64,000 nucleotides of DNA, from contig JAFGFE010000018.1 in NCBI GenBank assembly GCA_016931225.1, forward strand, positions 186,001-250,000, in the 5' to 3' direction. The stretch comes from Candidatus Zymogenaceae bacterium. Lineage in GTDB: Bacteria > Desulfobacterota > Zymogenia > Zymogenales > Zymogenaceae. Shown piece after piece: positions 1 through 64,000 of the stretch; the first letter of the stretch is position 1, and the number at the start of each line of letters is the position of its first letter. The position numbers and the translations under genes were made by a program. Below the pieces are notes generated by a model, which was not told the origin of the DNA, did not search any database, and saw only the letters and a program-made list of their open reading frames with translations.

Positions 1-132
1 GTGAGGGAGAGGGACCTCAGAAACTGCAGGGTGGTCAAGGGGGAGAGCACGTCCGATTTTTTCCAAGACACGGCGTCCGAGGACGTCCCGATGTCTCAAG
101 AAAGAGAAAAGAATTATACGGCGAAAGCATGA
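1..132 (+). CDS. C-terminal end of an unidentified upstream gene (partial)
   Basis: The first forward frame is open from base 1 and closes at a TGA that overlaps the rng ATG as ATGA. This four-base overlap is typical of translationally coupled genes, and rng has only a weak Shine-Dalgarno of its own. The 43 visible residues are charged and match nothing I recognise. In many deltaproteobacteria a radical-SAM/DUF2344 gene precedes rng, but nothing here proves that identity. The frame of rng itself is also open back to base 1, so the reading is tentative. Confidence 0.4.
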   Translation: MRERDLRNCRVVKGESTSDFFQDTASEDVPMSQEREKNYTAKA

Positions 133-1643
133 AGTCATATATCATCATAGATTCCCACCCGTGGGAGACCAGAGCCGCACTGGTGGAAAACGGCGTGGTC
201 GCGGAGCTTTTCATCGAGCGGCCCAAGGACCTGGGCGTCTCCGGCAACATCTACAAGGGTAAGGTCATCCGCGTTCTTCCCGGCATGGAGGCGGCCTTCG
301 TCGATATCGGCCTGGAACGGGCGGCGTTTTTATATGTCACCGATTTCTACGACGACTTCGACGAGTTCGACGCCTTCATCGAGAGAAACGGAGAAATGGC
401 CGGGGGTGAGGGCGACGAGGAACGCCGACAGGTACACAGTGTTGATGTGATAGAGGGACTCATCAGGCGGGGTCAGGACGTGCTGGTGCAGGTGTCCCGG
501 GAGCCGCTGGGAGGAAAGGGCGCCAGGATCACCTCCCACATCTCGCTGCCCGGGCGGTTTCTGGTGTTGCTGCCGACAATGGAGCGGATCGGCATCTCCC
601 GCCGGATAGACGACGAGGAGGAACGACATCGGCTCAAGGAGCTTATTGAGGCCATCAAGCCGCCGGGAGTCGGCTTTATCGTGCGTACCGCGGGATGGGA
701 TATGACCGAGGAAGAGCTGCGGGCGGACATGGAGTTTCTCATCAAGCTGTGGCGCGCCATCATGGAGAGAAAGGAAAAGGCCTCCTCGCCCAGCCTCATA
801 CATCGAGAGCTGGACCTGTCTCTTCGGGTGGTGCGGGATCTGCTGACCCAGGATGTGGACCGGCTGCTGATAAACTCCAACGACGAGCAGAAACGGCTTC
901 TGGAATTCGCCGACGACTTCATGCCCCGGGTGGCGGACAAGATCAGGATATATGAGGGGACGGACCCCATTTTCGAGGATTACGGGCTGGAAGCGGAGAT
1001 CGAGCGGGCGTTGGGGAAGAAGGTGTGGCTGAAATCCGGCGGATATATCGTCATCGAGGTGACGGAGGCCCTCACCGCCATAGATGTCAACACCGGAAAG
1101 TTCGTGGGCAAGCGGGATCTGGAGGATACCATCCTGAGGACGAATCTTGAAGCGGTCAAGGAGATCGCCCATCAGCTCAGGCTTCGGAACATCGGCGGAT
1201 TGGTGATTATCGATTTTATCGATATGGAGCACGTAAAGAATCGAGAGCGGGTCTACGAGGCCCTGGATGAAGCCCTGAAGGTGGACAAGAGAAAAACCAA
1301 TATCCTCAAGATATCGGATCTCGGCATTGTGGAAATGTCCCGAAAACGAAACAGAGAGAGCCTCACCCAGATCCTCACGGATGCATGCTCCTACTGCGAC
1401 GGCAAGGGATATGTCAAATCCCGCAGAACGATCTGTTATGATATTTTCAGGGAAATCGACCGGAACGGGGCGAACCGCGCCGGCGAAAAGCTGGTGGTGA
1501 TGGTCAATCCGGACGTGGCGGCCATGCTGTACGATGAGGAATGGGAGGTAGTGGAATACCTGGAACGGCTCGTTGGAAAGCGGATCGTCATCAGGTCTGT
1601 GGCAAGCCTCCACGTGGAGGATTACGACATCCACTACGGATAG
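129..1643 (+). CDS. rng: Ribonuclease G (RNase E/G family)
   Basis: Endoribonuclease of the RNase E/G family, expected to act in rRNA maturation and mRNA decay. The 504-residue length fits RNase G; the long C-terminal scaffold of RNase E is absent. An S1 RNA-binding segment lies near residues 38-80 (GNIYKGKV, AAFVDIG). The catalytic region has AIDVNTG (Asp319) and IDFIDM (Asp362, Asp365), the usual metal-binding aspartates. The Zn-link motif CSYCDGKG (Cys420, Cys423) that joins subunits is present. The ATG overlaps the stop of the preceding frame, suggesting coupled translation. Identity is firm; only the RNase G versus short RNase E label rests on length. Confidence 0.96.
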   Translation: MKSYIIIDSHPWETRAALVENGVVAELFIERPKDLGVSGNIYKGKVIRVLPGMEAAFVDIGLERAAFLYVTDFYDDFDEFDAFIERNGEMAGGEGDEERRQVHSVDVIEGLIRRGQDVLVQVSREPLGGKGARITSHISLPGRFLVLLPTMERIGISRRIDDEEERHRLKELIEAIKPPGVGFIVRTAGWDMTEEELRADMEFLIKLWRAIMERKEKASSPSLIHRELDLSLRVVRDLLTQDVDRLLINSNDEQKRLLEFADDFMPRVADKIRIYEGTDPIFEDYGLEAEIERALGKKVWLKSGGYIVIEVTEALTAIDVNTGKFVGKRDLEDTILRTNLEAVKEIAHQLRLRNIGGLVIIDFIDMEHVKNRERVYEALDEALKVDKRKTNILKISDLGIVEMSRKRNRESLTQILTDACSYCDGKGYVKSRRTICYDIFREIDRNGANRAGEKLVVMVNPDVAAMLYDEEWEVVEYLERLVGKRIVIRSVASLHVEDYDIHYG

Positions 1644-1931
1644 TGTTTCATACGTATTGTTGCGGTTAGGCGGCCCCACGTTCTTTTTCGGTCGTGCCGA
1701 AAGCCCTTTTCCACCGTGTATATGATCATTTCTCACATTCCCGGCGATTGATTTCTTGAATGGAGGGATATCCATCGAAGGGGATACTCCGGGCGTACGT
1801 GGAACGGTTTTTTCGTATGCAAAAAAGAGAGATATCGCAAGATATTATGAGTAATTATCAGTAAAATTGAGAAATAGTTGACTATTTGGCTTTCATTGCG
1901 GATTATATCTGATTTATTCTGCTGATAGTTC
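1644..1931. other. Intergenic stretch between rng and the groESL promoter
   Basis: About 290 bases without a credible gene. The first half has ordinary composition and the last 120 bases become AT-rich, as expected ahead of a strong promoter. I see no convincing terminator hairpin after rng. The only defined signals are the promoter and CIRCE element that follow. Confidence 0.5.
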
Positions 1932-1960
1932 TTGCAATTTGAAAGTCATTGTCATACCAT
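1932..1960 (+). promoter_or_regulatory. Sigma-70-type promoter of groESL
   Basis: A -35 box TTGCAA (1932-1937) and a -10 box TACCAT (1955-1960) are separated by 17 bases. The CIRCE operator starts four bases after the -10 box, so a bound repressor would cover the transcription start. Each box matches consensus at four or five of six positions. Confidence 0.65.
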
Positions 1961-1964
1961 ATCG

Positions 1965-1991
1965 TTAGCACTCAATAGCATTGAGTGCTAA
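1965..1991 (+). promoter_or_regulatory. CIRCE operator (HrcA binding site)
   Basis: A perfect inverted repeat, TTAGCACTC, nine-base spacer, GAGTGCTAA, which is the exact CIRCE consensus. CIRCE is bound by the HrcA repressor and controls groE and dnaK operons. Its position just downstream of the -10 box and 76 bases ahead of groES implies heat-shock control by HrcA. No hrcA gene is in the window. Confidence 0.97.
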
Positions 1992-2067
1992 TATTTTTTT
2001 TCAACAGGTTACGCACACAGTACAATAGTGGTTTAGAAATATCACATCTAAAAGGAGTTGGAACATC

Positions 2068-2358
2068 ATGAAAATCAAACCTTTACAGGACAGGGTGATC
2101 GTCAAGCGTGTCGATGAGGAGGAAAAGACCTCCGGCGGGATCATCATCCCCGATACCGCAAAGGAAAAGCCGATGGAAGGCGAAGTTGTGGCGGTCGGCG
2201 GAGGAAAGATACTCGATAACGGCACCAAGGTCCCCATGGACGTGAAAGCGGGGGATCGGGTTCTGTTCGGCAAGTATGCCGGCACGGAAGTGAAAATCGA
2301 CGGTGTTGAGCACCTGATTATGAGAGAGGATGATATCCTCGGAATCATCGAGAAGTAA
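2068..2358 (+). CDS. groS: Co-chaperonin GroES
   Basis: Ten-kilodalton co-chaperonin that caps the GroEL ring. The 96 residues have the family start ([13 protein letters not shown]), the mobile loop around [17 protein letters not shown], and the conserved end with [13 protein letters not shown] lies at good distance before the ATG. It is the first gene of a two-gene operon, with groEL starting 15 bases after its stop, and is controlled by the upstream promoter and CIRCE element. Confidence 0.98.
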
Positions 2359-4008
<1,650 letters not shown>

Positions 4009-4037
4009 TATCCTGTCTGCGGCTTCACATAAAAAAG

Positions 4038-4068
4038 GCGCCCCCGGTGTGTACATCGGGGGCGCTTT
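4038..4068 (+). terminator. Rho-independent-type terminator after groEL
   Basis: Perfect nine-base stem GCGCCCCCG / CGGGGGCGC (4038-4046 and 4057-4065) with a ten-base loop, followed by a short T run (TTT). Located 30 bases downstream of the groEL stop. The T tract is weak but the stem is very stable. Confidence 0.75.
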
Positions 4069-4082
4069 CCATTATAATCATC

Positions 4083-4111
4083 TTGACATTTTCTTCTCGT
4101 CACTATAGAAA
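4083..4111 (+). promoter_or_regulatory. Possible sigma-70 promoter for the TPR gene pair
   Basis: A perfect -35 TTGACA (4083-4088) is followed after 17 bases by TAGAAA (4106-4111); TATAGA at 4104 with 15-base spacing is an alternative -10. It sits between the groEL terminator and the first TPR gene, only nine bases before its ATG, so the leader would be very short. Confidence 0.4.
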
Positions 4112-4119
4112 GTTATGTC

Positions 4120-4677
4120 ATGAAATACAGTATACGAGCGGCGATATCCGGTTTCCTCCTTGCGGCGGTGATGCTTTTGGCCGTCACCGGTTTTCCTCAG
4201 GAATCGGAGATCATCCAAAACCAGGTGAACATGTTCCTGTCTATTATCGAAAACCGCACCGAGCGGATTGAACAGGACAAAAAGGACGTGGAGGCATATT
4301 ATGAGCGGGGAACCGCTCGGTATCGCCTGGGGCTTTTGTACCTGTTCACCTACGAGCCTCCCTATACCGACGAGCAAATTGAAACCGTCAAGAATCTCTT
4401 TGATTTGGCGGTTGAGGATTTTTCCGAGGTTATAAAGCGGGATAAGGATAATTATGACGCTTATATATCCCGGGGCATGGTCTACGGCCAGATGGACCTC
4501 TCCTTTGCTGCCGTTGCTGATTTTACCCACGTGATAGTTGAGGATCCTCAGAACGACAAGGCGTATTACGCTCGGGGCAGGGAATACTGGGAGATGGAGC
4601 GTTACGAGGAGGCGAAGATGGACTACGATCGCGCCTGTGAGCTGAACCCTGAGTGGCTTGAGTACTTTTACAAATAA
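4120..4677 (+). CDS. Secreted TPR-repeat protein
   Basis: A 185-residue protein with an N-terminal signal-like segment (about residues 5-24, ending near GFPQES) and then tetratricopeptide repeats. Motifs such as AYYERGTARYRLG, AYISRGMVYGQM and AYYARGREYWEME spaced about 34 residues apart show the TPR pattern. It is therefore likely periplasmic and a protein-interaction module. The ATG has no strong Shine-Dalgarno. Its TAA shares one base with the ATG of the next gene, a second TPR protein, so the two are probably co-expressed. No specific partner can be named. Confidence 0.8.
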   Translation: MKYSIRAAISGFLLAAVMLLAVTGFPQESEIIQNQVNMFLSIIENRTERIEQDKKDVEAYYERGTARYRLGLLYLFTYEPPYTDEQIETVKNLFDLAVEDFSEVIKRDKDNYDAYISRGMVYGQMDLSFAAVADFTHVIVEDPQNDKAYYARGREYWEMERYEEAKMDYDRACELNPEWLEYFYK

Positions 4678-5309
4678 TGAGAATAAGATCGATACAGATT
4701 GTGACGGCCGTGCTTGTGCTGTTGATTTCGGCCCCTGTTTTATCTCAGGATGCCGGCGAACTCGTTCGTGAGGGAGTTTCGTACCTCGCCGCCGGAGACT
4801 TTGAAGCGGCAGGGGAGCTTCTCGATCGGGCCGTCGCGGAAGATCCTGATAATCCGTATGCGTATGCATACCGCTCGATGGCACAGGTCCAGCTCGGGAT
4901 GTACGGCGAAGCGATAGACGACGCGCTGAAAGTGCTGGAATACTCGGAACGCATGGGGGCGAAGGACGCGGACCCTCTCAGGCTGATGGCGCTCTCCAAT
5001 CTGGGGACGGCGTACATCAGAATGGAAAAATACGAGGCGGCGGTGGCGGTGTTGGATGAGCTGATCGACACAGACGGCGACGATCCAATTCCCTATTTTC
5101 TGCTGGGCGAGGCATATCGGGGCATGGACGGCGAGGATGGGCTCAAGCGGGCGCTGGACGCATACACAAAGGCGATACGACTCGACCCGGAATACGCCGC
5201 GGCGTACTTTTATCGGGGAGTGGTGAAGACGCGCCTGGGAGACGAGGAGGGAGGCATCATAGACAGGGAGACCGCTATCGGATTGGACTCCGTATATCTG
5301 GAAAAGTAG
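4677..5309 (+). CDS. Secreted TPR-repeat protein
   Basis: A 210-residue protein with a signal peptide (hydrophobic residues about 8-22, cleavage likely after PVLSQ or nearby) followed by several TPR units: YLAAGDFEAAGELLDRA, AYAYRSMAQVQLGMYGEA, NLGTAYIRMEKYEAAV, and AYFYRGVVKTRLG. It starts on the last base of the upstream TPR gene's stop codon. The two genes look like a duplicated pair with a shared role outside the cytoplasm. Function is not identifiable from sequence. Confidence 0.8.
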   Translation: MRIRSIQIVTAVLVLLISAPVLSQDAGELVREGVSYLAAGDFEAAGELLDRAVAEDPDNPYAYAYRSMAQVQLGMYGEAIDDALKVLEYSERMGAKDADPLRLMALSNLGTAYIRMEKYEAAVAVLDELIDTDGDDPIPYFLLGEAYRGMDGEDGLKRALDAYTKAIRLDPEYAAAYFYRGVVKTRLGDEEGGIIDRETAIGLDSVYLEK

Positions 5310-5340
5310 CCCCAACGCACGAAAACAAGTCTATGCACGG

Positions 5341-5373
5341 CGGGCCTCGAGATCGTTCTCGAGGCCCGTTTTA
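5341..5373 (+). terminator. Rho-independent terminator after the TPR gene pair
   Basis: Perfect 11-base stem CGGGCCTCGAG / CTCGAGGCCCG (5341-5351, 5358-5368) with a six-base loop, followed by TTTT. It lies 31 bases after the second TPR gene. Confidence 0.88.
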
Positions 5374-5528
5374 ATTCTAATAATGTTCGATGGTGCTATA
5401 TATGTGGAGAAAACAGGTATCTGATGAAAACCACGTCCTGACTCGGAAGAGCGGGGCACCATCACCGCCTCGACGGGAAGACGAATAAAAGCCGCATATC
5501 TCTCCCTCCCCCCCTCCCCCCCGGACGT

Positions 5529-5930
5529 TCAGTAATTTCTCTCCAGCTCCAGCTCCACCTTGTGGAAGATGTCGGTAATCATCATGATGATCTCGTATCT
5601 CGTCCCCGGCGTAATCTGCATTGGGACGTGTTTGGAGATCTCCATCCAGCAGTTGTTCCCCTCCTCGTCGAAGTATATCTCAAGGGCGACCCGGAAGCCG
5701 ATGATCTGCGATCGGATCGATGCGGTTATACACGCGGGGTCCTTGGTCTCCCTCACCTTCCACTCGTTTTCTTCCAGCACCGTGATGGCGGCTTCACGCA
5801 CGTCCGCCAGTTCGTGGGCGTAGTACATTCTATCCCGGCGCGTACGATCCTCGGAGTAGGAGAAGGGCGCGTACTGACAGGAAGTGAGAAAAAGGGCTAG
5901 GATGATTAAAACGGGAACTATTTTTTTCAT
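5529..5930 (-). CDS. Small predicted lipoprotein of unknown function
   Basis: A 133-residue protein starting at an ATG preceded by AGGTGATT. The N-terminus (MKKIVPVLIILALFLTSCQ) is a lipoprotein signal with lipobox LTSC, so Cys18 would be lipidated. The mature part is a mixed alpha/beta segment with DVREAAITVLEENEWKV and later a strand-rich stretch ending in DIFHKVELELE. It resembles small DUF3568-like or outer-membrane-associated lipoproteins in pattern only. The frame remains open upstream to 6005, but the signal peptide and Shine-Dalgarno decide this start. It lies 74 bases downstream of the foldase gene, probably in one transcript. Confidence 0.7.
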   Translation of the reverse strand: MKKIVPVLIILALFLTSCQYAPFSYSEDRTRRDRMYYAHELADVREAAITVLEENEWKVRETKDPACITASIRSQIIGFRVALEIYFDEEGNNCWMEISKHVPMQITPGTRYEIIMMITDIFHKVELELERNY

Positions 5931-6004
5931 ATAATCACCTGTATATGCACAGAACCGCCCCGTCCGGACGTCCGCGAGAGGAGGCGCGGAGCGGGCACCG
6001 CACA

Positions 6005-6808
6005 TTATTCTTCATACCCCAGGTTATCCTCATAAATCGTATATTCGCTTGCTTCCTTGAGTTTTTTCAGATGGTTCATGATGATCTCATCCTGGCTGTC
6101 GTAATAATATTGTTCCAAAAGATGATCCTTGTCTTCCATCTTGATGATGTGATACCCGTATTTTGTCTTGACGATATCGCTGATATCACCCGGTTTTTCC
6201 AGAGCGAACGCGGCGTCTTCAAATTCAGCGATCATGTCACCCCGCTTGAAGAATCCCAGGTCTCCGCCGTCCGGCCCGGTGGGGCAGATGGAGTATTCCC
6301 TGGCAAGATCGTTGAAGCTTTCCCCCTCATTGAGCAGCTCGAGGATCTCTTCCGCCTCCTCTTGGGTATCGACGAGGATATGGCGGACCCTGATGGTCTC
6401 GGCGTTATCGAAGGCGTCCTTGTTTTCCTCGTAAAATGCGAGGATATCCTCAGTAGACGGTGTCACGAGGCCCTTGCTCAGCTCTCTCCTGAGATATTCT
6501 TCGATAATGACGGAGCGTTTCGCCTTTTCCGCCATATACATCACGTAGGGATCGTCGAGAATGCCCTCCTTTCCCGCCTCATGATAGAGGATTTCCTCCA
6601 TCACGAGATTTTCCAGGTATTGTTTTTTCCCCTCGGGCGTGGAGAGGATTGGGGCCACCTCGGGCGGCAGGGATTCATACATATCCCTGAATTCATCGGC
6701 GGAAATACTCCATCCCTCACCCTCGGCAACCTTTTTTGCGCAGCCGAATACGAAGAGTGAAACGATAAGCATCACAACGGTCATGACATATGCGGTCGGG
6801 TTTTTCAT
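6005..6808 (-). CDS. Peptidylprolyl isomerase lipoprotein, PpiC/parvulin type
   Basis: A 267-residue periplasmic folding factor of the SurA/PrsA/PpiD class. The start chosen has AGGGAGT upstream and gives a lipoprotein signal with lipobox VFGC. An N-terminal helical SurA-like region (about 25-125) precedes a parvulin domain (about 140-235) with the diagnostic IRVRHILVDTQEEAE, FNDLAREYSICPTGPDGGDLGFFKRGDM and TKYGYHIIKMED. The frame is open 28 codons further upstream, but that would bury the signal peptide. Upstream of the small lipoprotein; the two may form an envelope operon. Confidence 0.9.
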   Translation of the reverse strand: MKNPTAYVMTVVMLIVSLFVFGCAKKVAEGEGWSISADEFRDMYESLPPEVAPILSTPEGKKQYLENLVMEEILYHEAGKEGILDDPYVMYMAEKAKRSVIIEEYLRRELSKGLVTPSTEDILAFYEENKDAFDNAETIRVRHILVDTQEEAEEILELLNEGESFNDLAREYSICPTGPDGGDLGFFKRGDMIAEFEDAAFALEKPGDISDIVKTKYGYHIIKMEDKDHLLEQYYYDSQDEIIMNHLKKLKEASEYTIYEDNLGYEE

Positions 6809-6892
6809 GTTTATAACTCCCTGGATGTTTGTATGAGTGTATCCTCCACGTTTGAAAGTGTCAAGGCCTTTTGACGGAGTTCGGGAGTGCAA

Positions 6893-8179
6893 TCAGTAGA
6901 CGAGAACCGTATTGACCGCATCCCGCACGACGGACACCCGCGGGGCCTCCAATCCTGCGGCCCGTATGTGTGATAAGGCCGCATCGACGGCGCCCGGAAA
7001 CGATTCCTCGGCCCTGAAAAAGCCGAGGGCGGCCGGACCCTCCGGGAGGGAGGCGAGGGCCTCGGAACAGACCAAGAGGAGTCCGCCGTTTTGCGTGAAT
7101 TCCAGGGGATTGATGAACTTGTGGTCTCCGAGGACGTAGGCCCCTTTCAGGTGTGTTTCGAGGCTCCCCGGCACGCTCCCCATGGCCAGGGTGCGGGAAA
7201 AATGCGGGGGGCCGACGCCGTCGGGGGCGGCTGCGACGAGGAGATAGACGCCGCCCGGATTCAGGACGCAGCGAATGTTTTCAAAGGATTTCATCGCCTG
7301 GTACAGGTCCCGATCCATGGGGGATTCGGCCAGGGCGATGACGATATCCGCCCTATCCGCAGGTGTGGAGTAGACGGCGTCCACGATGCCGCGAAGCGGA
7401 TCGACGGCGTCCAGTATGGGCGCCGCCGTCAGGGCGTGGATGTCGCCGTTGTGGGAGACGGCGTTGATCCCTGTGATTGACTCACCCCCCGCCTCCCGGT
7501 GGGCGTCGATGACAAGCCGTGTCGCCTCTTCCAGGTCCTCATGGAGCGGATTCCCGTCCGTTTTCATGTGCGTGGATGCTGGATGCGACGCAAGGCTGTG
7601 GTTTTTTCGAATCGTCTCAAACGCGCTTATTCCCGGGATCAGCGATTTTCGCCCCCCGGTATAGCCGGCGAACCAGTGGGGCTCCACACTGCCGATGGCA
7701 ATGATCCGGCGATGGGCAAACAAACGCTCGGAGACCGCCACCTCCGTCCCCCGGCGGGTGACTCCCACCGTTCTCATGGGGTCGTCCCGGCAGTCGTGTA
7801 TGTGAAAGCCGCCGGTGTGGGAAGAGGACGTTTTCCCCAGTATTGCCCGCTTGACGGCGTCGGGATTGCCGGAGAGTGTGTGGGCGCCGGTGGCCACCAA
7901 GACGTCGCACGAGAGGATATCGGGATGCGTGTCGGCAAGGGCGGTGAAGATGACTTCCGTGGGCGTGGGTCGATCCAGATCGTTGACGATGATGAGTGTC
8001 TCCCGATCGATCTGGAACGGGAGGGTCAGGGCGTTCTTCAGTTTCTCGGGGGAGAGGATCTCCTTCGGCCGGGATGGAGCGAAGATCTGAATATCACATG
8101 AGGACGGGAGAGAGCATTCGAGCCTCCGTGGGCCGTCGGCCGCGGTATATGGAATTGAGATGGACATCCGATGTGTCAT
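6893..8179 (-). CDS. LarA-family nickel-pincer racemase/epimerase (DUF2088)
   Basis: A 428-residue homologue of lactate racemase LarA, an enzyme that uses a nickel-pincer nucleotide to racemise alpha-hydroxy acids. Key residues align with LarA of Lactiplantibacillus plantarum by spacing: His100 (GAH), His168 (EPHWF), Lys178 in GGRKSLIPG, which binds the cofactor covalently in LarA, and His194 (RKNHS), a nickel ligand. NDLDRPTPT near 66-74 is the other conserved segment. It follows the 3-hydroxyacyl-CoA dehydrogenase gene by 21 bases, so substrate may be a hydroxy acid rather than lactate. The cofactor genes larB, larC and larE are not in the window. Confidence 0.85.
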   Translation of the reverse strand: MTHRMSISIPYTAADGPRRLECSLPSSCDIQIFAPSRPKEILSPEKLKNALTLPFQIDRETLIIVNDLDRPTPTEVIFTALADTHPDILSCDVLVATGAHTLSGNPDAVKRAILGKTSSSHTGGFHIHDCRDDPMRTVGVTRRGTEVAVSERLFAHRRIIAIGSVEPHWFAGYTGGRKSLIPGISAFETIRKNHSLASHPASTHMKTDGNPLHEDLEEATRLVIDAHREAGGESITGINAVSHNGDIHALTAAPILDAVDPLRGIVDAVYSTPADRADIVIALAESPMDRDLYQAMKSFENIRCVLNPGGVYLLVAAAPDGVGPPHFSRTLAMGSVPGSLETHLKGAYVLGDHKFINPLEFTQNGGLLLVCSEALASLPEGPAALGFFRAEESFPGAVDAALSHIRAAGLEAPRVSVVRDAVNTVLVY

Positions 8180-8200
8180 ATTTCCCGCATTCGAACGGGA

Positions 8201-9166
8201 CTATTCCCGTATCATGATGTCCCCCCGGGAGACGAGGGCTCGAAACAGCTTCAGCTCATCCAGGAGCGCCCGGTCCCTCTTCTTCCGGTGTTCTTCCTTG
8301 ATATGTTCCGGGTAGGAATAGAATCCGCCGTCCCCCTTGAAGCCGAGCTTTCCCGCGTTCACCTTTTCGGTGAGGATCGCCGGGGCCTGGGTCTCGTTGG
8401 AGATGAGGGGAAAAATTACGCCGGATGCCGCCGCGATGGTGTCGAGCCCGACCATATCCATGTGCTCCAGGGGGCCGTGGACCACGCCCCGGAGGGCCGA
8501 GCAGCACTTGAATGCGGTGTCCATCTCCTCCGGCTCGGCCAGTCCCTGTTCCAAAAGATACAGGGCCTCCCGCATGACCGCTACCTGGATGCGGTTGACG
8601 AGAAAGCCTGGGAGGAATTTATTGAGCACCACCACGTACTTGCCGATTTTGGCGTAGAAGGAGCGCAGCGCCGATATCACGTCATCCGGTGTGTCGGGCG
8701 TCTTGACGATTTCCACCAGTGGCATGATGTGGGCGGGATTGAAGTAGTGCATGATGATGAGGCGTCCGGGACGGATGTCCGGGTACATCTGGGGGACGGG
8801 GAAAGACGAGGTGTTGCTCCCGATGACGGCCTCGGGCGAAAGCAGCGTATCGAGCTCTCGAAACACCGCCTCCTTGATCTCGGGGTTTTCGGTTACCGCC
8901 TCCACCGCCAGGTCGGCGCCGACGGCCGCCGATTGCAGGTCGCGGGAAAACTCGATTCTCTTCATGACGTCGGGGACGTCCGCGGGATCGACAAATCCCT
9001 GCTGTTCAAACAGCTCCAGTGCCTCCTCGATGGTCCTTTTTCCCTCCGACAGGGCGTGTGTATCCGTATCCGTAAGGGCGACGTCTACACCCCCCTGTGC
9101 GAAGCTCAGGGCGATGCCGGGACCCATCACGCCGGAGCCGACCACCAGTACCTTATTGAAAGTCAT
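8201..9166 (-). CDS. 3-hydroxyacyl-CoA dehydrogenase family protein
   Basis: A 321-residue NAD-dependent dehydrogenase with the Rossmann motif VVGSGVMGPGIA (9-19), Ser117 in SNTSS, the catalytic dyad His140 (MHYFNPAH) and Glu152, and a C-terminal helical domain with LVNRIQ. These match 3-hydroxybutyryl/3-hydroxyacyl-CoA dehydrogenases (Hbd/PaaH); lambda-crystallin/gulonate dehydrogenase relatives share the fold, so the substrate is not certain. AGAGG precedes the ATG. It is the first gene of a minus-strand pair with the LarA-family gene. Confidence 0.88.
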   Translation of the reverse strand: MTFNKVLVVGSGVMGPGIALSFAQGGVDVALTDTDTHALSEGKRTIEEALELFEQQGFVDPADVPDVMKRIEFSRDLQSAAVGADLAVEAVTENPEIKEAVFRELDTLLSPEAVIGSNTSSFPVPQMYPDIRPGRLIIMHYFNPAHIMPLVEIVKTPDTPDDVISALRSFYAKIGKYVVVLNKFLPGFLVNRIQVAVMREALYLLEQGLAEPEEMDTAFKCCSALRGVVHGPLEHMDMVGLDTIAAASGVIFPLISNETQAPAILTEKVNAGKLGFKGDGGFYSYPEHIKEEHRKKRDRALLDELKLFRALVSRGDIMIRE

Positions 9167-9422
9167 ATGCGCTGCCTCTTTGTCTGATTGATCCTATTGA
9201 TTTTCCTTCTGTCGATGATATCCGACATACAGTGATGCAATTATCCGTCAATCGGACGGGTCGGTCAAGCCGATAATCGGTTTGTTTTTGTCGTATCCCG
9301 CCGCTTTCGCCCTTGCCAGCGGGGGACAAGTGTGGTGTAATGAGGTGGTTTTTGGACCGTTCGGGTCGGGCATGACCCGAAAGATGGTTTCATCGATGTT
9401 GAGATATGTGGGACAAAAACAG

Positions 9423-10724
9423 ATGACACGACAGATAATCACCACGAAAGATTTCGGCGGGCACATCGGGGAGAGGCGGGCCATACGGGGATGGCTCATG
9501 AACACCCGGGGAAGCGGCCAGGTGGCGTTTCTCATCGTCCGGGATGCGGCCGGTATCGTACAGTGCGTCATGGAGAACGACCAGGTGGGGGACGATCTGT
9601 TCGACCGCGCCCGGCATTTGGGCCAGGAGTCGGCGCTGTACATCGCGGGAGTCATCCGAGAGGAGCCGAGGGCGCCGGGGGGGTACGAGCTTCTGGCCGA
9701 CGAGATCGAGGTCATCAGCGAGTCGACGGATTTTCCCATCACCCCCAAGTCCCACGGCGTCGATTTTCTCCTCTCCAACCGGCACCTGTGGCTGCGCTCA
9801 CGGAGGCAGCTCGCGATCATGCGCATCCGCGACGAGGTGATCTGGGCCATACGGTCCTTTTTCAGGGACAACGGCTTTCTCCTCATCGACAGCCCCATCC
9901 TTACAGGCAGCATCGGCGAGAGCGCCGGGACGCTCTTTTCCACCGAGTACTTCGACCTGGGCACCGCCTACCTGGCCCAGACCGGCCAGCTCTACCTGGA
10001 GGCGGCGATCTACGCCTTCGAGAAGGTCTTCTGCTTCGGCCCCACGTTCCGGGCGGAAAAATCCAAGACGCGGCGCCACCTCGCCGAGTTCTGGATGGTC
10101 GAGGGGGAGATGGCCTTCGTGGATTCAAGCGGGAACATGGACCTGCAGGAAGAGCTGGTGAGTTATATCGTGGCCCAGGTGCTTGAAAACCGCTCTGCGG
10201 AATTGTCCTCCCTCAAGCGGGATACCGAGCCGCTTATGCGGGTGAAGCCCCCATTTCACCGCGTCTCATACGACGAGGCGGTTGATCGGCTCAAAGAGTC
10301 CGGAAGCGCCATCGAATGGGGGAAGGACCTGGGGGCGGAGGACGAGGCGATCCTGACGAAACAGTTCGACAGGCCGGTCTTCGTCTATGACTACCCGAAG
10401 GGGGCCAAGGCCTTTTACATGAAGCGCCATCCCGAGCGTGACGATCTCGTCAAGTGCAGCGACCTTCTGGCGCCGGAGGGGTACGGGGAGATCATCGGCG
10501 GCTCCCAGCGGGAGGACGACTATGATGAGCTGCTGGCGCGCATCCGCGAGGAGGGGCTCCCCGAGGAGGCCTACGGCTGGTACCTGGACCTGCGGCGATA
10601 CGGTTCGGTGATTCACTCCGGCTTCGGTCTGGGAATCGAGCGGGCGGTGGCGTGGATCTGTGGCATCGAGCATCTGAGGGAGGCGATACCCTTCCCCCGG
10701 ATGATGGGGCGCATATACCCGTAG
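9423..10724 (+). CDS. asnS: Asparaginyl-tRNA synthetase
   Basis: Class II synthetase that charges tRNA-Asn. From ATG 9423 it is 433 residues, the usual length of the compact archaeal-like type. An OB-fold anticodon-binding domain (RAIRGWLMNTRGSGQVAFLIVRD) precedes the catalytic core with motif 2 (FRAEKSKTRRHLAEFWMVEGE) and motif 3 (GFGLGIERAVAW). The AEFWM signature favours AsnRS over AspRS. The frame is open back to 9282 with further ATGs at 9372, 9384 and 9396, so up to 47 extra residues are possible; they do not look like part of the OB fold. The stop lies one base from the stop of the convergent DJ-1 gene. Confidence 0.93.
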   Translation: MTRQIITTKDFGGHIGERRAIRGWLMNTRGSGQVAFLIVRDAAGIVQCVMENDQVGDDLFDRARHLGQESALYIAGVIREEPRAPGGYELLADEIEVISESTDFPITPKSHGVDFLLSNRHLWLRSRRQLAIMRIRDEVIWAIRSFFRDNGFLLIDSPILTGSIGESAGTLFSTEYFDLGTAYLAQTGQLYLEAAIYAFEKVFCFGPTFRAEKSKTRRHLAEFWMVEGEMAFVDSSGNMDLQEELVSYIVAQVLENRSAELSSLKRDTEPLMRVKPPFHRVSYDEAVDRLKESGSAIEWGKDLGAEDEAILTKQFDRPVFVYDYPKGAKAFYMKRHPERDDLVKCSDLLAPEGYGEIIGGSQREDDYDELLARIREEGLPEEAYGWYLDLRRYGSVIHSGFGLGIERAVAWICGIEHLREAIPFPRMMGRIYP

Positions 10725-10725
10725 A

Positions 10726-11238
10726 TCAGCTATCCAGGAGCTTCAGGGATTCCCAAATGAACGCGGGCAGGTCCGACGGCTGCCTGCTGGTGACCAGGTT
10801 TCCGTCCACGATGACCTCTTTATCCTCGTATCTCGCCCCGGCGTTGATGATGTCCTGGACGATGGATTTATAGCCGGTGACGTGTCTCCCTTCCAGCGTC
10901 TTGGCGGTGATGAGTATCTGGGGGGCGTGGCAGATGGAAAAGACCGGCTTTCCCGCCTCCATGAACGCCCTCACGAAGGCCACAGGCCCTTCGTGGGCCC
11001 GCAGCTTGTCCGGAGAGTAGCCCCCCGGGATCAGGAGGGCGTCGAACTCGTCGGGGGTGACATCACTGAAGGAGACATCGACGGTCACCTTCGTCCACTC
11101 CTTCTTGCCGATGACGTCGTCTTTAGCGACGAGCCCCACCGTCACCACCGTGTGCCCCGCCTCCCTGAAGGCGCTCACCGGCTTTGTGTATTCCACGTCC
11201 TCGAACCAGTCGGTCAGTATCGCCGCTATCTTCGCCAT
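10726..11238 (-). CDS. DJ-1/PfpI family protein
   Basis: A 170-residue cytoplasmic protein of the PfpI/YhbO class, variously described as protease, deglycase or stress protein. It has the nucleophile elbow FSICHAPQIL with Cys103-His104, DALLIPGGYSPDKLR before it, and the family N-terminus IAAILTDWFEDVEY. GAGGAG precedes the ATG. It is convergent with asnS, the two stop codons being separated by one base, so there is no room for a terminator between them. Confidence 0.92.
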   Translation of the reverse strand: MAKIAAILTDWFEDVEYTKPVSAFREAGHTVVTVGLVAKDDVIGKKEWTKVTVDVSFSDVTPDEFDALLIPGGYSPDKLRAHEGPVAFVRAFMEAGKPVFSICHAPQILITAKTLEGRHVTGYKSIVQDIINAGARYEDKEVIVDGNLVTSRQPSDLPAFIWESLKLLDS

Positions 11239-11270
11239 GAAAGCATTCTCCTCAGAAATGAGATGGAGGG

Positions 11271-11307
11271 GAACGGGCCGCAGAGATGCGGCCGTCCTCC
11301 CCCGTTC
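11271..11307. other. Nested hairpins between the DJ-1 and bactofilin-like genes
   Basis: An outer pair GAACGGG / CCCGTTC (11271-11277, 11301-11307) encloses an inner stem GGCCGCA / TGCGGCC (11276-11282, 11287-11293). The two overlap slightly, so alternative folds are possible. It lies about 60 bases beyond the minus-strand gene at 11369, where a terminator would be expected, but has no T tract on either strand. Confidence 0.35.
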
Positions 11308-11368
11308 ATGTTACACCGTGAACGACCGTTCCGCCGCTAAAAAAACGGATGCTCCCCAATCCCCCCCG

Positions 11369-12445
11369 TCAGGCCGGGGAATCTCCCTTCCGCGCGTCGC
11401 CTATGTGAAGAGCGAGGCTCCCCAGGCCCAGGATCCAGACGATGAGTATCGCGATGATGTTGATGATGGGAATAATGACAATCAGAAAGAAGATGATCAA
11501 TCCCACAAGGAGCTTCAACCAGTATGCGGCGTCGGTTTTTTTGAAGAGCGAAAAGACGAGGCCGCCCAGGGCCGCGGAGACGATGATCTCCCCGATGAAG
11601 ATGCCGACGCAGTAGGCGATGCCCACGAGTATCCCCAAGGGGATGCCCACGACGGTTACCAGGAGCACCAGCACCGCCAGCGGCGTCAGGAGGAACACCA
11701 GGACCCCCCAGCCCAGGTTCTGTGAGAATTGGGAGAAGACCCGATCGACCGTGCCCTTTGTGAAATTCGGGAAGAAACCGAAGAGCGCCATACCGACGAT
11801 GAAATAACCGATCAGTCCCGCGAATCCGAAAAACGCGATAACGCCCCAGCCCGGCACCCCGGCCTCCCGTGAAACCTCCGGCATTTCGGTGACGGCGCCG
11901 TTGATGGTGACGTCTTCGGCCCTCTCGAACGTCTTGGCACTGTAGGTGAGGTCGCCCTCGATGACGGTTCCCGCGAGAATTTCACAGGTGCCCGCCTGGA
12001 TGTAGGTGTCTTTCTCGAACGCTCCGGAGAGCCGCACCACGCCGCCGCCGCAGTTGACCTCGTCATTGAAGGTCCCGGAAAGCTCCAGCGTGCCGCCCGC
12101 GGCATGGAGGATCGTGTCAAAGACGCCGGACAGCTCCACGTCGCCCCCCAGGATGTAGGTCTCTCCCGAGACCGGCCCGTCAACAATGACGTCTCCGCCC
12201 ATGGCGTAGAGATCGCCCGTCACCGTGCCGGACAGGGTGATGTTCGATCCCAGAAGATAGAGGGCGCCCTCCACGTCTCCCAGGATGGTGATGTCCCCGG
12301 CGATAACGTAGAGATCCTCGGAGACGGTCTCGCCCGCCTCCAAGAGATAGGCGCTGTCGGCCACATAGCGCTCACCGGCGCACGCCAGGGAGGGTATCAG
12401 CAGTATAAGGGCGGTCGCGAGAACAAAGGTTTTCCTTTTGATCAT
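11369..12445 (-). CDS. Bactofilin-like polymer-forming repeat protein with membrane domain
   Basis: A 358-residue protein with a signal peptide (cleavage near LACAGE), then about 150 residues of short beta repeats of the form G-D-hydrophobic-x-G (ITILGDVEGALYLLGSNITLSGTVTGDLYAMGG), as in bactofilins and other right-handed beta-helices. Residues about 195-350 form four or five membrane spans (GVIAFFGFAGLIGYFIVGMAL, LGWGVLVFLLTPLAVLVLLVTVVG, and others). The beta-helix would lie in the periplasm, anchored by the C-terminal membrane part. GAGGTGAA precedes the ATG. Function unknown; similar proteins are annotated as polymer-forming cytoskeletal proteins. Confidence 0.75.
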   Translation of the reverse strand: MIKRKTFVLATALILLIPSLACAGERYVADSAYLLEAGETVSEDLYVIAGDITILGDVEGALYLLGSNITLSGTVTGDLYAMGGDVIVDGPVSGETYILGGDVELSGVFDTILHAAGGTLELSGTFNDEVNCGGGVVRLSGAFEKDTYIQAGTCEILAGTVIEGDLTYSAKTFERAEDVTINGAVTEMPEVSREAGVPGWGVIAFFGFAGLIGYFIVGMALFGFFPNFTKGTVDRVFSQFSQNLGWGVLVFLLTPLAVLVLLVTVVGIPLGILVGIAYCVGIFIGEIIVSAALGGLVFSLFKKTDAAYWLKLLVGLIIFFLIVIIPIINIIAILIVWILGLGSLALHIGDARKGDSPA

Positions 12446-12522
12446 GCGTTCACCTCATAAAAAATGGTTTTATATGGAATAGTCGTATATCGTCTGTATC
12501 TTATCAACCGGGCTTGTGGGTG

Positions 12523-15500
12523 TCAAGACGGGTCGATTCTCACGCTCTGTCCCGTTCGGATGAAGTGGACGACGCCGAAGACCCGGACTCCGTCGCCCGC
12601 GCCCGCCCGAACCACGGCGTCGGTATAGGCCGATATCTGTTCCCGGTAGCGACTGGCGGCGCGTTCCGCGTCTTCCGGCGCAATGCGGTCGGTCTTGTAA
12701 TCGAGGACGACAATACCCTCATTTGTCCGATAGCACAGGTCGATGCGCCCGGTCAGCAGACAATCGCCGTCGATGGATATCAGGGGTATCTCCCGTCCCA
12801 GGACGGCGCCTTCGGAGATCTCCCAGTAAAGGGGCGAGGCGATGAACGCCCCCACCAATCGGGTCGACTCTGCGCATATGGAGGGATACTCGGGGTCGGC
12901 GTCGTCCAGGGAGGCGGCCGCCCGCCCGACCAGACCTTCCGGGTCGTCGGAACCGTCGAACAGGGCGAGCTCCAGGGCGTCGTGCACCACGATACCCACC
13001 AGACGGGCGCGATCCGACAAATCGGCCGCCGCCTCCCCCTCCTCCGGGGGAACAACGAACAGCTCCTCGTCCGGCTCATGGAGGGATTTTCTCTCCGTCA
13101 CGGAGATGAAGAGCCTTCGCTCCCTCGCGCGACGCATCTCCTCTTTCCGGGCCGCCTCCCGCCGCCTCACCTCGTCAAGAAACGATGTGTCCACGCTCCC
13201 CTCCAGGTACTCTCCGGCCTGGGGGGCGCGGAGCCGGGCCGAGACCTCGCTTTTTATATCATCCGAAAGTTCCGTCAAGTGAATCGAGACGTCTTTTTCC
13301 GATTCGTTCGCGGAACAAAAATCGATGATGTCCTTCATGAAGCCGCTGCTTTTTTTGGGCGAGCCGATCAGGATGAGCCGATCCCTCGCCCGGGTTGCCG
13401 CAACGTAGAGGAGCCTTTTCTCCTCGCTCTCGTATCGATCTTTCGCGCGCTCCTTGATGTGCGTGTCATACGTCATATCCCGGACGCCCGCCGCCCGTAC
13501 GCCGACCCGGATGGAGCCGCCCTCCTCGATGATATACACGCCGTCTTCCGCCTTATATTTGATTTCCCGGCCCAGATTCGGCAGCACGACGACGGGAAAC
13601 TCCAGCCCCTTGGCCTTATGGATGGTCATGATCCTGACGGCGTCCTGCCCCTCGTCGGCCACCGTCTCCTCCCCCTCGTCTTTGTCCGACTCGGCGAGGT
13701 GAGAGAGGGTCTTGATGAAATCGGGAAGGGTGAGCCTCGCCTGGGCCTCCCGCTCCCGGGCGATTCTCTGGATCTTCAGGAGGTTTCCCACCCGCTGGGG
13801 GCCGCCGGGGCCGAAGGCGTGTATCTCCAGCATATCGGTCTGTCGGTAGACCTCCTCGATCAGTCCGGACACGAACCGGTCGCCCCGGATCCTGTTCAGC
13901 TCCCGAAGGATTCGGAAGACCTCTTTCGCGGGCTCCGGCGGGTTACTTGTGAGGTAGTCGAGCAGGTCGTCGGTCTTGAGCTCGTAGATCGTGCGATCGT
14001 CCACGCCGAACACCGGGGACCGCAGAACCGCCACCAGGGCCTTTCGGTCCGTGGGATCCTGGGCCGTCGCCAGGATATGGGCCAGATCGTATATCTCCTG
14101 GCGCTGGTAGTATCCCCGGCCGCCCAGGATATGATAGGGGATGTTTTCCGTCTTGAGGGCCTCCTCGTAGACCGGGGAGGTATTTGCGAGGGACCGGAGC
14201 AGCACGGCGATGTCTCCATATCCGGGGGGACGGGTAATGCCGGTCTTTTTATCCCGGATGAAGGCGCCGTCGTTCTTCAGGACGACGAGCTCCTGGATGC
14301 GCCGGGCGATGAAGGCCGCCTCGAGGCGGCGCACCTCGTCGGTGGTGATCTTATCCGTTCCCGCGTCGGAGTCGACCGCCTCCACCAGGGGGGGCGCCGC
14401 CCCCGGGACGTCGTCGCGATCGGGATTCATCACCTGGTAGTCCACGGAATAGGACTCCTCCCGGTAGCTGATGAAGTCTTCAAAAAAGAGGTTCTGAAAC
14501 CGGACGAGGTGCCGCTGGCTTCGGTAGTTCTTCTCCAGCCGCTCCACTACCCCTCCGGAGTCCTCGATTCTTTTCATCGTCTGATAGAAGAGGCCGATGT
14601 CCGCATCGGTGAAGCCGTAGATGGACTGCTGGGGATCGCCGACGATGAAGAGCCTCCCCGGACCCGGGACTGCGTCCTCGGGCCGCTTCGCCACAGGTGA
14701 CCGCTCCGCCAGAAGGAGGATGAGCTTCGTCTGGATCGGGTCGGTATCCTGGAATTCGTCGACGAGGATGCACTCGAAGAGCCTCTGGTACCGGTTCCTG
14801 ACGGCCATGTTGTCCCGAACCAGGAGGTATGCCTGGAAGAGGAGGTCGAAGTAGGTAAGCGCCCCACGGCGGTTTCGCTCGGCGGCGCGAAAGGCGACGT
14901 AGTCGGACAGGACCTCCACCCCGACGCCGACGAGAGAGTCCTCGTCCATGAGGGCGAGGAATTCGGGGATTTTTTTTATTTCGTCGACGGCGTCGCTTCT
15001 CAGATCCATCGCCCGCTGGAACGTCCCCTCGTCCCGCCATTTCTTCTTGCTCCCGCCCTTTTTTTGTATGGGGGCTTGAGAAAACGCGTCCCATATCTCT
15101 TCGAGGCTCTCGCGCTTCAGGATGTCAGAGAGGAAGCGGCAGTGATTGAGGAGTTTATCCTCGTCGTCGGCATCTTGGAGATAAGCGCCCATCTCCTCGG
15201 CGAGGGAGTGAAGCAAATCGAGGCGCCGCCGCTCCTCGTCTTCCTGGGCGGATTCCCTCCGGTGCTCCCGATATTGCTCCAGCTTGTCCGGCCTCTTCGC
15301 GAGGGTTTCGGCGAAAAGCTTCATCCCCGAGACCCCCAGGTATTTGATGAGCGTCACGACCTGTTCATCGTGCGCCCCCCCTCCCGCGAACACCCGGCCC
15401 GTCCACTCGTTCCAGATCTCGTCGTCCAGGATGCGTCCTTCGGTGTCGTCGGTGACGGTGAAGTTCGGGTCGATGCCCGCCTCCAGAGGGTTTTCCCGGA

Positions 15501-15795
15501 GTATCCGGGAGGCCAGGGCGTGGATGGTACTGATCTGGGCCTGTTCCAGGGAGATCAGGGCGTCGTTCCAGCCCCCGTCCGGGTCGTCCGCCGCTCGCCG
15601 CATGATCTCGCTTCTGAGGCGCTCCTTGATCTCCGCCGCCGCCGCCTCGGTGAAGGTGATAGCGGCGATGCGCTCAAGGGGGATTTTTCGCTCCGTGGCA
15701 AGGGCGATGATCTCCCCGATGAGCCGGGTGGTCTTCCCGGAGCCGGCCCCGGCGATGACGACCCGGTTTTCCCCCTTCGATGCCGTGTCAGTCAT
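12523..15795 (-). CDS. addA: ATP-dependent helicase/nuclease subunit AddA
   Basis: A 1090-residue UvrD-type (SF1A) helicase with a C-terminal RecB-like nuclease domain, the AddA subunit of the AddAB complex that resects double-strand breaks for RecA. Visible motifs are Walker A AGAGSGKTT (15-23), motif Ia AITFTEAAAAEI, Walker B VDEFQDTD (about 346-352), motif III GDPQQSIYGF, motif V TIHKAKGLEF, and the nuclease residues GRIDL (about 1016) and DYKTDR (about 1032). The ATG lies within the last eight bases of addB, so translation is coupled. Length and domain order fit the family. Confidence 0.93.
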   Translation of the reverse strand: MTDTASKGENRVVIAGAGSGKTTRLIGEIIALATERKIPLERIAAITFTEAAAAEIKERLRSEIMRRAADDPDGGWNDALISLEQAQISTIHALASRILRENPLEAGIDPNFTVTDDTEGRILDDEIWNEWTGRVFAGGGAHDEQVVTLIKYLGVSGMKLFAETLAKRPDKLEQYREHRRESAQEDEERRRLDLLHSLAEEMGAYLQDADDEDKLLNHCRFLSDILKRESLEEIWDAFSQAPIQKKGGSKKKWRDEGTFQRAMDLRSDAVDEIKKIPEFLALMDEDSLVGVGVEVLSDYVAFRAAERNRRGALTYFDLLFQAYLLVRDNMAVRNRYQRLFECILVDEFQDTDPIQTKLILLLAERSPVAKRPEDAVPGPGRLFIVGDPQQSIYGFTDADIGLFYQTMKRIEDSGGVVERLEKNYRSQRHLVRFQNLFFEDFISYREESYSVDYQVMNPDRDDVPGAAPPLVEAVDSDAGTDKITTDEVRRLEAAFIARRIQELVVLKNDGAFIRDKKTGITRPPGYGDIAVLLRSLANTSPVYEEALKTENIPYHILGGRGYYQRQEIYDLAHILATAQDPTDRKALVAVLRSPVFGVDDRTIYELKTDDLLDYLTSNPPEPAKEVFRILRELNRIRGDRFVSGLIEEVYRQTDMLEIHAFGPGGPQRVGNLLKIQRIAREREAQARLTLPDFIKTLSHLAESDKDEGEETVADEGQDAVRIMTIHKAKGLEFPVVVLPNLGREIKYKAEDGVYIIEEGGSIRVGVRAAGVRDMTYDTHIKERAKDRYESEEKRLLYVAATRARDRLILIGSPKKSSGFMKDIIDFCSANESEKDVSIHLTELSDDIKSEVSARLRAPQAGEYLEGSVDTSFLDEVRRREAARKEEMRRARERRLFISVTERKSLHEPDEELFVVPPEEGEAAADLSDRARLVGIVVHDALELALFDGSDDPEGLVGRAAASLDDADPEYPSICAESTRLVGAFIASPLYWEISEGAVLGREIPLISIDGDCLLTGRIDLCYRTNEGIVVLDYKTDRIAPEDAERAASRYREQISAYTDAVVRAGAGDGVRVFGVVHFIRTGQSVRIDPS

Positions 15796-18700
15796 CGGTG
15801 TCCTCTTCTTCTTGTGTCACCGTATCGAGGCCGAGGGATGCCAGTGTCTTGTCCTTTCTGATCTGTGCGATGTCTTTCGGCCCCGATCGACAGTGATTTT
15901 TATGTTCACAGAATCGGCATCCCCGCTCCGGCACCACGCCGGCGGGAAAGAAGACGCCGGCGTGCATCATCTCCACGAACCGGTGGGTGTGGGAGATGGC
16001 GGCGTCGATGATGTCCGGGGATGTGCTCAGGTCTATTCGTTCCTCTCTCTCTTTTCCGATCGGTTTCTCCATGTATATGTGGGAGGTCGCAAAAGGATCG
16101 AGGCCGCCCGAAAAGAGGATGTCCCGGGCGGCGACGAGATAGAGGGGAAGCTGGAGCGAAAGCCCCTTTCGTATTCGGGTGGGAAGGCCGATATCCGACG
16201 GCCTTCTGGTCTTGTAGTCGATCACTGCAAACACGCCTGCTTCTTCATCCACATCGACACGGTCGATCTTTCCGGTTATCTCCACCGTTCCCGAGGGCGT
16301 TTCGATAAAAAGCGGAGGCGTTGCCTCCTCGTTGTCTTCGTAGGGCAAAAAGCCGAAGCGCCACTCGAAGAAGCGGGGGACGACCCCCCCGGATGTTCTT
16401 TCCGCCTCATAATTCAGGGCGTCCGAGAGGTTCTCGGCGATGATCTCCCGGCGGGCCCGCTGAACAAGGGCGGGGATCGGCCCCATGTGGTGCGTCAGAT
16501 CGTCGTCGATGATGAGGGAAAGCCGCTCAAAGGCTGTGTGCAGCGAGGCGTCGGTGACGGGAAGGAGGTGTTCCCGCTTCAGGGAAAGGAAGAGCCGGTA
16601 GAGGATCCGGTGGTAGGCGCTCCCGATGTCCGTGCGCTCCATATCCACCGGCAGCTCCGGCTCCTCGATGTCCCCCGTCTCCAGCACGTATTCCATGAAG
16701 AACCGAAACGGACAGAGGGCGAAGGTCTCGAGCCTTCGGGAGCTCAGGCGCCGGCACGCTTCCGTGAGCCCCTCCCGGGGGCCGATGAGGCCGTCGTATA
16801 CGCCGAATGGATTGAAAAGAGATCTTCCGTCCAGGGCCCGGATGCCCCGTGCGAGGCTCGGGGACGTGTGGACCACCGCCCGGGCGGGGGCGACGAGATC
16901 CTTCTGAAAGGCCACGAGGAAGCTGGATGTGCGAAGGTCCTTCTCGGTGTATCGGGCACACGTCGGGTCCAGGGCGGCGTAACGGGGGGCCGACTCCGGA
17001 ACGGCGGCGGCGTCCGTGTGGCCCCCCGCCATGAGTCCTTCCAGCACGATGGAGGGAATGGCCTTTCTCCCCCGGTCGTCGCTCCGCTGGTAGACGAGCG
17101 TAAGCTCCCGCCGGGCGGCGCCCGTCGCCAGGGAAAACAGGAGCAGGTCTTCGGGATAGAGCGACCGGGAGGTGGGGAGCCCCAGTTTCTCCCGTGTCGC
17201 GTCGCCCAGGAGGGGGTCGTCTCCCTTCCTTCGGGGAAAGACCTGTCCGTTCATGCCCATGACGATCAGGACATCGAAAGAGAGCCCCCGGATGCCCAGA
17301 AGATCACTGACGAATACGCCGTCCGTGTCCGGGTCGTCCGGGAGCGTTCTTTCTTCGATACTCCCCGAAAGGAGGGAGACGAAATCGGAGAGCGTCACGC
17401 TTTTTCGTATCGCCGCAACATCCGCCATCTCTCCGATGAGCTCCGTGAGCGCATTGAACGCCCGCCCTTCCTCCGGGTCGCGGCGGATGTGCGTCTGAAG
17501 GAGGGAGGTAAAGGCGTCTGCATATGCTTTCGGGTCGTCGGACGGCTTCAAAGACGAGATGTTACCGGCGAGGCGGTTTATGGTTTCCTTTGTGGCCCGG
17601 GCGAAGCGGGCGGAGAGCCGCTGTATGCGAAGCGATTGGGGGTCTTGTTCGTCGTCTTCCGAGGGAGGGGGGGGATCGTGCGCCGCAGCCCGCTCCCAAG
17701 CGTCTGTAAACGGGGCAAGACCGTGGACGATGCCGGATTCCCTGGCGATGACCTCGGCCAGGTGGCTGTGATCCCGCACCCACTCTTCATCCGAGGGATC
17801 GACCCCCGGCCACGTGAAGAATCCCGATGAGAGGAGCGTGGTCACGTCCATCCGGCCGGGGCGCTCGCATATGAGGCCGAAAAGGGTCCGGCACGCCGCG
17901 ATCATCGGGGAGCGGGACAGGGGAAATCCCCGGTCGAAACAGGCCGGAATCGAGTACCGGCGAAACGCCGCCTCCAGATGATGGAGGGAATCGGTGGTTT
18001 CCAGCGTCACCACGCCGATATGCCGCCAGGGGATGTCGGGATGGTCCTCTGTGATCTCCAGGATGCGTCGGGCCGCGGCCTCCGCCTCCCCGGCGGTCCC
18101 GGACGCGGAGACGATCCGCACGGTCGTGTTCCCATCAGGCATCCGGAAAGGGACCGGCGATGTGCGGGGCGGTTTCTGTGTATCGTCCCGGGTGAGTATC
18201 GTCAGCGGCTCGGTCGAAAGGGTTGTGAACAGCCGGGAGGTGTCCTCGGCATAGGCGAAGGAGGGATCTTCCGGAATCGCCGGAGAAAAGATATGAAGAT
18301 CTCCCCGGGACGAAAGGAGGGATACGATTTCCCTCTGAAGCGGATTGAGATCGTAAAAACCGTAGAGGAGCGTCGGCTGGCGCGCATCGGACGGGACGCC
18401 GCCGGAGAGGATCTCCAACGCGCGGTGGATCCTGTCCTCGGCGTCGTATATGGAAAGCTCCCTTTTTTTGTCCCGGAAGCGGGAGTAAATGTCCAGGACG
18501 ACTTTCTCCACATTGCCTGCGGCTTTTTCCACGTCGGGCCTGACCAGGTGGGACGTCATCCGGGAGAAGAGGGAAATCATGGCGTCGGTATAGCCGTCGA
18601 ACCGGAAGAGGTCCGCAAACCTCCCCTCGGGATCAACACACTCCGCCCCGGCGTCGGAAAGCAAAAGCCGTGTCATCGCTCTGCTCGAGACAGGAGGGAG

Positions 18701-18934
18701 GGCCTCCCCCGCCTCCCGGATGACATCGAAGGCGAAGGTGAGGAATGTGGTGAACCGGACGCCGAGAAACGGCCTTTCCCTCGCCAGGCGAGACATGAGC
18801 CTTTGGGAGAGCGCCCGGGTGGGGGTGATGACGAGGATGCGTCCGAAGGGATCGTCTTCCTTCAGATCAAGGAGCGTCTGAAGAAACTGTCCCTCCAATT
18901 TCGGGTGAAAGGGGCCGAAGGTGACGCGTGTCAT
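15788..18934 (-). CDS. addB: ATP-dependent nuclease subunit AddB
   Basis: A 1048-residue partner of AddA. The C-terminal PD-(D/E)XK nuclease is shown by FAVIDYKTRR followed by LQLPLYLVAA. Four cysteines fit the AddB iron-sulfur cluster: one in LCPFRFFMEY and three in GCRFCEHKNHC (Cys1006, 1009, 1015). Helicase-like segments such as RILVITPTRALSQRL and LIVMGMNGQVFPRRKGDDPLL are present. The N-terminus lacks a Walker A GKT/S sequence, so this subunit probably does not hydrolyse ATP. It overlaps addA by eight bases. The B. subtilis protein is somewhat longer, but the architecture is the same. Confidence 0.88.
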   Translation of the reverse strand: MTRVTFGPFHPKLEGQFLQTLLDLKEDDPFGRILVITPTRALSQRLMSRLARERPFLGVRFTTFLTFAFDVIREAGEALPPVSSRAMTRLLLSDAGAECVDPEGRFADLFRFDGYTDAMISLFSRMTSHLVRPDVEKAAGNVEKVVLDIYSRFRDKKRELSIYDAEDRIHRALEILSGGVPSDARQPTLLYGFYDLNPLQREIVSLLSSRGDLHIFSPAIPEDPSFAYAEDTSRLFTTLSTEPLTILTRDDTQKPPRTSPVPFRMPDGNTTVRIVSASGTAGEAEAAARRILEITEDHPDIPWRHIGVVTLETTDSLHHLEAAFRRYSIPACFDRGFPLSRSPMIAACRTLFGLICERPGRMDVTTLLSSGFFTWPGVDPSDEEWVRDHSHLAEVIARESGIVHGLAPFTDAWERAAAHDPPPPSEDDEQDPQSLRIQRLSARFARATKETINRLAGNISSLKPSDDPKAYADAFTSLLQTHIRRDPEEGRAFNALTELIGEMADVAAIRKSVTLSDFVSLLSGSIEERTLPDDPDTDGVFVSDLLGIRGLSFDVLIVMGMNGQVFPRRKGDDPLLGDATREKLGLPTSRSLYPEDLLLFSLATGAARRELTLVYQRSDDRGRKAIPSIVLEGLMAGGHTDAAAVPESAPRYAALDPTCARYTEKDLRTSSFLVAFQKDLVAPARAVVHTSPSLARGIRALDGRSLFNPFGVYDGLIGPREGLTEACRRLSSRRLETFALCPFRFFMEYVLETGDIEEPELPVDMERTDIGSAYHRILYRLFLSLKREHLLPVTDASLHTAFERLSLIIDDDLTHHMGPIPALVQRARREIIAENLSDALNYEAERTSGGVVPRFFEWRFGFLPYEDNEEATPPLFIETPSGTVEITGKIDRVDVDEEAGVFAVIDYKTRRPSDIGLPTRIRKGLSLQLPLYLVAARDILFSGGLDPFATSHIYMEKPIGKEREERIDLSTSPDIIDAAISHTHRFVEMMHAGVFFPAGVVPERGCRFCEHKNHCRSGPKDIAQIRKDKTLASLGLDTVTQEEEDTDD

Positions 18935-19123
18935 GAATATCCGCTGCTCGTGTGGTGGTCGAAGTCCCCGACCGGCTTCCTTTAAGGATGGATGCGGGGA
19001 AACGCCGCGGATCGGGGTTGAATCATTATACCCGTATTGTGAATGGGAGCATAGAGAAAAGCGAACGTGAACTCATCCTGTGTCTTGATGTCAGGGCGGC
19101 ACATCATCCGTGGGCGGGCTTCG

Positions 19124-20926
19124 TTATGCACTTGAGGCGTACAGGGACTCGATGATGTCGGCGTAGTTCTCCCGGATGACCTTCCGCCTCAGCTTCAGGG
19201 TCGGGGTGATTTCTCCCTTGTCCTGGGTGAAATCATTGGGGAGAAGGGCGAATTTTTTGATGGTCTCGAATCGTGCGAGGTCGGCGTTGGCCGAATCGAC
19301 CCCCTTTTCGATGACGTCCCGAACCGACGGGTGACGGGAGATCTCCTCCGACGAATCCGAAGGTATGCCCAACCCCATGGCGAACTGCCGGGCTTCCTCG
19401 GGGTCCAGGGTGAGAATCGCCGTCAGGTAGTTCCTGCCGTCGCCGATGACGATGGCGTTGGCGATCAATGGTATCTGCTTGAGGCGGTTCTCGATGTTCT
19501 GGGGGGAGATGTTTTTCCCCCCGGAGGTGATGATGAGGTCCTTCTTCCGGTCGGTAATGATCAAAAAACCATCGTCGTCCCACCTTCCCACATCCCCTGT
19601 GTAGCACCAGCCGTCTTTCAGCACATCTTCGGTCAGCTCTGGTCTGTTGTGATATCCCTTGAAGTTATTGCCGCGGATGAGGATTTCTCCATCCGGGGCC
19701 AGGGTGACCTCGAAACCGGGCATGGCCTTTCCCACGGTGCCGTAGCGGAACTCGCTGAAGGTGGTCATGGTGCCGCCCACGGTCTCCGTCAGGCCGTAGA
19801 ACTCGATGACCACCACGCCGATGCTGTGGATGAACTCACCCACCTCCGCGGACAGGGGTGCGCCGGCGGAAACCGCGAACTGGAGCCTTCCGCCCAGGAC
19901 GTTCTTTATCTTTTTGAATACCAGGGCGGAGGCGCATGCGTACCGGAGCCTGAGGAAGACCGACGGCGATCGCCCCGCCGTTATGGTCCTGCTTCGCTTT
20001 CTTCCGATGGAGACGGCCCAGCGAAAGAGGGCGCGCTTAAGGGGCGATCCCTTTTCCGCCGCCGAAACGATGCGGGCGTAGACCTTCTCGAAAACCCGGG
20101 GAACACTGCAGAAATAGGTGGGCCGAACCAGCGCCATGTCCGCCGCCAGGGTGTCGATGGATTCTGCGATGGCCAGGGGGATGTTTTGGTACAGGTTGTA
20201 GTAGTAGCCCGAAACCCGGGGATAGAAGTGCGAGAGGGGCAGGATGAGCAGGGATCGGTGGACCCTGTTGTCTATCTGTATGAGGGCGTGAATGGAATCG
20301 AGGACGTACAGGGTGTTCCTGTGGCTAAGAAGGCATCCCTTCGGCGGCCCGGTGGTGCCGGATGTATAGACGATGGTCGCGGTGTCGTCAGCAGTGATGT
20401 TTTTGGCCTGTGTAATGATTTCATCCTTCAGGGTACCAAGCTCGTTTTTCCCCTTCGCCATCAGCTCCGAGAGCAAGATCACGTCGTGTTCTTTCGGCGG
20501 CTGATCGTCGGAGATGAGGATGACATGTTTGAGATTCGGGAGCTCTCCTTTTTTTTGAAGGATTTTATCAAGCTGTGCGGCGTCTTCCACCACCACGCAT
20601 GAGACGTCCGCGTCCCGTATAATGTACGCGCATTGTTCCGGGGTGTTCGTGTGATAGATGGGCACGTCCACACCACAAGCCAACAGTGTTCCCAGGTCGG
20701 CGATGATCCACTCCAGTCGATTGAAGGAGAGGATGGCAAGCCGCTCTCCCGGGGAGAATCCGAGGGAGAGGAGCCCCGCGGCGAAAGAGAGAGATTCATT
20801 CAGAAGATCCCCCCAGGTGATATCTCTGTATGCGCCTTTTGGTTCCGACTTGTATGAAATGATGATATCGTCTGGATGAGAGGCGGATTGTTCCAGGAAG
20901 AGACCGACAATGGTTTCACGCGTCAT
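19124..20926 (-). CDS. Long-chain acyl-CoA synthetase (AMP-forming)
   Basis: A 600-residue ANL-superfamily ligase that activates fatty acids through an acyl-adenylate. The phosphate loop YTSGTTGPPKG is at 187-197; later motifs are FYGLTETVGG, YTGDVGRWDDDGFL and DRKKDLIITSGGKNISPQNIE, and the C-terminal lysine segment GEITPTLKLRR. The pattern is that of the FAA1/FadD15 group. AAGGAG precedes the ATG. An HDAC-family gene lies immediately upstream on the same strand, echoing the acs-acuC neighbourhood in which a deacetylase regulates an acyl-CoA ligase; that link is inference. Confidence 0.93.
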   Translation of the reverse strand: MTRETIVGLFLEQSASHPDDIIISYKSEPKGAYRDITWGDLLNESLSFAAGLLSLGFSPGERLAILSFNRLEWIIADLGTLLACGVDVPIYHTNTPEQCAYIIRDADVSCVVVEDAAQLDKILQKKGELPNLKHVILISDDQPPKEHDVILLSELMAKGKNELGTLKDEIITQAKNITADDTATIVYTSGTTGPPKGCLLSHRNTLYVLDSIHALIQIDNRVHRSLLILPLSHFYPRVSGYYYNLYQNIPLAIAESIDTLAADMALVRPTYFCSVPRVFEKVYARIVSAAEKGSPLKRALFRWAVSIGRKRSRTITAGRSPSVFLRLRYACASALVFKKIKNVLGGRLQFAVSAGAPLSAEVGEFIHSIGVVVIEFYGLTETVGGTMTTFSEFRYGTVGKAMPGFEVTLAPDGEILIRGNNFKGYHNRPELTEDVLKDGWCYTGDVGRWDDDGFLIITDRKKDLIITSGGKNISPQNIENRLKQIPLIANAIVIGDGRNYLTAILTLDPEEARQFAMGLGIPSDSSEEISRHPSVRDVIEKGVDSANADLARFETIKKFALLPNDFTQDKGEITPTLKLRRKVIRENYADIIESLYASSA

Positions 20927-21016
20927 CTCTGTTCTCCTTCAAAATAGGATGATTGAATGGAGAAGGTCCCCCACGATTGATATCAGGTGTGCCTGTGTAT
21001 CGAGATACATATGACG

Positions 21017-21043
21017 ACTCCTTTCGGCGTCGTCGAAAGGAGT
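21017..21043 (-). terminator. Terminator-like hairpin after the HDAC-family gene
   Basis: Perfect ten-base stem ACTCCTTTCG / CGAAAGGAGT (21017-21026, 21034-21043) with a seven-base loop, about 75 bases past the stop of the minus-strand deacetylase gene and 90 bases ahead of the acyl-CoA ligase gene. There is no T tract, so an mRNA-stability or regulatory role is also possible. The motif CGAAAGGAG recurs at 21095-21103. Confidence 0.45.
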
Positions 21044-21117
21044 AATCTAAAGTCGAGGGTCGGTGCAATTGACCTGTCGAGAGAATAAAAGAGACGAAAG
21101 GAGCGATGAGCCGGAGG

Positions 21118-22173
21118 TTAGAAACATTTCCAGAATTCACGCTGCACGGATATCGCCCGCTTGATCGGATAGTTGGCCTTCTGTCCGACGTTTTCCAGAT
21201 TCTTTTTCGTCAGCTCCAAATCCTCTTTGGTGGTCGCCCCCATCATGTGCTTGATGACCGCCTTTGTGCCGTCCCTGAGGCCGCCGAGGTGGTAGCCCCC
21301 CTCCAGGGTGATGAGCATGCGTTCTTCCGCGAATGTTTTCGCGATGAGCATCAACACGTCGGTGAGGGCGGCGAATCCCTCCGGGGTCACCTCCATGCCT
21401 CCCAGGGGGTCCTTGAAATATATATCGAAACCGGCGGAGACGAGCACCAGCTCCGGCTCGAATTCAAATGCGATGGGCTCCAGGACATGTTTGAATATTT
21501 TGTAGTATTCAGGATCGCCGTTGCCCACCTGGAGCGGCACGTTGACGTTGAATCCCCGGGCGTTGCCCTTGCCGACCTCCTCGAAAGAGCCGGTGCCCGG
21601 ATAGTAGGGGTACTGGTGTGTGGAGAAATAGAGGACTCTTCTTTCCTCCTCGAAGGAGTGCTGGGTGGCGTTTCCATGGTGCAGGTCCCAGTCGACGATG
21701 AGGACCCTCTTGAGGCCGTAGGTTTTGATGGCATAGCTGGCCGCTATGGCGATATTGTTGAATATGCAGAATCCCATGCCCCTGCCCGATTCGGCGTGGT
21801 GTCCGGGGGGGCGGACAAGGGCGAAGACATTCTTGTTTTTCCCTTCAAAAAGACGATCTATGCCCAGAAGGAGGCCTCCGGCGGCATAGAGGGCGGCTTC
21901 GAATGACTTCTCCGACGTCTGGGTGTCCGGGTCCAGGGAGGAGTGGGGGAGTCCCTCGGTTGCTGCCACTCGTTCGTAATAGGAATGGTCGTGAATCATT
22001 TCAATTTCATCCCGTGTGGCCTCGCGGGGAGAGATGAGATCGATGTTTCCTGCGATATCCTGGTCTTCAAGCATTTCGTAGAGAATCTTGAGGCGCTCGG
22101 TGCTTTCCGGGTGGAAACTTCCGGTTTTATGTTCCAGATAGATTGGATCCTTCACGATGCCGGTCACCGCCAT
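21118..22173 (-). CDS. HDAC-family deacetylase / acetylpolyamine amidohydrolase-like
   Basis: A 351-residue zinc hydrolase of the arginase-deacetylase superfamily. The residues of the active site are visible: His125-His126 in RPPGHHAE, the zinc ligands Asp163 and His165 in DWDLHHGNAT, Asp250 in SAGFDIYF, and Tyr294 in EGGYHLGG. The start has a perfect GGAGG; the frame is open 90 codons further upstream but that part overlaps the divergent kinase gene. Such proteins remove acetyl groups from lysines or polyamines. Adjacent to an acyl-CoA ligase, as AcuC is to acetyl-CoA synthetase in some bacteria. Confidence 0.9.
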   Translation of the reverse strand: MAVTGIVKDPIYLEHKTGSFHPESTERLKILYEMLEDQDIAGNIDLISPREATRDEIEMIHDHSYYERVAATEGLPHSSLDPDTQTSEKSFEAALYAAGGLLLGIDRLFEGKNKNVFALVRPPGHHAESGRGMGFCIFNNIAIAASYAIKTYGLKRVLIVDWDLHHGNATQHSFEEERRVLYFSTHQYPYYPGTGSFEEVGKGNARGFNVNVPLQVGNGDPEYYKIFKHVLEPIAFEFEPELVLVSAGFDIYFKDPLGGMEVTPEGFAALTDVLMLIAKTFAEERMLITLEGGYHLGGLRDGTKAVIKHMMGATTKEDLELTKKNLENVGQKANYPIKRAISVQREFWKCF

Positions 22174-22270
22174 TGAAACCTCCGTTGAGCGTGTTCTACA
22201 TAATGTAGTGATAACACCTCGAACGAAAAAAATCAATATTTTTACGTTCCACAGACGACTGAGGAATCGT

Positions 22271-22299
22271 TTGACAACGTGAACACCCTCTGCTACATT
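22271..22299 (+). promoter_or_regulatory. Sigma-70-type promoter of the histidine kinase-regulator operon
   Basis: Perfect -35 TTGACA (22271-22276), 17-base spacer, -10 TACATT (22294-22299). The kinase ATG at 22322 would be about 16 bases from the transcription start, leaving a short leader with no clear Shine-Dalgarno. Confidence 0.75.
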
Positions 22300-22321
22300 G
22301 TTTTTGCTTGTATATGACACA

Positions 22322-23479
22322 ATGGATTTCGATGTGAGCACTTCAAAACGAGCCGGGGAAAAGTTGAAAAACAAAAAAGTGAAAGAAAACGGCGTTGCCG
22401 CCAGGCAGAGCGATGGGCTTCGGGATCTCATGGAGTTTACCACGAGCGTCGTCGAGATCGTTCAGGACGGTTTGATCGCCGTTGATGAAGAGCGACGGAT
22501 TCTTTTTTTCAACAAGGCCGCCCAGAAAATCCTGGAATACGATCAGGATCGGGTCATCGGTGAGCACATCAGCAAGATTTTCAAGGAAGAGGAGATGGAG
22601 GCGATCCTCGCTACCGGATACCGCGCAGGTGAGGCGAGAATCGCCCGGGAAACCGAAGTAAGCAGGTCGGACGGTGAAAAAATATCCATCGGCTACAGCA
22701 CCACCGTCTTCACCGATGAGGAGGGCACATCCCGGGGACATATCATCACCTTTCGGGATCTGACCGAGATAAACCGCATGCAGGAGGAAATCCTCAGGAT
22801 GGACCGCCTGGCGTCCCTCGGCGAGATATCTTCGGGCATCGCCCATGAAATCAGAAATCCCCTGGCCGCCATCAAAACCACCGCCCAGGCGATGGAAGAG
22901 GAGCTGGAAAAGAACGATCCCCAGCGGGAGTTTCTCATCAGGATTGTCAAGGAGATCGATCGGCTCGATTCTCTGTTGCGTACGTTCTTTTCATTCGCAA
23001 AGCCCCGCCGTCCCATGCCGACCAGGTGCGACATACGGGATGTGGTCAGAGAGGTGCTGCTGCTTCTCAACAAGGACATCAAGAACAATATGATCGAGGT
23101 CCTAGAGAAATATCCGGACAATCTCCCCCCGGTCAATGCGGATTTCAACCAGATGCAGCAGGTCTTTTTGAACCTCTTTCTGAATTCCATCAACTTCAAG
23201 GATCCGAACAGGAAAAATACCATCTTCATCACCGCCTGGGTGAAAACCCAGAAGAAGCAGAATATTCTGGAAATATCGGTATCCGACACCGGGACCGGCA
23301 TCGACGAAGAGCATATCGACAAGATATTTGATCCCTTCTTTACCACCCGTGCCCGGGGCACCGGCCTGGGCCTTTCCATTACCTACCGCATTATTCAGAG
23401 GCACGGCGGCACCATCACCGTTCGAAGTGTTGTGGGAGAAGGCACCACCTTTAATATCAGGCTCCCCTCGGTGAGTTGA
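22322..23479 (+). CDS. Cytoplasmic PAS-domain sensor histidine kinase (NtrB/AtoS-like)
   Basis: A 385-residue kinase with no membrane segment. A PAS domain spans about 40-150 (GLIAVDEERRILFFNKAAQKILEY and ITFRDLTEINRMQEE). The dimerisation/phosphoacceptor box ASLGEISSGIAHEIRNPL puts the phosphorylated histidine at 175. The HATPase domain has the N box (LNLFLNSIN), SDTGTGIDEE, DPFFTTRARGTGLGL and IIQRHGG. The downstream NtrC-type regulator starts within three bases of its stop, so they are a cognate pair. An earlier TTG at 22298 lies inside the -10 box and is unlikely. Input signal unknown. Confidence 0.9.
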   Translation: MDFDVSTSKRAGEKLKNKKVKENGVAARQSDGLRDLMEFTTSVVEIVQDGLIAVDEERRILFFNKAAQKILEYDQDRVIGEHISKIFKEEEMEAILATGYRAGEARIARETEVSRSDGEKISIGYSTTVFTDEEGTSRGHIITFRDLTEINRMQEEILRMDRLASLGEISSGIAHEIRNPLAAIKTTAQAMEEELEKNDPQREFLIRIVKEIDRLDSLLRTFFSFAKPRRPMPTRCDIRDVVREVLLLLNKDIKNNMIEVLEKYPDNLPPVNADFNQMQQVFLNLFLNSINFKDPNRKNTIFITAWVKTQKKQNILEISVSDTGTGIDEEHIDKIFDPFFTTRARGTGLGLSITYRIIQRHGGTITVRSVVGEGTTFNIRLPSVS

Positions 23480-23481
23480 CC

Positions 23482-24831
23482 ATGCCTGACGTCACCTCCG
23501 TAAAAACCCGCATTCTCATCGTCGAAGATGATCAGCTTCTGGGCGACTCCCTGGCGCGGGCCCTCAAGAGGGCTGATTACGCAGTCCTGGGCGCCGCCAC
23601 CGGCGCCGAGGCGATCTCTCACGTGGAAGAGAGGGGAATACATCTGGCGCTTATCGATATGCGGCTCCCGGACACGGACGGCGTCTCTCTTATGAACGAG
23701 ATTCACTCCCAGGAGCCGGATGTCCCCGTTATCATCATGACCGCCTACGGCGACGTCCAGGTGGCCGTGGACGCCATGAAGGCGGGAGCCGCCGATTATC
23801 TCCAGAAGCCGTTTGACTTGAACGAATTGAAAATAATACTCGCCAGGGTGTTGGAAAATGTGGGCATGGCCAGAAGGCTGGATACCTTCAAACGAAGGGA
23901 GGAGTCGCAGTCGTGGGATATTTCCGGGACGAGTCCCCAGATGCAGTCGATACGGGAGTTGATACTGGTGGTGGCCGATACGCCGAGAACCCCGGTTTTG
24001 ATCACGGGGGAGAGCGGCACCGGAAAGGAGCTGGTGGCCGGTGCGATACACAGGGCGTCAAGCAGGTGTGACGCACCTCTGGTGAAGATAAACGTCAGCG
24101 CCGTTCCGGAGAATCTCCTGGAATCGGAATTCTTCGGACACAGGCGGGGTGCGTTCACCGACGCCAAGGAGAATAAAAAGGGACTTTTTGAAATCGCCCA
24201 TCGGGGGACGCTCTTTCTCGACGAAGTGGGGGAGATGAAGCCGTCGCTCCAGCCCAAGCTCCTCAGATTTCTCGAAACCCAGACCTTCACCCAGGTGGGC
24301 GGGACCAAGGAGATACAGGTAGACGTCCGGGTGATCGCCGCCACAAACCGGGATCTGGCGGATCTCGTGCGGCAGGGGACGTTTCGGGACGATCTCTACT
24401 ATCGGCTCAAGGTCATGGGCATCGATATCCCCCCCCTGAGGGAGAGAAGAGAGGACATAGAGCCGCTGGTGGAAAGATTTCTGGCCGAAGCGGTCAATGA
24501 GTTGAGAAAGAAGGTGACCGGGGTGACGGACGAAGCCCGCGAGGCGCTTTTGGAATATGACTGGCCGGGCAATGTCAGGGAGTTGAAGAACGTCATTGAA
24601 CGGGCGGTTATCCTCACCAAGTCCGGAGTTATCGATCTGGATCACCTTCCCCAGGACGTGGTGAGAGGAAGACGAACCGGTGAGGTTCGTGAATACAGGT
24701 CTCTTCTCGAGGTGGAACAGGAGCATATCCAAACGGTCCTCTCCGGTGTCGGCGGTAACAGATCCGAGGCGGCCCGGATCCTGGGAATTTCCCGTTCCAC
24801 ACTGTTGGAAAAACTAAAACGCTTCCATTAA
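23482..24831 (+). CDS. Sigma-54-dependent response regulator (NtrC family)
   Basis: A 449-residue transcription activator. A receiver domain holds the acidic pair EDD, phosphoacceptor Asp59 (ALIDMRLPDTDG), the TAYG Thr/Ser and the KPF lysine. The AAA+ domain has Walker A GESGTGKE (176-183), the sigma-54 contact loop GAFTDA (223-228), FLDEVGEM and an arginine-finger region. The C-terminus is a Fis-type helix-turn-helix (NRSEAARILGISRSTLLEKLKRF). ATG 23482 has GGTGAG six bases before it; TTG 23476 is possible. A consensus sigma-54 promoter lies 165 bases downstream and is its likely target. Confidence 0.95.
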   Translation: MPDVTSVKTRILIVEDDQLLGDSLARALKRADYAVLGAATGAEAISHVEERGIHLALIDMRLPDTDGVSLMNEIHSQEPDVPVIIMTAYGDVQVAVDAMKAGAADYLQKPFDLNELKIILARVLENVGMARRLDTFKRREESQSWDISGTSPQMQSIRELILVVADTPRTPVLITGESGTGKELVAGAIHRASSRCDAPLVKINVSAVPENLLESEFFGHRRGAFTDAKENKKGLFEIAHRGTLFLDEVGEMKPSLQPKLLRFLETQTFTQVGGTKEIQVDVRVIAATNRDLADLVRQGTFRDDLYYRLKVMGIDIPPLRERREDIEPLVERFLAEAVNELRKKVTGVTDEAREALLEYDWPGNVRELKNVIERAVILTKSGVIDLDHLPQDVVRGRRTGEVREYRSLLEVEQEHIQTVLSGVGGNRSEAARILGISRSTLLEKLKRFH

Positions 24832-24851
24832 CACGCATGTCCGATTTTCGT

Positions 24852-24888
24852 ACACCCTGGGTGTCCGGAATTCGGGCACTCGGGGTGT
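24852..24888 (+). terminator. Long hairpin after the NtrC-family gene
   Basis: A 16-base stem (24852-24867 with 24873-24888), all positions paired if three G-T wobbles are allowed, with a five-base loop GAATT. It starts 20 bases after the stop codon. There is no T tract. It separates the kinase-regulator operon from the sigma-54 promoter. Confidence 0.6.
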
Positions 24889-24995
24889 TGTCATGTGACG
24901 GGCCTCCCTCCGCGAGGCGCTGATATGCAAAGATAACAATATGTTTTTATTGAGCTTTTGTGGTTTTTTGTCAATTCCTGTACGATTGAAGGGAT

Positions 24996-25011
24996 TGGCA
25001 TGACAATTGCA
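24996..25011 (+). promoter_or_regulatory. Sigma-54 (RpoN) -24/-12 promoter
   Basis: TTGGCATGACAATTGCA fits the TGGCAYG-N4-TTGCA consensus, with the invariant GG at 24997-24998 and GC at 25009-25010 separated by exactly ten bases. It lies 36 bases before the ATG of the receiver-PATAN gene, which has a strong AAGGAGG. Activator sites probably lie in the AT-rich 24905-24990 stretch; no clear inverted repeat is visible there. Confidence 0.9.
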
Positions 25012-25046
25012 ATTTATGTCATACAGAAAAAGAACAAGGAGGGCTT

Positions 25047-25988
25047 ATGGCCGCTAAGGATAGAATTTTAATCGTCGACGACGAGGAAACACTCACCTGG
25101 AGTATGCAGAAAAGTCTCTCCAAGGATAAGGATAAATTTGAGGTCATGGTCGCCAACAGTGCGGAAGACGCGCTGAAGGTCCTGGAAAACGAGGATATAC
25201 GGCTTGTGATTTCCGACATCAGGATGCCCGGCATTTCCGGACTGGATCTGCTCTCTAAAATCAAAAAGGAATATCCGCATATAAAAGTCATTATCATGAC
25301 GGCATATGGGTCCCCCGATGTTCAGAAAGACGCAAACATGCGGGGATCGCTGCATTATGTCGAGAAGCCCTTCGAGATGAAGGACATCAGAAAACTCATC
25401 ATAGATTCCCTCCAGGAAGTCAAAAAGGGATTCGAGGGACAGCTTTCCGATCTTCTGCTGACAGATGTAATCCAGATGAAGTGTTTGGGGAAGGCCCATT
25501 CATCGCTGACCATCAAGAGCGGACCAAAAGAGGGAAAGATATATTTTCAGGACGGCGATATCACCCACTGCCTGGCGGAGAATCTCGTAGGCGAAGAAGC
25601 ATTCTATGAGATTCTGACCTGGCCGGAGGGAACGTTTCTTTCCAAGAGCGGCGATACGCCTGAGAAAAAGACCATCAACAAAGACTGGCAGTTTCTCATC
25701 ATGGAGGGACTGCGCATCGCCGACGAGGCGGCCAGAACCGATATAGAGAAACCGGGAAAGAAAGAGCCCGGTCCAACGGTAACGCCCAGCGCCGACCAGG
25801 AGAAGTTTTACGAGCACTTCGATAAGGGATTTCATTTTCTGCGAGATAACGATCTGGAAAAAGCACGGAATGAATGGGAAAAGGCGCTCGAGCTTCAGCC
25901 GGACAACGACATGGTGAAATTCAACCTCAAGAAGCTGGCGGAGCGGGAAGAGAAGGCGAAAAAAGAAAAAAAGGGAAAAAAGGCATAA
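25047..25988 (+). CDS. Response regulator with DUF4388 (PATAN) and TPR region
   Basis: A 313-residue protein. Residues 1-120 form a receiver domain with VDDEE, phosphoacceptor Asp57 (LVISDIRMPGISG), MTAYG and EKPFE. Residues about 128-215 match the PATAN/DUF4388 pattern (FEGQLSDLLLTDVIQMKCLGKAHSSL then GKIYFQDGDITHC), a domain seen in gliding and motility regulators. Residues about 255-300 form a TPR-like pair ending in a Lys-rich tail. There is no DNA-binding domain, so output is through protein contacts. It is expressed from the sigma-54 promoter, and a roadblock gene follows after 98 bases. Confidence 0.88.
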   Translation: MAAKDRILIVDDEETLTWSMQKSLSKDKDKFEVMVANSAEDALKVLENEDIRLVISDIRMPGISGLDLLSKIKKEYPHIKVIIMTAYGSPDVQKDANMRGSLHYVEKPFEMKDIRKLIIDSLQEVKKGFEGQLSDLLLTDVIQMKCLGKAHSSLTIKSGPKEGKIYFQDGDITHCLAENLVGEEAFYEILTWPEGTFLSKSGDTPEKKTINKDWQFLIMEGLRIADEAARTDIEKPGKKEPGPTVTPSADQEKFYEHFDKGFHFLRDNDLEKARNEWEKALELQPDNDMVKFNLKKLAEREEKAKKEKKGKKA

Positions 25989-26086
25989 TCCGAATATACC
26001 TATCTCCGGTAAGACGTCAGTGTTCATGACGATGCCGGGAACAAACAGACAATACAGTCAGATTGACATAGGAAAGGAGAACTTCA

Positions 26087-26455
26087 ATGGCCAGTAGAAC
26101 AGAAACAATGACTAACATTCTCAAGGAACTGGAAGCGGGAACGCCGGATATTGAAGCTTCCGCCATTGTCAGCGTCGACGGTTTGATCATGGCCTCGGCC
26201 CTTCCCCAGGACGTGGAAGAAGACAGGGTCGCCGCGATGAGTGCGGCCATGTTGTCTCTGGGCGAGCGTACCGCACAGGAGCTGAATAGGGGAAGGCTCG
26301 ACCAGGTGTTTATTCGGGGAGAGGACGGATATGTCCTTTTGATGAACGCCGGCGAGGACGCAGTGTTGACCACACTGGTCCGTAAGGACGCGAAGCTGGG
26401 ACTGATCTTTCTTGATATGAAAAGAGCGGTTGAAGAGCTGACAAAACTTGTCTAA
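26087..26455 (+). CDS. Roadblock/LC7 domain protein
   Basis: A 122-residue single-domain protein of the roadblock/LC7 (MglB-like) superfamily, which regulates Ras-like small GTPases. Typical features are the first strand ASAIVSVDGLIMASALP, the helix AAMSAAMLSLGERTAQEL, and strands DQVFIRGEDGYVLLMNAG and AVLTTLVRKDAKLGLIFLDM. AAAGGAG precedes the ATG. It follows the receiver-PATAN gene, probably in the same transcript. No MglA-type GTPase is in the window, so its partner must be encoded elsewhere. Confidence 0.9.
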   Translation: MASRTETMTNILKELEAGTPDIEASAIVSVDGLIMASALPQDVEEDRVAAMSAAMLSLGERTAQELNRGRLDQVFIRGEDGYVLLMNAGEDAVLTTLVRKDAKLGLIFLDMKRAVEELTKLV

Positions 26456-26643
26456 TGTCGGTGATACGTCGCAAACCGATACAACCCGCTCCGTCAATCG
26501 GAGAAAATGGACACGGAAAGAGCGGGTTTCATACACGGTTTCGGGCGGCGGAGGGAAACGGCCGATCGGCGTCACGGTTATTGGGACGGTATCAGGATCG
26601 GCGTAGAATACGGGTGACGTGTATAGACGTACTGAACAGAGAT

Positions 26644-26674
26644 AAAGGGCGGGGTCCAGATGACCCCGCCCTTT
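26644..26674 (+). terminator. Strong terminator hairpin
   Basis: Perfect 13-base stem AAAGGGCGGGGTC / GACCCCGCCCTTT (26644-26656, 26662-26674) with a five-base loop. The flanking A and T runs make it work in both directions. It ends the sigma-54-driven transcript. Confidence 0.85.
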
Positions 26675-26699
26675 CATATGGTGACGAAATGAAAGCATC

Positions 26700-26728
26700 T
26701 TGACATGGTGTGTGTGCGGGCATATGAT
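26700..26728 (+). promoter_or_regulatory. Sigma-70 promoter of the unknown gene at 26752
   Basis: Perfect -35 TTGACA (26700-26705), 17-base spacer, -10 TATGAT (26723-26728). It sits just after the terminator hairpin and 23 bases before the GTG start of the next gene. Confidence 0.8.
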
Positions 26729-26751
26729 GTTACAAAGCGGGGATACGATCG

Positions 26752-27669
26752 GTGAGACGTTCGGGAAAGCTGAATCGGTTAAAAGAACTGATATATCAGC
26801 GGCCGCATGCCGATTCATCCGATACGATTCGGATCGATGTGGGTGATGTCACAGATCAGCTCTTTAAAAAATCGGGATCCGGCTCTTATTTTTTGAACAC
26901 CTACACCGAAGAGGCCCTGTTGAAAATGTGTACCGAGTACGGCCTCTCGGGTGCGCTGCTCGAACGGGGCTTTTCCGATCTGCATATTGATATTGAGATT
27001 CGGGACCTGTTCGAACACAGGCTCCGCATGTCGGCCCGGAATCATGATCGAATTTCTCCTCCCACGGATCGCGGGTATCTTTTGATGGAGCTTTTGATAA
27101 AGGAGGGGATATTTACGCCCAAGACACCGCCGACAGGTCTCCGTGCGGATTCTAATATCAAACTCCTCATGATCATGTGGCTCAGCTTGGAAAATCCGAC
27201 CATATCGTTCACCGACGATCGGCCGAGACTTCCAGGGCAGAGACATCCGGGACTCGGCGTGCTGAAATATCTGGCGGACGTGATGCGTCGTTTTGCCGGA
27301 GACCTGAGGGTTGAGGGGATTGTGGATGTGCCGGAGCATTATCACGGCGCCCTGATGTATTCGCCTCTGTTTTTCTTTTTCAATCCCCACATGCAGGGGA
27401 CGTTCGAGGCGATGTCCCGGGATCTTGTGCCGTACGGCCTTGCGGTTGCGTCTTATGCGGTTGCGCTGGAGTGTGTGGTCGATGAAGAGACCGGACACTA
27501 TGTGTCGTGGGATCCGGGAGAGCAGATTCTTCCGGTTTCCGAGCACCTCAAGGACTATTTCAGCTCCCGGGAATATCGGGAAATCGTGGAGGAGACCCGG
27601 CGGGATCGATCGTTTCACGTGGATATGGAGAAGTATCAGCACGAATATCCCCACCGGGATTTTCTATAG
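26752..27669 (+). CDS. Conserved-looking protein of unknown function
   Basis: A 305-residue soluble protein with a GTG start. I do not recognise it. There is no signal peptide or membrane segment. It is rich in His and aromatic residues (VPEHYHGALMYSPLFFFFNPHMQ) and has charged N-terminal helices. Codon usage resembles its neighbours, and it has its own strong promoter, so it is probably a real expressed gene. The DUF2520 gene follows after 54 bases, so the two may be co-transcribed. An earlier ATG pair at 26724-26729 is in another frame. Confidence 0.65.
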   Translation: MRRSGKLNRLKELIYQRPHADSSDTIRIDVGDVTDQLFKKSGSGSYFLNTYTEEALLKMCTEYGLSGALLERGFSDLHIDIEIRDLFEHRLRMSARNHDRISPPTDRGYLLMELLIKEGIFTPKTPPTGLRADSNIKLLMIMWLSLENPTISFTDDRPRLPGQRHPGLGVLKYLADVMRRFAGDLRVEGIVDVPEHYHGALMYSPLFFFFNPHMQGTFEAMSRDLVPYGLAVASYAVALECVVDEETGHYVSWDPGEQILPVSEHLKDYFSSREYREIVEETRRDRSFHVDMEKYQHEYPHRDFL

Positions 27670-27723
27670 AGAGACATTTTCATCAGAGGCGTAAAAACAT
27701 CATTGCGAGGAGGGGTGTTCTCC

Positions 27724-28647
27724 ATGACCGAACAAAAAACGGTGGGTATTGTCGGCGTCGGCAAGGTCGGAGGTGCCATGGCCGTTCTTCTGACCAGGGC
27801 CGGATACGACGTCGCATGTATCTCGAGCACGAATGAAGAAAAACTCGCCCGTGCGGAACAGGAGGTCCTGCGGGAGAGGGGCGCCCTCGGCATATCCGGC
27901 GGCCCCGTCGTTTTAACGGACCCGGTACCCGAAAGCGCCGCCGTCGACATATTGTTTATCACCACGTCCGATCGGGTCATCGGAGATGTGGCCCGGGACC
28001 TGGCGGAGCGGGGAGGGGTATCGGAAGGTCAGATCGTGGCGCACATGAGCGGTTCTTTGACATCACAGGTGCTCGAACCTGTTCGGAGTCGGGGCGCATT
28101 GGCGGCGTCGCTCCATCCGCTGCAGAGCTTCGCGGACGTATCCCAGGCCATTGCAAATATTCCCGGCTCCGTCTTCTGCCTTGAGGGAGATGAGGGGACG
28201 CATGAAGAGCTTTCGGCGATCATTGAGGTTCTGGGGGGGGTGAAGCTTCAGATCCCCGCCGAGCACAAGCCGCTGTATCACGCCGGGGCGGTGGTGGCCT
28301 CGAATTACCTGGTGAGTCTGGTGTGGGTATCGCTGATGATGTATGAGGCCATCGGGCTGGACAACACTGCAGCCGTCGACGCCCTGATGCCGCTCATCGA
28401 GGGGACCCTGAAAAACATCCGCGCCCTGGGAGCACCCAGGGCCCTCACCGGTCCCATCGCCCGGGGAGACTGGAAGACGGTGGCCGATCACCTGGAGGTC
28501 ATGCGCACGACCACGCCTCATCTCATGGACGTATACCGATCCATGGGAGAGCTGACGGTACAGGCCGCCCGGGAAAATAAAAGCACCACCGATGAGTTTC
28601 TGGATAAAATTCTTCAGATCCTCGCCGCCGGAGGCGATGGGTCCTGA
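27724..28647 (+). CDS. Rossmann-fold/DUF2520 oxidoreductase-like protein
   Basis: A 307-residue protein of the NADP-oxidoreductase-like family with an N-terminal Rossmann domain (VGIVGVGKVGGAMAVLL) and a C-terminal DUF2520 helical domain (YHAGAVVASNYLVSLV, GPIARGDWKTVADHL). The HPLQSFAD segment in the middle is typical. Members are related to ketopantoate reductase and often sit next to pantothenate genes, but the reaction is not established. GAGGAGG eight bases ahead sets the ATG. A terminator follows 65 bases after the stop. Confidence 0.88.
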   Translation: MTEQKTVGIVGVGKVGGAMAVLLTRAGYDVACISSTNEEKLARAEQEVLRERGALGISGGPVVLTDPVPESAAVDILFITTSDRVIGDVARDLAERGGVSEGQIVAHMSGSLTSQVLEPVRSRGALAASLHPLQSFADVSQAIANIPGSVFCLEGDEGTHEELSAIIEVLGGVKLQIPAEHKPLYHAGAVVASNYLVSLVWVSLMMYEAIGLDNTAAVDALMPLIEGTLKNIRALGAPRALTGPIARGDWKTVADHLEVMRTTTPHLMDVYRSMGELTVQAARENKSTTDEFLDKILQILAAGGDGS

Positions 28648-28712
28648 CCATCGTGTCGCCTACGGTGCATTCCGGGTACCCGAAAGCAGTATCGTGATGT
28701 GGTGTCTGTATG

Positions 28713-28746
28713 AGTCTGTCGGGGGCATTGTCCCGGCGGACTTTTT
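28713..28746 (+). terminator. Rho-independent terminator after the DUF2520 gene
   Basis: An 11-base stem (28713-28723 with 28732-28742, two G-T wobbles) and an eight-base loop, followed by TTTTT. It lies 22 bases before the start of the AsmA-like gene. Confidence 0.8.
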
Positions 28747-28767
28747 GTTGATAAAGCATAATCTGAA

Positions 28768-31500
28768 ATGAAGAAAAATACGAAACGGCTTCGCATCCTG
28801 CTGGAAGCCCTCATTCTGTCGTTTTTGGTGGGCCTGTTGCTTGCGATTGTGGCGCTGTCGGCCCTGGATATGGAACGCTACAGGGGGGAGATCATCTCCG
28901 CGGTTTCACACGCCCTGGGGGCGGATGTGACCGCAGGCTACCTGAAGCCGTCTCTCTTTCCCTATTTCGGCGTGGAGGCCAATGACCTGACGGCACTGCA
29001 CACAGACGGCTCGTATGAAATCGACGCCGAAGAGGTGATCGTCGGCGTCTCGCTCTGGAGGCTGTTATTCAAGGAGATCGTCCCCCGGAAGATTCGAGTC
29101 TCTTCGGTGGATGTCTGCATTTTTCTTGCCGAGGACGAATCCGTGTCGGATTCCGTGGCGGCCTTTTTCAACCGCCCGGTGATGAGCAACGGTGATCAGA
29201 CCGGGATTAGGGATATCCTCTTCGAGGACGCCCTGGTCTGTGTATATGACGGAGGCGACGGGGGCGAAACGGCGTATCGCGCCCGCATCTTTCGCGCCTG
29301 GCTCTTCCAGCGACCGAAAAAGAACTCGATCACCTTCGCCGTGTCCCTGGCGCCGCCGGGGGAGGAGGGCCGGGGGAGGATCAGCGCCTTCGGGGAATAT
29401 CACACCGACCGGGGACTGGTAACCCGGCTCATCCTCCGGGAGATGGATCTCAATACCCTGTCCCTCTGGTTCGACAATCCGGGCGATCCCGACATCTCCG
29501 GCACCCTGGGGGGGAGCGTCGATGTGAGGTATCTCGATTCCCGGGACTGGGCCATGGAGGGGCGCCTGAAGGTTGAGGATATCTCCGCACAGGACCGGCG
29601 CGCCTATCCGGACGGGATGTATATTGAGAGACTCCACATCGACGCCCTGGTGACATCGACGACGGAGGGAATCATTCTTGAGGGTGTGGATGTGTCTTCA
29701 GACGAGCTTGACGTGTCTCTCGACTGTGTTTTTGATCGAACGGAGAGCGTGGACGCGGATGATCCGGGACTTTTCCTTGACGTTCTGGACTGCCGGTTTG
29801 AGGGGGTTGACCTCCAAAAATACCTCCGATTGATTCCGTACGGATTATTCTCCCCCGACGTCGGAGATTACATCCAGGCATTATTTCTGGAGGGGGTGCT
29901 GGATGGTTCCCTCCATATCGCCCCTGAAGCGGAGGGATCGGATGGGATGGGTCTTTCGCTGTCCGCACAGGTGAGGGATGCGACCCTGGACCTTGACGGC
30001 ATCGTGCTCAGGGGGGTGAGGGCCGATGTGGCCCTCGATGGAGACACCCTGACGGTGAAGAATGTGGGATTCGCCGATCCCTCCAATCGCGTCAGAGAGC
30101 TGGGGACGATGGTGATAGATATGTTCGACCGGCCCTACATGGATCGGCTTGTAGTGGATATCGAGGAGATCCCCTATGAGGACCTGAAGGATATTCTCGT
30201 CTCCGGAGTCGTGAATGTGATAACGTTTCTGTCGTACACCGAGGGCGAGGGGACGGTGTGGGGGAGGCTTGAGATCTCAAGTGATATGGGAACGAACGTG
30301 GGGCCGCTCGTTATTGAAGGGGACGTCAATTTCGCCGATTGGGCCGTGGCGCTTCCGAGCGTCAACGGGATATTTGCGCCCACCGACGCATCGATCATCT
30401 TCCACGACGATACAATGGACATCCCCACATTCGAGATGCGATATCCCACATCACACCTGATCGCCTCCGGCACGCTGACGAACTACGAGGATCCGTTGTT
30501 GGTCATGGACGTCTCCGCCCCGGTCCTGGACCTGGCGGAGCTTTTCGGCAACGGAGAATCGAGCCTCTTGTGGAGGGATGTGGAGACCACCCTGATTTAC
30601 CAGGAGGGGTACTTTATCCTGAACGACCTGACCTGCAGCGCGTACGGCGGCTCGTGTCGGGGCGATTTCGGATACGTCGCCGAGGAAGCGGACCCTTATA
30701 ATGAGGACGAGAACGATACGGAAGATGAAAGGGAAGATGATAAGGGAGACCACGGGAAAGGTGCCGCGGGCGACGAGACATCGGATACGCCCGGTGACGC
30801 GTTGATGATCAACAGGGATGTGCCGGGAGTTGGGAATGTCGGTGATGCGATTTTTTATCTGAACATGGAGGGGGAGGGTGTTGATATGGGAGCGCTGATG
30901 GAAGATACCGGGTTGTGGCACGGCGTGAGTGGAACCGGGTCTTTCAAGTTCTCCCTGACGTCTGCGCCGGTTGTGCCGGAAGAGATCGTGGGAACCCTTG
31001 ACGGCGCCGTCTCCCTGGAGATCACCGACGGCACCATCCGGCAATACAACGCCCTCTCGAAGATCGTATCCGTGATGAACATCTCCACCTATTTCAGGCT
31101 CCGGTTTCCACAGCTCGACGCCGAGGGGTTTCCCTTCGACATCGTCACCGGCGACTTCACCATAGAAGACGGCGTGTGCCACACGGAAAATCTCTTTATC
31201 GACAGTCGGGTCATCCGCATCACCTGTGTGGGTGATATGGATATGGTTCGAGAAGAGGTGGATATGATCATCGGATTCCAGGTTCTCAAGACCGTGGATC
31301 TCGTGATAAACAAGATTCCTGTGGTTGGGTATATCCTTACCGGTGAAGACGGAAATCTCTTCACCACCTACTTTCATGTATACGGCCCGATGAAAGACCC
31401 GATTGTGGAGACGATGACGCTGCAGTCCCTCGGGGAGGGGACGCTTCACATCTTCGAGCGTATCTATCGATTCCCCCTCAAAGGGGTGTTGCCGAGGTAG
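28768..31500 (+). CDS. AsmA-like / DUF3971-type envelope protein
   Basis: A 910-residue protein with one N-terminal transmembrane segment (about residues 10-33) and a very long beta-rich periplasmic part, as in the AsmA/YhdP/TamB group of bridge-like lipid-transport proteins. The C-terminal third holds AsmA-type segments: GTLDGAVSLEITDGTIRQYN, FDIVTGDFTIEDGVCHTENL, and GYILTGEDGNLFTTYFHVYGPMKDP. An acidic low-complexity insert (about residues 645-680, many Asp and Glu) interrupts the beta part. The family works in outer-membrane lipid homeostasis. The rfaE2 gene starts two bases after its stop. Confidence 0.82.
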   Translation: MKKNTKRLRILLEALILSFLVGLLLAIVALSALDMERYRGEIISAVSHALGADVTAGYLKPSLFPYFGVEANDLTALHTDGSYEIDAEEVIVGVSLWRLLFKEIVPRKIRVSSVDVCIFLAEDESVSDSVAAFFNRPVMSNGDQTGIRDILFEDALVCVYDGGDGGETAYRARIFRAWLFQRPKKNSITFAVSLAPPGEEGRGRISAFGEYHTDRGLVTRLILREMDLNTLSLWFDNPGDPDISGTLGGSVDVRYLDSRDWAMEGRLKVEDISAQDRRAYPDGMYIERLHIDALVTSTTEGIILEGVDVSSDELDVSLDCVFDRTESVDADDPGLFLDVLDCRFEGVDLQKYLRLIPYGLFSPDVGDYIQALFLEGVLDGSLHIAPEAEGSDGMGLSLSAQVRDATLDLDGIVLRGVRADVALDGDTLTVKNVGFADPSNRVRELGTMVIDMFDRPYMDRLVVDIEEIPYEDLKDILVSGVVNVITFLSYTEGEGTVWGRLEISSDMGTNVGPLVIEGDVNFADWAVALPSVNGIFAPTDASIIFHDDTMDIPTFEMRYPTSHLIASGTLTNYEDPLLVMDVSAPVLDLAELFGNGESSLLWRDVETTLIYQEGYFILNDLTCSAYGGSCRGDFGYVAEEADPYNEDENDTEDEREDDKGDHGKGAAGDETSDTPGDALMINRDVPGVGNVGDAIFYLNMEGEGVDMGALMEDTGLWHGVSGTGSFKFSLTSAPVVPEEIVGTLDGAVSLEITDGTIRQYNALSKIVSVMNISTYFRLRFPQLDAEGFPFDIVTGDFTIEDGVCHTENLFIDSRVIRITCVGDMDMVREEVDMIIGFQVLKTVDLVINKIPVVGYILTGEDGNLFTTYFHVYGPMKDPIVETMTLQSLGEGTLHIFERIYRFPLKGVLPR

Positions 31501-31502
31501 TT

Positions 31503-31994
31503 ATGAATACATCGAGCGATCGCGTGCTGCCGTTGGAAAGGCTTGTTTCCGTGGCCGATGAGTTGAGAAAGGAACATCGGCGTATCGTCTTTACGAACGG
31601 GTGCTTCGATATCCTCCATATCGGGCACCTTCGATATCTCGAAGAGGCGGCCCGTCAGGGGGATATCCTGATCGTGGGTGTCAACTCGGATGGTTCCGTG
31701 AAAAGTCTAAAGAAGGGCGATGAGCGACCCATTGTGTCCCAGGACGAGCGTGCGCAGATGGTGGCGGCGCTGAAGCCGGTGGATTATGTGGTGATTTTTG
31801 ACGAGCCCGACCCCCTGAAGACGATTCTTGCTGTCAGGCCCGACGTATTGGTCAAGGGCGCCGACTGGGATGAAGAGAACATCATCGGGGCGAAAGAGGT
31901 GAAATCCTGGGGCGGTACCGTGTTCCGTGCACGGCTCATCAACAATCGATCCACCACCGATATCATTGAGAAGATCAGGAAACTGAAGATATAA
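31503..31994 (+). CDS. rfaE2: D-glycero-beta-D-manno-heptose 1-phosphate adenylyltransferase
   Basis: A 163-residue nucleotidyltransferase that makes ADP-heptose for the LPS inner core. It matches the C-terminal domain of HldE. The HxGH motif is ILHIGHLRYL (His39, His42), and the later NNRSTTDIIEKI replaces the usual ISTT signature region. Its start lies two bases after the AsmA-like gene. The kinase half, rfaE1, is a separate gene at 62646. Confidence 0.95.
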   Translation: MNTSSDRVLPLERLVSVADELRKEHRRIVFTNGCFDILHIGHLRYLEEAARQGDILIVGVNSDGSVKSLKKGDERPIVSQDERAQMVAALKPVDYVVIFDEPDPLKTILAVRPDVLVKGADWDEENIIGAKEVKSWGGTVFRARLINNRSTTDIIEKIRKLKI

Positions 31995-32054
31995 CACGGT
32001 ATGCGGGGTTCGGGTGTGGTCTCTGGGGTGCATCACCTCGCTTGTGAGAATGTA

Positions 32055-32092
32055 CCGGGAACACCCCTCACAATAAGAAGGGGCGTTCCCGG
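32055..32092. terminator. Hairpin between convergent rfaE2 and trxA
   Basis: A long imperfect stem CCGGGAAC-A-CCCCT / AGGGG-C-GTTCCCGG (32055-32068 with 32079-32092) with one mismatch. It sits between two convergent genes and could end both transcripts. Neither side has a T tract, so efficiency is uncertain. Confidence 0.55.
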
Positions 32093-32149
32093 TGGGAGAG
32101 AGGACATGTGTGTATGCTCACGCAGGGATAACCGTCTACACAGCGGAAA

Positions 32150-32476
32150 TCAGAGCGATGCATTGATGGCTTTTTCAAGCGCGGATTTTGGCACGGCGCC
32201 GACGACCTGATCCACCACTTCGCCGTTCTTTACGAACACCACGGTGGGGATGCCCCTGATGCCGAACGACGAGGCGGTAGAGGGATTCTCGTCCACATTC
32301 ATCTTGGTGAACTTCACTCTGCCGTCATAGTCTTTGGACAGCTCATCAATGACCGGAGAGATTATTCTGCATGGTCCGCACCAGGGCGCCCAAAAATCCA
32401 CAAGAGTCAGCTTATCGGATTTCAATACTTCCTGATCAAAGTTTGAATCATTAATCTCCATTACCGAAGAACTCAT
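32150..32476 (-). CDS. trxA: Thioredoxin
   Basis: A 108-residue cytoplasmic disulfide reductase with the active site FWAPWCGPCR (Cys33, Cys36), the buried Asp in LVDFWA, KMNVDENPSTASSFGIRGIPTVVFVKNG with the cis-proline, and GAVPKSALEKAI. GGAGGTG precedes the ATG. It stands alone, convergent with rfaE2 and divergent from the permease gene. Confidence 0.97.
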   Translation of the reverse strand: MSSSVMEINDSNFDQEVLKSDKLTLVDFWAPWCGPCRIISPVIDELSKDYDGRVKFTKMNVDENPSTASSFGIRGIPTVVFVKNGEVVDQVVGAVPKSALEKAINASL

Positions 32477-32681
32477 CAGCGATCACCTCCATTTGACAAA
32501 TAATATTTTCTACTATATTCAGATGAGCCGCAGGCGATTTGGTTTCAAAAAAACAGGTGGACGATATGGTATAAATATTGTACTGTATTTTAGCTTCCTC
32601 TTCGATTCTGCATTATAACGGGTTTCCCCCTTTTGTTTTTTGAAAATTTCTCTCATCCTTTCTTTTTTAAGGGAATATATT

Positions 32682-34055
32682 ATGGAAGATACAAAACTGG
32701 CACGTTCCATCGGATTGGTCGGCGCGGTAGCCATCACTGTGGGGTGCGTTATCGGGATGTCCATCTTCGTGCTCATCGGAGACATGGCCTCCCTGGCCGG
32801 ACCGGCCCTGCCGCTTGCGTTTCTCTTCGCCCTGATACCCGCCCTCTTTAACGTCATCACCGTGGCGCAGCTCGGGAGCGCCATCCCCCGGGCCGGCGGC
32901 GGGTACGTATTCACCTCCCGCATCATAAGTCCATTTTGGGGATTGTTTACCTCGTGGTTTATCATTCTCGCGATTATCGGGGCGCTCTCCACCGTGGGCG
33001 TGGGGCTCGCCCAGTACGTGAACGAGTACCTCCCGTTCGGTCTCAGCGATACGCTGACGGCCGTCCTGATTGTGGGGGCGTTCGTCCTGGTCAACGCCGT
33101 CGGTCTGGTGTTCGCGGAAGCTGTCCAGATTATCATGGTGGGACAGATGATCATTGCGCTGTTGATCTTCGGGGCTTGGGGGCTTTTCGGTGCAGAGGGT
33201 GCCGCCGGTGAGCCGGCCCCGTTTTTCATAGGCGGATTCAGCAGCATCGCCCTGGCGTCGGTGCTGTGCTACTTCTCGTATATCGGTTTCGCCACCATCG
33301 CCGAGCTGGGCGAGGAGATGAGACACCCGAAGGAGAACATTCCCCGCTCCATCGGCATCGCCGCGGTAATCATTTTTATTCTATACGCCCTCATCAGCGT
33401 GGTGTTCAACAAGGTGATGGGATACAATCCCGATGAACTGGCGGAGTTGGGTGCGCCCCTAACCCAGGCGGGGTGGCTGTTTTTGCCGGCCTGGGCGGTG
33501 CACTTTCTGAGCATCGGCGCTCTGGGGGCCGGGCTGACCTCCATCAACGCAGGCGTCATCGGCATGCCCAGGGAAATTTTCGCGCAGAGCAGGGACGGTA
33601 TGATGCCCTCTCTGTTCCAGCACGTGACGAAGAAGCAGAAAACCCCGATCTGGGCGATTCTGGCGGTATTCCCTCCGGTGATGGTGCTCTTGCTGTTCAA
33701 TCTGGGGGAGGATTTCTACGGCTTTCTCGCCGTGGGGGCGCTGCTTCTGACCAACATCACCATCGCGTTCGCCTGCATGAAGCTGCCCAAAATCTATCCC
33801 GATGATTACGAACGCTCACCGTTTAAGATTTCCAGGGGATGGCTCACCTTCATCTCCTGGGCCGCCGTCGTGACCTCGGGGATATTTATCGTGCTTATTC
33901 TTCTGGATAAGCAGAATCTGATTATCGGCGCCATACTGGCCGGGTGGTGCGTCTTGATTATGCTCTATTACTGGGCCAGAAAACGCTTCATGATACGATC
34001 CGGAATGGATTTAGAAAAACTCTATTCCACCATTCCCGGATACGAGGAGGACTAA
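32682..34055 (+). CDS. APC-family amino-acid permease
   Basis: A 457-residue integral membrane protein with about twelve hydrophobic spans. The APC signature in the first helix (VGCVIGMSIFVLIG), PRAGGGYVFTSRI in helix 2-3, and GEEMRHPKENIPRSI after helix 6 are diagnostic for amino acid/polyamine transporters. AAGGGA precedes the ATG. The D-amino-acid enzyme gene begins at the base after its stop, so the substrate may be a D-amino acid or related hydroxy-amino acid; this is inference. Confidence 0.92.
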   Translation: MEDTKLARSIGLVGAVAITVGCVIGMSIFVLIGDMASLAGPALPLAFLFALIPALFNVITVAQLGSAIPRAGGGYVFTSRIISPFWGLFTSWFIILAIIGALSTVGVGLAQYVNEYLPFGLSDTLTAVLIVGAFVLVNAVGLVFAEAVQIIMVGQMIIALLIFGAWGLFGAEGAAGEPAPFFIGGFSSIALASVLCYFSYIGFATIAELGEEMRHPKENIPRSIGIAAVIIFILYALISVVFNKVMGYNPDELAELGAPLTQAGWLFLPAWAVHFLSIGALGAGLTSINAGVIGMPREIFAQSRDGMMPSLFQHVTKKQKTPIWAILAVFPPVMVLLLFNLGEDFYGFLAVGALLLTNITIAFACMKLPKIYPDDYERSPFKISRGWLTFISWAAVVTSGIFIVLILLDKQNLIIGAILAGWCVLIMLYYWARKRFMIRSGMDLEKLYSTIPGYEED

Positions 34056-35141
34056 ATGACCGCGAGAGTGGTAAATAAAAAGGAGTACATCGATACGCCG
34101 GCCCTGGTGCTGGATCTGGACAAGCTGGATGCGAACCTGGCCGTGATGTCCGAGTATTTCAGCGGCGTTGAGGCCGACCTCAGGCCGCACATCAAGACCC
34201 ACAAGTGCCCGATCCTGGCCCAAAAACAGGTGGCCGCAGGCGCCATCGGCGTTACCTGCGCCAAGGTGGGGGAGGCGGAGGTGATGGCAAAGGCCGGCAT
34301 ATCCGATATCCTTATCGCCAACCAGGTGGTCAGCCCGAAAAAGATCATGCGGCTTCTGGACCTTTTGAACATCAGCGACGTGAAGGTGGCGGTGGAAGCT
34401 TTGGAGAACGTTGCCGCCCTCAACGACGCCGCGGAGTCCAGAAATACGGTGTTGAAGGTCCTCATCGAGATCGATGTAGGGATGCACCGCTGCGGTGTGG
34501 CCACGGCACAGGATGCGATTGAGATGGCGAAAAAAATCGATAGGATGAAGCACATCGAGCTTGCCGGCATCATGGGCTACGAGGGCCACATCATCTTCAC
34601 TTTCGATCGGGATGAGCGGGCGAAGCTCGGGACCGGGTGCATGGAGGAGCTGGTTGCGGTAAAGGCGGAGCTCGAGCGGGCGGGATTTCCGATACCCATC
34701 GTCTCCGGCGGCGGCACCGGCACCTTTGATATCGCCTCGAAGGTCCCCGGCGTCACCGAGGTGCAGGCCGGATCGTACCTGACGATGGACGCCACCTACG
34801 GGTACCTGAACCTGGGGTTCGAGCAGGCCGTGACGCTGATATCCACGGTCATCGCCGTGCACGGGGATCACGTGATTATCGATTGCGGCATGAAATCGAT
34901 CACCAGCGAATTCGGCATGCCCGCGCCTGTGGGGCTTCCCGGCGTGAGCCTTGCGTCTCTTTCGGAGGAGCACGGGCACCTGAATGTGGAGGGGAAGACG
35001 AAGCTGAAGGTGGGGGACATGGTGGAGCTGGTCCCCACCCACGGATGCACCACCATCAACCTCCATGATCATTTTTACCCGGTACGGAATGGTATGGTGG
35101 AGGGGATCTGGGAGATTTCCGCCAGGGGTAAATTCGTATAA
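34056..35141 (+). CDS. DSD1-family PLP enzyme (D-threonine aldolase / D-serine dehydratase-like)
   Basis: A 361-residue fold-type III PLP enzyme. The N-terminal alanine-racemase-like barrel begins DTPALVLDLDKLDANL, with the PLP lysine in RPHIKTHKCP. The C-terminal domain has THGCTTINLHD, matching the metal-binding His and Cys of eukaryotic D-serine dehydratase and the equivalent site of D-threonine aldolase. It begins directly after the permease gene, and GAGGAGG lies within the end of that gene. The pair suggests uptake and breakdown of a D-beta-hydroxy amino acid. Aldolase and dehydratase cannot be told apart here. Confidence 0.87.
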   Translation: MTARVVNKKEYIDTPALVLDLDKLDANLAVMSEYFSGVEADLRPHIKTHKCPILAQKQVAAGAIGVTCAKVGEAEVMAKAGISDILIANQVVSPKKIMRLLDLLNISDVKVAVEALENVAALNDAAESRNTVLKVLIEIDVGMHRCGVATAQDAIEMAKKIDRMKHIELAGIMGYEGHIIFTFDRDERAKLGTGCMEELVAVKAELERAGFPIPIVSGGGTGTFDIASKVPGVTEVQAGSYLTMDATYGYLNLGFEQAVTLISTVIAVHGDHVIIDCGMKSITSEFGMPAPVGLPGVSLASLSEEHGHLNVEGKTKLKVGDMVELVPTHGCTTINLHDHFYPVRNGMVEGIWEISARGKFV

Positions 35142-35212
35142 CCCCGGAAGACGGCCGGGCCGGACGGCAAAAGAGTCGTTTTTCTCCGGCACGGTTATTA
35201 TAGGCGACACAG

Positions 35213-35247
35213 AACCGGACGGCGCGTATACGCCGTCCGGTTTTTTT
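35213..35247 (+). terminator. Rho-independent terminator after the DSD1-like gene
   Basis: Perfect 12-base stem AACCGGACGGCG / CGCCGTCCGGTT (35213-35224, 35231-35242) with a six-base loop, running into a T tract of seven (35241-35247). Confidence 0.93.
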
Positions 35248-35318
35248 CTATTAAAAAACGGAACAGAGAGACCCTCCGGACTGTCTTGAAAGACGAATCA
35301 GGAAACGAGGAGGCAGCA

Positions 35319-36587
35319 ATGGCAAAAAAAATCGCGGCTCTTATATTTATTTTCGTCTGCACATCGGTGGCCTGGATGATCCTGGGCGCCACGGTGGAAT
35401 ACCGTACCGACGAATACGGCAACCGGCTCTATGGCGAGGTCGAGGAGCTCTACGGAAGCGTCCAGTACCAGTACGCGCCGATAATCAGCTACAGCTATCC
35501 GGAAGCGGTTGAGAGGACGGATCCGAAGACCAAGAAGATCTTCACGGAAACAAAGACCGTAAACGGGAGGCTCCCGATTTCGGGGAGCGCCATTTTTGTG
35601 GATTTCAACCTCGATTATCGAAAAAAAGGGCTGTTATGGTACAGCACGTATACGGTCGGCTTCGACGGTACGTACTCCATTGTCAACGACACCGGGCACG
35701 ACGTGACGATGAAAATTTTTCACAAGTTTCCCGCCACCAATACCGAGTATGATGATTTCCATTTCTATCTCGGAGAGGACGAGATGGAAAAGCTCACCTG
35801 GCGGGAAAACGGCGTTGAAACCGACGTGGAAGCGGCGGCGGGGGAAACGATCGTCTTCCGCGTCGTCTACCGGTCCAGGGGCCAGGATCAGTGGTTCTAT
35901 TGTTTCGGTGAGGACGAGATTGTCGAGGTGAAGAACTTCTCGCTGACGGCGAATACGGATTTTGTTGCGGTGGACTATCCGACCGGCTCCATCTCACCCA
36001 CCACCGTCAGTGAAGATACGGACGGCATGGTGATGTCCTGGGAGTACACCCGGAAGATATCCGGGAAGCAGATCGGCGTCGAGATGCCCAAGAAGATCAA
36101 TCCCGGCCCCCTGGTGGGAAGGATCACGTTCTTCGCGCCGGTATCGCTCCTGTTCTTTTTCTTCATACTGTTTATGATCACAACGCTGAAAGAAATCAGG
36201 ATGCATCCGATGAACTATTTCTTCCTGGCGTGCGCGTTTTTCGCGTTCCATCTCCTGTTCGCATACCTGGTGGATCACCTCAACGTGCATCTCTCCTTTG
36301 CGATCTCATCGGTGGTGTCGCTGTTCCTTGTCATCTCATATTTGCGGCTGGTGGTGGGGGGGAGGTTCGCGTTTCTCCAGGCGGGGGTGCTACAGCTGGT
36401 CTACCTGGTGCTGTTCTCCTATACCTTTTTCTTCAAGGGATACAGCGCGCTGATCGTCACCATCGCCTCGATTATCACCCTGTTTGTGGTGATGCAGATG
36501 ACGGGGAGCATCAAGTGGGATGAAAAATTCAAGGCGCTGTCGAAAAACGGCGGATCATCCGGCGCAATATCGTCTCCGGAGAAATGA
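35319..36587 (+). CDS. CreD-family inner membrane protein
   Basis: A 422-residue membrane protein. One N-terminal span (residues about 3-24) is followed by a large beta-rich periplasmic domain (about 25-265) and then six hydrophobic spans near the C-terminus, the topology of CreD. Similarity is seen in the final spans, FFFKGYSALIVTIASIITLFVVMQMTGSIKWDEK, comparable to the CreD end with its TR-DW motif. GAGGAGG sets the ATG at 35319. CreD is linked to envelope stress and beta-lactam response in enterobacteria, but no creBC-type pair is next to it here. Confidence 0.75.
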   Translation: MAKKIAALIFIFVCTSVAWMILGATVEYRTDEYGNRLYGEVEELYGSVQYQYAPIISYSYPEAVERTDPKTKKIFTETKTVNGRLPISGSAIFVDFNLDYRKKGLLWYSTYTVGFDGTYSIVNDTGHDVTMKIFHKFPATNTEYDDFHFYLGEDEMEKLTWRENGVETDVEAAAGETIVFRVVYRSRGQDQWFYCFGEDEIVEVKNFSLTANTDFVAVDYPTGSISPTTVSEDTDGMVMSWEYTRKISGKQIGVEMPKKINPGPLVGRITFFAPVSLLFFFFILFMITTLKEIRMHPMNYFFLACAFFAFHLLFAYLVDHLNVHLSFAISSVVSLFLVISYLRLVVGGRFAFLQAGVLQLVYLVLFSYTFFFKGYSALIVTIASIITLFVVMQMTGSIKWDEKFKALSKNGGSSGAISSPEK

Positions 36588-36636
36588 CCGCTTTCGCATC
36601 GCGGATGCACCGAGACCGACAAGCTTTGTTTCAGAG

Positions 36637-36667
36637 TGAGGCCCGAAAACTCAGTTTTCGGGCCTCA
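36637..36667. terminator. Hairpin shared by the convergent CreD-like and C45-like genes
   Basis: Perfect 14-base stem TGAGGCCCGAAAAC / GTTTTCGGGCCTCA (36637-36650, 36654-36667) with a three-base loop. The TGA stop of the minus-strand gene (36665-36667) is inside the stem. It can end transcription from both sides, although neither side has a proper T tract. Confidence 0.7.
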
Positions 36668-37738
36668 GCCGTTCAATCCGTATCTGGTATATGCGCCGGG
36701 ATCCTCCCGTGTCGAGAGAAAGATCGACGCCCTGCGGGGGATTAGGACGGCGCTCGTGAAGGTCTGATAGTAAGGACCATTGGTGATGAGTCCGGAGCCC
36801 TCATTGGAGAAGAGGCCCATCAGGTCCCAGCCGGTGGGGGGGGGTGTCGTGGAAAGGATCGTGTGGGCGGCGTTGAATCGCCTCTCGCTGGATTCATACA
36901 TGCGCCTGTAGCGAAGTGCGGCGGGTGCGTCGGCCGGGAATGTTTCATCATGGGGGATGTCCCTCGCCATCATGCCCGGGGCCAGGAAATGCTGGGCGGT
37001 GATGATCGGAGCCGCAATGTTCGGCGTTCGGATTTCCGCAGCATTAGGGGTGAATTCCAGTATCATCGCCGTGTGCATATCCGCAAGACTCACGAAACCC
37101 GACGCACCCCGGGGCGCCTCCATCAAAAGAGACGCAGCATCCCGGACGTTTGTGCATCGGGCCAGCGCCCTCCGGACGGACAGGGATGGAGGGATCACCC
37201 CCTCCCCGTCCCCTTCCGTGGGCTTAAGGCCCAGGGCCAGGGCGAGGCCCTTTTCGTTGATGCCGAAAAACGCCCCCGAAAACGGCACGAAATCGAGCTC
37301 TATCCACGCATGCCCCCGATCGGGCCTTCGGGTGATGAGGGAGGCCATGGGGAAAAGCACGGGTACGGTATCGATGATGACGCCCAGGGCCGGGGTGCCG
37401 TTGTCGGTCCGCTCGCCGTCGGCCCGGGGAACGGCCGCCATGAGGGATATGATCGGAGGCACCGGGCCGAAGGCGCGTCCCAGCTCCAGGGAAAACATGT
37501 CGGAAAGCCGGGTTACGTCCAGAATGGCGCCGTCTGCCAGCGCCTCGATGTGGGAATATTCATCCGACAGACGGGCGTGGATATACCCGAGCATGTTTCG
37601 GGAGAGCGCGGAATTCCCCAAGCCCGGCAGCCCCGAGAGAGTCCCGCCCCAGATGATTCGCTCCAGCGTATCCTTGTAGATGCCCCCGAGGGTGCGTCCC
37701 GCGGATTCGGGATCGCCGGCAAGGGTGATGTGCCTCAT
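36665..37738 (-). CDS. C45-like Ntn-hydrolase family protein
   Basis: A 357-residue protein whose layout resembles C45 autoproteolytic acyltransferases (acyl-CoA:6-APA acyltransferase family): an N-terminal helical part with GGIYKDTLERIIWGG and IEALADGAILDVTRLSDMFSLEL, then FGINEKGLALALGLKPTE, GFVSLADMHTAMILEFTPN and a late SNEGSGLITNG. In this family a Cys at the start of the second half becomes the nucleophile after self-cleavage. At the matching place I see DNGTPALGVIIDT with Thr115 and no Cys. It may use Thr, or be non-cleaving. It is downstream of the TAXI-type binding protein gene on the same strand. Confidence 0.6.
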   Translation of the reverse strand: MRHITLAGDPESAGRTLGGIYKDTLERIIWGGTLSGLPGLGNSALSRNMLGYIHARLSDEYSHIEALADGAILDVTRLSDMFSLELGRAFGPVPPIISLMAAVPRADGERTDNGTPALGVIIDTVPVLFPMASLITRRPDRGHAWIELDFVPFSGAFFGINEKGLALALGLKPTEGDGEGVIPPSLSVRRALARCTNVRDAASLLMEAPRGASGFVSLADMHTAMILEFTPNAAEIRTPNIAAPIITAQHFLAPGMMARDIPHDETFPADAPAALRYRRMYESSERRFNAAHTILSTTPPPTGWDLMGLFSNEGSGLITNGPYYQTFTSAVLIPRRASIFLSTREDPGAYTRYGLNG

Positions 37739-37829
37739 TATGGGCCCTCACAAGACGGGCTCACGGCGAATGGAAGAAAGCCGCCGTATTGCCCGTGTGC
37801 GTTCAAACAGGTCCGTTCCCGGCGTCGCA

Positions 37830-38780
37830 TTATTTCCCGCCGCCCGGGGCGATCCCCCGGCTCCGATAGAATTCCACGGCCCCCGGGTGCAGGGGCAGGA
37901 CGTTCGATCGTGCGCATGCCGACAGGGGAATCGGCACGGGCGAGAATTCGGTTGTATACGGATCGGTCGGGTACAGTCCCTCAAGGAGCGCCGTGACGGT
38001 CTTTTTCGGAAGAGAAGCGCTCGCCACGAGGTACACGGGACGGGCGACGGTAACGATCGGCTCTGACTGATCCGGGTACGTCCCGGCGGCCAGGATGACA
38101 GGCCGCCATATCGGATATGCCGCCGTGAGCTTGTCCGCGATCTCCCCCTCGATCGGCATGATGACGACGTCATCTCCCATGATCCGCCGCACGTGGGTCA
38201 CCGGCTCGTAGGGGGCGATGCCGGGGAGAAAGGCCCCGTCCAGCGACCCGTCGATGACCAGCTCCGCGGCGGTTTCCGGATCCCATCCGTATCCGCCCCC
38301 CTCAATGGGGGCGGCGTCCGCGGTCGACAGCATCATCTGGGCCCCCTCCCGGTCCATATCGCCGGGGGAGCCGAGAAACACCACCGAATCGGTCAGGTCG
38401 GCGAGGGTTCCCTCACGGGCCCGGTGGGCGGAGAGCAGAATGTGCTCATCGACCATTCCCACAACGCCCAGCGATCTCAGCTTGGTGGAGCTTTTTCCCG
38501 AAGTTCCCAGATATGCCGTAAGGGAATCCACCAGGGCCAGGTCAGCGGTTTCGTGTTTGAGACGAGAGATATTATCGACGTATCCTTCGGAGGGATTCAC
38601 GGTCAGGGTGATGCCCTGATCGCCCGTCCTTTCCTCCAGGGATATTGAAAGATTGATGCCCAGCGCCCAGGAAGACCCGTCAATGGGGCCTGCGGAAAGG
38701 ACAAGCTCCTGTGCCGATCCTGTAAGGGGAAGACACGGGATGAGTATCAGCGTGCAGAGAAGAAAAACAATTCGTTTCAT
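37830..38780 (-). CDS. TAXI-family TRAP transporter solute-binding protein (orphan)
   Basis: A 316-residue periplasmic binding protein. From ATG 38780 it has a clear signal peptide (MKRIVFLLCTLILIPCLPLTGSA). TAXI features are LVLSAGPIDGSSWALGINLS, the segment YVDNISRLKHETADLALVDS, and a C-terminal PGAVEFYRSRGI, typical of this family. No TRAP membrane subunit gene is in the window, so it must work with a remote permease or has another sensing role. A further in-frame ATG lies at 38807, but it would bury the signal. The C45-like gene follows by 91 bases. Confidence 0.82.
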   Translation of the reverse strand: MKRIVFLLCTLILIPCLPLTGSAQELVLSAGPIDGSSWALGINLSISLEERTGDQGITLTVNPSEGYVDNISRLKHETADLALVDSLTAYLGTSGKSSTKLRSLGVVGMVDEHILLSAHRAREGTLADLTDSVVFLGSPGDMDREGAQMMLSTADAAPIEGGGYGWDPETAAELVIDGSLDGAFLPGIAPYEPVTHVRRIMGDDVVIMPIEGEIADKLTAAYPIWRPVILAAGTYPDQSEPIVTVARPVYLVASASLPKKTVTALLEGLYPTDPYTTEFSPVPIPLSACARSNVLPLHPGAVEFYRSRGIAPGGGK

Positions 38781-38900
38781 ACAAGGCGTTTCGTTTTTTG
38801 ACGGCATCTTATATGAGAAATCGGCAAAGTCAAGGAAAAATCGGTGACATCCTCCCCGTCTGCACGCGTGAGCAATGAGAAAAATTTAATACTATTTTTA

Positions 38901-38930
38901 TTGACACACGGCCGTCATCCCCGGTATCGT
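38901..38930 (+). promoter_or_regulatory. Possible sigma-70 promoter of the secreted-protein gene at 38966
   Basis: Perfect -35 TTGACA (38901-38906), 18-base spacer, -10 TATCGT (38925-38930), in an AT-rich stretch. The -10 box is weak. Confidence 0.5.
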
Positions 38931-38965
38931 AACCAACACTTATGTGATCCCTGTCACATATTGCG

Positions 38966-39628
38966 GTGATTCTCATTCGAAAAAATATTGTAGCGTCGTT
39001 TCTGATCTTTTTCATCCTAATCGCCGTCAGGGCGAGTGCGTTGGAGGTTCAGCTTGATTTCTCCGCCTTTCCGGGAGAAACGGCCGAGCTCTTTCGAGAG
39101 AATTTCGAGGGGCTTGAAAACGATCTGGCGAAACTCCCCGGCGACGTTGGTCGGGTTCTGGTATACAAAGACGAACGGCTCGACGCCTACAAGATTTCCC
39201 TGATACTGGGACTCGATACATCCATATTCGGCGTGACTTCCCACAGTGTCTACACCGACACGCTCGATCTGACCTACTTTGTGCCTCATTTCATCGCAAT
39301 TCAGGATTATCTCGACGCCGTCAAGCGTTCGGCGTCCGATGTTGAGAGGAAACGATTCATCGGACGCATCATAATGAGCATCATGCTCATCAACGGAGAG
39401 GGGGATATACTGGAGTTTTACGCCGAGACGGATTTTTTCTTCGGCGTTCGCGAGGCGGTTATATCCCCGAATTTTTCGTTTGAAAAAAGCGGCCGGAAAC
39501 AGGTGACCATATACATGGAGCCCATCGATATCGTCAGCCAGGTGTTCATCCTCCCGCCGGCGCGGGATGAATCGGGCGCCCTGACGCCGGCGAGCTTGAT
39601 CTATAACTTTCTCTCCTTCGATTACTGA
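38966..39628 (+). CDS. Secreted protein of unknown function
   Basis: A 220-residue protein, GTG start, with a signal peptide (hydrophobic residues about 8-22, cleavage after ASA). The mature part begins LEVQLDFSAFPGETAELFRENFEGLE and has mixed helix/strand character without recognisable motifs. There is no strong Shine-Dalgarno before the GTG, so the start could differ by a few codons. It lies 72 bases upstream of another small secreted protein and behind a possible promoter. I cannot assign a function. Confidence 0.65.
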   Translation: MILIRKNIVASFLIFFILIAVRASALEVQLDFSAFPGETAELFRENFEGLENDLAKLPGDVGRVLVYKDERLDAYKISLILGLDTSIFGVTSHSVYTDTLDLTYFVPHFIAIQDYLDAVKRSASDVERKRFIGRIIMSIMLINGEGDILEFYAETDFFFGVREAVISPNFSFEKSGRKQVTIYMEPIDIVSQVFILPPARDESGALTPASLIYNFLSFDY

Positions 39629-39700
39629 GGGCCCGAAGGGGCGTACTTCGAAGGGAGGGAATGTCATGATATGTTTTGTTTTGTATGGAGGTGCTCGATC

Positions 39701-40126
39701 ATGATAACGGGACGAGTGAAACCGATCGTATTCGTCTTTCTTCTTTTGATTGCCTGGGTTGTCCCGGGCGTGGCATCGGCGGAATGGAACGGTATCATCC
39801 CAAATGTGTCCACCAAGACGGAGGTCATCGAGATCCTTGGAGAGCCGTCTATGGATTCCGGGACGATCATGGTCTATGACGGCGTATGCGCCCCCTGCGG
39901 CACAAAGGGGGCCGCGGTGTATTACATCAACGATATCGTCGTGATGGTGCGGGTCATTCCCCTCTCGGGTCTGACGCCCAGCGACCTGACCGGACAGTAT
40001 GGAAGCCCGGTGGATGTGTCCGAGAATCACCAGGCGGAAGAATACCTGTTCGATTCCACAACCGGGAGCGTCAAGGTACTGTTCATCAAACGGAGCAATA
40101 CCGCCATCCGCATCGATTATCTGTAG
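39701..40126 (+). CDS. Small secreted protein of unknown function
   Basis: A 141-residue protein with GGAGGTG ahead of the ATG and a signal peptide ending near GVASAEW. The mature part has the pattern VSTKTEVIEILGEPSMDSGTIMVYD, which resembles the loop-helix-'LGxP' motif of SmpA/BamE-like domains, then a CAPCG pair of cysteines and several beta strands. The BamE resemblance is weak and not a functional call. A strong terminator follows directly. Confidence 0.7.
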   Translation: MITGRVKPIVFVFLLLIAWVVPGVASAEWNGIIPNVSTKTEVIEILGEPSMDSGTIMVYDGVCAPCGTKGAAVYYINDIVVMVRVIPLSGLTPSDLTGQYGSPVDVSENHQAEEYLFDSTTGSVKVLFIKRSNTAIRIDYL

Positions 40127-40154
40127 TCCGCGCTTATAATATTGCGAGTTTTTG

Positions 40155-40183
40155 CGGCCGCCGTTCGGGCGGCCGTTTTTTTT
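40155..40183 (+). terminator. Rho-independent terminator
   Basis: Perfect eight-base stem CGGCCGCC / GGCGGCCG (40155-40162, 40168-40175) with a five-base loop and a run of eight T (40176-40183), 28 bases after the small secreted-protein gene. Confidence 0.95.
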
Positions 40184-40218
40184 CTTGTACACATTCGTCG
40201 GAATTGTCATTCAATTGC

Positions 40219-40247
40219 TTGCCAACAGATGCGTTGCTCATTATAAT
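40219..40247 (+). promoter_or_regulatory. Sigma-70 promoter of pgk
   Basis: -35 TTGCCA (40219-40224), 17-base spacer, perfect -10 TATAAT (40242-40247), 33 bases before the pgk ATG and just after the preceding terminator. Confidence 0.85.
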
Positions 40248-40279
40248 GAGGCGGTACACAATGAAAGGAGATATACGAC

Positions 40280-41575
40280 ATGGAGCAGAAACTCTCGCCG
40301 GACCTGCCGCTTTTGCAGAACGCCGACCTGAAAGGCAGGGTTGTGTTGGTGCGGGTGGACCATAACGTGGTAAAAAAGGGGGACATCGCCGATCCCTTCC
40401 GCATAGAAGCAACCATCGGCACCCTGTCTCACATCATTGAGCAGGGCGGCCTTCCAGTGCTGATGACTCACGTGGGGAGACCCCGGGACAAAAAAACCGG
40501 AAATATCACCGTATCGGATGCGACGTCCGTTGCGCCCATCGTCGAATACCTGAAAACAAAGCTCAACATCTCATTTCTGGTGCCGGAATGTCCCGCCACG
40601 GAGGAGGGGATCGTCGACCCCGGAAACACCCTGAAGGACGCCGTCGAGCGCCTAAAGCGCGGCGATGTGGGCGGTGTGTATCTGCCGAATACCCGCTGGT
40701 TCGCCGGGGAGGAAACAAAAGGGGAAGAGAGGGCGCGCTTTGCGGCGCATTTGGCGTCGCTCGCGGATGTGTATGTCAACGATGCGTTCGGCTCGTGGCA
40801 GCCCCACGCCTCGACCTTCGATGTGGCGCGTCTGCTTCCCTCATACGCCGGGTTTTTGATGCAGAAGGAGCTCATCGGGCTGAACGCGGTCCTCAATCCG
40901 AAACGGCCCTTTGTGGCGGTGGTGGCCGGCGCCAAGTACGATACGAAGATCGGCCCCGTCCGGGCCCTGTTCGATCGGGCCGATACCCTGATACTCGGAG
41001 GGGTGATCTACAACACGTATCTGGCGGCCCGGTACAATACGGGGATCGAGGGGGTGTCTGACGACGAGAAGGCCCTGGCGAGAGAGGTCATTTCCCTTGA
41101 CGAGAAGATGGGGAAGATCCTGGAGCCTCGGGCGGTGACGGAATCGGATGTTGTGGACGAGCGGGTAGAGGGGAAGTACCGCACCGTCGATCTTGACGAC
41201 ATACACGGCGGCGGTACCTATCACTATTTCCTGGACGTGGCCCCGGCAGCCTTTGAAGATCCAGGGCTGAAGGAGGCCATCGGCGGGGCGAAAACCATCT
41301 TCGTCAACGCCGTTATGGGATTCGCACCCCATTTCATCGACGGGTCCAGGGCGCTGTACGACCTCATCGACAAGAATCGGGACGCCATGAAGCTCTTCGG
41401 CGGCGGGGATACTCTCGCCACGTTTAAGAAGGTGCTCCCGGATGCGTATCGGAACGGCATCGAGGACGACACATACTATTTCTTCACCGGAGGGGGCGCC
41501 GTGCTGAAGGTGATCGAGGAAGGTGATCCCTACGCCCTGGAGCCGGTCCGCGCACTGATGGAATCGGGGAAATAA
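40280..41575 (+). CDS. pgk: Phosphoglycerate kinase, divergent
   Basis: A 431-residue PGK, which transfers the acyl phosphate of 1,3-bisphosphoglycerate to ADP. Family elements are VRVDHNVV (Asp27, Asn29), Arg41, THVGRP (64-68), Arg139 in PNTRWF, NDAFG, TKIGPV with Lys223, GGGDT (374-378) and FTGGGA (402-407). Several signatures are altered: VDFNVP is VDHNVV, ENxRF is PNTRWF, GGAKVxxKI is AGAKYDTKI, and WNGPMG is VNAVMG (342-347). The substrate residues remain, so activity is likely. AAAGGAGA precedes the ATG. It stands alone behind a near-consensus promoter and not beside gap. Confidence 0.85.
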   Translation: MEQKLSPDLPLLQNADLKGRVVLVRVDHNVVKKGDIADPFRIEATIGTLSHIIEQGGLPVLMTHVGRPRDKKTGNITVSDATSVAPIVEYLKTKLNISFLVPECPATEEGIVDPGNTLKDAVERLKRGDVGGVYLPNTRWFAGEETKGEERARFAAHLASLADVYVNDAFGSWQPHASTFDVARLLPSYAGFLMQKELIGLNAVLNPKRPFVAVVAGAKYDTKIGPVRALFDRADTLILGGVIYNTYLAARYNTGIEGVSDDEKALAREVISLDEKMGKILEPRAVTESDVVDERVEGKYRTVDLDDIHGGGTYHYFLDVAPAAFEDPGLKEAIGGAKTIFVNAVMGFAPHFIDGSRALYDLIDKNRDAMKLFGGGDTLATFKKVLPDAYRNGIEDDTYYFFTGGGAVLKVIEEGDPYALEPVRALMESGK

Positions 41576-41628
41576 GGCCCCGATCTCTCCCTTTGCCGGG
41601 GATGTGCGGGAGATTCGGGGGTGGGGCC

Positions 41629-42393
41629 GTGGACAAAATATCCAAGCGAATATGGTGTACGGGGCTGTTCGAGCTGATCTTTCCTCCGGTATGTATCGTC
41701 TGCCGGGATCCATTATCTACGCATGAACACACTCTCTGCCGTGTTTGCCGCGCCAGGATATCCCGGATCACATCCCCCCTGTGCACGATGTGCGGCAGGC
41801 CTTTTTTCGCGGCGGACGATCGGGATCGATTGTGCGGCGGCTGCATCTTGTCGCCTCCCCCCTTTGATGTCGCCCGGTCGCTGGGGGCCTACGGAGATGT
41901 GCTGTTGTCGGTTATTCAACTCTTCAAATATCACCGGCGCTTTCACCTGGCCGACACCCTGGTGCGGCTCATGACGGACACATCGTACCCCGGCCTTTCC
42001 CCCGACGAGTTCGATATCATCGTGCCGGTGCCGCTGCACAGGCGAAGACTTCGGGAGCGGGGATACAATCAATCGCTCCTTTTGGCCCGGGGGCTTGGGA
42101 AGATCTGGGGGATGCGTGTGGACGGGAGGGGGCTTGTACGAACCCGCTGGACGGAACCCCAGGTAAATCTGACCCCCACGGAAAGGGAGAGAAACGTCCG
42201 GGGGGCGTTTACCGTGCGCGGGCGTGAGGGGGGCGGACGTCGTGGACGCTCCTTGTATGAAGGGGCGTCGGTCCTGTTGGTGGACGACGTCTATACCACG
42301 GGCGCCACCGTACGGGAGTGCGCCCGGGTACTGATCGATTCCGGGGCGCGGCGGGTGGGGGTGCTGACTGCGGCGCGGGTCGTGGTGAAGTGA
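41629..42393 (+). CDS. comF: ComF-family phosphoribosyltransferase-like protein
   Basis: A ComF/GntX protein, 254 residues from the GTG at 41629. The N-terminus holds Cys pairs (CIVC, CRVC, CTMC, CGGC) that form a zinc finger; the C-terminal domain has the PRPP-binding motif VLLVDDVYTTGAT and YNQSLLLARGL. ComF proteins are tied to DNA uptake in competence; the enzymatic substrate is unknown. A G-rich Shine-Dalgarno-like stretch precedes this GTG; an in-frame ATG at 41602 is an alternative start. It follows pgk by about 50 bases. Confidence 0.85.
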   Translation: MDKISKRIWCTGLFELIFPPVCIVCRDPLSTHEHTLCRVCRARISRITSPLCTMCGRPFFAADDRDRLCGGCILSPPPFDVARSLGAYGDVLLSVIQLFKYHRRFHLADTLVRLMTDTSYPGLSPDEFDIIVPVPLHRRRLRERGYNQSLLLARGLGKIWGMRVDGRGLVRTRWTEPQVNLTPTERERNVRGAFTVRGREGGGRRGRSLYEGASVLLVDDVYTTGATVRECARVLIDSGARRVGVLTAARVVVK

Positions 42394-42422
42394 CCGATCC
42401 GAATCGAGCGGACATCCATGAT

Positions 42423-42938
42423 TTATGGAACCACCTCGATGGGTATCTCGATGGAGACGGTTCCTCCACCGACCATATCCCGTATGAAGAGTATCACCAG
42501 GTATGGGCCGGGTACGACGTTGTCGAACAGGGTGATATCGTTCGCCACGTTGATGGGCGTGCCGACTTCTGTTGGAACCGCGCGGGTGTCGATGATTTCC
42601 GGCTGGGCCAGGACCGCGTTCCCCTCCGCATCCAGCATCGCCAGGTCTTCCTGAATGTAGATGGTGCCGTCGGTATCGACCACGTAGTCGGTCAGGTCGA
42701 AGCGGATATGCACATCATCCCCTGGGGAAAATTCGGGGGGGCGCTTCGCCGGTCCCTCCCGGGACTCGGACACCACGACGTTTTCCGCGTCCAGACCCAG
42801 GGCGATAATACGGGGCCGGGAGCAGGAGACGCTCAGGACAAGGACAACCGCCAGCAGAACGAAGAGTGATGTGTGCAAAAATGCGTGTGTGCCGGCAGTA
42901 CATCGGGGGGGACGCGTGTATTCGTATTGTTGCTTCAT
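42423..42938 (-). CDS. Predicted lipoprotein of unknown function
   Basis: A 171-residue protein starting at an ATG with AGGA before it. A hydrophobic segment (about residues 20-38) ends in the lipobox VSC, so the mature protein starts at about Cys38. The mature part is acidic and beta-rich (FSPGDDVHIRFDLTDYVVDTDGTIYIQEDLAML), which suggests an immunoglobulin-like or jelly-roll fold, with a closing VSIEIPIEVV strand. The frame is open far upstream into the promoter region of the heptosyltransferase gene, but the signal peptide decides the start. Divergent from the LPS cluster; function unknown. Confidence 0.68.
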   Translation of the reverse strand: MKQQYEYTRPPRCTAGTHAFLHTSLFVLLAVVLVLSVSCSRPRIIALGLDAENVVVSESREGPAKRPPEFSPGDDVHIRFDLTDYVVDTDGTIYIQEDLAMLDAEGNAVLAQPEIIDTRAVPTEVGTPINVANDITLFDNVVPGPYLVILFIRDMVGGGTVSIEIPIEVVP

Positions 42939-43004
42939 GCTTTTCCTATTGCGATTTATGGTTTCGTGTGATAATTTTGAAATTTTAACACCGGGCGGGC
43001 CGCG

Positions 43005-44144
43005 GTGCAAAGAGAAAAGACGCTGAAAGACCCAGAAAAAAGCAAGACGGGAGATACCAGGATACTGGTGGTGCGTCTTTCCGCCATCGGAGACGTCATT
43101 CGCACCCTTCCCGCCGTCTCCCTCATCAGGGAGAGGCTCCCCGGCGCCCATATCGCCTGGGTGACGGAAGAGGGCCCCTCAGGCGCCCTGGCCAATCGGG
43201 ATGACCTGGACGAGGTCATCATCTTTCCGCCGCGCATCAAGGAGCTTGCAAAAAACCCCCTTTTTTTACCGTTATTGGTGAAGGAGTTTCTCGCATTTAT
43301 GAAGGGGATACGCGCCCGGCGATACGATGCGGTGCTGGATTTTCACGGCCTGTTCAAAAGCGGGATCATCTCGTTGTTTTCGGGAGCTCCCGAGCGATAC
43401 GGATATGCGCGGCCCTTCACGAAGGAGATGAATTTTCTGTGCAACAACAACAGGACGGCGCTTTCCAGGGAAAAGCTTTCCCGGGTGCGCCGAAACCTGG
43501 CGCTTGCCCGCTTCTTTTTGGGTGAGGCGGACGATGGCACCATCCCCGTGGTGTATCTGCAAAGCTCCGACGAGGAGAAGCGGGAGGTGGACAAGATCGA
43601 GGCGGAGGCGTTCTCCGGCAGGAGGCCCCGCATCATCGTCCACCCGGGGACGTCCCCCCGAACGCCCTACAAGCGGTGGCCGGCGGAGCGGTTCGCACTG
43701 GCTGCGGATATCCTCGTACGGAAGACCGGGGGCGAGGTGCTGGTGACCTACGGCCCCGGCGAGGAAGAGACCGCGAGGCGGGTCGTCGGCGCCATGAAGG
43801 AGGGGGGGGCGCTGCTCTCCCGCATGCTGACCCTCACGGGGCTTTCGGAGTTGTTTCGCCGGGCGGATGTCTGTATCGGCGGGGATACCGGCCCCATGCA
43901 CGTGGCGTCCTTTTCGGCGACGCCGGTGGTCGTCGTCTTCGGCCCCACGGACCGGACGGAGAACGAGCCGTATCCGATCACCCCGTATCGAATCGTCTAT
44001 TGTGAGACCGACTGCGCCCCGTGCCGAAAGAGAACCTGCACCGACGGCGCCTGTTTCGCCGGAGTCACGCCGCAGATGGCGGCTGACGCCGTGATGGAGC
44101 TCCTCGGCGATGGGCGGGCGGACGCGGCGGGGGGGTCACCGTGA
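43005..44144 (+). CDS. Glycosyltransferase family 9, heptosyltransferase-like
   Basis: A 379-residue GT9 protein of the WaaC/WaaF/WaaQ group, which adds heptose from ADP-heptose to the LPS inner core at the inner membrane. Motifs: RLSAIGDVIRTLPAV near the start, VHPGTSPRTPYKRWPAERFA in the middle, and GGDTGPMHVASFSATPVVVVFGPTD, the nucleotide-sugar site. A cysteine-rich segment (CETDCAPCRKRTC) near 340 is seen in some members. It begins with GTG and opens the long glycan cluster. The next gene starts four bases inside its end. Confidence 0.92.
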   Translation: MQREKTLKDPEKSKTGDTRILVVRLSAIGDVIRTLPAVSLIRERLPGAHIAWVTEEGPSGALANRDDLDEVIIFPPRIKELAKNPLFLPLLVKEFLAFMKGIRARRYDAVLDFHGLFKSGIISLFSGAPERYGYARPFTKEMNFLCNNNRTALSREKLSRVRRNLALARFFLGEADDGTIPVVYLQSSDEEKREVDKIEAEAFSGRRPRIIVHPGTSPRTPYKRWPAERFALAADILVRKTGGEVLVTYGPGEEETARRVVGAMKEGGALLSRMLTLTGLSELFRRADVCIGGDTGPMHVASFSATPVVVVFGPTDRTENEPYPITPYRIVYCETDCAPCRKRTCTDGACFAGVTPQMAADAVMELLGDGRADAAGGSP

Positions 44145-45310
44145 GTCTCAGAATCGCCCTGGTGATAGATAAATACGACCCGGCAAAGGGCGGCGCCGAG
44201 GGATACGTCCGGGGGCTGGCCCTGGGCCTGGCCGATCGCGGGCATGATGTCTCAATCCTGGCCAGGGATACTGCCCCGGAGCCGGACGATCGGATTACGG
44301 TGATACCGATCTCCGCCCCCAGGCACCCCAAGTGGATGCGGCTCCTCGGATTTGTCCGGGGTGTGGAGAACATCGCGGCGGACGGGAACTTCGACGTCGT
44401 CCACGGCGTGGGGTATAACACCGGCGTGACCCTCCTGAATCCCCACTCGGGGGTGGAGCAGTCATGGATAGAGGGGGACGACGCCTCCCGGGAGTCGTTC
44501 TGGGGGAGGCTTTTCGGGAAGATCAGGCGGGGCCTGATGATACGCCACTACCTGATCCTGCGCCTCCAGCGGCGTCAGTATACGGATCCCACTGTCCGGG
44601 CGATTGTGGCCATCTCGGGCATGATCAAGGACGACATGATCCGGTTCCACACCGTCGATCCGGAGCGGATTCGGGTGGTGTTCAACGGCGTGGATATCGC
44701 GCGCTTTCACCCCCGGCTGCGGGATGAGGTGAGGGAGCGGGAGCGATCCCGCCTCGGGGTTGGAGAGGATGAGATCGTCATCCTCCTGGTGGCGAACAAC
44801 TTCCGCCTCAAGGGGGTGCTCCCGGCCGTGCGGATGCTCCCCCGGCTGAGTGATCTCGTCGATCGGCCATTTCGGCTCTTCGTGGTGGGGCGTGGTGATA
44901 CGAAAAAGTATCTGAAAGAGGCAAAGCGGCTGGGCGTGCGTGACCGGATCCGGTTCCTCGATTACGTGCCCGACATGCCCCCGCTCTACGCAGCGGCGGA
45001 TATATATTATCATCCGACCTTTTATGATTCCTGCTCGCTGGTGGTGCTGGAGGCCTTCGCTGCAGGATTGCCGGTGATCACCACGGTGAAAAACGGCGCG
45101 TCGGGGGCGATTACGGAAAAGGCAGTTGGACGGGTGCTGACGGACCCCCGGAACGTGGAGGAGACGGCCCGGGCGCTGGCGGCGTTTTTTCCCCGTGCCG
45201 CCCGGGAGCGGGCCCTGGAGGCGACGATGCGCCTCCGGGACGCATACGACGATACACGAAACATCGACAGGATCGAGGCGATATATCACGAGATCGCGGA
45301 TAACGGATAG
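44141..45310 (+). CDS. Glycosyltransferase family 4 (WaaG-like)
   Basis: A 389-residue retaining glycosyltransferase with GT-B fold. The start DKYDPAKGGAEGYVRGLA is like that of WaaG-type core glucosyltransferases, and the C-terminal half has VVFNGVDIARFHP, LLVANNFRLKGV, and the donor-site motif FYDSCSLVVLEAFAAGLPVITT. It starts four bases inside the GT9 gene, so the two are coupled. Likely adds a hexose to the LPS core; the sugar is not decided by sequence. Confidence 0.9.
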   Translation: MSLRIALVIDKYDPAKGGAEGYVRGLALGLADRGHDVSILARDTAPEPDDRITVIPISAPRHPKWMRLLGFVRGVENIAADGNFDVVHGVGYNTGVTLLNPHSGVEQSWIEGDDASRESFWGRLFGKIRRGLMIRHYLILRLQRRQYTDPTVRAIVAISGMIKDDMIRFHTVDPERIRVVFNGVDIARFHPRLRDEVRERERSRLGVGEDEIVILLVANNFRLKGVLPAVRMLPRLSDLVDRPFRLFVVGRGDTKKYLKEAKRLGVRDRIRFLDYVPDMPPLYAAADIYYHPTFYDSCSLVVLEAFAAGLPVITTVKNGASGAITEKAVGRVLTDPRNVEETARALAAFFPRAARERALEATMRLRDAYDDTRNIDRIEAIYHEIADNG

Positions 45311-45344
45311 CCCGTTGTGCGCGCGGTGAAGAGGAAAAAACAGC

Positions 45345-46130
45345 ATGACCGCGGGACCACCTCCCATATCGGTGTACATGATCACCAAGGACAATATCAG
45401 AACGGTGGAAAAGGCGCTTTTGAGCGTTGTTCGTTGGGCCGATGAGATTGTGGCGGTGGACTCCGGCAGCACCGACGGCACCGTCGAGACCCTCAAACGA
45501 TATACCGACCGGGTCTATCACCGAGACTGGCCCGGATTCAGAGACCAGTATCAGCACGCCCAGGGCCTGACGAAGAACAAGTGGGTGTTGTTCATCGATG
45601 CGGACGAGGAGGTCGGCCCGGAGCTGGCCCGGGAGATCGCGGATCTCTTCGCCACGGGCGAGCCCAAGGCGGACGGATACATCACCCACCGCAGGACCTA
45701 TTACCTGGGCCGCCTCATCAGATACGGCGGTTGGTATCCGGACTTCGAGGTTCGCCTCTACAGAAAAGACAGAGGCGGGTGGAAGGGGGGGCTTCACGCC
45801 AAGGTGCATGTGGATGGCGTGGTAAAAGAGCTTGAGCACGTCTATCTCCACTATAACTATAAGGACATCGCGGACCAGATTCGGACCGTCAACCTCTATT
45901 CCGACATCGAGGCGGTGGACATGGACGAGGCGGATAAAAAGGTCAGCCTTTTCAAGATGCTCTTCAACCCGCCGTTTCGATTTTTCCGGGATTATCTGCT
46001 CAAGAGGGGCTTTCTGGACGGCATGCCGGGGCTGATCATCGCGGTGACCACCTCTTATTATCTCTTCGCGAAATACGCGAAGCTCTGGGAGCGGCGCACG
46101 GTGCTGCAGTCCGATGGGAAGGAGTCGTGA
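45345..46130 (+). CDS. Glycosyltransferase family 2 (WaaE/KdtX-like)
   Basis: A 261-residue GT-A enzyme. The N-terminal SVYMITKDNIRTVEKALLSV, the VDSGSTDGTVE box and FIDADEEVGPELA (the DxD site) match the WaaE/KdtX group that adds glucose to inner-core heptose. A late RRTYYLGRLIRYGGWYPD and FRLYRKDR-like segment is also typical. The C-terminus has a hydrophobic stretch (GLIIAVTTSYYLFAKY) for membrane attachment. In the LPS cluster, 34 bases after the GT4 gene. Confidence 0.9.
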   Translation: MTAGPPPISVYMITKDNIRTVEKALLSVVRWADEIVAVDSGSTDGTVETLKRYTDRVYHRDWPGFRDQYQHAQGLTKNKWVLFIDADEEVGPELAREIADLFATGEPKADGYITHRRTYYLGRLIRYGGWYPDFEVRLYRKDRGGWKGGLHAKVHVDGVVKELEHVYLHYNYKDIADQIRTVNLYSDIEAVDMDEADKKVSLFKMLFNPPFRFFRDYLLKRGFLDGMPGLIIAVTTSYYLFAKYAKLWERRTVLQSDGKES

Positions 46131-46140
46131 ACATCACGCC

Positions 46141-47259
46141 ATGGGCGCGCGAAACAAACAGAAAAACGGATCCCCGGTCCCCTTCTTTGACCTCCAGCGG
46201 CAGTATCACGTCCTGAAGGGCGATATCGACGCCGCCGCGGCGAGAGTGTTTCAATCCGGCCGCTTCATACTGGGAAGCGAGCTCGAGGCCTTCGAGGAGG
46301 AGTTCGCGGCGTACTGCGGCGTGTCTCACTGTGTGGGGGTCAATTCCGGCACCGACGCCCTGCTGCTCGCTTTTCGGGCCCTGGGGCTTTCTCCGGGAGA
46401 CGAGGTGATAACGGTCTCCGCCACATTCTTCGCCACGGTCATCGGGCCGCTGCTCGCGGGCGCCCGGCTGAGGTTCGTGGATATAGATCCGCTCACCCGG
46501 CTGATGGCCCCGGAGCTCTTGGAGCAGGCCCTAACGGCTGAGACGAAGCTGATCGTCCCGGTGCATCTCTACGGCCGGATGGCGGACATGCGGGCAATAT
46601 CAGACATGGCGGCTCAAGTCGGGGCGGGGATCGTGGAGGACGCCTGCCAGGCCCACGGCGCCAAATCCCGTGGGATCGGCCCCGGGATGAAGAGCGATTG
46701 CGCGGTCTACTCCTTTTACCCGACGAAAAATCTGGGGGCCTTCGGGGACGCAGGGGCCGTGGTGACGAACGACGGAGAGCTGGCGAAGAAAATCAAAGAC
46801 CTGAGGAACTACGGCTCCACGGAGAAATATCACCACCCGATGCCGGGGGTCAACTCCCGGCTGGACGAGCTGCAGGCGGCGCTTCTCCGGGTGAAGCTTG
46901 CGCACCTTGACGAATGGAATGCACGGCGCCTCACTATCGCCCGAAGATACCTTAAGGGAATGCAAAACGACCGGGTCGTCCTCCCGGACATTCCGGAGGA
47001 CGGCGGGCATGTGCTGTATGTCTTCGGTGTGGAGACGGACGATCGGGACGGGCTGATGGAGCACCTCACGGGGCGGGGAATCGGGAGTCTGATTCATTAT
47101 CCCACACCCCTGCATTACCAGGAGGCGTTGAGTGAATACCGGGACGTGCACCTCCCCCATACCGAGCGGTTGTGTGAACGGGTGTTGTCGCTGCCGCTCT
47201 TTCCCGAGCTGACGGACGACGAAGCGGACCGGGTCATCGAGGCGGTCAACGGCTTCTAG
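46141..47259 (+). CDS. DegT/DnrJ/EryC1/StrS-family sugar aminotransferase
   Basis: A 372-residue PLP enzyme that converts a keto-sugar nucleotide to an amino sugar. It has FFDLQRQY at the start, GVNSGTDALLLAFRAL, VHLYGRMADM, EDACQAHGA, and the PLP lysine Lys196 in SFYPTKNLGAFGDAG. The set resembles enzymes making 3-amino-3,6-dideoxyhexoses (FdtB/QdtB), but the substrate is not proven. ATG 46141 was chosen as the first codon near the family start; ATG 46114, inside the end of the preceding gene, is an alternative. Neither has ideal Shine-Dalgarno spacing. Confidence 0.9.
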   Translation: MGARNKQKNGSPVPFFDLQRQYHVLKGDIDAAAARVFQSGRFILGSELEAFEEEFAAYCGVSHCVGVNSGTDALLLAFRALGLSPGDEVITVSATFFATVIGPLLAGARLRFVDIDPLTRLMAPELLEQALTAETKLIVPVHLYGRMADMRAISDMAAQVGAGIVEDACQAHGAKSRGIGPGMKSDCAVYSFYPTKNLGAFGDAGAVVTNDGELAKKIKDLRNYGSTEKYHHPMPGVNSRLDELQAALLRVKLAHLDEWNARRLTIARRYLKGMQNDRVVLPDIPEDGGHVLYVFGVETDDRDGLMEHLTGRGIGSLIHYPTPLHYQEALSEYRDVHLPHTERLCERVLSLPLFPELTDDEADRVIEAVNGF

Positions 47260-47314
47260 TTTATCCGATTTTGGGGTAAGTGGCGCCTGGGGGGGAGCTC
47301 GGTGGAGATACTCC

Positions 47315-47342
47315 TTGACATACGGGAGAGAATCAATACAAT
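47315..47342 (+). promoter_or_regulatory. Sigma-70 promoter inside the glycan cluster
   Basis: Perfect -35 TTGACA (47315-47320), 16-base spacer, -10 TACAAT (47337-47342), 41 bases before the SDR gene. It suggests a second transcription unit beginning here. Confidence 0.75.
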
Positions 47343-47382
47343 TTCGAACCAACGGAACGCCTGAGACGAACGGGGAGCCGAC

Positions 47383-48369
47383 ATGGAGCGGATTGACGGA
47401 AAAAATGTGCTGATTACCGGGGGCCTCGGATTTATCGGCAGCAACCTGGCCATCGAACTGGTCAGGCGAAACTGTCGTGTGACGATCATCGATAATTTTC
47501 TGCCGGGGCACGGGGCCAATGAATTCAACATCAATCCCATCATCGAACAGGTGGATGTCAACGTGTGCGACGTCAGGGACGAGATGGCCGTTCGGAGGCT
47601 CGTGAAGGATAAAGACATCATCTTTCACCTGGCCGGCCAGATCAACCATCTGGCTTCCATGCGGGACCCCTTTCTGGATGTGGATATCAACGTGCGGGGC
47701 GCGCTGGTGCTGCTGGAGGCGTGCCGGTGGGAGAACCCGGATGTTGTCGTTCTCTTTTCCGGCACCCGAGGGCAGTACGGCAGCACCATGACTCCCCTGC
47801 CGGTGAACGAGGACCATCCGAGAAACCCAAGGGGGATGTATGGCGTGACCAATAACGCCGCGGAACAGATTTTCACCCTGTATCACAACGTGCACGGTCT
47901 CAAGACCGTCTCCCTTAGGATTACCAATACGTACGGCCCCCGTCACCAGATGATGACCGACGAGTACGGGGTGTTCAACTGGTTTGTCAGGAAGGCCCTG
48001 GACGACGAGGCCATCCAGGTGTTCGGACAAGGGAAGATCCTGCGGGATTTTATATACATCGACGACCTGTTGGATGTGCTGGTGAAAATCCCCCTGACGG
48101 ACGGCGCCTACGGACGGGCGCTGAACGTGGGGAGCGGCGAGGGCATCAACTTCATCGATCTTGCGAAAACCATTGTGGCCGCCGTCGGGACCGGATCGTA
48201 TGAGTTCGCGAATTTTGATGAGGAGCGAAAGGCCATCGAGCCGGGGGATTATGTCGCGGATATCAGTCTGCTCAAGAGTCTCATTCCTCTCAATTCCACG
48301 ACCCCTCTGGACGAGGGGATACGAAAGACCGCAGCATACTACAGAGAGTATAAAAAATATTACTGGTAG
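47383..48369 (+). CDS. Extended-SDR sugar-nucleotide epimerase/dehydratase-like protein with Asn in place of catalytic Lys
   Basis: A 328-residue Rossmann-fold protein with the NAD(P)-binding GGLGFIGSNLA, DNFLPG, and FHLAGQ segments of extended SDRs. The catalytic Tyr is Tyr153 in GMYGVTNNAAE, but the expected YxxxK Lys is Asn157 (codon AAT). The Ser/Thr position is in FSGTRGQYG. RITNTYGPRHQMMTDEYG and DFIYIDDLLD are as in other epimerases. It may still bind a nucleotide sugar but could be inactive or use another proton path. It has its own promoter. Confidence 0.85.
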   Translation: MERIDGKNVLITGGLGFIGSNLAIELVRRNCRVTIIDNFLPGHGANEFNINPIIEQVDVNVCDVRDEMAVRRLVKDKDIIFHLAGQINHLASMRDPFLDVDINVRGALVLLEACRWENPDVVVLFSGTRGQYGSTMTPLPVNEDHPRNPRGMYGVTNNAAEQIFTLYHNVHGLKTVSLRITNTYGPRHQMMTDEYGVFNWFVRKALDDEAIQVFGQGKILRDFIYIDDLLDVLVKIPLTDGAYGRALNVGSGEGINFIDLAKTIVAAVGTGSYEFANFDEERKAIEPGDYVADISLLKSLIPLNSTTPLDEGIRKTAAYYREYKKYYW

Positions 48370-48469
48370 AACTCCCGGAGGCGGGAAGCGCCGTTACTGT
48401 TGATCATCGGTGTCCGTTTCCGGGCGGGCTCGCGTCATCCGGTGGCCTATCTCCCTCGTTTACACGCCC

Positions 48470-49675
48470 ATGAAGATTATACAGATACTCGCAGACTGGA
48501 AATGGACCGGACCGTCGGAGCCGGTGCTCTCGCTGTCCGACCGCTTGGCCCGCCTGGGAGAAGATGTGACCCTGATGATCAGGAAGCCCCCGGCGGACCA
48601 CGAGGATACAGAGAGCATCCTGGTCTACGCAAAAGGGATCGGCCCGGATCCGTCCCGCAACGTGCCCGTCGATTCGCCTCTTTCGGTGTTCACGGAGCTG
48701 GACCTCAACACCCGGACCAAGCCGGACAACCTCTTCGGCGTACCCGGATTCATCCGGGATAAAAGAAGGCTTGCCCGATACATCGACGCGGAAGCGGTGG
48801 ACGTGATACACGTCCATTCCTCTCACGACCACACGCTGGCCGGCCTGGCCCGACTTTTTGCCCGCCGCACACCGATCATCGTCCGTACGGATCACAAGAG
48901 AAACTTCATCAAGAAGGGAATCGGAAACCATTTTCTGTTGCGGTGGTTCACCGACGGGATCATCACCTTTTCCCACAGGGGGGCGGCGGCGATCGAGGAG
49001 AGATTCGATGTTTCTCCTGGAAAAATCCGTGTGGTCGATCCAGCCCTGGAGCTGGATCGATGGAACCCGGATGAGCCGCACACATCAATGCGGCCCGCGT
49101 ACGGCATCCCCGAGGACGCCCTGGTCATCGGGATGGTCGCCCGCTTTCAGAAATATCGCAAGGCCGACATGGTCATCGAGGCGTTCGCCGCCCTGGCGGA
49201 GAAATACCCGGGCGCCCGCCTGCTGCTTCTGGGCAGGAGCTCCCAGATGACCGAGAGCGTCCACGAGCCGGCGAAGGCCCTGGGCATTGCGGATAAGATC
49301 ATCACGCCCGGATATGTGATGGAGGGGTATCGGGAGGCCCTCCTTTCCATGGATGTGTTCGTCTTTACGATGCCCGGCTCCGACGGCACCGCCCGGGCCC
49401 TCCGGGAGGCCCAGGCCCTGGGGCTGCCGGTCGTCGCCCTGGATGTGGGGATAATCCCCGAGCTGGTGATCGACGGTCGGACGGGGTTTCTGGTCGGGGA
49501 GACCCCGGAGGAGCTGGAGAGGGCGCTCTGGAGGCTGGCGGAGGATGAAACGCTTCGGAAGGAGCTGGGAAGGGGCGCCCGGGCGGAGGCGCTCAGGCGC
49601 TACGATCTAAAACGACAGGCGACCGAGATACTGTCTTTCTACAAGGAATTGTCTGGATATGAATCTCGTACCTGA
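48470..49675 (+). CDS. Glycosyltransferase family 4
   Basis: A 402-residue GT-B protein. It begins MKIIQILADWKWTGPSEPVLSLS, then has VIHVHSSHDHTLAGLARLF, MVARFQKYRKADMVIEAFA, and the donor-site region MPGSDGTARALREAQALGLPVVALD. The segment TDHKRNFIKKG is charged and may contact an anionic acceptor. No clear Shine-Dalgarno precedes the ATG; a GTG at 48410 would add 20 residues without family resemblance. The next gene overlaps its end by 17 bases. Sugar specificity unknown. Confidence 0.88.
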   Translation: MKIIQILADWKWTGPSEPVLSLSDRLARLGEDVTLMIRKPPADHEDTESILVYAKGIGPDPSRNVPVDSPLSVFTELDLNTRTKPDNLFGVPGFIRDKRRLARYIDAEAVDVIHVHSSHDHTLAGLARLFARRTPIIVRTDHKRNFIKKGIGNHFLLRWFTDGIITFSHRGAAAIEERFDVSPGKIRVVDPALELDRWNPDEPHTSMRPAYGIPEDALVIGMVARFQKYRKADMVIEAFAALAEKYPGARLLLLGRSSQMTESVHEPAKALGIADKIITPGYVMEGYREALLSMDVFVFTMPGSDGTARALREAQALGLPVVALDVGIIPELVIDGRTGFLVGETPEELERALWRLAEDETLRKELGRGARAEALRRYDLKRQATEILSFYKELSGYESRT

Positions 49676-50555
49676 TACGGCTCACGCCCCGTCGGTGTCG
49701 GTGGTGATCCCCACCCACAACCGGGCCGGGATGCTCACCGAGGCGATTCAGAGCGTGCTCGACCAAAGCCTTCCGGCCGATGAGATCCTGGTGGTGGATA
49801 TCAACTCCACGGACGAAACAAGAAGCGTCCTGGAGGCGTTCAAGGACGTCGTGACACCCCTCTCCGTTGAGAAAAACGGCCCCTCCCCCGCCCGGAATCG
49901 CGGTATCGCCGCAGCCCGAGGGGAGTATGTTGCTTTTCTGGACGACGACGACCTGTGGCATCCGGAGAAGCTGAGGATTCAGATGGCTTTTTTGGAGGCG
50001 AACAGGGAGGTGGCGATGGCCTCCGCCGACACGGTGCGCCTAGGGGAAGATATCCGTGAAATACGGCCCGATCGATCGTACTGGATACAGGGGGACCTCT
50101 TCCCCCGCCTCTTTATGAAGAGTTACGTCTCGACGCCCACGGTAATCGTCCGGCGGGATGTGTTCGAAGCGGTGGGGGTGTTCAATGAGTCGTATCTCCG
50201 GGTGGAGGACTATGACCTGTGGCTCAGGATCGCCGCCGCCCGGCCGACGGCCCATTTCCAACACCCCCTGGCGTGGGTCAGGAAAAGCCCCAGCCGCATG
50301 AGCGACGATAAGATCGATCTGAGAAGGACCGCCAAGAAGGTATTGATGGAACACTACGACCCCGATCGTATCCCCCGACGACGCCTCTCGCGCCGCATGA
50401 GCGACCTGGAGCTTTACTGCGGCCGGGAGTATCTGAAACTCGGAGACAGAGACATGGCGGGACGCTGCTTTCGCGCGGCGGTCGACTGGACCCCCTTCCG
50501 TCCGAGGCCCTACCGGTATCTCCTGACCGGGATGTTTCGGGGACGAAGCTCATGA
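49659..50555 (+). CDS. Glycosyltransferase family 2
   Basis: A 298-residue GT-A enzyme: SVVIPTHNRAGMLTEAIQSVLDQ, VVDINSTDETRSVLE, GPSPARNRGIAAARGEYVAFLDDDDLWHPEKL (with DxD), and LRVEDYDLWLRIAA, the acidic catalytic-base region. It overlaps the genes on both sides (17 bases with the previous GT4, four bases with the next), so the three glycosyltransferases are translated together. Acceptor and donor not known. Confidence 0.9.
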   Translation: MNLVPDTAHAPSVSVVIPTHNRAGMLTEAIQSVLDQSLPADEILVVDINSTDETRSVLEAFKDVVTPLSVEKNGPSPARNRGIAAARGEYVAFLDDDDLWHPEKLRIQMAFLEANREVAMASADTVRLGEDIREIRPDRSYWIQGDLFPRLFMKSYVSTPTVIVRRDVFEAVGVFNESYLRVEDYDLWLRIAAARPTAHFQHPLAWVRKSPSRMSDDKIDLRRTAKKVLMEHYDPDRIPRRRLSRRMSDLELYCGREYLKLGDRDMAGRCFRAAVDWTPFRPRPYRYLLTGMFRGRSS

Positions 50556-51586
50556 AAACTCTCGCCTTTTTAATGCATAAGGGATTCGAGGGGCGGTTTC
50601 GGGTCAAGGAATTCATTCCGGCCTTCGAGAAGGCGGGGGTGTCGGTGAGTCTTTTGCGCATCCCGAGACACCCTCTCAAGCGGATGAAACTGTATCGGTC
50701 GCTTTCCCGGTACGACCTGGTGATCGTGCAGCGGAAGCTTCTGGGATACGTCGATCTCATGCTGGTACGGTGTTTTTCAAGAAAATTCGTCTTCGATTTT
50801 GACGACGCCATCATGTACCGCTCGTCCCGGCATACGAATCCCCGTTCTCCCGGACGGGAGAGGAAGTTTCGCCGGATGGTGAAAAACGCCGACGGCGTGA
50901 TCGCCGGGAACTCCTACCTGGCCGAGCGGGCGGCCGAATGGACGACTCGTGAGAAGATCCATATCATCCCCACGGTGGTGGACACGGACGAGTACGACGT
51001 CAAGGACCATCAGGCGGATACAACGGGGAGGGAAGGGGTGGATTTCATCGTCGGTTGGATCGGGACCAGGGGAAACCTCTCCTATCTCAGGGCAATCGCC
51101 CCGGCGGTGGCCAGGGTGGCCCGGAAACACGGCGGTGTCTCCCTCAAGATCGTCTGCGACGAATTTTTCGAGATGGAGGGTCTCACCGTTATAAAAAAAA
51201 CCTGGAGGCCCGAGGACGTGTCCCGGGACCTGGTGAGCTTCGATGCGGGGGTCATGCCGATTTCCGAAGATCACTGGACCCGGGGCAAGTGCGGCCTCAA
51301 GGTGGTGCAGTATCTGGCGTCCGGCGTGCCGGCGATCGTCTCTCCGGTGGGGGTGAACCGGGACCTGGTGGTGCCGGGGGAAACGGGGCTGTGGGCGTCG
51401 GACCTAGATGAATGGGAGCGGGCCGTCGAGATGCTGGTCCTGGATAAAAGGCGTGGGGGGACCCGGGGAAGGGAAATGGGACTGTCCGGAAGAAGACGTG
51501 TGGAGGAGCGATTTTCCCTGGGATCTGTGGCCCCCCGGTATCTTGCAATTCTGTCCGATATTGCGGATTCCTCACGGGATGCATGA
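50552..51586 (+). CDS. Glycosyltransferase family 4-like protein
   Basis: A 344-residue GT-B-like protein: FDFDDAIMYRSSRHTN in the N-terminal half, GNSYLAERAAEW, IIPTVVDTDEYDV, VGWIGTRGNLSYLRAI, and the C-terminal GKCGLKVVQYLASGVPAIVSPVGVNRDLV. The last stretch is the nucleotide-sugar binding part of GT4 enzymes. Start overlaps the GT2 gene by four bases. It ends a tightly packed run of glycosyltransferases; a 310-base gap follows. Confidence 0.87.
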   Translation: MKTLAFLMHKGFEGRFRVKEFIPAFEKAGVSVSLLRIPRHPLKRMKLYRSLSRYDLVIVQRKLLGYVDLMLVRCFSRKFVFDFDDAIMYRSSRHTNPRSPGRERKFRRMVKNADGVIAGNSYLAERAAEWTTREKIHIIPTVVDTDEYDVKDHQADTTGREGVDFIVGWIGTRGNLSYLRAIAPAVARVARKHGGVSLKIVCDEFFEMEGLTVIKKTWRPEDVSRDLVSFDAGVMPISEDHWTRGKCGLKVVQYLASGVPAIVSPVGVNRDLVVPGETGLWASDLDEWERAVEMLVLDKRRGGTRGREMGLSGRRRVEERFSLGSVAPRYLAILSDIADSSRDA

Positions 51587-51896
51587 TATCCTGACATCAA
51601 TGGAAATCGGCAGAGCAAAAGGGCGTCGCCGGCGGGGATGAGCGGCGGACGTTTTCTTGCAATACGTCGTTAAAATCGGGCAAAGTGCTTGCCAGACGCT
51701 GTATATTTTTGATATATTTTATACTCTTAATATATGCGGTCTTTATTCCGATATCGTTATATGGGAGATACGCTCGAAGGGCGAGATGAAGGTAATCGGC
51801 GGTACGGGGTACGTGGGCCGCATTTGGAACCAGTAAAACCGACGGCGGGAGAAACCGGGATTCGTTTTCGAGACCTATTTGTAACAGAGAATATTC
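51587..51896. other. AT-rich intergenic region with a possible promoter and a tiny Rossmann-like ORF
   Basis: About 310 bases, clearly more AT-rich than its neighbours around 51690-51745. A promoter-like pair TTGCCA (51689-51694) and TATATT (51713-51718) with 18-base spacing may drive the metallophosphoesterase gene. At 51786-51836 a 16-codon frame encodes MKVIGGTGYVGRIWNQ, which looks like the start of an NAD(P)-binding fold. No hairpin terminator is evident. Confidence 0.5.
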
Positions 51897-52973
51897 ATGC
51901 ACTCTCAAAGTGATATACATATCAAACTTGGTCCCTCACTGCAGCTTCCCGGGGACGATACGATGACCGTTCTCTGGGAAACCGACCGTCCCTGTATCGG
52001 CAGTGTTGCTTGTATTTCACCGGATGATGAAGAGAAAATTGTTATCTCCGACGATCAGACGGCGTCCACACGGCACCGGGTAACGATTACCGGACTGATC
52101 CCGAAGACCGTATATCGGTACCGGGTGAAAGCCGGGAATCGGGTGCTTCATGAATCGAGCTTTCGAACGCTGGTGAGAAGAAGCACCTATCGGGTGGCGA
52201 TCGCCGGGGATATCCATGCCCCCCGGGAGGAGTTCGGCTATATTGTCCCCATGCTTCAGGAGAGCGATCCTGACTTCATGATTTTTCTGGGCGATTTTGT
52301 GTACCGGAGCGACGAAAACTACTGGCCCGCCTTCTTCCGTATGGGACGGGACCTGTTCGATCGTGTTCCCCTCTTCCCGGTGGTGGGAGATCACGATCTG
52401 GGCCTGCGGGATAAATATGGGCTCTTTTCCCGGTATTTCTGTACCCCCAACAAAAATGGACGCTATTCTTTTTGTTATGCCCGGACCGTCTCCAATGACG
52501 TGCTGTTGTTTTTCGATTCAACCAGGATACTCGGTTTCTACTGGCAGGCGCTCCGGTTATATCGGTACGTGAAGAAACAGGCGAAAGAGGGAAAGCTTCG
52601 ATATCTCTTCGTGTTCGCCCACAAGGGCCCGATCAGTTTCAAGGGGGAGCGCCCGGGGTTGTACGGTATCCGAACCCTCTTCGGCATGCTGAAGCGGTAT
52701 GGGGTGACCGCGATCTTTTCCGGTCACGATCATCACTATGTCCGGGGGCGCTCTCACGGCGGCATCCCTCTGTTTGTCTCGGGCGGAGCGGGGGGCGGCA
52801 GGCCCTACAAGATAAATCCGGACAATATCCACGCCCGGCTGTCCGGCAGCATGGAATACGGCGAGGTCTGCCGTCACTTCCTTGTGCTGGATGTTTCCGA
52901 TGACGAATGCTCGGTGACGGCGGTGGATGAAACGGGGCGGATTGTCGAGAAAACGAGGCTCTCGCCTCTCTGA
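51897..52973 (+). CDS. Purple-acid-phosphatase-like metallophosphoesterase
   Basis: A 358-residue protein. Residues about 8-92 look like the fibronectin-III-type N-domain of purple acid phosphatases (TMTVLWETD, GLIPKTVYRYRVKAG). The calcineurin-like domain follows: AGDIHAPRE (Asp105, His107), FLGDFVYRSDE (Asp133), VVGDHDLGL in place of the usual GNHE, AHKGP, and FSGHDHHYVRG. The metal ligands are mostly in place, but Asn in GNHE is Asp166. There is no signal peptide, so it is probably cytoplasmic. It sits in the glycan cluster and could remove a phosphate from an intermediate; unproven. Confidence 0.82.
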   Translation: MHSQSDIHIKLGPSLQLPGDDTMTVLWETDRPCIGSVACISPDDEEKIVISDDQTASTRHRVTITGLIPKTVYRYRVKAGNRVLHESSFRTLVRRSTYRVAIAGDIHAPREEFGYIVPMLQESDPDFMIFLGDFVYRSDENYWPAFFRMGRDLFDRVPLFPVVGDHDLGLRDKYGLFSRYFCTPNKNGRYSFCYARTVSNDVLLFFDSTRILGFYWQALRLYRYVKKQAKEGKLRYLFVFAHKGPISFKGERPGLYGIRTLFGMLKRYGVTAIFSGHDHHYVRGRSHGGIPLFVSGGAGGGRPYKINPDNIHARLSGSMEYGEVCRHFLVLDVSDDECSVTAVDETGRIVEKTRLSPL

Positions 52974-53069
52974 GAGTAGGGACACGCCATCGAACGAATC
53001 GAGTATATACGGCGCACATCGGCGCATTTTGACTGGCATATCCGCCGGGGCTGGGAGAAACTGGCCCTG

Positions 53070-54656
53070 GTGGATTTTTTCGTGCCTGAAGCGCTCACGG
53101 AAACCGTCGAGAACAACGTGCGGATTCATGGATTTTTTCCTTGGGGAGAAAAAAGGCTTTTCGTCAAGCTCTTCAAAGGGATGTCAACGGCCGAGCGTAT
53201 CAAGTCTTTGTTTCTCGGCTGCAAGGCGATGAGGGAATTCAGGGCGGGGCGATATCTCGCACTGCGGGGCGTCCGGACGCCGACGATATGTGCCGTGGGA
53301 ATGGAAAGGGGCGGAAGGAAGAGGGCTGTCCTCGTCTTCGAGGAGGCCGAAGGGGCCGAATCCGTGCACTGGCTTCTCGAAAAACGGGGGATTGCCGACC
53401 TTTCCGGTCTCACAGAGGGGCTGTCGGATATCACGGCAACCCTCCACGATGCGGGATTTTATCACCGGGATTACCATGTCGGCAACCTCCTGGCAGCGTC
53501 GGAAAATGTCCGTGACCTGATCGTCATCGACCTGCATCGCGCGTCCCACCCCCGCTCCATGTCCGGCAGACGGGGCCTTGAAAACATCGCGGACCTTCTC
53601 CAGTCCGTGACACCGGACGGGGACCCCGCGGTCATCAGGTCCTTTCTCACGCGCTATCTGGAACGGAGGCCGGACGTTTCCTGGGGACTTTCCGACGGTG
53701 CGGCGTATGTCGAAAGACGCGTCGCCGCCCGGGAGCGGCGTCGGCTTTTAAGCCGCACGAAGCGATGCTTTAAAAACTCCACCGAATATTTCGCCGTCCG
53801 CACGAAGGGGACTCTACTCTTCGGCAGGAGGGCTGCGTTCGCGGACGGCGGCCGGAACCCGAAGGGGGCGCTGGATGACATCCTCTCCCTGGTTCGCCGT
53901 CTCGAGACGAACGGCGGCGATGTCATCAAGGACGACACCAAGGCCCGGGTGATCCTGATTTCGGGAAAAGACGGAGAGGTGTGCGTCAAAGCGTATGAGC
54001 GATTGTCCGTGGGGGAGCGGATGCGGACGTTTTTCAGAATGTCCCGGGGCCATCGTTCCTGGCGCGCGGCCCGGGGGCTTTTTGTAAGGGGATTTTCGGT
54101 GCCGGCTCCAATCGCGCTGTTGGTTCGAAAGAAGCTGGGCGTCCCTGCGGCCGTCTATCTGGTGACCGACTCCATCAGGAGACACGCCGCCCTGGAGCTG
54201 GATCGTTTCATCCTCTCGATACAGACGGACGGGGAGATTCTTGTGCGGTGCGTAACGGCCGTCGCGCGGCTTTTGGGATCGATGCACCGAATGGGGATTT
54301 ACCACCGGGATCTGAAGGCCACGAATATCGCCGTTCGGACGTCACCTGAAGGCGATCAAATGGAGCTGTTTCTTCTGGATCTCGACGCCGTGGCCTTCGG
54401 CGATCGGGTGCCGGTAGCCTCGATGGCCAAGAACCTGACCCAGCTTCATCTCTCGACCCCGTCGGTGATCGGTGGTGACCTTCGGCGTTTGTTTTTTTCC
54501 GAATATCGGGATATGCTGGGAGACGACGGAATCGCAGGACGTGTGTGTGAGAGGCTTCCCGAATTGATCCGCGGCGAGGATATCCTGTACGTATCCCCGG
54601 AGGGGGATGTGACCGAATCGGCGGCCTCGCTTTTTCAGGAATTGTTTGAGAAATGA
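53070..54656 (+). CDS. Tandem two-domain Kdo/WaaP-like LPS kinase
   Basis: A 528-residue protein with two kinase-like halves. The first has Lys33 (FVKLFKG), YHRDYHVGN (Asp134, Asn139) and VIDLHRAS (Asp154). The second has Lys308 (CVKAYE), YHRDLKATN (Asp414, Asn419) and LLDLDAVAFG (Asp437). The key residues of the Kdo kinase/WaaP family are thus kept in both. Such enzymes phosphorylate Kdo or heptose of the LPS inner core. The GTG at 53070 is the first standard start; the frame continues open upstream to 52980 with coding-like sequence (IERIEYIRRTSAHFDWHIRRGWE), so the true start may be a rare codon upstream. asnB follows six bases after the stop. Confidence 0.82.
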   Translation: MDFFVPEALTETVENNVRIHGFFPWGEKRLFVKLFKGMSTAERIKSLFLGCKAMREFRAGRYLALRGVRTPTICAVGMERGGRKRAVLVFEEAEGAESVHWLLEKRGIADLSGLTEGLSDITATLHDAGFYHRDYHVGNLLAASENVRDLIVIDLHRASHPRSMSGRRGLENIADLLQSVTPDGDPAVIRSFLTRYLERRPDVSWGLSDGAAYVERRVAARERRRLLSRTKRCFKNSTEYFAVRTKGTLLFGRRAAFADGGRNPKGALDDILSLVRRLETNGGDVIKDDTKARVILISGKDGEVCVKAYERLSVGERMRTFFRMSRGHRSWRAARGLFVRGFSVPAPIALLVRKKLGVPAAVYLVTDSIRRHAALELDRFILSIQTDGEILVRCVTAVARLLGSMHRMGIYHRDLKATNIAVRTSPEGDQMELFLLDLDAVAFGDRVPVASMAKNLTQLHLSTPSVIGGDLRRLFFSEYRDMLGDDGIAGRVCERLPELIRGEDILYVSPEGDVTESAASLFQELFEK

Positions 54657-54662
54657 GAGAGA

Positions 54663-56567
54663 ATGTGCGGAATAGTCGGTGTTTTTAACCGGGACGGCGC
54701 GCCCGTCGATAAGGGCATGCTCACGCGCATGCGGGACGTCCTCGGCCACCGGGGTCCGGACGGGTATGGGAACTATCTGTCACCCCCCGGCGTGACGCCG
54801 TCGGTGGGTCTGGGGCATCGGCGTCTTGCGATCATCGATTTGACAGAAGGCGGCGCACAGCCCATGCGGAGCGCCGATGGAAGATATCATATCGTCTACA
54901 ACGGCGAGATCTATAATTTTCTCGAACTCAAAGATGAGCTGAAGGGGTTGGGATATACCTTTTCCTCCCGCTCGGATACCGAGGTGATCCTGACGGGATA
55001 CCGGGAGTGGGGAGAGGCGGTGGTGCATCGCCTGGTGGGGATGTTCAGCCTAGCCGTGTGGGACGAGGGGGAGAAGCGCCTCTTTCTGGCCCGGGATCCG
55101 TACGGGATCAAACCGCTGATCTATCGATGGGACGGACAATCGTTTTTGTTTTCATCGGAGATCAAGGGCATCATCGCCTCAGGTGTCGCGGACGGCGGTC
55201 TGGACGAGACGGCACTGATGTATTATCTTTCCCTCAACTACATCCCCGCGCCGCTCACCATCTACACAGACATCAAAAAGCTCCCGCCGGGGCATGCAAT
55301 CCGGGTCGATACAGGCGGCATGACGGTCTATCGATATTACGATCTCAAAGAACGGGTCGCGGGGATGGACGCCCTTTCCTACGACGATGCGACAGCCGCC
55401 CTCCGGGAGCGGGTGGAGCGGGCCGTCCGTCGCCGCCTGATTTCAGACGTCCCCCTGGGCGCCTTTTTGAGCGGGGGGCTGGATTCCTCCATCATCACCT
55501 GTGTGATGGACGGGATGGGGGTTCAGACCCGTACCTTTTCCATCGGCTTTTCCGATCAGCAAAGGTTCGACGAGACCGGTTATGCCAAGGCCGTCATCGA
55601 ACGGGGCGCGCATATCGAGCCGACCATTCACCGGATCGGCGCCGATGACCTGTTTGATCTCATTCCCCGGGTTCTGGACTCCCTGGACGAGCCCTTCGGG
55701 GACAGCTCGGTCATCCCGACGTTCATGGTCTCGAAAAAGACCAGGGAGCGGGTGACGGTGGCCTTGTCCGGAGACGGGGCCGACGAGGTGTTCGGCGGGT
55801 ACTGGAAGTATCTCGGGGAGGTGTTTATGGGATTGTACCGCCTCATACCGGGCCGCAGGGTCGTGATCCCCCCCCTGTTGTCGCGCCTTCCGGCGAGCAA
55901 GGGAAGCGGGATCGGTGAGGCGGTGAGGAAGATGAGGAAGTTCGTCTCCGGCGACCATGACGATCCCGCGGTGCGTCACTACCGGTGGCTGACGAATTTT
56001 TCCCAGGCCCGGGGTGAGGAGTACCTGTCGAGTGATCTCATCGATCGGTTCGGTCTTGACGATCCGGCGGCGAGGAAGGTCGAACACCTGTACGAAGCGT
56101 TCCAGTCAGACCGCAAAAACCGGATGTTCTACTGCGACTTCAACCTGACCCTCCCCGACGACATGCTGGTGAAGGTGGACCTGATGAGCATGCAGAATTC
56201 ACTGGAGGTGCGGGTTCCGTTTCTGGACACCGAGGTAGTGGAGCTCGCCTTTTCTCTGGCCGGCTCGTACAAGCTTTCCGGCACGACGAGGAAAAGGATC
56301 CTTCAGGACGCCTTTCGCGATATATTGCCTCCCATGATCGTCGGGCGTCCCAAACAGGGATTTGAGATGCCCATCGGCGAGTGGTTCAAGGGACGGCTGG
56401 GACCCATGTTCCATGATGTGGTGACCAGAAAAGGGGTGGACGACCTGGGCGTGTTTCGATATGATGCAGTGAAAAGGCTTTTAGAGCGGCACACCGACGG
56501 TCGGGCTGACGCCACTTTTACGCTCTGGAATATTTTTTTGCTGCAATGGTGGGCGGCGAATCACTGA
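54663..56567 (+). CDS. asnB: Asparagine synthase (glutamine-hydrolysing) family protein
   Basis: A 634-residue AsnB-type amidotransferase. The N-terminal glutaminase domain begins MCGIVGVFN with the nucleophile Cys2, and has HRGPDG and YNGEIYN. The synthetase domain has the PP-loop SGGLDSS (270-276), ALSGDGADEVFGGYWKY and VRVPFLD. Asparagine synthesis is the default reaction, but in surface-glycan clusters AsnB relatives amidate uronic acids (WbpS and WbmI types). Its position among glycosyltransferases and near a UDP-glucuronate-decarboxylase-like SDR favours that role as inference. It lies six bases after the kinase gene and four before a GT4 gene. Confidence 0.92.
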   Translation: MCGIVGVFNRDGAPVDKGMLTRMRDVLGHRGPDGYGNYLSPPGVTPSVGLGHRRLAIIDLTEGGAQPMRSADGRYHIVYNGEIYNFLELKDELKGLGYTFSSRSDTEVILTGYREWGEAVVHRLVGMFSLAVWDEGEKRLFLARDPYGIKPLIYRWDGQSFLFSSEIKGIIASGVADGGLDETALMYYLSLNYIPAPLTIYTDIKKLPPGHAIRVDTGGMTVYRYYDLKERVAGMDALSYDDATAALRERVERAVRRRLISDVPLGAFLSGGLDSSIITCVMDGMGVQTRTFSIGFSDQQRFDETGYAKAVIERGAHIEPTIHRIGADDLFDLIPRVLDSLDEPFGDSSVIPTFMVSKKTRERVTVALSGDGADEVFGGYWKYLGEVFMGLYRLIPGRRVVIPPLLSRLPASKGSGIGEAVRKMRKFVSGDHDDPAVRHYRWLTNFSQARGEEYLSSDLIDRFGLDDPAARKVEHLYEAFQSDRKNRMFYCDFNLTLPDDMLVKVDLMSMQNSLEVRVPFLDTEVVELAFSLAGSYKLSGTTRKRILQDAFRDILPPMIVGRPKQGFEMPIGEWFKGRLGPMFHDVVTRKGVDDLGVFRYDAVKRLLERHTDGRADATFTLWNIFLLQWWAANH

Positions 56568-56570
56568 GAG

Positions 56571-57833
56571 ATGAAGGAAATGAAGAAACTCAAGGTACTC
56601 AGGATCATAACCCGTCTGAATGTGGGCGGGCCGTCCATCCACACCATACTTCTGACGAAATATCTGGATCCGCAGCGGTTCGATTCTATTCTCGCGGCAG
56701 GGGAGGTGGGGGAGTACGAGGGAGACATGAGCTATTATGCCGAGGCCCTCGATATCACGCCGATTCGTATCCCGGGGCTGGGCCGGGAGATCAGCCCGTT
56801 CGATGATTTCAGGGCGTTTTTTCGCCTCCTTTTCCTGATACTTTCCCAGAAGCCGGATATCATACACACCCACCTGGGAAAGGCCGGAACCCTGGGCCGC
56901 GGGGCGGGATTTCTGGCAAAGTTTGTCTTGATTTTTACCGGAAAGAAGATTAAAATATTTCACACGTTACACGGCCACTTTTTTTACGGATATTTCAACC
57001 CGGTCAAGACCCGGGTCTTTATATATATAGAGCGGATACTGGCCAGAATGTGTACGGCCCTCGTGGTTATCAGTCCGCTTCAGAAGCAGGATGTCGTACG
57101 GACGTATCGGGTCGCCCCTGAGCGGAAGGTTCGACTCATCCCACTGGGATTTGATTTCACCAATGTCCTGACGGCCCCGAACGATGGAAAGGATTTTCGA
57201 AGGAGCGCCGGTGCGGACAAGGGATGTCTGCTTGCGGGGATTGTCGGGCGTCTCACCGGCATCAAAAACCATCGATTGTTTCTGGAGGGTGTTTCCCGAT
57301 ATCACACGCAACCCGGAGCGGCCCCGCTCCGCTTTGTCGTGGTGGGGGACGGGGAATTGCGGGAGGAGCTGGAGGCATACGCCCGGGAACTGGAAATAGA
57401 CGATGCGGTTTGTTTTGTGGGCTGGCGCCGGGATATGGGGGAAATCTATCGGGGGCTGGATATGCTGGTCATCACCTCCGATAACGAGGGCACCCCGGTG
57501 ACGGTGATCGAGGCCATGGCCGCGGGTGTCCCCGTGATATCCACGGCGGTCGGCGGGGTTCCGGACCTGTTCGGGATCAGTGAAGATGGGGCGAATGTGG
57601 GGGCGGGGGAAGAGGGAAAGACGGGAGAGGATGCTTCCGTACTCATCGCGTCACGGGGGGTATTGATTCCCCCGAACGACTCCCAGGCCCTCGCCCGGGC
57701 CCTCGGGCTCCTCGCGGAAGATGAGGATTTGAGACGGGAACTATCGGACAAGGCCCGGGAATACGCCCGTGAGATGTACGATAAGGACCGCCTCGTAAAA
57801 GATATGGCCTTGTTGTACCGGGAAACGTTTTAA
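56571..57833 (+). CDS. Glycosyltransferase family 4
   Basis: A 420-residue GT-B enzyme: ITRLNVGGPSIHTILLTKYLDP, IIHTHLGKAGTLGRGAGFLA, FHTLHGHFFYGYF, IGIVGRLTGIKNHRLFLEGV-type segment (AGIVGRLTGIKNH), and the donor site DNEGTPVTVIEAMAAGVPVISTAVGGVPDL. A 20-residue insert rich in Gly and Glu follows (about 340-365). Four bases separate it from asnB. Donor and acceptor not known. Confidence 0.9.
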   Translation: MKEMKKLKVLRIITRLNVGGPSIHTILLTKYLDPQRFDSILAAGEVGEYEGDMSYYAEALDITPIRIPGLGREISPFDDFRAFFRLLFLILSQKPDIIHTHLGKAGTLGRGAGFLAKFVLIFTGKKIKIFHTLHGHFFYGYFNPVKTRVFIYIERILARMCTALVVISPLQKQDVVRTYRVAPERKVRLIPLGFDFTNVLTAPNDGKDFRRSAGADKGCLLAGIVGRLTGIKNHRLFLEGVSRYHTQPGAAPLRFVVVGDGELREELEAYARELEIDDAVCFVGWRRDMGEIYRGLDMLVITSDNEGTPVTVIEAMAAGVPVISTAVGGVPDLFGISEDGANVGAGEEGKTGEDASVLIASRGVLIPPNDSQALARALGLLAEDEDLRRELSDKAREYAREMYDKDRLVKDMALLYRETF

Positions 57834-57859
57834 GAAGAAGGAAAAAACCAGGATACGAT

Positions 57860-58834
57860 ATGAATGTATTGGTCACCGGGGGGGCGGGATTTATCGGCTC
57901 ACACCTGGCGCAGCGGCACCTCTCCCGGGGTGATGAGGTATATATCATCGACAACCTCTCGACCGGAAGTCTCGAGAATATCGAATCGATTCGATACGAT
58001 AACAAATGCCACGTGGTCATCGACTCCGTTCTCAATGAGGGGGTGATGAACGAGCTGGCGGGAAAGTGTGATGTCATCTATCATATGGCCGCGGCGGTGG
58101 GCGTAAAGCTCATCATGGAAAACCCGGTGGAGACGATACAGACCAATGTTCGGGGAACGGAGGTGGTCCTCAAGGTCGCAAATCTCTTCAAGCGAAAGAC
58201 CATGATCGCGTCCACCTCGGAGGTGTACGGGAAGGCGATGAACATCAAGGAAGGGGAGATGATATTGAGCGAAGGGGATGATTTTCTGCTGGGTCCCACC
58301 AGCAAGCGCCGATGGGCGTATGCCTGTTCGAAGGCCATCGACGAATTTCTTTCCCTCGCGTATTACGACGAGAAGGGACTGCCGGTGTCCATCGTGCGGC
58401 TTTTCAATACCGTCGGCCCCCGTCAAACCGGGCGCTACGGCATGGTCATCCCGACCTTCGTGCAAAACGCTCTTTTGGGAAAGTCGCTGCCGGTATTTGG
58501 CGACGGCACTCAATCCCGCAGCTTTACTCATGTGAACGATGTCATCGACGCTCTTATAACGCTGATGGAGACCGACGACGCCACCGGAGAGGTCATCAAT
58601 GTCGGCAGCGGCGAGGAAATTACCATCAACGAGCTTGCGAAAAAGATCATAGCAGTGACGAAGAGTAAATCGGAAATTGAATATATTCCGTATGATAAGG
58701 TATATGGCCCCGGTTTTGAAGATATGAATCGACGCTGTCCCGATCTTGAAAAGGTCAAGCGACTGATCGATTACACACCGAAGAACGGGATAGACGATAT
58801 CATCCGGGACGTTATTGCATATTATGGAAGTTAA
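57860..58834 (+). CDS. Sugar-nucleotide SDR, UDP-glucuronate decarboxylase-like
   Basis: A 324-residue extended SDR: VTGGAGFIGSHLAQ, IDNLSTGS, YHMAAAVGVK, STSEVYG, and the catalytic YxxxK in WAYACSKAIDEF. The RLFNTVGPRQTGRYGMVIP and SRSFTHVNDVIDA segments place it with the UDP-glucuronate decarboxylase/UDP-glucose 4-epimerase group. It would supply UDP-xylose or a related donor; the exact reaction is inferred. The next gene starts at the base after its stop. Confidence 0.88.
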   Translation: MNVLVTGGAGFIGSHLAQRHLSRGDEVYIIDNLSTGSLENIESIRYDNKCHVVIDSVLNEGVMNELAGKCDVIYHMAAAVGVKLIMENPVETIQTNVRGTEVVLKVANLFKRKTMIASTSEVYGKAMNIKEGEMILSEGDDFLLGPTSKRRWAYACSKAIDEFLSLAYYDEKGLPVSIVRLFNTVGPRQTGRYGMVIPTFVQNALLGKSLPVFGDGTQSRSFTHVNDVIDALITLMETDDATGEVINVGSGEEITINELAKKIIAVTKSKSEIEYIPYDKVYGPGFEDMNRRCPDLEKVKRLIDYTPKNGIDDIIRDVIAYYGS

Positions 58835-60637
58835 ATGAGCGGGACCTATACAATCGTCCTCTTGTCGTTCATCGGGGCGTTGATGGTTTCGTGGGTGGGA
58901 ACCAGAATTGTCATCTTCCTTGCCCCCCGCTTCGGCTGGATTGCAGAGATTTCAAGAGACCGCTGGCATACCCAACCAACTGCCTTGATGGGGGGGATCG
59001 CCATTTATACGGCGATCGTCACGAGCATACTGGTCTTCTTCATACTCCTGTCCGATTTCAACGATCGACGGGTATGGGGACTCCTGCTGGGAAGCACCAT
59101 GATATTCATCCTGGGGTTGATCGACGACAGGAAGTATGTGTCCCCGCTGGTCAAAATCATCGTTCAGGTAGCCGCCGCCGGTGTGGTGGTGATCTTCGGA
59201 GCCTTTTCCGAGTTTTTTCCTCCGCTCATCGGGATACCGCTGTCTATCTTCTGGATCATCGCCATCACCAACGCATTTAACCTGATAGACAATATGGACG
59301 GCCTGTCTTCGGGAATCGCGGCCATCACGTCCCTGTGTATCATGGTGCTGTCTTTATTGATGGGGTGGCATGAAACGGCGGTCCTGGCGGCGGTCATGGT
59401 CGGCGCCGCTTTGGGATTTTTACGCTACAATTTCAATCCCGCACGGATTTTCATGGGGGATTGCGGCGCCCTGTTGATCGGTTTTTACCTTGCGGTCATC
59501 ACCCTCATCGGAACCATGACTCACATGTCCAACGTCATTGTCGTACTCGTGGTGCCGCTGTTGGTGATGGCTGTCCCCATCCTGGACACCACGTTCGTGA
59601 CGGTCATGCGAACGATCTCGGGACGCCCCTTCTACCAGGGGGGGAGGGATCATACCTCGCACCGGATGGTGATACAGGGGATGTCCGAGCGGAGAGCGGT
59701 GCTCTATATTTATTTTTTCTCGCTGGTCTTCGGGCTGTTCGCGGTTCTTTTCGCCCTGCCCGGGGTGAACCTCGTCCCGGTGGCGGTACTTTTGATCGTC
59801 ATGGTCATCTTCCTGTTTCTGTTGGGATTATTTCTGGGAAGAGCGGAGGTAGGGGATGCAAGGCAGCGGGCCGCCCGGCCGGGAAGGGATAGGGCGATCA
59901 CCGATCGAATCTCGCAGAGGCGGAGACGCCTTTTTGAGATCGTGGCGGATTCGCTGAACGTCATCGCAGCGTATATATTGGCGTATCTGATCATCGGGCA
60001 GTGGTATATCGATCCCGAGACGGCTTTCCGCATCGGCCAATCGCTCCCCATTTTCATCTTTTTCCAGATGGTCTCCTTTTACTTTTTCGGCCTGTATCGA
60101 AGGCTGCCGGAGTTTGTCTCCCTCTCCGATGTGCTGCTGGTGGTGCTGGCCGCCGCCCTGGGGACGGTGGTATCGTCCGTCGTATTATTCCTCTTCACGT
60201 TCTTTCAGGGGTACTCATCGTCGGTGATGATCGTCTATTTCCTTATCGTGTCGTTCCTTGTGTCGGCCCGCCTGACCAGTCTTCGATGGTTTAAGGAATA
60301 TTTCACCCAGCAGCGGGCCAGAAAAGAGCTGCGGCGTGTCTTAATTTTCGGAGCGGGCGATTCCGGCAACGCCGTTCTCCAGGAGATACTGAACAACCGG
60401 AATCTGGGCCTGAGGCCGCTGTGCTTTCTTGACGACGATCCGGCCAAGAGAGGAAGCATGATCAGCGGCGTGAAGGTGAGGGGAGACAGGAAGTGTATGA
60501 AAGCGGTCATCGAGGAACGACGGATCGACGAGGTGATCATCGCGGTCAGGAACCTCCCCGATGATGTCGGGGAATACATAGAACAAATCTGCGGAGATAT
60601 GGGAGTTTCCGTCCGACGAGCGGGGAACATCATTTAA
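58835..60637 (+). CDS. Fusion of a WecA/MraY-type polyprenyl-phosphate sugar-1-P transferase and a WbpM-like N-terminal region
   Basis: A 600-residue membrane protein. Residues 1-335 form the transferase: LGLIDDRKY (Asp97, Asp98), NAFNLIDNMDGLSSG (146-160), FMGDCGALLIGF (206-217) and GGRDHTSHR (269-277), as in WecA and RfbP-type enzymes that start O-antigen units on undecaprenyl phosphate. After a charged linker (340-368) come four membrane spans (about 370-480) and a Rossmann part (RVLIFGAGDSGNAVLQEIL, CFLDDDPAKRGSMISGVKVRG), which match the front half of WbpM/CapD nucleotide-sugar dehydratases. The catalytic SDR half is absent. The SDR gene at 60650 follows by 12 bases. Confidence 0.88.
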   Translation: MSGTYTIVLLSFIGALMVSWVGTRIVIFLAPRFGWIAEISRDRWHTQPTALMGGIAIYTAIVTSILVFFILLSDFNDRRVWGLLLGSTMIFILGLIDDRKYVSPLVKIIVQVAAAGVVVIFGAFSEFFPPLIGIPLSIFWIIAITNAFNLIDNMDGLSSGIAAITSLCIMVLSLLMGWHETAVLAAVMVGAALGFLRYNFNPARIFMGDCGALLIGFYLAVITLIGTMTHMSNVIVVLVVPLLVMAVPILDTTFVTVMRTISGRPFYQGGRDHTSHRMVIQGMSERRAVLYIYFFSLVFGLFAVLFALPGVNLVPVAVLLIVMVIFLFLLGLFLGRAEVGDARQRAARPGRDRAITDRISQRRRRLFEIVADSLNVIAAYILAYLIIGQWYIDPETAFRIGQSLPIFIFFQMVSFYFFGLYRRLPEFVSLSDVLLVVLAAALGTVVSSVVLFLFTFFQGYSSSVMIVYFLIVSFLVSARLTSLRWFKEYFTQQRARKELRRVLIFGAGDSGNAVLQEILNNRNLGLRPLCFLDDDPAKRGSMISGVKVRGDRKCMKAVIEERRIDEVIIAVRNLPDDVGEYIEQICGDMGVSVRRAGNII

Positions 60638-60649
60638 GGGAATACACAC

Positions 60650-61585
60650 ATGAACTGTCTGGTAACGGGAGGGGCGGGATTTATCGGATCCCACATAGTC
60701 AAGGCGCTTGTAGATCGTGGAGATCGGGTGCGTGTAATCGATAATTTTTCCAGCGGGAAACGAGACAACCTGAAAGAGGTCCTGCCCGATATAGAGCTAG
60801 TTGAGGGGGATATCAGGGATGCGGATGTGACAAGGAGCGTCGCAACGGGTATCACCGCCGTCTTCCATCTCGCCGCCGTTCCATCGGTCCCAAGATCGAT
60901 ACAGGAGCCGAGGCTGACACACCAAGTAAACGTCGACGGCACCTTCAACATGCTCATGGCCGCCAAGGATGCGGGTGTTTCCCGATTCGTCTTTTCATCT
61001 TCTTCGTCGATTTACGGGGATACCGAAACGCTTCCAAAGATCGAGGACATGATACCCATGCCCAAGTCGCCCTACGCCCTGCAAAAACTGATCGGGGAGC
61101 AGTATTCCAGGATATTCTCTGAAATCTACGGAATTTCCACAATATGTCTCAGGTATTTTAATGTCTTCGGGCCCAGACAGAATCCCGAATCCGAATACGC
61201 CGCCGTAATACCCAGGTTCATCACCTCCATGATAAACGATCGGCCGCCGACCATTTACGGAGACGGAACCCAGACCAGGGATTTCACCTATGTGTCGAAC
61301 GCGGTAAGCGCGAATCTTTTGGCCGCCGAAAAAGATTCATTCAAGGGAGAGATTGTGAATATATCCACCGGTATCCAGCTGGATCTCAACAGCCTTGCGA
61401 AGAAGGTGGGAGAGATCGTAAACCGGGACTATGACCCGATATACGAAGCATCCCGGCCGGGTGATGTAAAGCACTCTCTGGGAGGCATCAAAAAGGCGAA
61501 AGACCTCCTGGGGTACCGGGTCGTTACGCCGCTGGATCAGGGGCTGGTAGCCACATACGAAGCCTTTTCATCATACCGGGCATGA
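60650..61585 (+). CDS. Sugar-nucleotide SDR, UDP-GlcNAc/UDP-Glc 4-epimerase-like
   Basis: A 311-residue extended SDR: VTGGAGFIGSHIVKAL, IDNFSSGK, HLAAVPSVPRSI, SSSSSIYGD, the catalytic YxxxK in SPYALQKLIGEQ, and LRYFNVFGPRQNPESEYAAVIPRFI. It resembles WbpP/TviC-type UDP-N-acetylglucosamine 4-epimerases. AAGGGA precedes the ATG. It follows the transferase-WbpM fusion by 12 bases and may provide the sugar that the fusion protein transfers; that coupling is inference. Confidence 0.9.
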   Translation: MNCLVTGGAGFIGSHIVKALVDRGDRVRVIDNFSSGKRDNLKEVLPDIELVEGDIRDADVTRSVATGITAVFHLAAVPSVPRSIQEPRLTHQVNVDGTFNMLMAAKDAGVSRFVFSSSSSIYGDTETLPKIEDMIPMPKSPYALQKLIGEQYSRIFSEIYGISTICLRYFNVFGPRQNPESEYAAVIPRFITSMINDRPPTIYGDGTQTRDFTYVSNAVSANLLAAEKDSFKGEIVNISTGIQLDLNSLAKKVGEIVNRDYDPIYEASRPGDVKHSLGGIKKAKDLLGYRVVTPLDQGLVATYEAFSSYRA

Positions 61586-61597
61586 GAGGCCCTTTTT

Positions 61598-62569
61598 GTG
61601 GGTGAGAGAACCATGCCGGTGTATTCTTTTGTTATCATCTGTTACAACAACCGAACCCTGATCGGAGATTGTATCGAGTCCATTTACCGTCACGTAACGG
61701 ACGGGGATTTTGAAATCTTCGTCTCCGACAACGGCTCGACGGACGGGAGCGTCGAATATATCGGGGAGACGTTCCCGGAGGTGATCATTGTAGAAAACGG
61801 CCGGAACCTCGGTTTCGCCCGGGCAAACAACGCGGCCCTCAGGCGGGCCTCCGGTGAATACTACGTACTGCTCAACTCCGACGCCCGGTTGACCGCCGGG
61901 GCGGTGGCGGCCATCCGTGACTATATGAGGTCGCATATGGATGTGGGGGTTGCCGGGGGGGCGCTCGTTCACGAGGACGGCTCCCCCCAGAATTCGGTGG
62001 CAGCATACCCGAGCATGATGACGGAAATCGGGGCGAAGTTCCTGCTGAAGGCCCTTTTCCCGAGAAAATACCCGGGGAAGCTCCACCGGTACGTTGCCGT
62101 GATCGATGTGGATTCCATCATCGGCGCGTGTATGGTTGTCCGAGGGAGCGCCGTGAAGGACGTCGGCATGCTGGATGAGGATTATTTTTTCTTCATCGAG
62201 GAGACCGACTGGTGCTATCGAATGAAGCGGGCGGGATATCGGGTTGTAGCGGTCCCGGGGGCGACCATCGTTCACCTGCAGGGAAAAACCGCCGGTCGAT
62301 ACCCGGTGCGGGTAAGGATCGAGTACTATCGATCGCTTTTTTTGTTCATGGACAAACACCGGGGGCGAATGTATCGAGCGCTTTTCATCCTCGGCATTTT
62401 CATCAAGAACATTGTCAACCTGGTCGCCAACGCATCTGTTGTGTGTGTCACTCTGGGGAAGAACAGGCGGGCGGTCGAAAAGGTGAGACGATCGGCCCGT
62501 ATTACCGAGTGGCTGCTGAAGGGTCGCCCGGACGACTGGGGGTTGGAGGGTATCGGCACCGCACAGTGA
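61598..62569 (+). CDS. Glycosyltransferase family 2 (rhamnosyltransferase-like)
   Basis: A 323-residue GT-A enzyme: SFVIICYNNRTLIGDCIESIY, FVSDNGSTDGSVEYI, ENGRNLGFARANNAALRRASGEYYVLLNSDARL, GACMVVRGSAVKDVGMLDEDYFFFIEETDWCYRMKR. These match WbbL-like rhamnosyl and related transferases. A hydrophobic segment near residue 250-280 suggests membrane association. The GTG at 61598 has GAGAGG at good distance; the ATG at 61613 is also possible. Confidence 0.88.
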   Translation: MGERTMPVYSFVIICYNNRTLIGDCIESIYRHVTDGDFEIFVSDNGSTDGSVEYIGETFPEVIIVENGRNLGFARANNAALRRASGEYYVLLNSDARLTAGAVAAIRDYMRSHMDVGVAGGALVHEDGSPQNSVAAYPSMMTEIGAKFLLKALFPRKYPGKLHRYVAVIDVDSIIGACMVVRGSAVKDVGMLDEDYFFFIEETDWCYRMKRAGYRVVAVPGATIVHLQGKTAGRYPVRVRIEYYRSLFLFMDKHRGRMYRALFILGIFIKNIVNLVANASVVCVTLGKNRRAVEKVRRSARITEWLLKGRPDDWGLEGIGTAQ

Positions 62570-62645
62570 CGCCGTCTCGAAGAGCCGCTACTGCCGCCCC
62601 GGATCTCGATTCGAGATATCGATTCTTTCAAGGGAGATGTAACAC

Positions 62646-63698
62646 GTGAAGATAGAGAACCTGTATCCCACCGATGAGCTCCTCGGCCTAATCGACGCTT
62701 TTTCCCGGGCGAAGGTGCTGGTGGTGGGGGATATGATGATAGATGAATTCATCTGGGGCAAGGTCGACAGGATATCTCCCGAGGCGCCGGTCCCCGTGGT
62801 CGAAGTCAACCGGGTGACGCATCGCCTGGGGGGCGCCGCAAACGTGGTACACAATATCAGGGCCCTGGGAGGGCAGGTGCTGGTCGCCGGCATGGTCGGC
62901 GCGGACGACAAGGGCGGTCAGCTCATAGACATGCTCAGGATGATAGATGTGGATGACGACGGCATTCAGACGGATGTCGACCGACCCACCATCATCAAGA
63001 CCAGGATCATCGCTCATCACCAGCAGGTGGTGCGTATCGACCGTGAATCGAAGGACCCCATCCCGCAACGGGTGACAGACGGCATTCTTGAGTATGCCGA
63101 ATCCGTCATCGGTGACGTACACGCCGTCGTGATTTCCGATTACGGGAAGGGTCTCATCGGCAAGCGGATGGTGCACCGACTGGTGGAGCTGGCGGCGGAC
63201 CGGGACATTGTGGTGTCCGTAGATCCGAAGGTGGTGAATTTTCCATTATACCAAAACGTCAGCGTGGTTACGCCGAATCATCACGAAGCGGGTGAGGCCG
63301 CGGGAATCATGATTATGGACGACGAGACGCTTCTCGCCGCCGGAGAGAAGCTTCTGACACTGCTCTCCTGCCGATACGTTCTGATCACCCACGGCGAGAA
63401 GGGAATGACGCTGTTCGGCGAAGACGGCTCCGTCGTGCAGATACCGACGGCGGCCCGGGAGGTGTTCGATGTGACCGGCGCCGGCGATACGGTGATATCC
63501 GCCCTGACCCTGGCTGCGGCGGCCAAGGCCTCGATGAAGGACGCCGCCGTTATATCCAATTACGCCGCCGGAGAGGTGGTGGGCGAAGTGGGGACCGCCG
63601 TCGTGACGGCGGATCGGCTGAAGGAGACCATTCGCTTCGCCATAAACGCCAAGGAATCCCTCCTGACCCGACAACGGAAGGGAAACGCCGGTAAGTAA
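62646..63698 (+). CDS. rfaE1: D-glycero-beta-D-manno-heptose-7-phosphate kinase
   Basis: A 350-residue PfkB-family kinase, the N-terminal half of HldE, that phosphorylates heptose-7-phosphate at C1. Motifs: VVGDMMIDEFIWGKVDRISPEAPVPVVEV, RLGGAANVVHNIRALGG, VVISDYGKGLI, VDPKVVNF, ITHGEKGMTLF, and the anion hole FDVTGAGDTVISALTLA. It starts with GTG behind AGGGAGATG. The adenylyltransferase half is a separate gene, rfaE2, at 31503. It closes the glycan cluster. Confidence 0.95.
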   Translation: MKIENLYPTDELLGLIDAFSRAKVLVVGDMMIDEFIWGKVDRISPEAPVPVVEVNRVTHRLGGAANVVHNIRALGGQVLVAGMVGADDKGGQLIDMLRMIDVDDDGIQTDVDRPTIIKTRIIAHHQQVVRIDRESKDPIPQRVTDGILEYAESVIGDVHAVVISDYGKGLIGKRMVHRLVELAADRDIVVSVDPKVVNFPLYQNVSVVTPNHHEAGEAAGIMIMDDETLLAAGEKLLTLLSCRYVLITHGEKGMTLFGEDGSVVQIPTAAREVFDVTGAGDTVISALTLAAAAKASMKDAAVISNYAAGEVVGEVGTAVVTADRLKETIRFAINAKESLLTRQRKGNAGK

Positions 63699-63746
63699 AT
63701 AAAACAGGACGGGCGACCCGCCCGTATATAGGTAATCATCATACAT

Positions 63747-64000
63747 ATGACAGTATTATATTCAATGACCGGATACGGCAGCGCCCTGTGGGATGCGCCC
63801 ATCGGCAGGTACCGTATCGAAATCAAGTCTCTCAATCATCGATTCCTGGAAACCAGGATAAAACTCCCTCCGGTGATCGACGCCTGGGAGTTTCCCTCCA
63901 CGAAAATGCTGACACGGATGCTTGATCGCGGGAGGGTCTCCGTGGTTGTGTCCGAGGTTCCCGGCGAGGTTGAACGGGGGGCACCCCACCTGAATATGAC
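63747..64000 (+). CDS. yicC: YicC-family protein (partial, runs off the window)
   Basis: The first 84 residues of a YicC/YloC-type endoribonuclease-associated protein, beginning MTVLYSMTGYGSA, then RYRIEIKSLNHRFLETRIKLP and LTRMLDRGRVSVVVS. The SMTGYG start and SxNxRxLE segment are diagnostic for the N-terminal domain. Translation remains open to the end of the window. YicC proteins influence RNA turnover. In many deltaproteobacteria gmk and rpoZ follow; that cannot be seen here. Confidence 0.92.
   Translation, partial: MTVLYSMTGYGSALWDAPIGRYRIEIKSLNHRFLETRIKLPPVIDAWEFPSTKMLTRMLDRGRVSVVVSEVPGEVERGAPHLNM

Follow-up and report, generated by a model that had tools for sequence, protein, structure and literature searches.

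Metal bridges between the inner-core phosphates of lipopolysaccharide (LPS) keep the outer membrane together, and growth of Pseudomonas aeruginosa depends on these phosphates. The LPS core kinases that have been characterised, WaaP and WaaY of E. coli and WaaP of P. aeruginosa, are single-domain proteins (PMC6147952), as the original prediction had stated; the bacteria studied use separate one-domain enzymes. The window, by which we mean the whole 64,000-nucleotide stretch of DNA analysed here, carries a gene in which two such domains are joined, offering a way to ask whether one protein adds two phosphates to the core. Its C-terminal half raises the further question of whether activity is possible in a small-molecule kinase that lacks the αC Glu but has a Lys of the protein kinase type. 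The relevant features are collected in Table 1.

Table 1. Tandem kinase gene, its catalytic elements and selected neighbours, in window coordinates (D1, N-terminal half; D2, C-terminal half)
Feature	Position	Strand	Evidence
GT9 heptosyltransferase-like gene, cluster start	43005..44144	+	PF01075 125 bits; TIGR02193 142 bits
GT2 gene, WaaE/KdtX-like	45345..46130	+	PF00535
Calcineurin-like phosphoesterase, purple-acid-phosphatase-type N-terminus	51897..52973	+	PF00149, PF16656
Probable full coding region, tandem kinase	52989..54656	+	555 codons if ATC 52989 is the start
ORF as called, tandem PF06293 kinase	53070..54656	+	528 aa, both halves PF06293
Kinase domain 1	53121..53609	+	PF06293 residues 18-180; HRDYHVGN loop, DLHR metal loop; WaaP side of tree
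K33 codon, D1 ATP-binding Lys	53166..53168	+	51/51 tandem homologues
E56 codon, D1 αC Glu	53235..53237	+	50/51, one gap
D1 catalytic loop H132-R-D134-Y-H136-V-G-N139	53463..53486	+	Residue check and 51-sequence alignment
D1 metal-binding D154-L-H-R157	53529..53540	+	DLHR as in WaaP
Linker motif SRTKRCFKNS, between D1 and D2	53751..53780	+	Conserved; alignments of 17 and 51 homologues
Kinase domain 2, residues 237-505	53778..54584	+	PF06293 match 54033-54485
K307 codon, D2 ATP-binding Lys (VCVK307AY)	53988..53990	+	49/51
S330-W331, D2 αC Glu position lost	54057..54062	+	Glu 0/51; Trp 51/51
D2 catalytic loop H412-R-D414-L-K416-A-T-N419	54303..54326	+	H, D, K, N each 49/49
D2 metal-binding D437-L-D439	54378..54386	+	D437 49/49

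The ORF as called (53070-54656, plus strand) is translated without an internal stop. Searched alone, D1 (residues 1-236) matched PF06293 (Kdo/WaaP) with an E value of 9e-14 and 51.8 bits, and D2 (residues 237-528) with 2e-13 and 50.7 bits, the cutoff being 21.3, which bears out the original prediction of two Kdo/WaaP-like kinase domains in one protein. The catalytic residues it listed for D1 (K33, D134, N139 and D154) are all present as numbered; for D2, D414, N419 and D437 were correct, but the ATP-binding Lys is K307, residue 308 being Ala. The claim that both catalytic sets are complete likewise holds for the Lys, the HRD-type Asp and Asn and the metal-binding Asp, but not for the αC Glu, which was found in D1 (E56) and is replaced in D2 (S330).

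Across 51 tandem sequences, D1 retains N139 and D154 in 50/51 each and D134 in 46/51 (Glu in the other five), counts that are not independent because the set includes near-duplicate entries. The D1 signature, HxDxHxxN with the αC Glu, is almost fixed in this set. In D2, D414, K416, N419 and D437 are each kept in 49/49 of the sequences with the region present, and the exceptions all come from one degenerate second ORF that was counted twice (L103/L129). The D2 signature reads HxDxKxxN, its Lys being one that protein kinases typically have, and includes an invariant Trp after the αC position; this position is Ala, Ser or Gly in most of the 51 sequences and Glu in none. Such near-invariance places the residue pattern far beyond chance, and the retention of catalytic residues in both halves argues that both active sites are under selection. 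One tandem departs from the D1 pattern (L022:1333-2970, genome G036), with D134, N139 and D154 changed to Glu, His and Gly and D2 intact.

Among solved structures, WaaP (6dfl) was the top match for both halves: the D1 family profile aligned over the whole core with 88.8 bits (E 3e-24), and the D2 family profile reached 56.3 bits (E 2e-14), followed by the Ser/Thr kinases STK33 and DCLK1, whose matches were centred on the catalytic loop. D2 alone scored 19.3 bits against Pfam Pkinase, under the cutoff of 31.7. On the tree, D1 lies on the WaaP side and D2 on the opposite side, near KdkA-like single kinases, with modest support for the deep branches; tests of a single clade gave p 0.059 for all D1 and p 0.13 for all D2. 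A recent internal duplication was rejected as the origin of the tandem, given an identity of 20% between the halves and the grouping of each with others of its type. Structure prediction for two sequences, the window protein and L023, gave a mean pLDDT of 35 and a pTM of 0.24, values too low for a usable model.

WaaP (RfaP), the heptose I kinase of P. aeruginosa and E. coli (PDB 6DFL), shares the PF06293 kinase fold with the tandem, and its Lys, αC Glu, HRD Asp and DLHR metal loop are all matched by D1; the core gene neighbourhood is also alike. It differs in having one domain of ~265 aa and no second domain, and its catalytic loop reads HRDCYICH where D1 has HRDYHVGN, the essential Y165 and H168 of WaaP being His and Asn in D1. 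P. aeruginosa WaaP cannot function without the Arg of DLHR (R191A; PMC6147952). In family f13 (L007, L009, L110, L112 and L113), a single lineage, DLHR of D1 is DLYP or DLFP in 5/5. The Kdo kinase KdkA (PRK01723/NF002475) belongs to the same family, with one domain as against two. Both halves score weakly and similarly against the NCBIfam equivalogs: D1 35.6 bits for WaaP and 33.4 for KdkA, D2 34.4 and 35.8 (33 to 36 bits for KdkA and WaaP alike), under cutoffs of 170 and 142, respectively. The whole protein reaches 66.6 bits against the WaaP model. The P. aeruginosa putative LPS kinase PA5006 is at least 493 aa long and lies in the core operon PA5006-PA5012 with WaaP, WapP and WapQ (PMC8707732). 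Compared by length and operon, it would fit two domains and may be a known member of the tandem type.

The gene cluster is LPS-core-like, containing a heptosyltransferase-like GT9 and a WaaE-like GT2. Its order is GT9, GT4, WaaE-like GT2, DegT, epimerase, GT4, GT2, GT4, phosphoesterase and tandem kinase, continuing 3' with asparagine synthase-like, GT4, epimerase, WecA-like, epimerase and GT2 genes. The GT9 product scores 142 bits against the heptosyltransferase I model TIGR02193, under its cutoff of 185. The GT2 at 45345 presumably resembles the WaaE/KdtX core glucosyltransferases, and none of the NCBIfam models matched it. The phosphoesterase lies directly 5' of the tandem kinase, a neighbour shared only with L054 and L055, and in relatives from several families the tandem stays beside GT9, WaaE-like and GT4 genes. 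The asparagine synthase-like product (54663-56567) is over the asparagine synthase cutoff, and is near an XrtA/PEP-CTERM amidotransferase model at 492 bits, under the cutoff of 817. The WecA-like phosphotransferase (58835-60637) carries, as a fusion, a domain of the CoA_binding_3 type, which EPS sugar transferases have at their N-terminus.

Another locus of the genome encodes LpxB, MsbA, WaaA, LpxK and WaaF along with a KdkA-like single kinase, which lies beside waaA and scores 126 bits against the KdkA cutoff of 142. GmhA is present as well, and no PF06293 protein was found in the genome besides the tandem and this single kinase. The presence of a separate KdkA-like kinase at the lipid A/WaaA/WaaF locus makes heptose or core phosphorylation the likeliest job for the tandem. 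By this elimination, and by the likeness of D1 to WaaP, the tandem kinase is the candidate for core heptose phosphorylation.

The tandem, which the original prediction set apart from the normal single-domain kinases, proved to be widespread in its lineage. A search of 59 related genomes returned 17 tandem proteins in 16 genomes, the window included, and homologues are 22-41% identical to the window protein. In a profile search, tandems of nearly full length (400 or more of the 554 profile positions, tallied by hand) were found in ~70/297 sampled genomes of the same phylum as the window genome and in ~88/199 genomes of Planctomycetota, the phylum of the Planctomycetes genome G059. The tandem is therefore not a one-off but common in at least two phyla. 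Unnamed PF06293 tandems in both phyla share the layout, linker motif and signatures of the window protein, and differ from it in that some have extra N-terminal sequence or have lost one half. A search of viral contigs for relatives of the tandem kinase found none; a plasmid search returned one Parabacteroides single kinase and a phage search two unannotated gut contigs. No paper describing a tandem LPS kinase was found in a literature search, and the tandem is apparently an unstudied, if widespread, form of a known enzyme family.

We favour, at about even probability, a two-headed Kdo/WaaP sugar kinase of the lipid A-core, joined early, with D1 as a heptose kinase and D2 adding a second phosphate. 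Working on the cytoplasmic side of the inner membrane, such an enzyme would take as its substrate a lipid A-core built by the neighbouring GT9, GT4 and WaaE-like enzymes. D1 has the fold family, catalytic residues and DLHR loop of a WaaP-type kinase, and its acceptor would be heptose; D2 would be a divergent ATP-dependent kinase, placing its phosphate on another hydroxyl of the same core. The profile, and in part the tree, point to two active sites that were fused early and inherited jointly, and we infer both the activity of the two heads and the order of phosphorylation. Addition of two phosphates in one pass, as originally proposed, is plausible, and given their different catalytic loops D1 and D2 need not share the same chemistry. 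Against a core kinase stand the scores of both halves under the curated WaaP and KdkA cutoffs, the His and Asn of D1 in place of the essential Y165 and H168, the missing αC Glu of D2, the lost D1 catalytic residues of L022, and two family f13 genomes (G015 and G052; tandem present, D1 with DLYP) in which a search for GmhA gave no match.

The main rival, unlikely in our estimate, is that only one half phosphorylates the core sugar, the other being a (pseudo)kinase with a regulatory or scaffolding role, which would place the acceptor or anchor the protein at the membrane. The αC Glu absent from D2 in 51/51 is the residue whose loss in P. aeruginosa WaaP (E78A) strongly impairs the enzyme, lowering EDTA tolerance at least 100-fold, and the stability of WaaP itself requires a partner, acyl-ACP (PMC6147952). 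The dead D1 beside an intact D2 in L022 suggests that some tandems manage without two active heads, and L103/L129 carry a second ORF with a degenerate D2. However, K307, D414, K416, N419 and D437 are almost invariant, and a pseudokinase need not keep them. The tandem might instead act on a different glycan made by the cluster, O-antigen or exopolysaccharide, for instance by capping its end with a phosphate as the WbdD kinase does. In favour of this, genes for a WecA-like transferase, epimerases, an asparagine synthase-like amidotransferase and several GT4 and GT2 enzymes are also present in the cluster, and some relatives lack GT9 or GmhA. We consider this reading distinctly improbable: in G022, G006, G036 and G025 the tandem has a WaaE-like gene, and mostly a GT9 gene too, a few kb away, and WaaP is the nearest solved kinase for both halves.

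Two further readings concern the chemistry of D2, whose loop, H412-R-D-L-K416-x-x-N419, is the HRDLKxxN of Ser/Thr protein kinases. As a rule, eukaryotic-type protein kinases have a catalytic-loop Lys or Arg and small-molecule kinases of the superfamily do not (PMC4702295); among the single-domain relatives here, the D2-type Lys is absent except in L018 ORF1. D2 may be a new type of kinase with an LPS-kinase fold, an ePK-like Lys and no Lys-Glu bridge, which either phosphorylates a protein, perhaps D1, or feeds D1 as part of a two-step enzyme, the pair serving core assembly; this ranks below the glycan-cap reading in probability. Least probable of all is that D2 is a protein kinase proper, controlling core assembly by phosphorylating D1 or a partner. 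The invariant HxDLKxxN and the placing of STK33 and DCLK1 directly after WaaP fit this idea, whereas the WaaP-type flanks, the sugar cluster location and the centring of the protein kinase matches on the catalytic loop speak against it.

The GTG at 53070 is probably too late as the start of the tandem kinase, since the reading frame extends back to 52980 without a stop, relatives start earlier, and an AGGGA (52978-52982) lies 6 nt 5' of the ATC codon at 52989. Homologues begin ~30 residues N-terminal of the called GTG. The closest relatives, L004 and L005, start directly 3' of a phosphoesterase gene and resemble the window upstream translation S..FDWHIRRGWEKL. The residues SAHFDWHIRRGWEKL, translated 5' of 53070, can be aligned with the L004 and L005 starts, and shuffled sequences scored equally well in 10/500 and 12/500 cases, a chance of ~2 in 100. 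No ATG, GTG or TTG codon was found in this frame 5' of 53070. From these sequence comparisons, the real protein would have ~555 aa, with translation beginning either at ATC 52989 itself or at a codon with one base altered there.

The search for fused and split homologues that had been suggested showed fused forms to be common and gave no true split. In G194 the two ORFs are separated by a run of N (an assembly gap), and in G294 one lies in another frame and overlaps its partner, through a frameshift or an error; both were rejected as split tandems. Genome G055 (L018:1393-2992) has two adjacent separate kinases with an overlap of ~38 bases, the D2-like one (HGDLKWPN) first and the WaaP-like one (133.8 bits, cutoff 170) second, the reverse of the order in the tandem; this pair counts in favour of the two-headed core kinase. 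Single ORFs in L071:8759-10447 (563 aa) and L131:11718-13679 (654 aa) encode a glycosyltransferase of family GT2 fused to a D2-like kinase domain.

Follow-up and report, generated by a model that had tools for sequence, protein, structure and literature searches.

Among the enzymes that carry the Rossmann module named DUF or CoA_binding_3 (PF13727), the large monotopic phosphoglycosyl transferases (PGTs), such as WbaP, WcaJ and EpsZ, are those in which it has been best studied. The isolated DUF of WbaP is stabilized by UMP, UDP and UTP, and UMP acts on the enzyme as an inhibitor (apparent IC50, 4.1 µM) (PMC10942596; eLife 2024). The same report places the N-terminal module of WbaP also in PglF-like dehydratases, its authors finding it puzzling that functionally unrelated enzymes have it in common, and polytopic PGTs are entered in its Table 1 as 'PGT only' (PMC10942596). 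The EpsZ protein of Myxococcus, in which the β-hairpin is absent, is described as activated by a partner, a response regulator, and in models its DUF is the site of the partner-induced dimerization (PMC12802240).

Here we analyzed a window of 64,000 nucleotides from a Candidatus Zymogenaceae genome, in which a polytopic PGT is fused to this module. The protein shares with the WecA/MraY-type polytopic PGTs (PF00953) the fold and the catalytic Asp and His residues and differs from them by an additional C-terminal module of four helices plus PF13727. The UDP-HexNAc 4,6-dehydratases WbpM, PglF and CapD have the N-terminal module closest to its C-half, both by profile score and by tree, but the fusion has neither their Polysacc_synt_2 domain nor their hairpin, and its catalytic partner is a PGT placed at the N-terminal side. 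The loading of a sugar phosphate on undecaprenyl phosphate is probably common to the fusion and the large monotopic PGTs; however, the catalytic fold of the latter is unrelated and their module is N-terminal instead of C-terminal, the hairpin is absent from the fusion, and the module sequences of both groups fall apart in a tree.

Domain architecture of the fusion protein

The gene (58835..60637, forward strand) has an ATG start, which abuts the stop codon of the upstream gene and is preceded 4 bases 5' by GGAAG, and 600 codons without internal stops. In Pfam, its 600-aa product matched Glycos_transf_4 at residues 81-226 (E 9.2e-36, 123.7 bits against a cut-off of 27) and CoA_binding_3 at residues 427-570 (E 1.2e-13, 51.9 bits, cut-off 25). 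Both families were likewise matched by the 47 members of alignment A1, which comprises 47 of the 61 aligned fusions and was the input for the AlphaFold2 model. The NCBIfam WecA model TIGR02380 gave 94 bits, below its curated cut-off of 326, and the protein is not a WecA in that strict sense. Neither the Polysacc_synt_2 dehydratase domain (PF02719) nor the Bac_transf monotopic transferase domain (PF02397) was found in it by Pfam at E<=0.1. The first was present in all eight WbpM-type comparators scanned and the second in both large monotopic PGTs scanned, Pfam confirming the type of these ten comparators.

The AlphaFold2 model (pLDDT 90.5, pTM 0.86) showed about 11 membrane-length helices within residues 2-334, which belong to the WecA/MraY-type catalytic domain (residues 1-335; 58835..59839, forward strand), and residues 1-310 resembled MraY in the PDB with Z ~35 and rmsd of 2.1-2.5. 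A positively charged linker (residues 336-372; 59840..59950, forward strand), which overlaps a strongly basic stretch at residues 335-367, continues into helix 1 of the C-half. The four-helix membrane bundle (residues 350-495; 59882..60319, forward strand), comparable to the N-termini of WbaP and WbpM/PglF, was modelled as helices 350-387, 394-417, 430-455 and 462-495. It is followed by the Rossmann DUF (residues 498-600; 60326..60634, forward strand), with alternating strands and helices at 500-599, which stops short of the WbpM hairpin and dehydratase. Residues 498-600 superposed on a WbpM-type Rossmann part (3nkl) with Z 15.8 and rmsd 1.8 over 100 residues. Residues 359-598 covered the helices and the DUF of WbaP (8t53) with Z 10.9, but the rmsd was 12.1 over 209 residues, so that the angle between helices and DUF probably differs in the fusion. 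When the C-half was modelled separately, WbaP 8t53 was the top Foldseek match (245 columns), while a second structure comparison gave 3nkl first and then NAD(H)-sensing Rex chains, with Z 13-14; since the pTM of this model was 0.63, the angle between helix bundle and Rossmann domain is uncertain.

These data confirm the architecture proposed by a previous sequence-only reading. Its WecA-type N-terminal transferase is borne out by the Glycos_transf_4 match, the MraY-like model and the invariant catalytic residues described below, its four membrane spans and CoA-binding-like Rossmann domain at the C-terminus are seen in the model and in the PF13727 match, and the dehydratase that it considered missing gave no PF02719 match.

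Distribution of the fusion

A frameshift or a misassembly joining two separate genes is ruled out by the alignment of 61 distinct full-length fusions (without L009, a duplicate of L041, and L057, which is cut) and by the 395 genomes of the window's phylum, among which 94 matched at E<=1e-40 and 59, as counted by reading the match rows, had a full-span match in a single open frame. The fusion of the sister-family genomes was 56-60% identical from end to end. A search of relatives gave one-frame fusions in 9 of 59 genomes, and in a scan of genome contigs (81 stretches encoding a relative, 80 loci retained) the same domain order was in one frame at 54 loci. Homologues with the same domain order, whose absence the sequence-only reading had set beside frameshift and misassembly as contrary evidence, are thus present in the sister family and beyond.

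According to the labels in public records, the fusion occurs in Thermodesulfobacteriota, Acidobacteriota, Nitrospinota, Gemmatimonadota, Omnitrophota, Planctomycetota, NC10 and Rokubacteria, as well as in records labelled 'Deltaproteobacteria' that the search tool classes under Myxococcota. It is also present in Desulfonema magnum 4be13 (L064), a strain with a complete genome. In one metagenome-assembled genome (L091, 2959-4828) the fusion is seemingly split by a frameshift, with the transferase half in one frame and part of the module in another. No protein with WecA, module and dehydratase together was seen among the relatives; open frames of 990-994 aa which could be taken for such tri-domain proteins contain stops and correspond to a WecA-type gene followed by an adjacent WbpM-type gene. 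In addition, six loci (L019, L020, L022, L027, L029 and L030) encode WecA-type proteins of 485-549 aa whose C-terminal extensions gave no match to the fused module or to Pfam. Searches of open-licence PMC full text gave no paper in which PF13727 is described on a polytopic PGT. Therefore, as far as this literature was searched, the domains are known singly and their combination is apparently undescribed.

Origin of the C-terminal half

A profile of the fused C-half scored WbpM-type proteins with 142-270 bits and large monotopic PGTs with no more than 135 bits. In a C-half tree of 58 rows (34 fusions, 9 WbpM-type proteins and 15 large PGTs), the large PGTs were separated with an SH-aLRT of 100, and fusions and WbpM-type proteins were together, each at one side of a branch, the fusion branch having a support of 23. 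Both analyses agree with the earlier view of the C-half as the front part of a WbpM-like protein. NCBIfam matches of the fusion to TIGR03025, TIGR03023 and TIGR03022 suggested instead a large monotopic PGT as source, which we reject on the profile scores and the tree, the latter with the weak side of that support of 23.

At three loci (L016, 382-3363; L028, 355-3327; L032, 355-3309), a WecA-type gene and a complete WbpM-type dehydratase gene adjoin in this order and in the same orientation, separated by 9 nt in L016 and by 72 nt in the other two. A fusion of this type could originate from such a gene pair. However, the WecA genes of these loci are distant relatives and, as a consequence, the parallel is an analogy.

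In a first tree of the N-half, the fusions were interspersed with stand-alone rows and a single clade was rejected (p 8.9e-75), but among those stand-alone rows L084 and L105 were cut by contig ends and L091 is the frame-shifted fusion. The tree was rebuilt with 25 fusions and without these three rows, without duplicates or near-copies (L129, L140, L087, L088, L096, L108, L109, L111 and L112) and without distant or long rows (L113, L110, L107, L016, L032, L028, L103, L030 and L029). A single fork (SH-aLRT 97) then gathered all fusions, and five apparent stand-alone enzymes were placed within it, which makes five changes and allows a single gain of the module followed by several losses. Stand-alone enzymes nested among fusions would be expected if the module is accessory. 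They would also be expected, like the disappearance of dehydratase and hairpin, if the module were a vestige, or a leftover of purely structural value, from the fusion of a WecA with a WbpM gene, a possibility that we consider improbable in view of its retention across many phyla together with its motif residues (G506 in 60/61 fusions, D533 in 60/61 and C586 in 57/61) and of the fixed length of the linker, the spacing between L334 and D372 being 36-40 residues in 58 of the 61 fusions (full range 27-40).

Residue conservation and proposed function

Ten residues of the N-half (D97, D98, N149, D152, D155, D209, R259, D272, H273 and R277) were invariant in the 61 fusions. A catalytic role is known for D97, D98, D152, D155, D209, D272 and H273 from work on WecA and MraY. 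In the C-half, a complete GxGxxG together with an acidic residue at the end of β-2 was present in 54 of 61 fusions, in 8 of 10 WbpM-type proteins and in 7 of 19 large monotopic PGTs. The window protein has both elements, GAGDSG (60350-60367, forward strand) and D533 (codon at 60431-60433, forward strand), and the nucleotide fingerprint of the module appears to be free of decay. Beyond the C586 column only 12-42 residues (median 21) remain in the fusions, while WbpM-type proteins continue with GRVsVk.iRdV..eDLLgR and large PGTs with a hairpin stretch of their own; the β-hairpin block of the DUF was aligned by none of the nine fusions displayed.

On balance we favor that the protein is an initiating PGT with a built-in nucleotide-sensing module that would tune its activity, the sensing step, as well as the substrate, membrane side, ligand and direction of regulation, being those that we infer. 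The N-half would move HexNAc-1-phosphate from a UDP-sugar to undecaprenyl phosphate at the cytoplasmic face, which would be the first committed step in the synthesis of a polymer of the LPS/O-antigen kind. The C-terminal module, with its four helices and a putatively cytoplasmic Rossmann domain, would derive from a protein of the WbpM/PglF type after loss of the dehydratase, and would be placed on the active-site face of the membrane at a nearly fixed spacing. There its ligand would be a nucleotide, with the by-product UMP as the most likely candidate and a UDP-sugar as the other, and the bound nucleotide would adjust the transferase and thereby keep the scarce undecaprenyl phosphate from being used in excess, as reported for WbaP. 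The release of UMP by WecA-type enzymes is established, and because PGT reactions release it, UMP would be the simplest ligand. The idea of a nucleotide sensor, already put forward from the sequence, finds support in the precedent of the WbaP DUF as reported (PMC10942596); nevertheless, as the fusions are without the hairpin by which the DUF of WbaP dimerizes, the WbaP mechanism cannot apply to them unchanged.

Against a UMP-specific reading, the full dinucleotide fingerprint and the Rex-like fold suit NAD(H) equally well, and NAD(H) is for both reasons a serious rival ligand, Rex, a repressor with a DNA-binding domain that the fusion does not have, being the nearest solved fold after 3nkl. 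If the Rossmann part bound NAD(H) as Rex does, it would couple the committed step to the redox state of the cell. We judge this rather unlikely. Rex models did match the fusion weakly, both in NCBIfam and in the profile search (28 bits), and the fingerprint is more frequent in fusions than in large monotopic PGTs. However, the shared fold is widespread among Rossmann domains, and the DUFs of WbpM-type proteins, for which we know of no redox role, carry the same fingerprint. Furthermore, the homologue that has been studied, WbaP, is reported to respond to uridine nucleotides (PMC10942596).

Whether sensor of UMP or not, the module now has a third host, structurally unrelated to the other two, which separates the hypotheses on its role: this role must be of use to dehydratases as well as to transferases of the monotopic and the polytopic kind, and the dimerizing hairpin cannot be a requirement for it. 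The presence of the same fused protein in several phyla makes this puzzling role easier to test. Tentatively, a single membrane-anchored nucleotide-sensing module on monotopic transferases, polytopic transferases and sugar dehydratases, the three enzyme kinds that supply undecaprenyl-linked glycans, may constitute a general device for the control of the committed step, the polytopic enzymes using it without a hairpin dimer and perhaps sensing NAD(H), or UMP in another way.

Gene neighborhood and genome context

The fusion gene belongs to a cluster (about 43-63.7 kb of the window) that encodes GT9, GT4 and GT2 glycosyltransferases, a DegT aminotransferase, short-chain dehydrogenases/reductases (SDRs), an AsnB-type amidotransferase, a heptose-7-phosphate kinase domain and a double Kdo/WaaP-type kinase protein. 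This gene content makes an LPS/O-antigen-like product likely. The kinase protein (53070-54656) has 528 aa and contains two separate Kdo/WaaP-type kinase stretches.

Neighbor counts were made on 63 fusion ORFs, the window itself included, and are lower bounds as loci with short flanks were counted as well. The gene that follows the fusion (60650..61585, forward strand) starts 12 bases past its stop, as the sequence-only reading had noted, and encodes an extended SDR of the WbpP/WbgU-like UDP-HexNAc(A) 4-epimerase type. From this arrangement that reading suggested a membrane platform linking sugar modification with the loading of undecaprenyl phosphate, in which the SDR would supply the missing step. 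However, in Pfam this SDR scored 221.7 bits with Epimerase and 56 bits with Polysacc_synt_2, its closest solved relatives include 6dnt, WbpP, a capsule protein (10ke) and WbgU, and a homologue was located within 500 nt downstream of at least 4 of the 63 fusions, mainly in the window's own family. The Epimerase-type scores and the WbpP/WbgU relatives rule it out as the missing WbpM dehydratase, and the earlier interpretation, which made no mention of the large monotopic PGTs, is as a whole partly supported. In the window's genome, a stand-alone Polysacc_synt_2 protein (G000:C18:55292-56116; 341 bits) is encoded in a 357-aa open frame, and a full-length WbpM was not found there. PF13727 occurred in that genome only in the fusion and in one large monotopic PGT (G000:C10:51358).

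The upstream gene (57860..58834, forward strand) encodes another extended SDR, similar to UDP-glucuronate decarboxylase (UXS), with 163 bits to 4lk3. A homologue was present within 500 nt upstream and on the same strand in at least 26 of the 63 fusions, being thus a recurrent neighbor. This recurrence, together with the dimerization modelled for the EpsZ DUF, fits a module devoted mainly to the recruitment of the upstream SDR, of a response regulator or of another DUF enzyme as a partner, without any role for a ligand. Such a docking platform would need no conservation of the nucleotide fingerprint. Moreover, this SDR is also beside 7 of 48 non-fused loci, one of them the frame-shifted fusion L091, so that its pairing with the transferase is independent of the module, and no UXS-like SDR was found near the fusions located after purM. 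We therefore regard recruitment alone as unlikely and retain the nucleotide-tuned transferase as the preferred reading.

At L058 (3233-7350) and comparable loci of Desulfobacterales, the fusion gene has purM on its upstream side (at least 16/63) and tsaD on its downstream side (at least 14/63), two housekeeping genes without an obvious connection to glycans. Finally, at L040 (7852-10443) and 12 further loci, that is, at least 13 of 63, a protein of about 405 aa without Pfam match is encoded directly downstream of the fusion. Its gene is often followed by that of a GlmM-like phosphomutase, hinting at a supply of UDP-GlcNAc.
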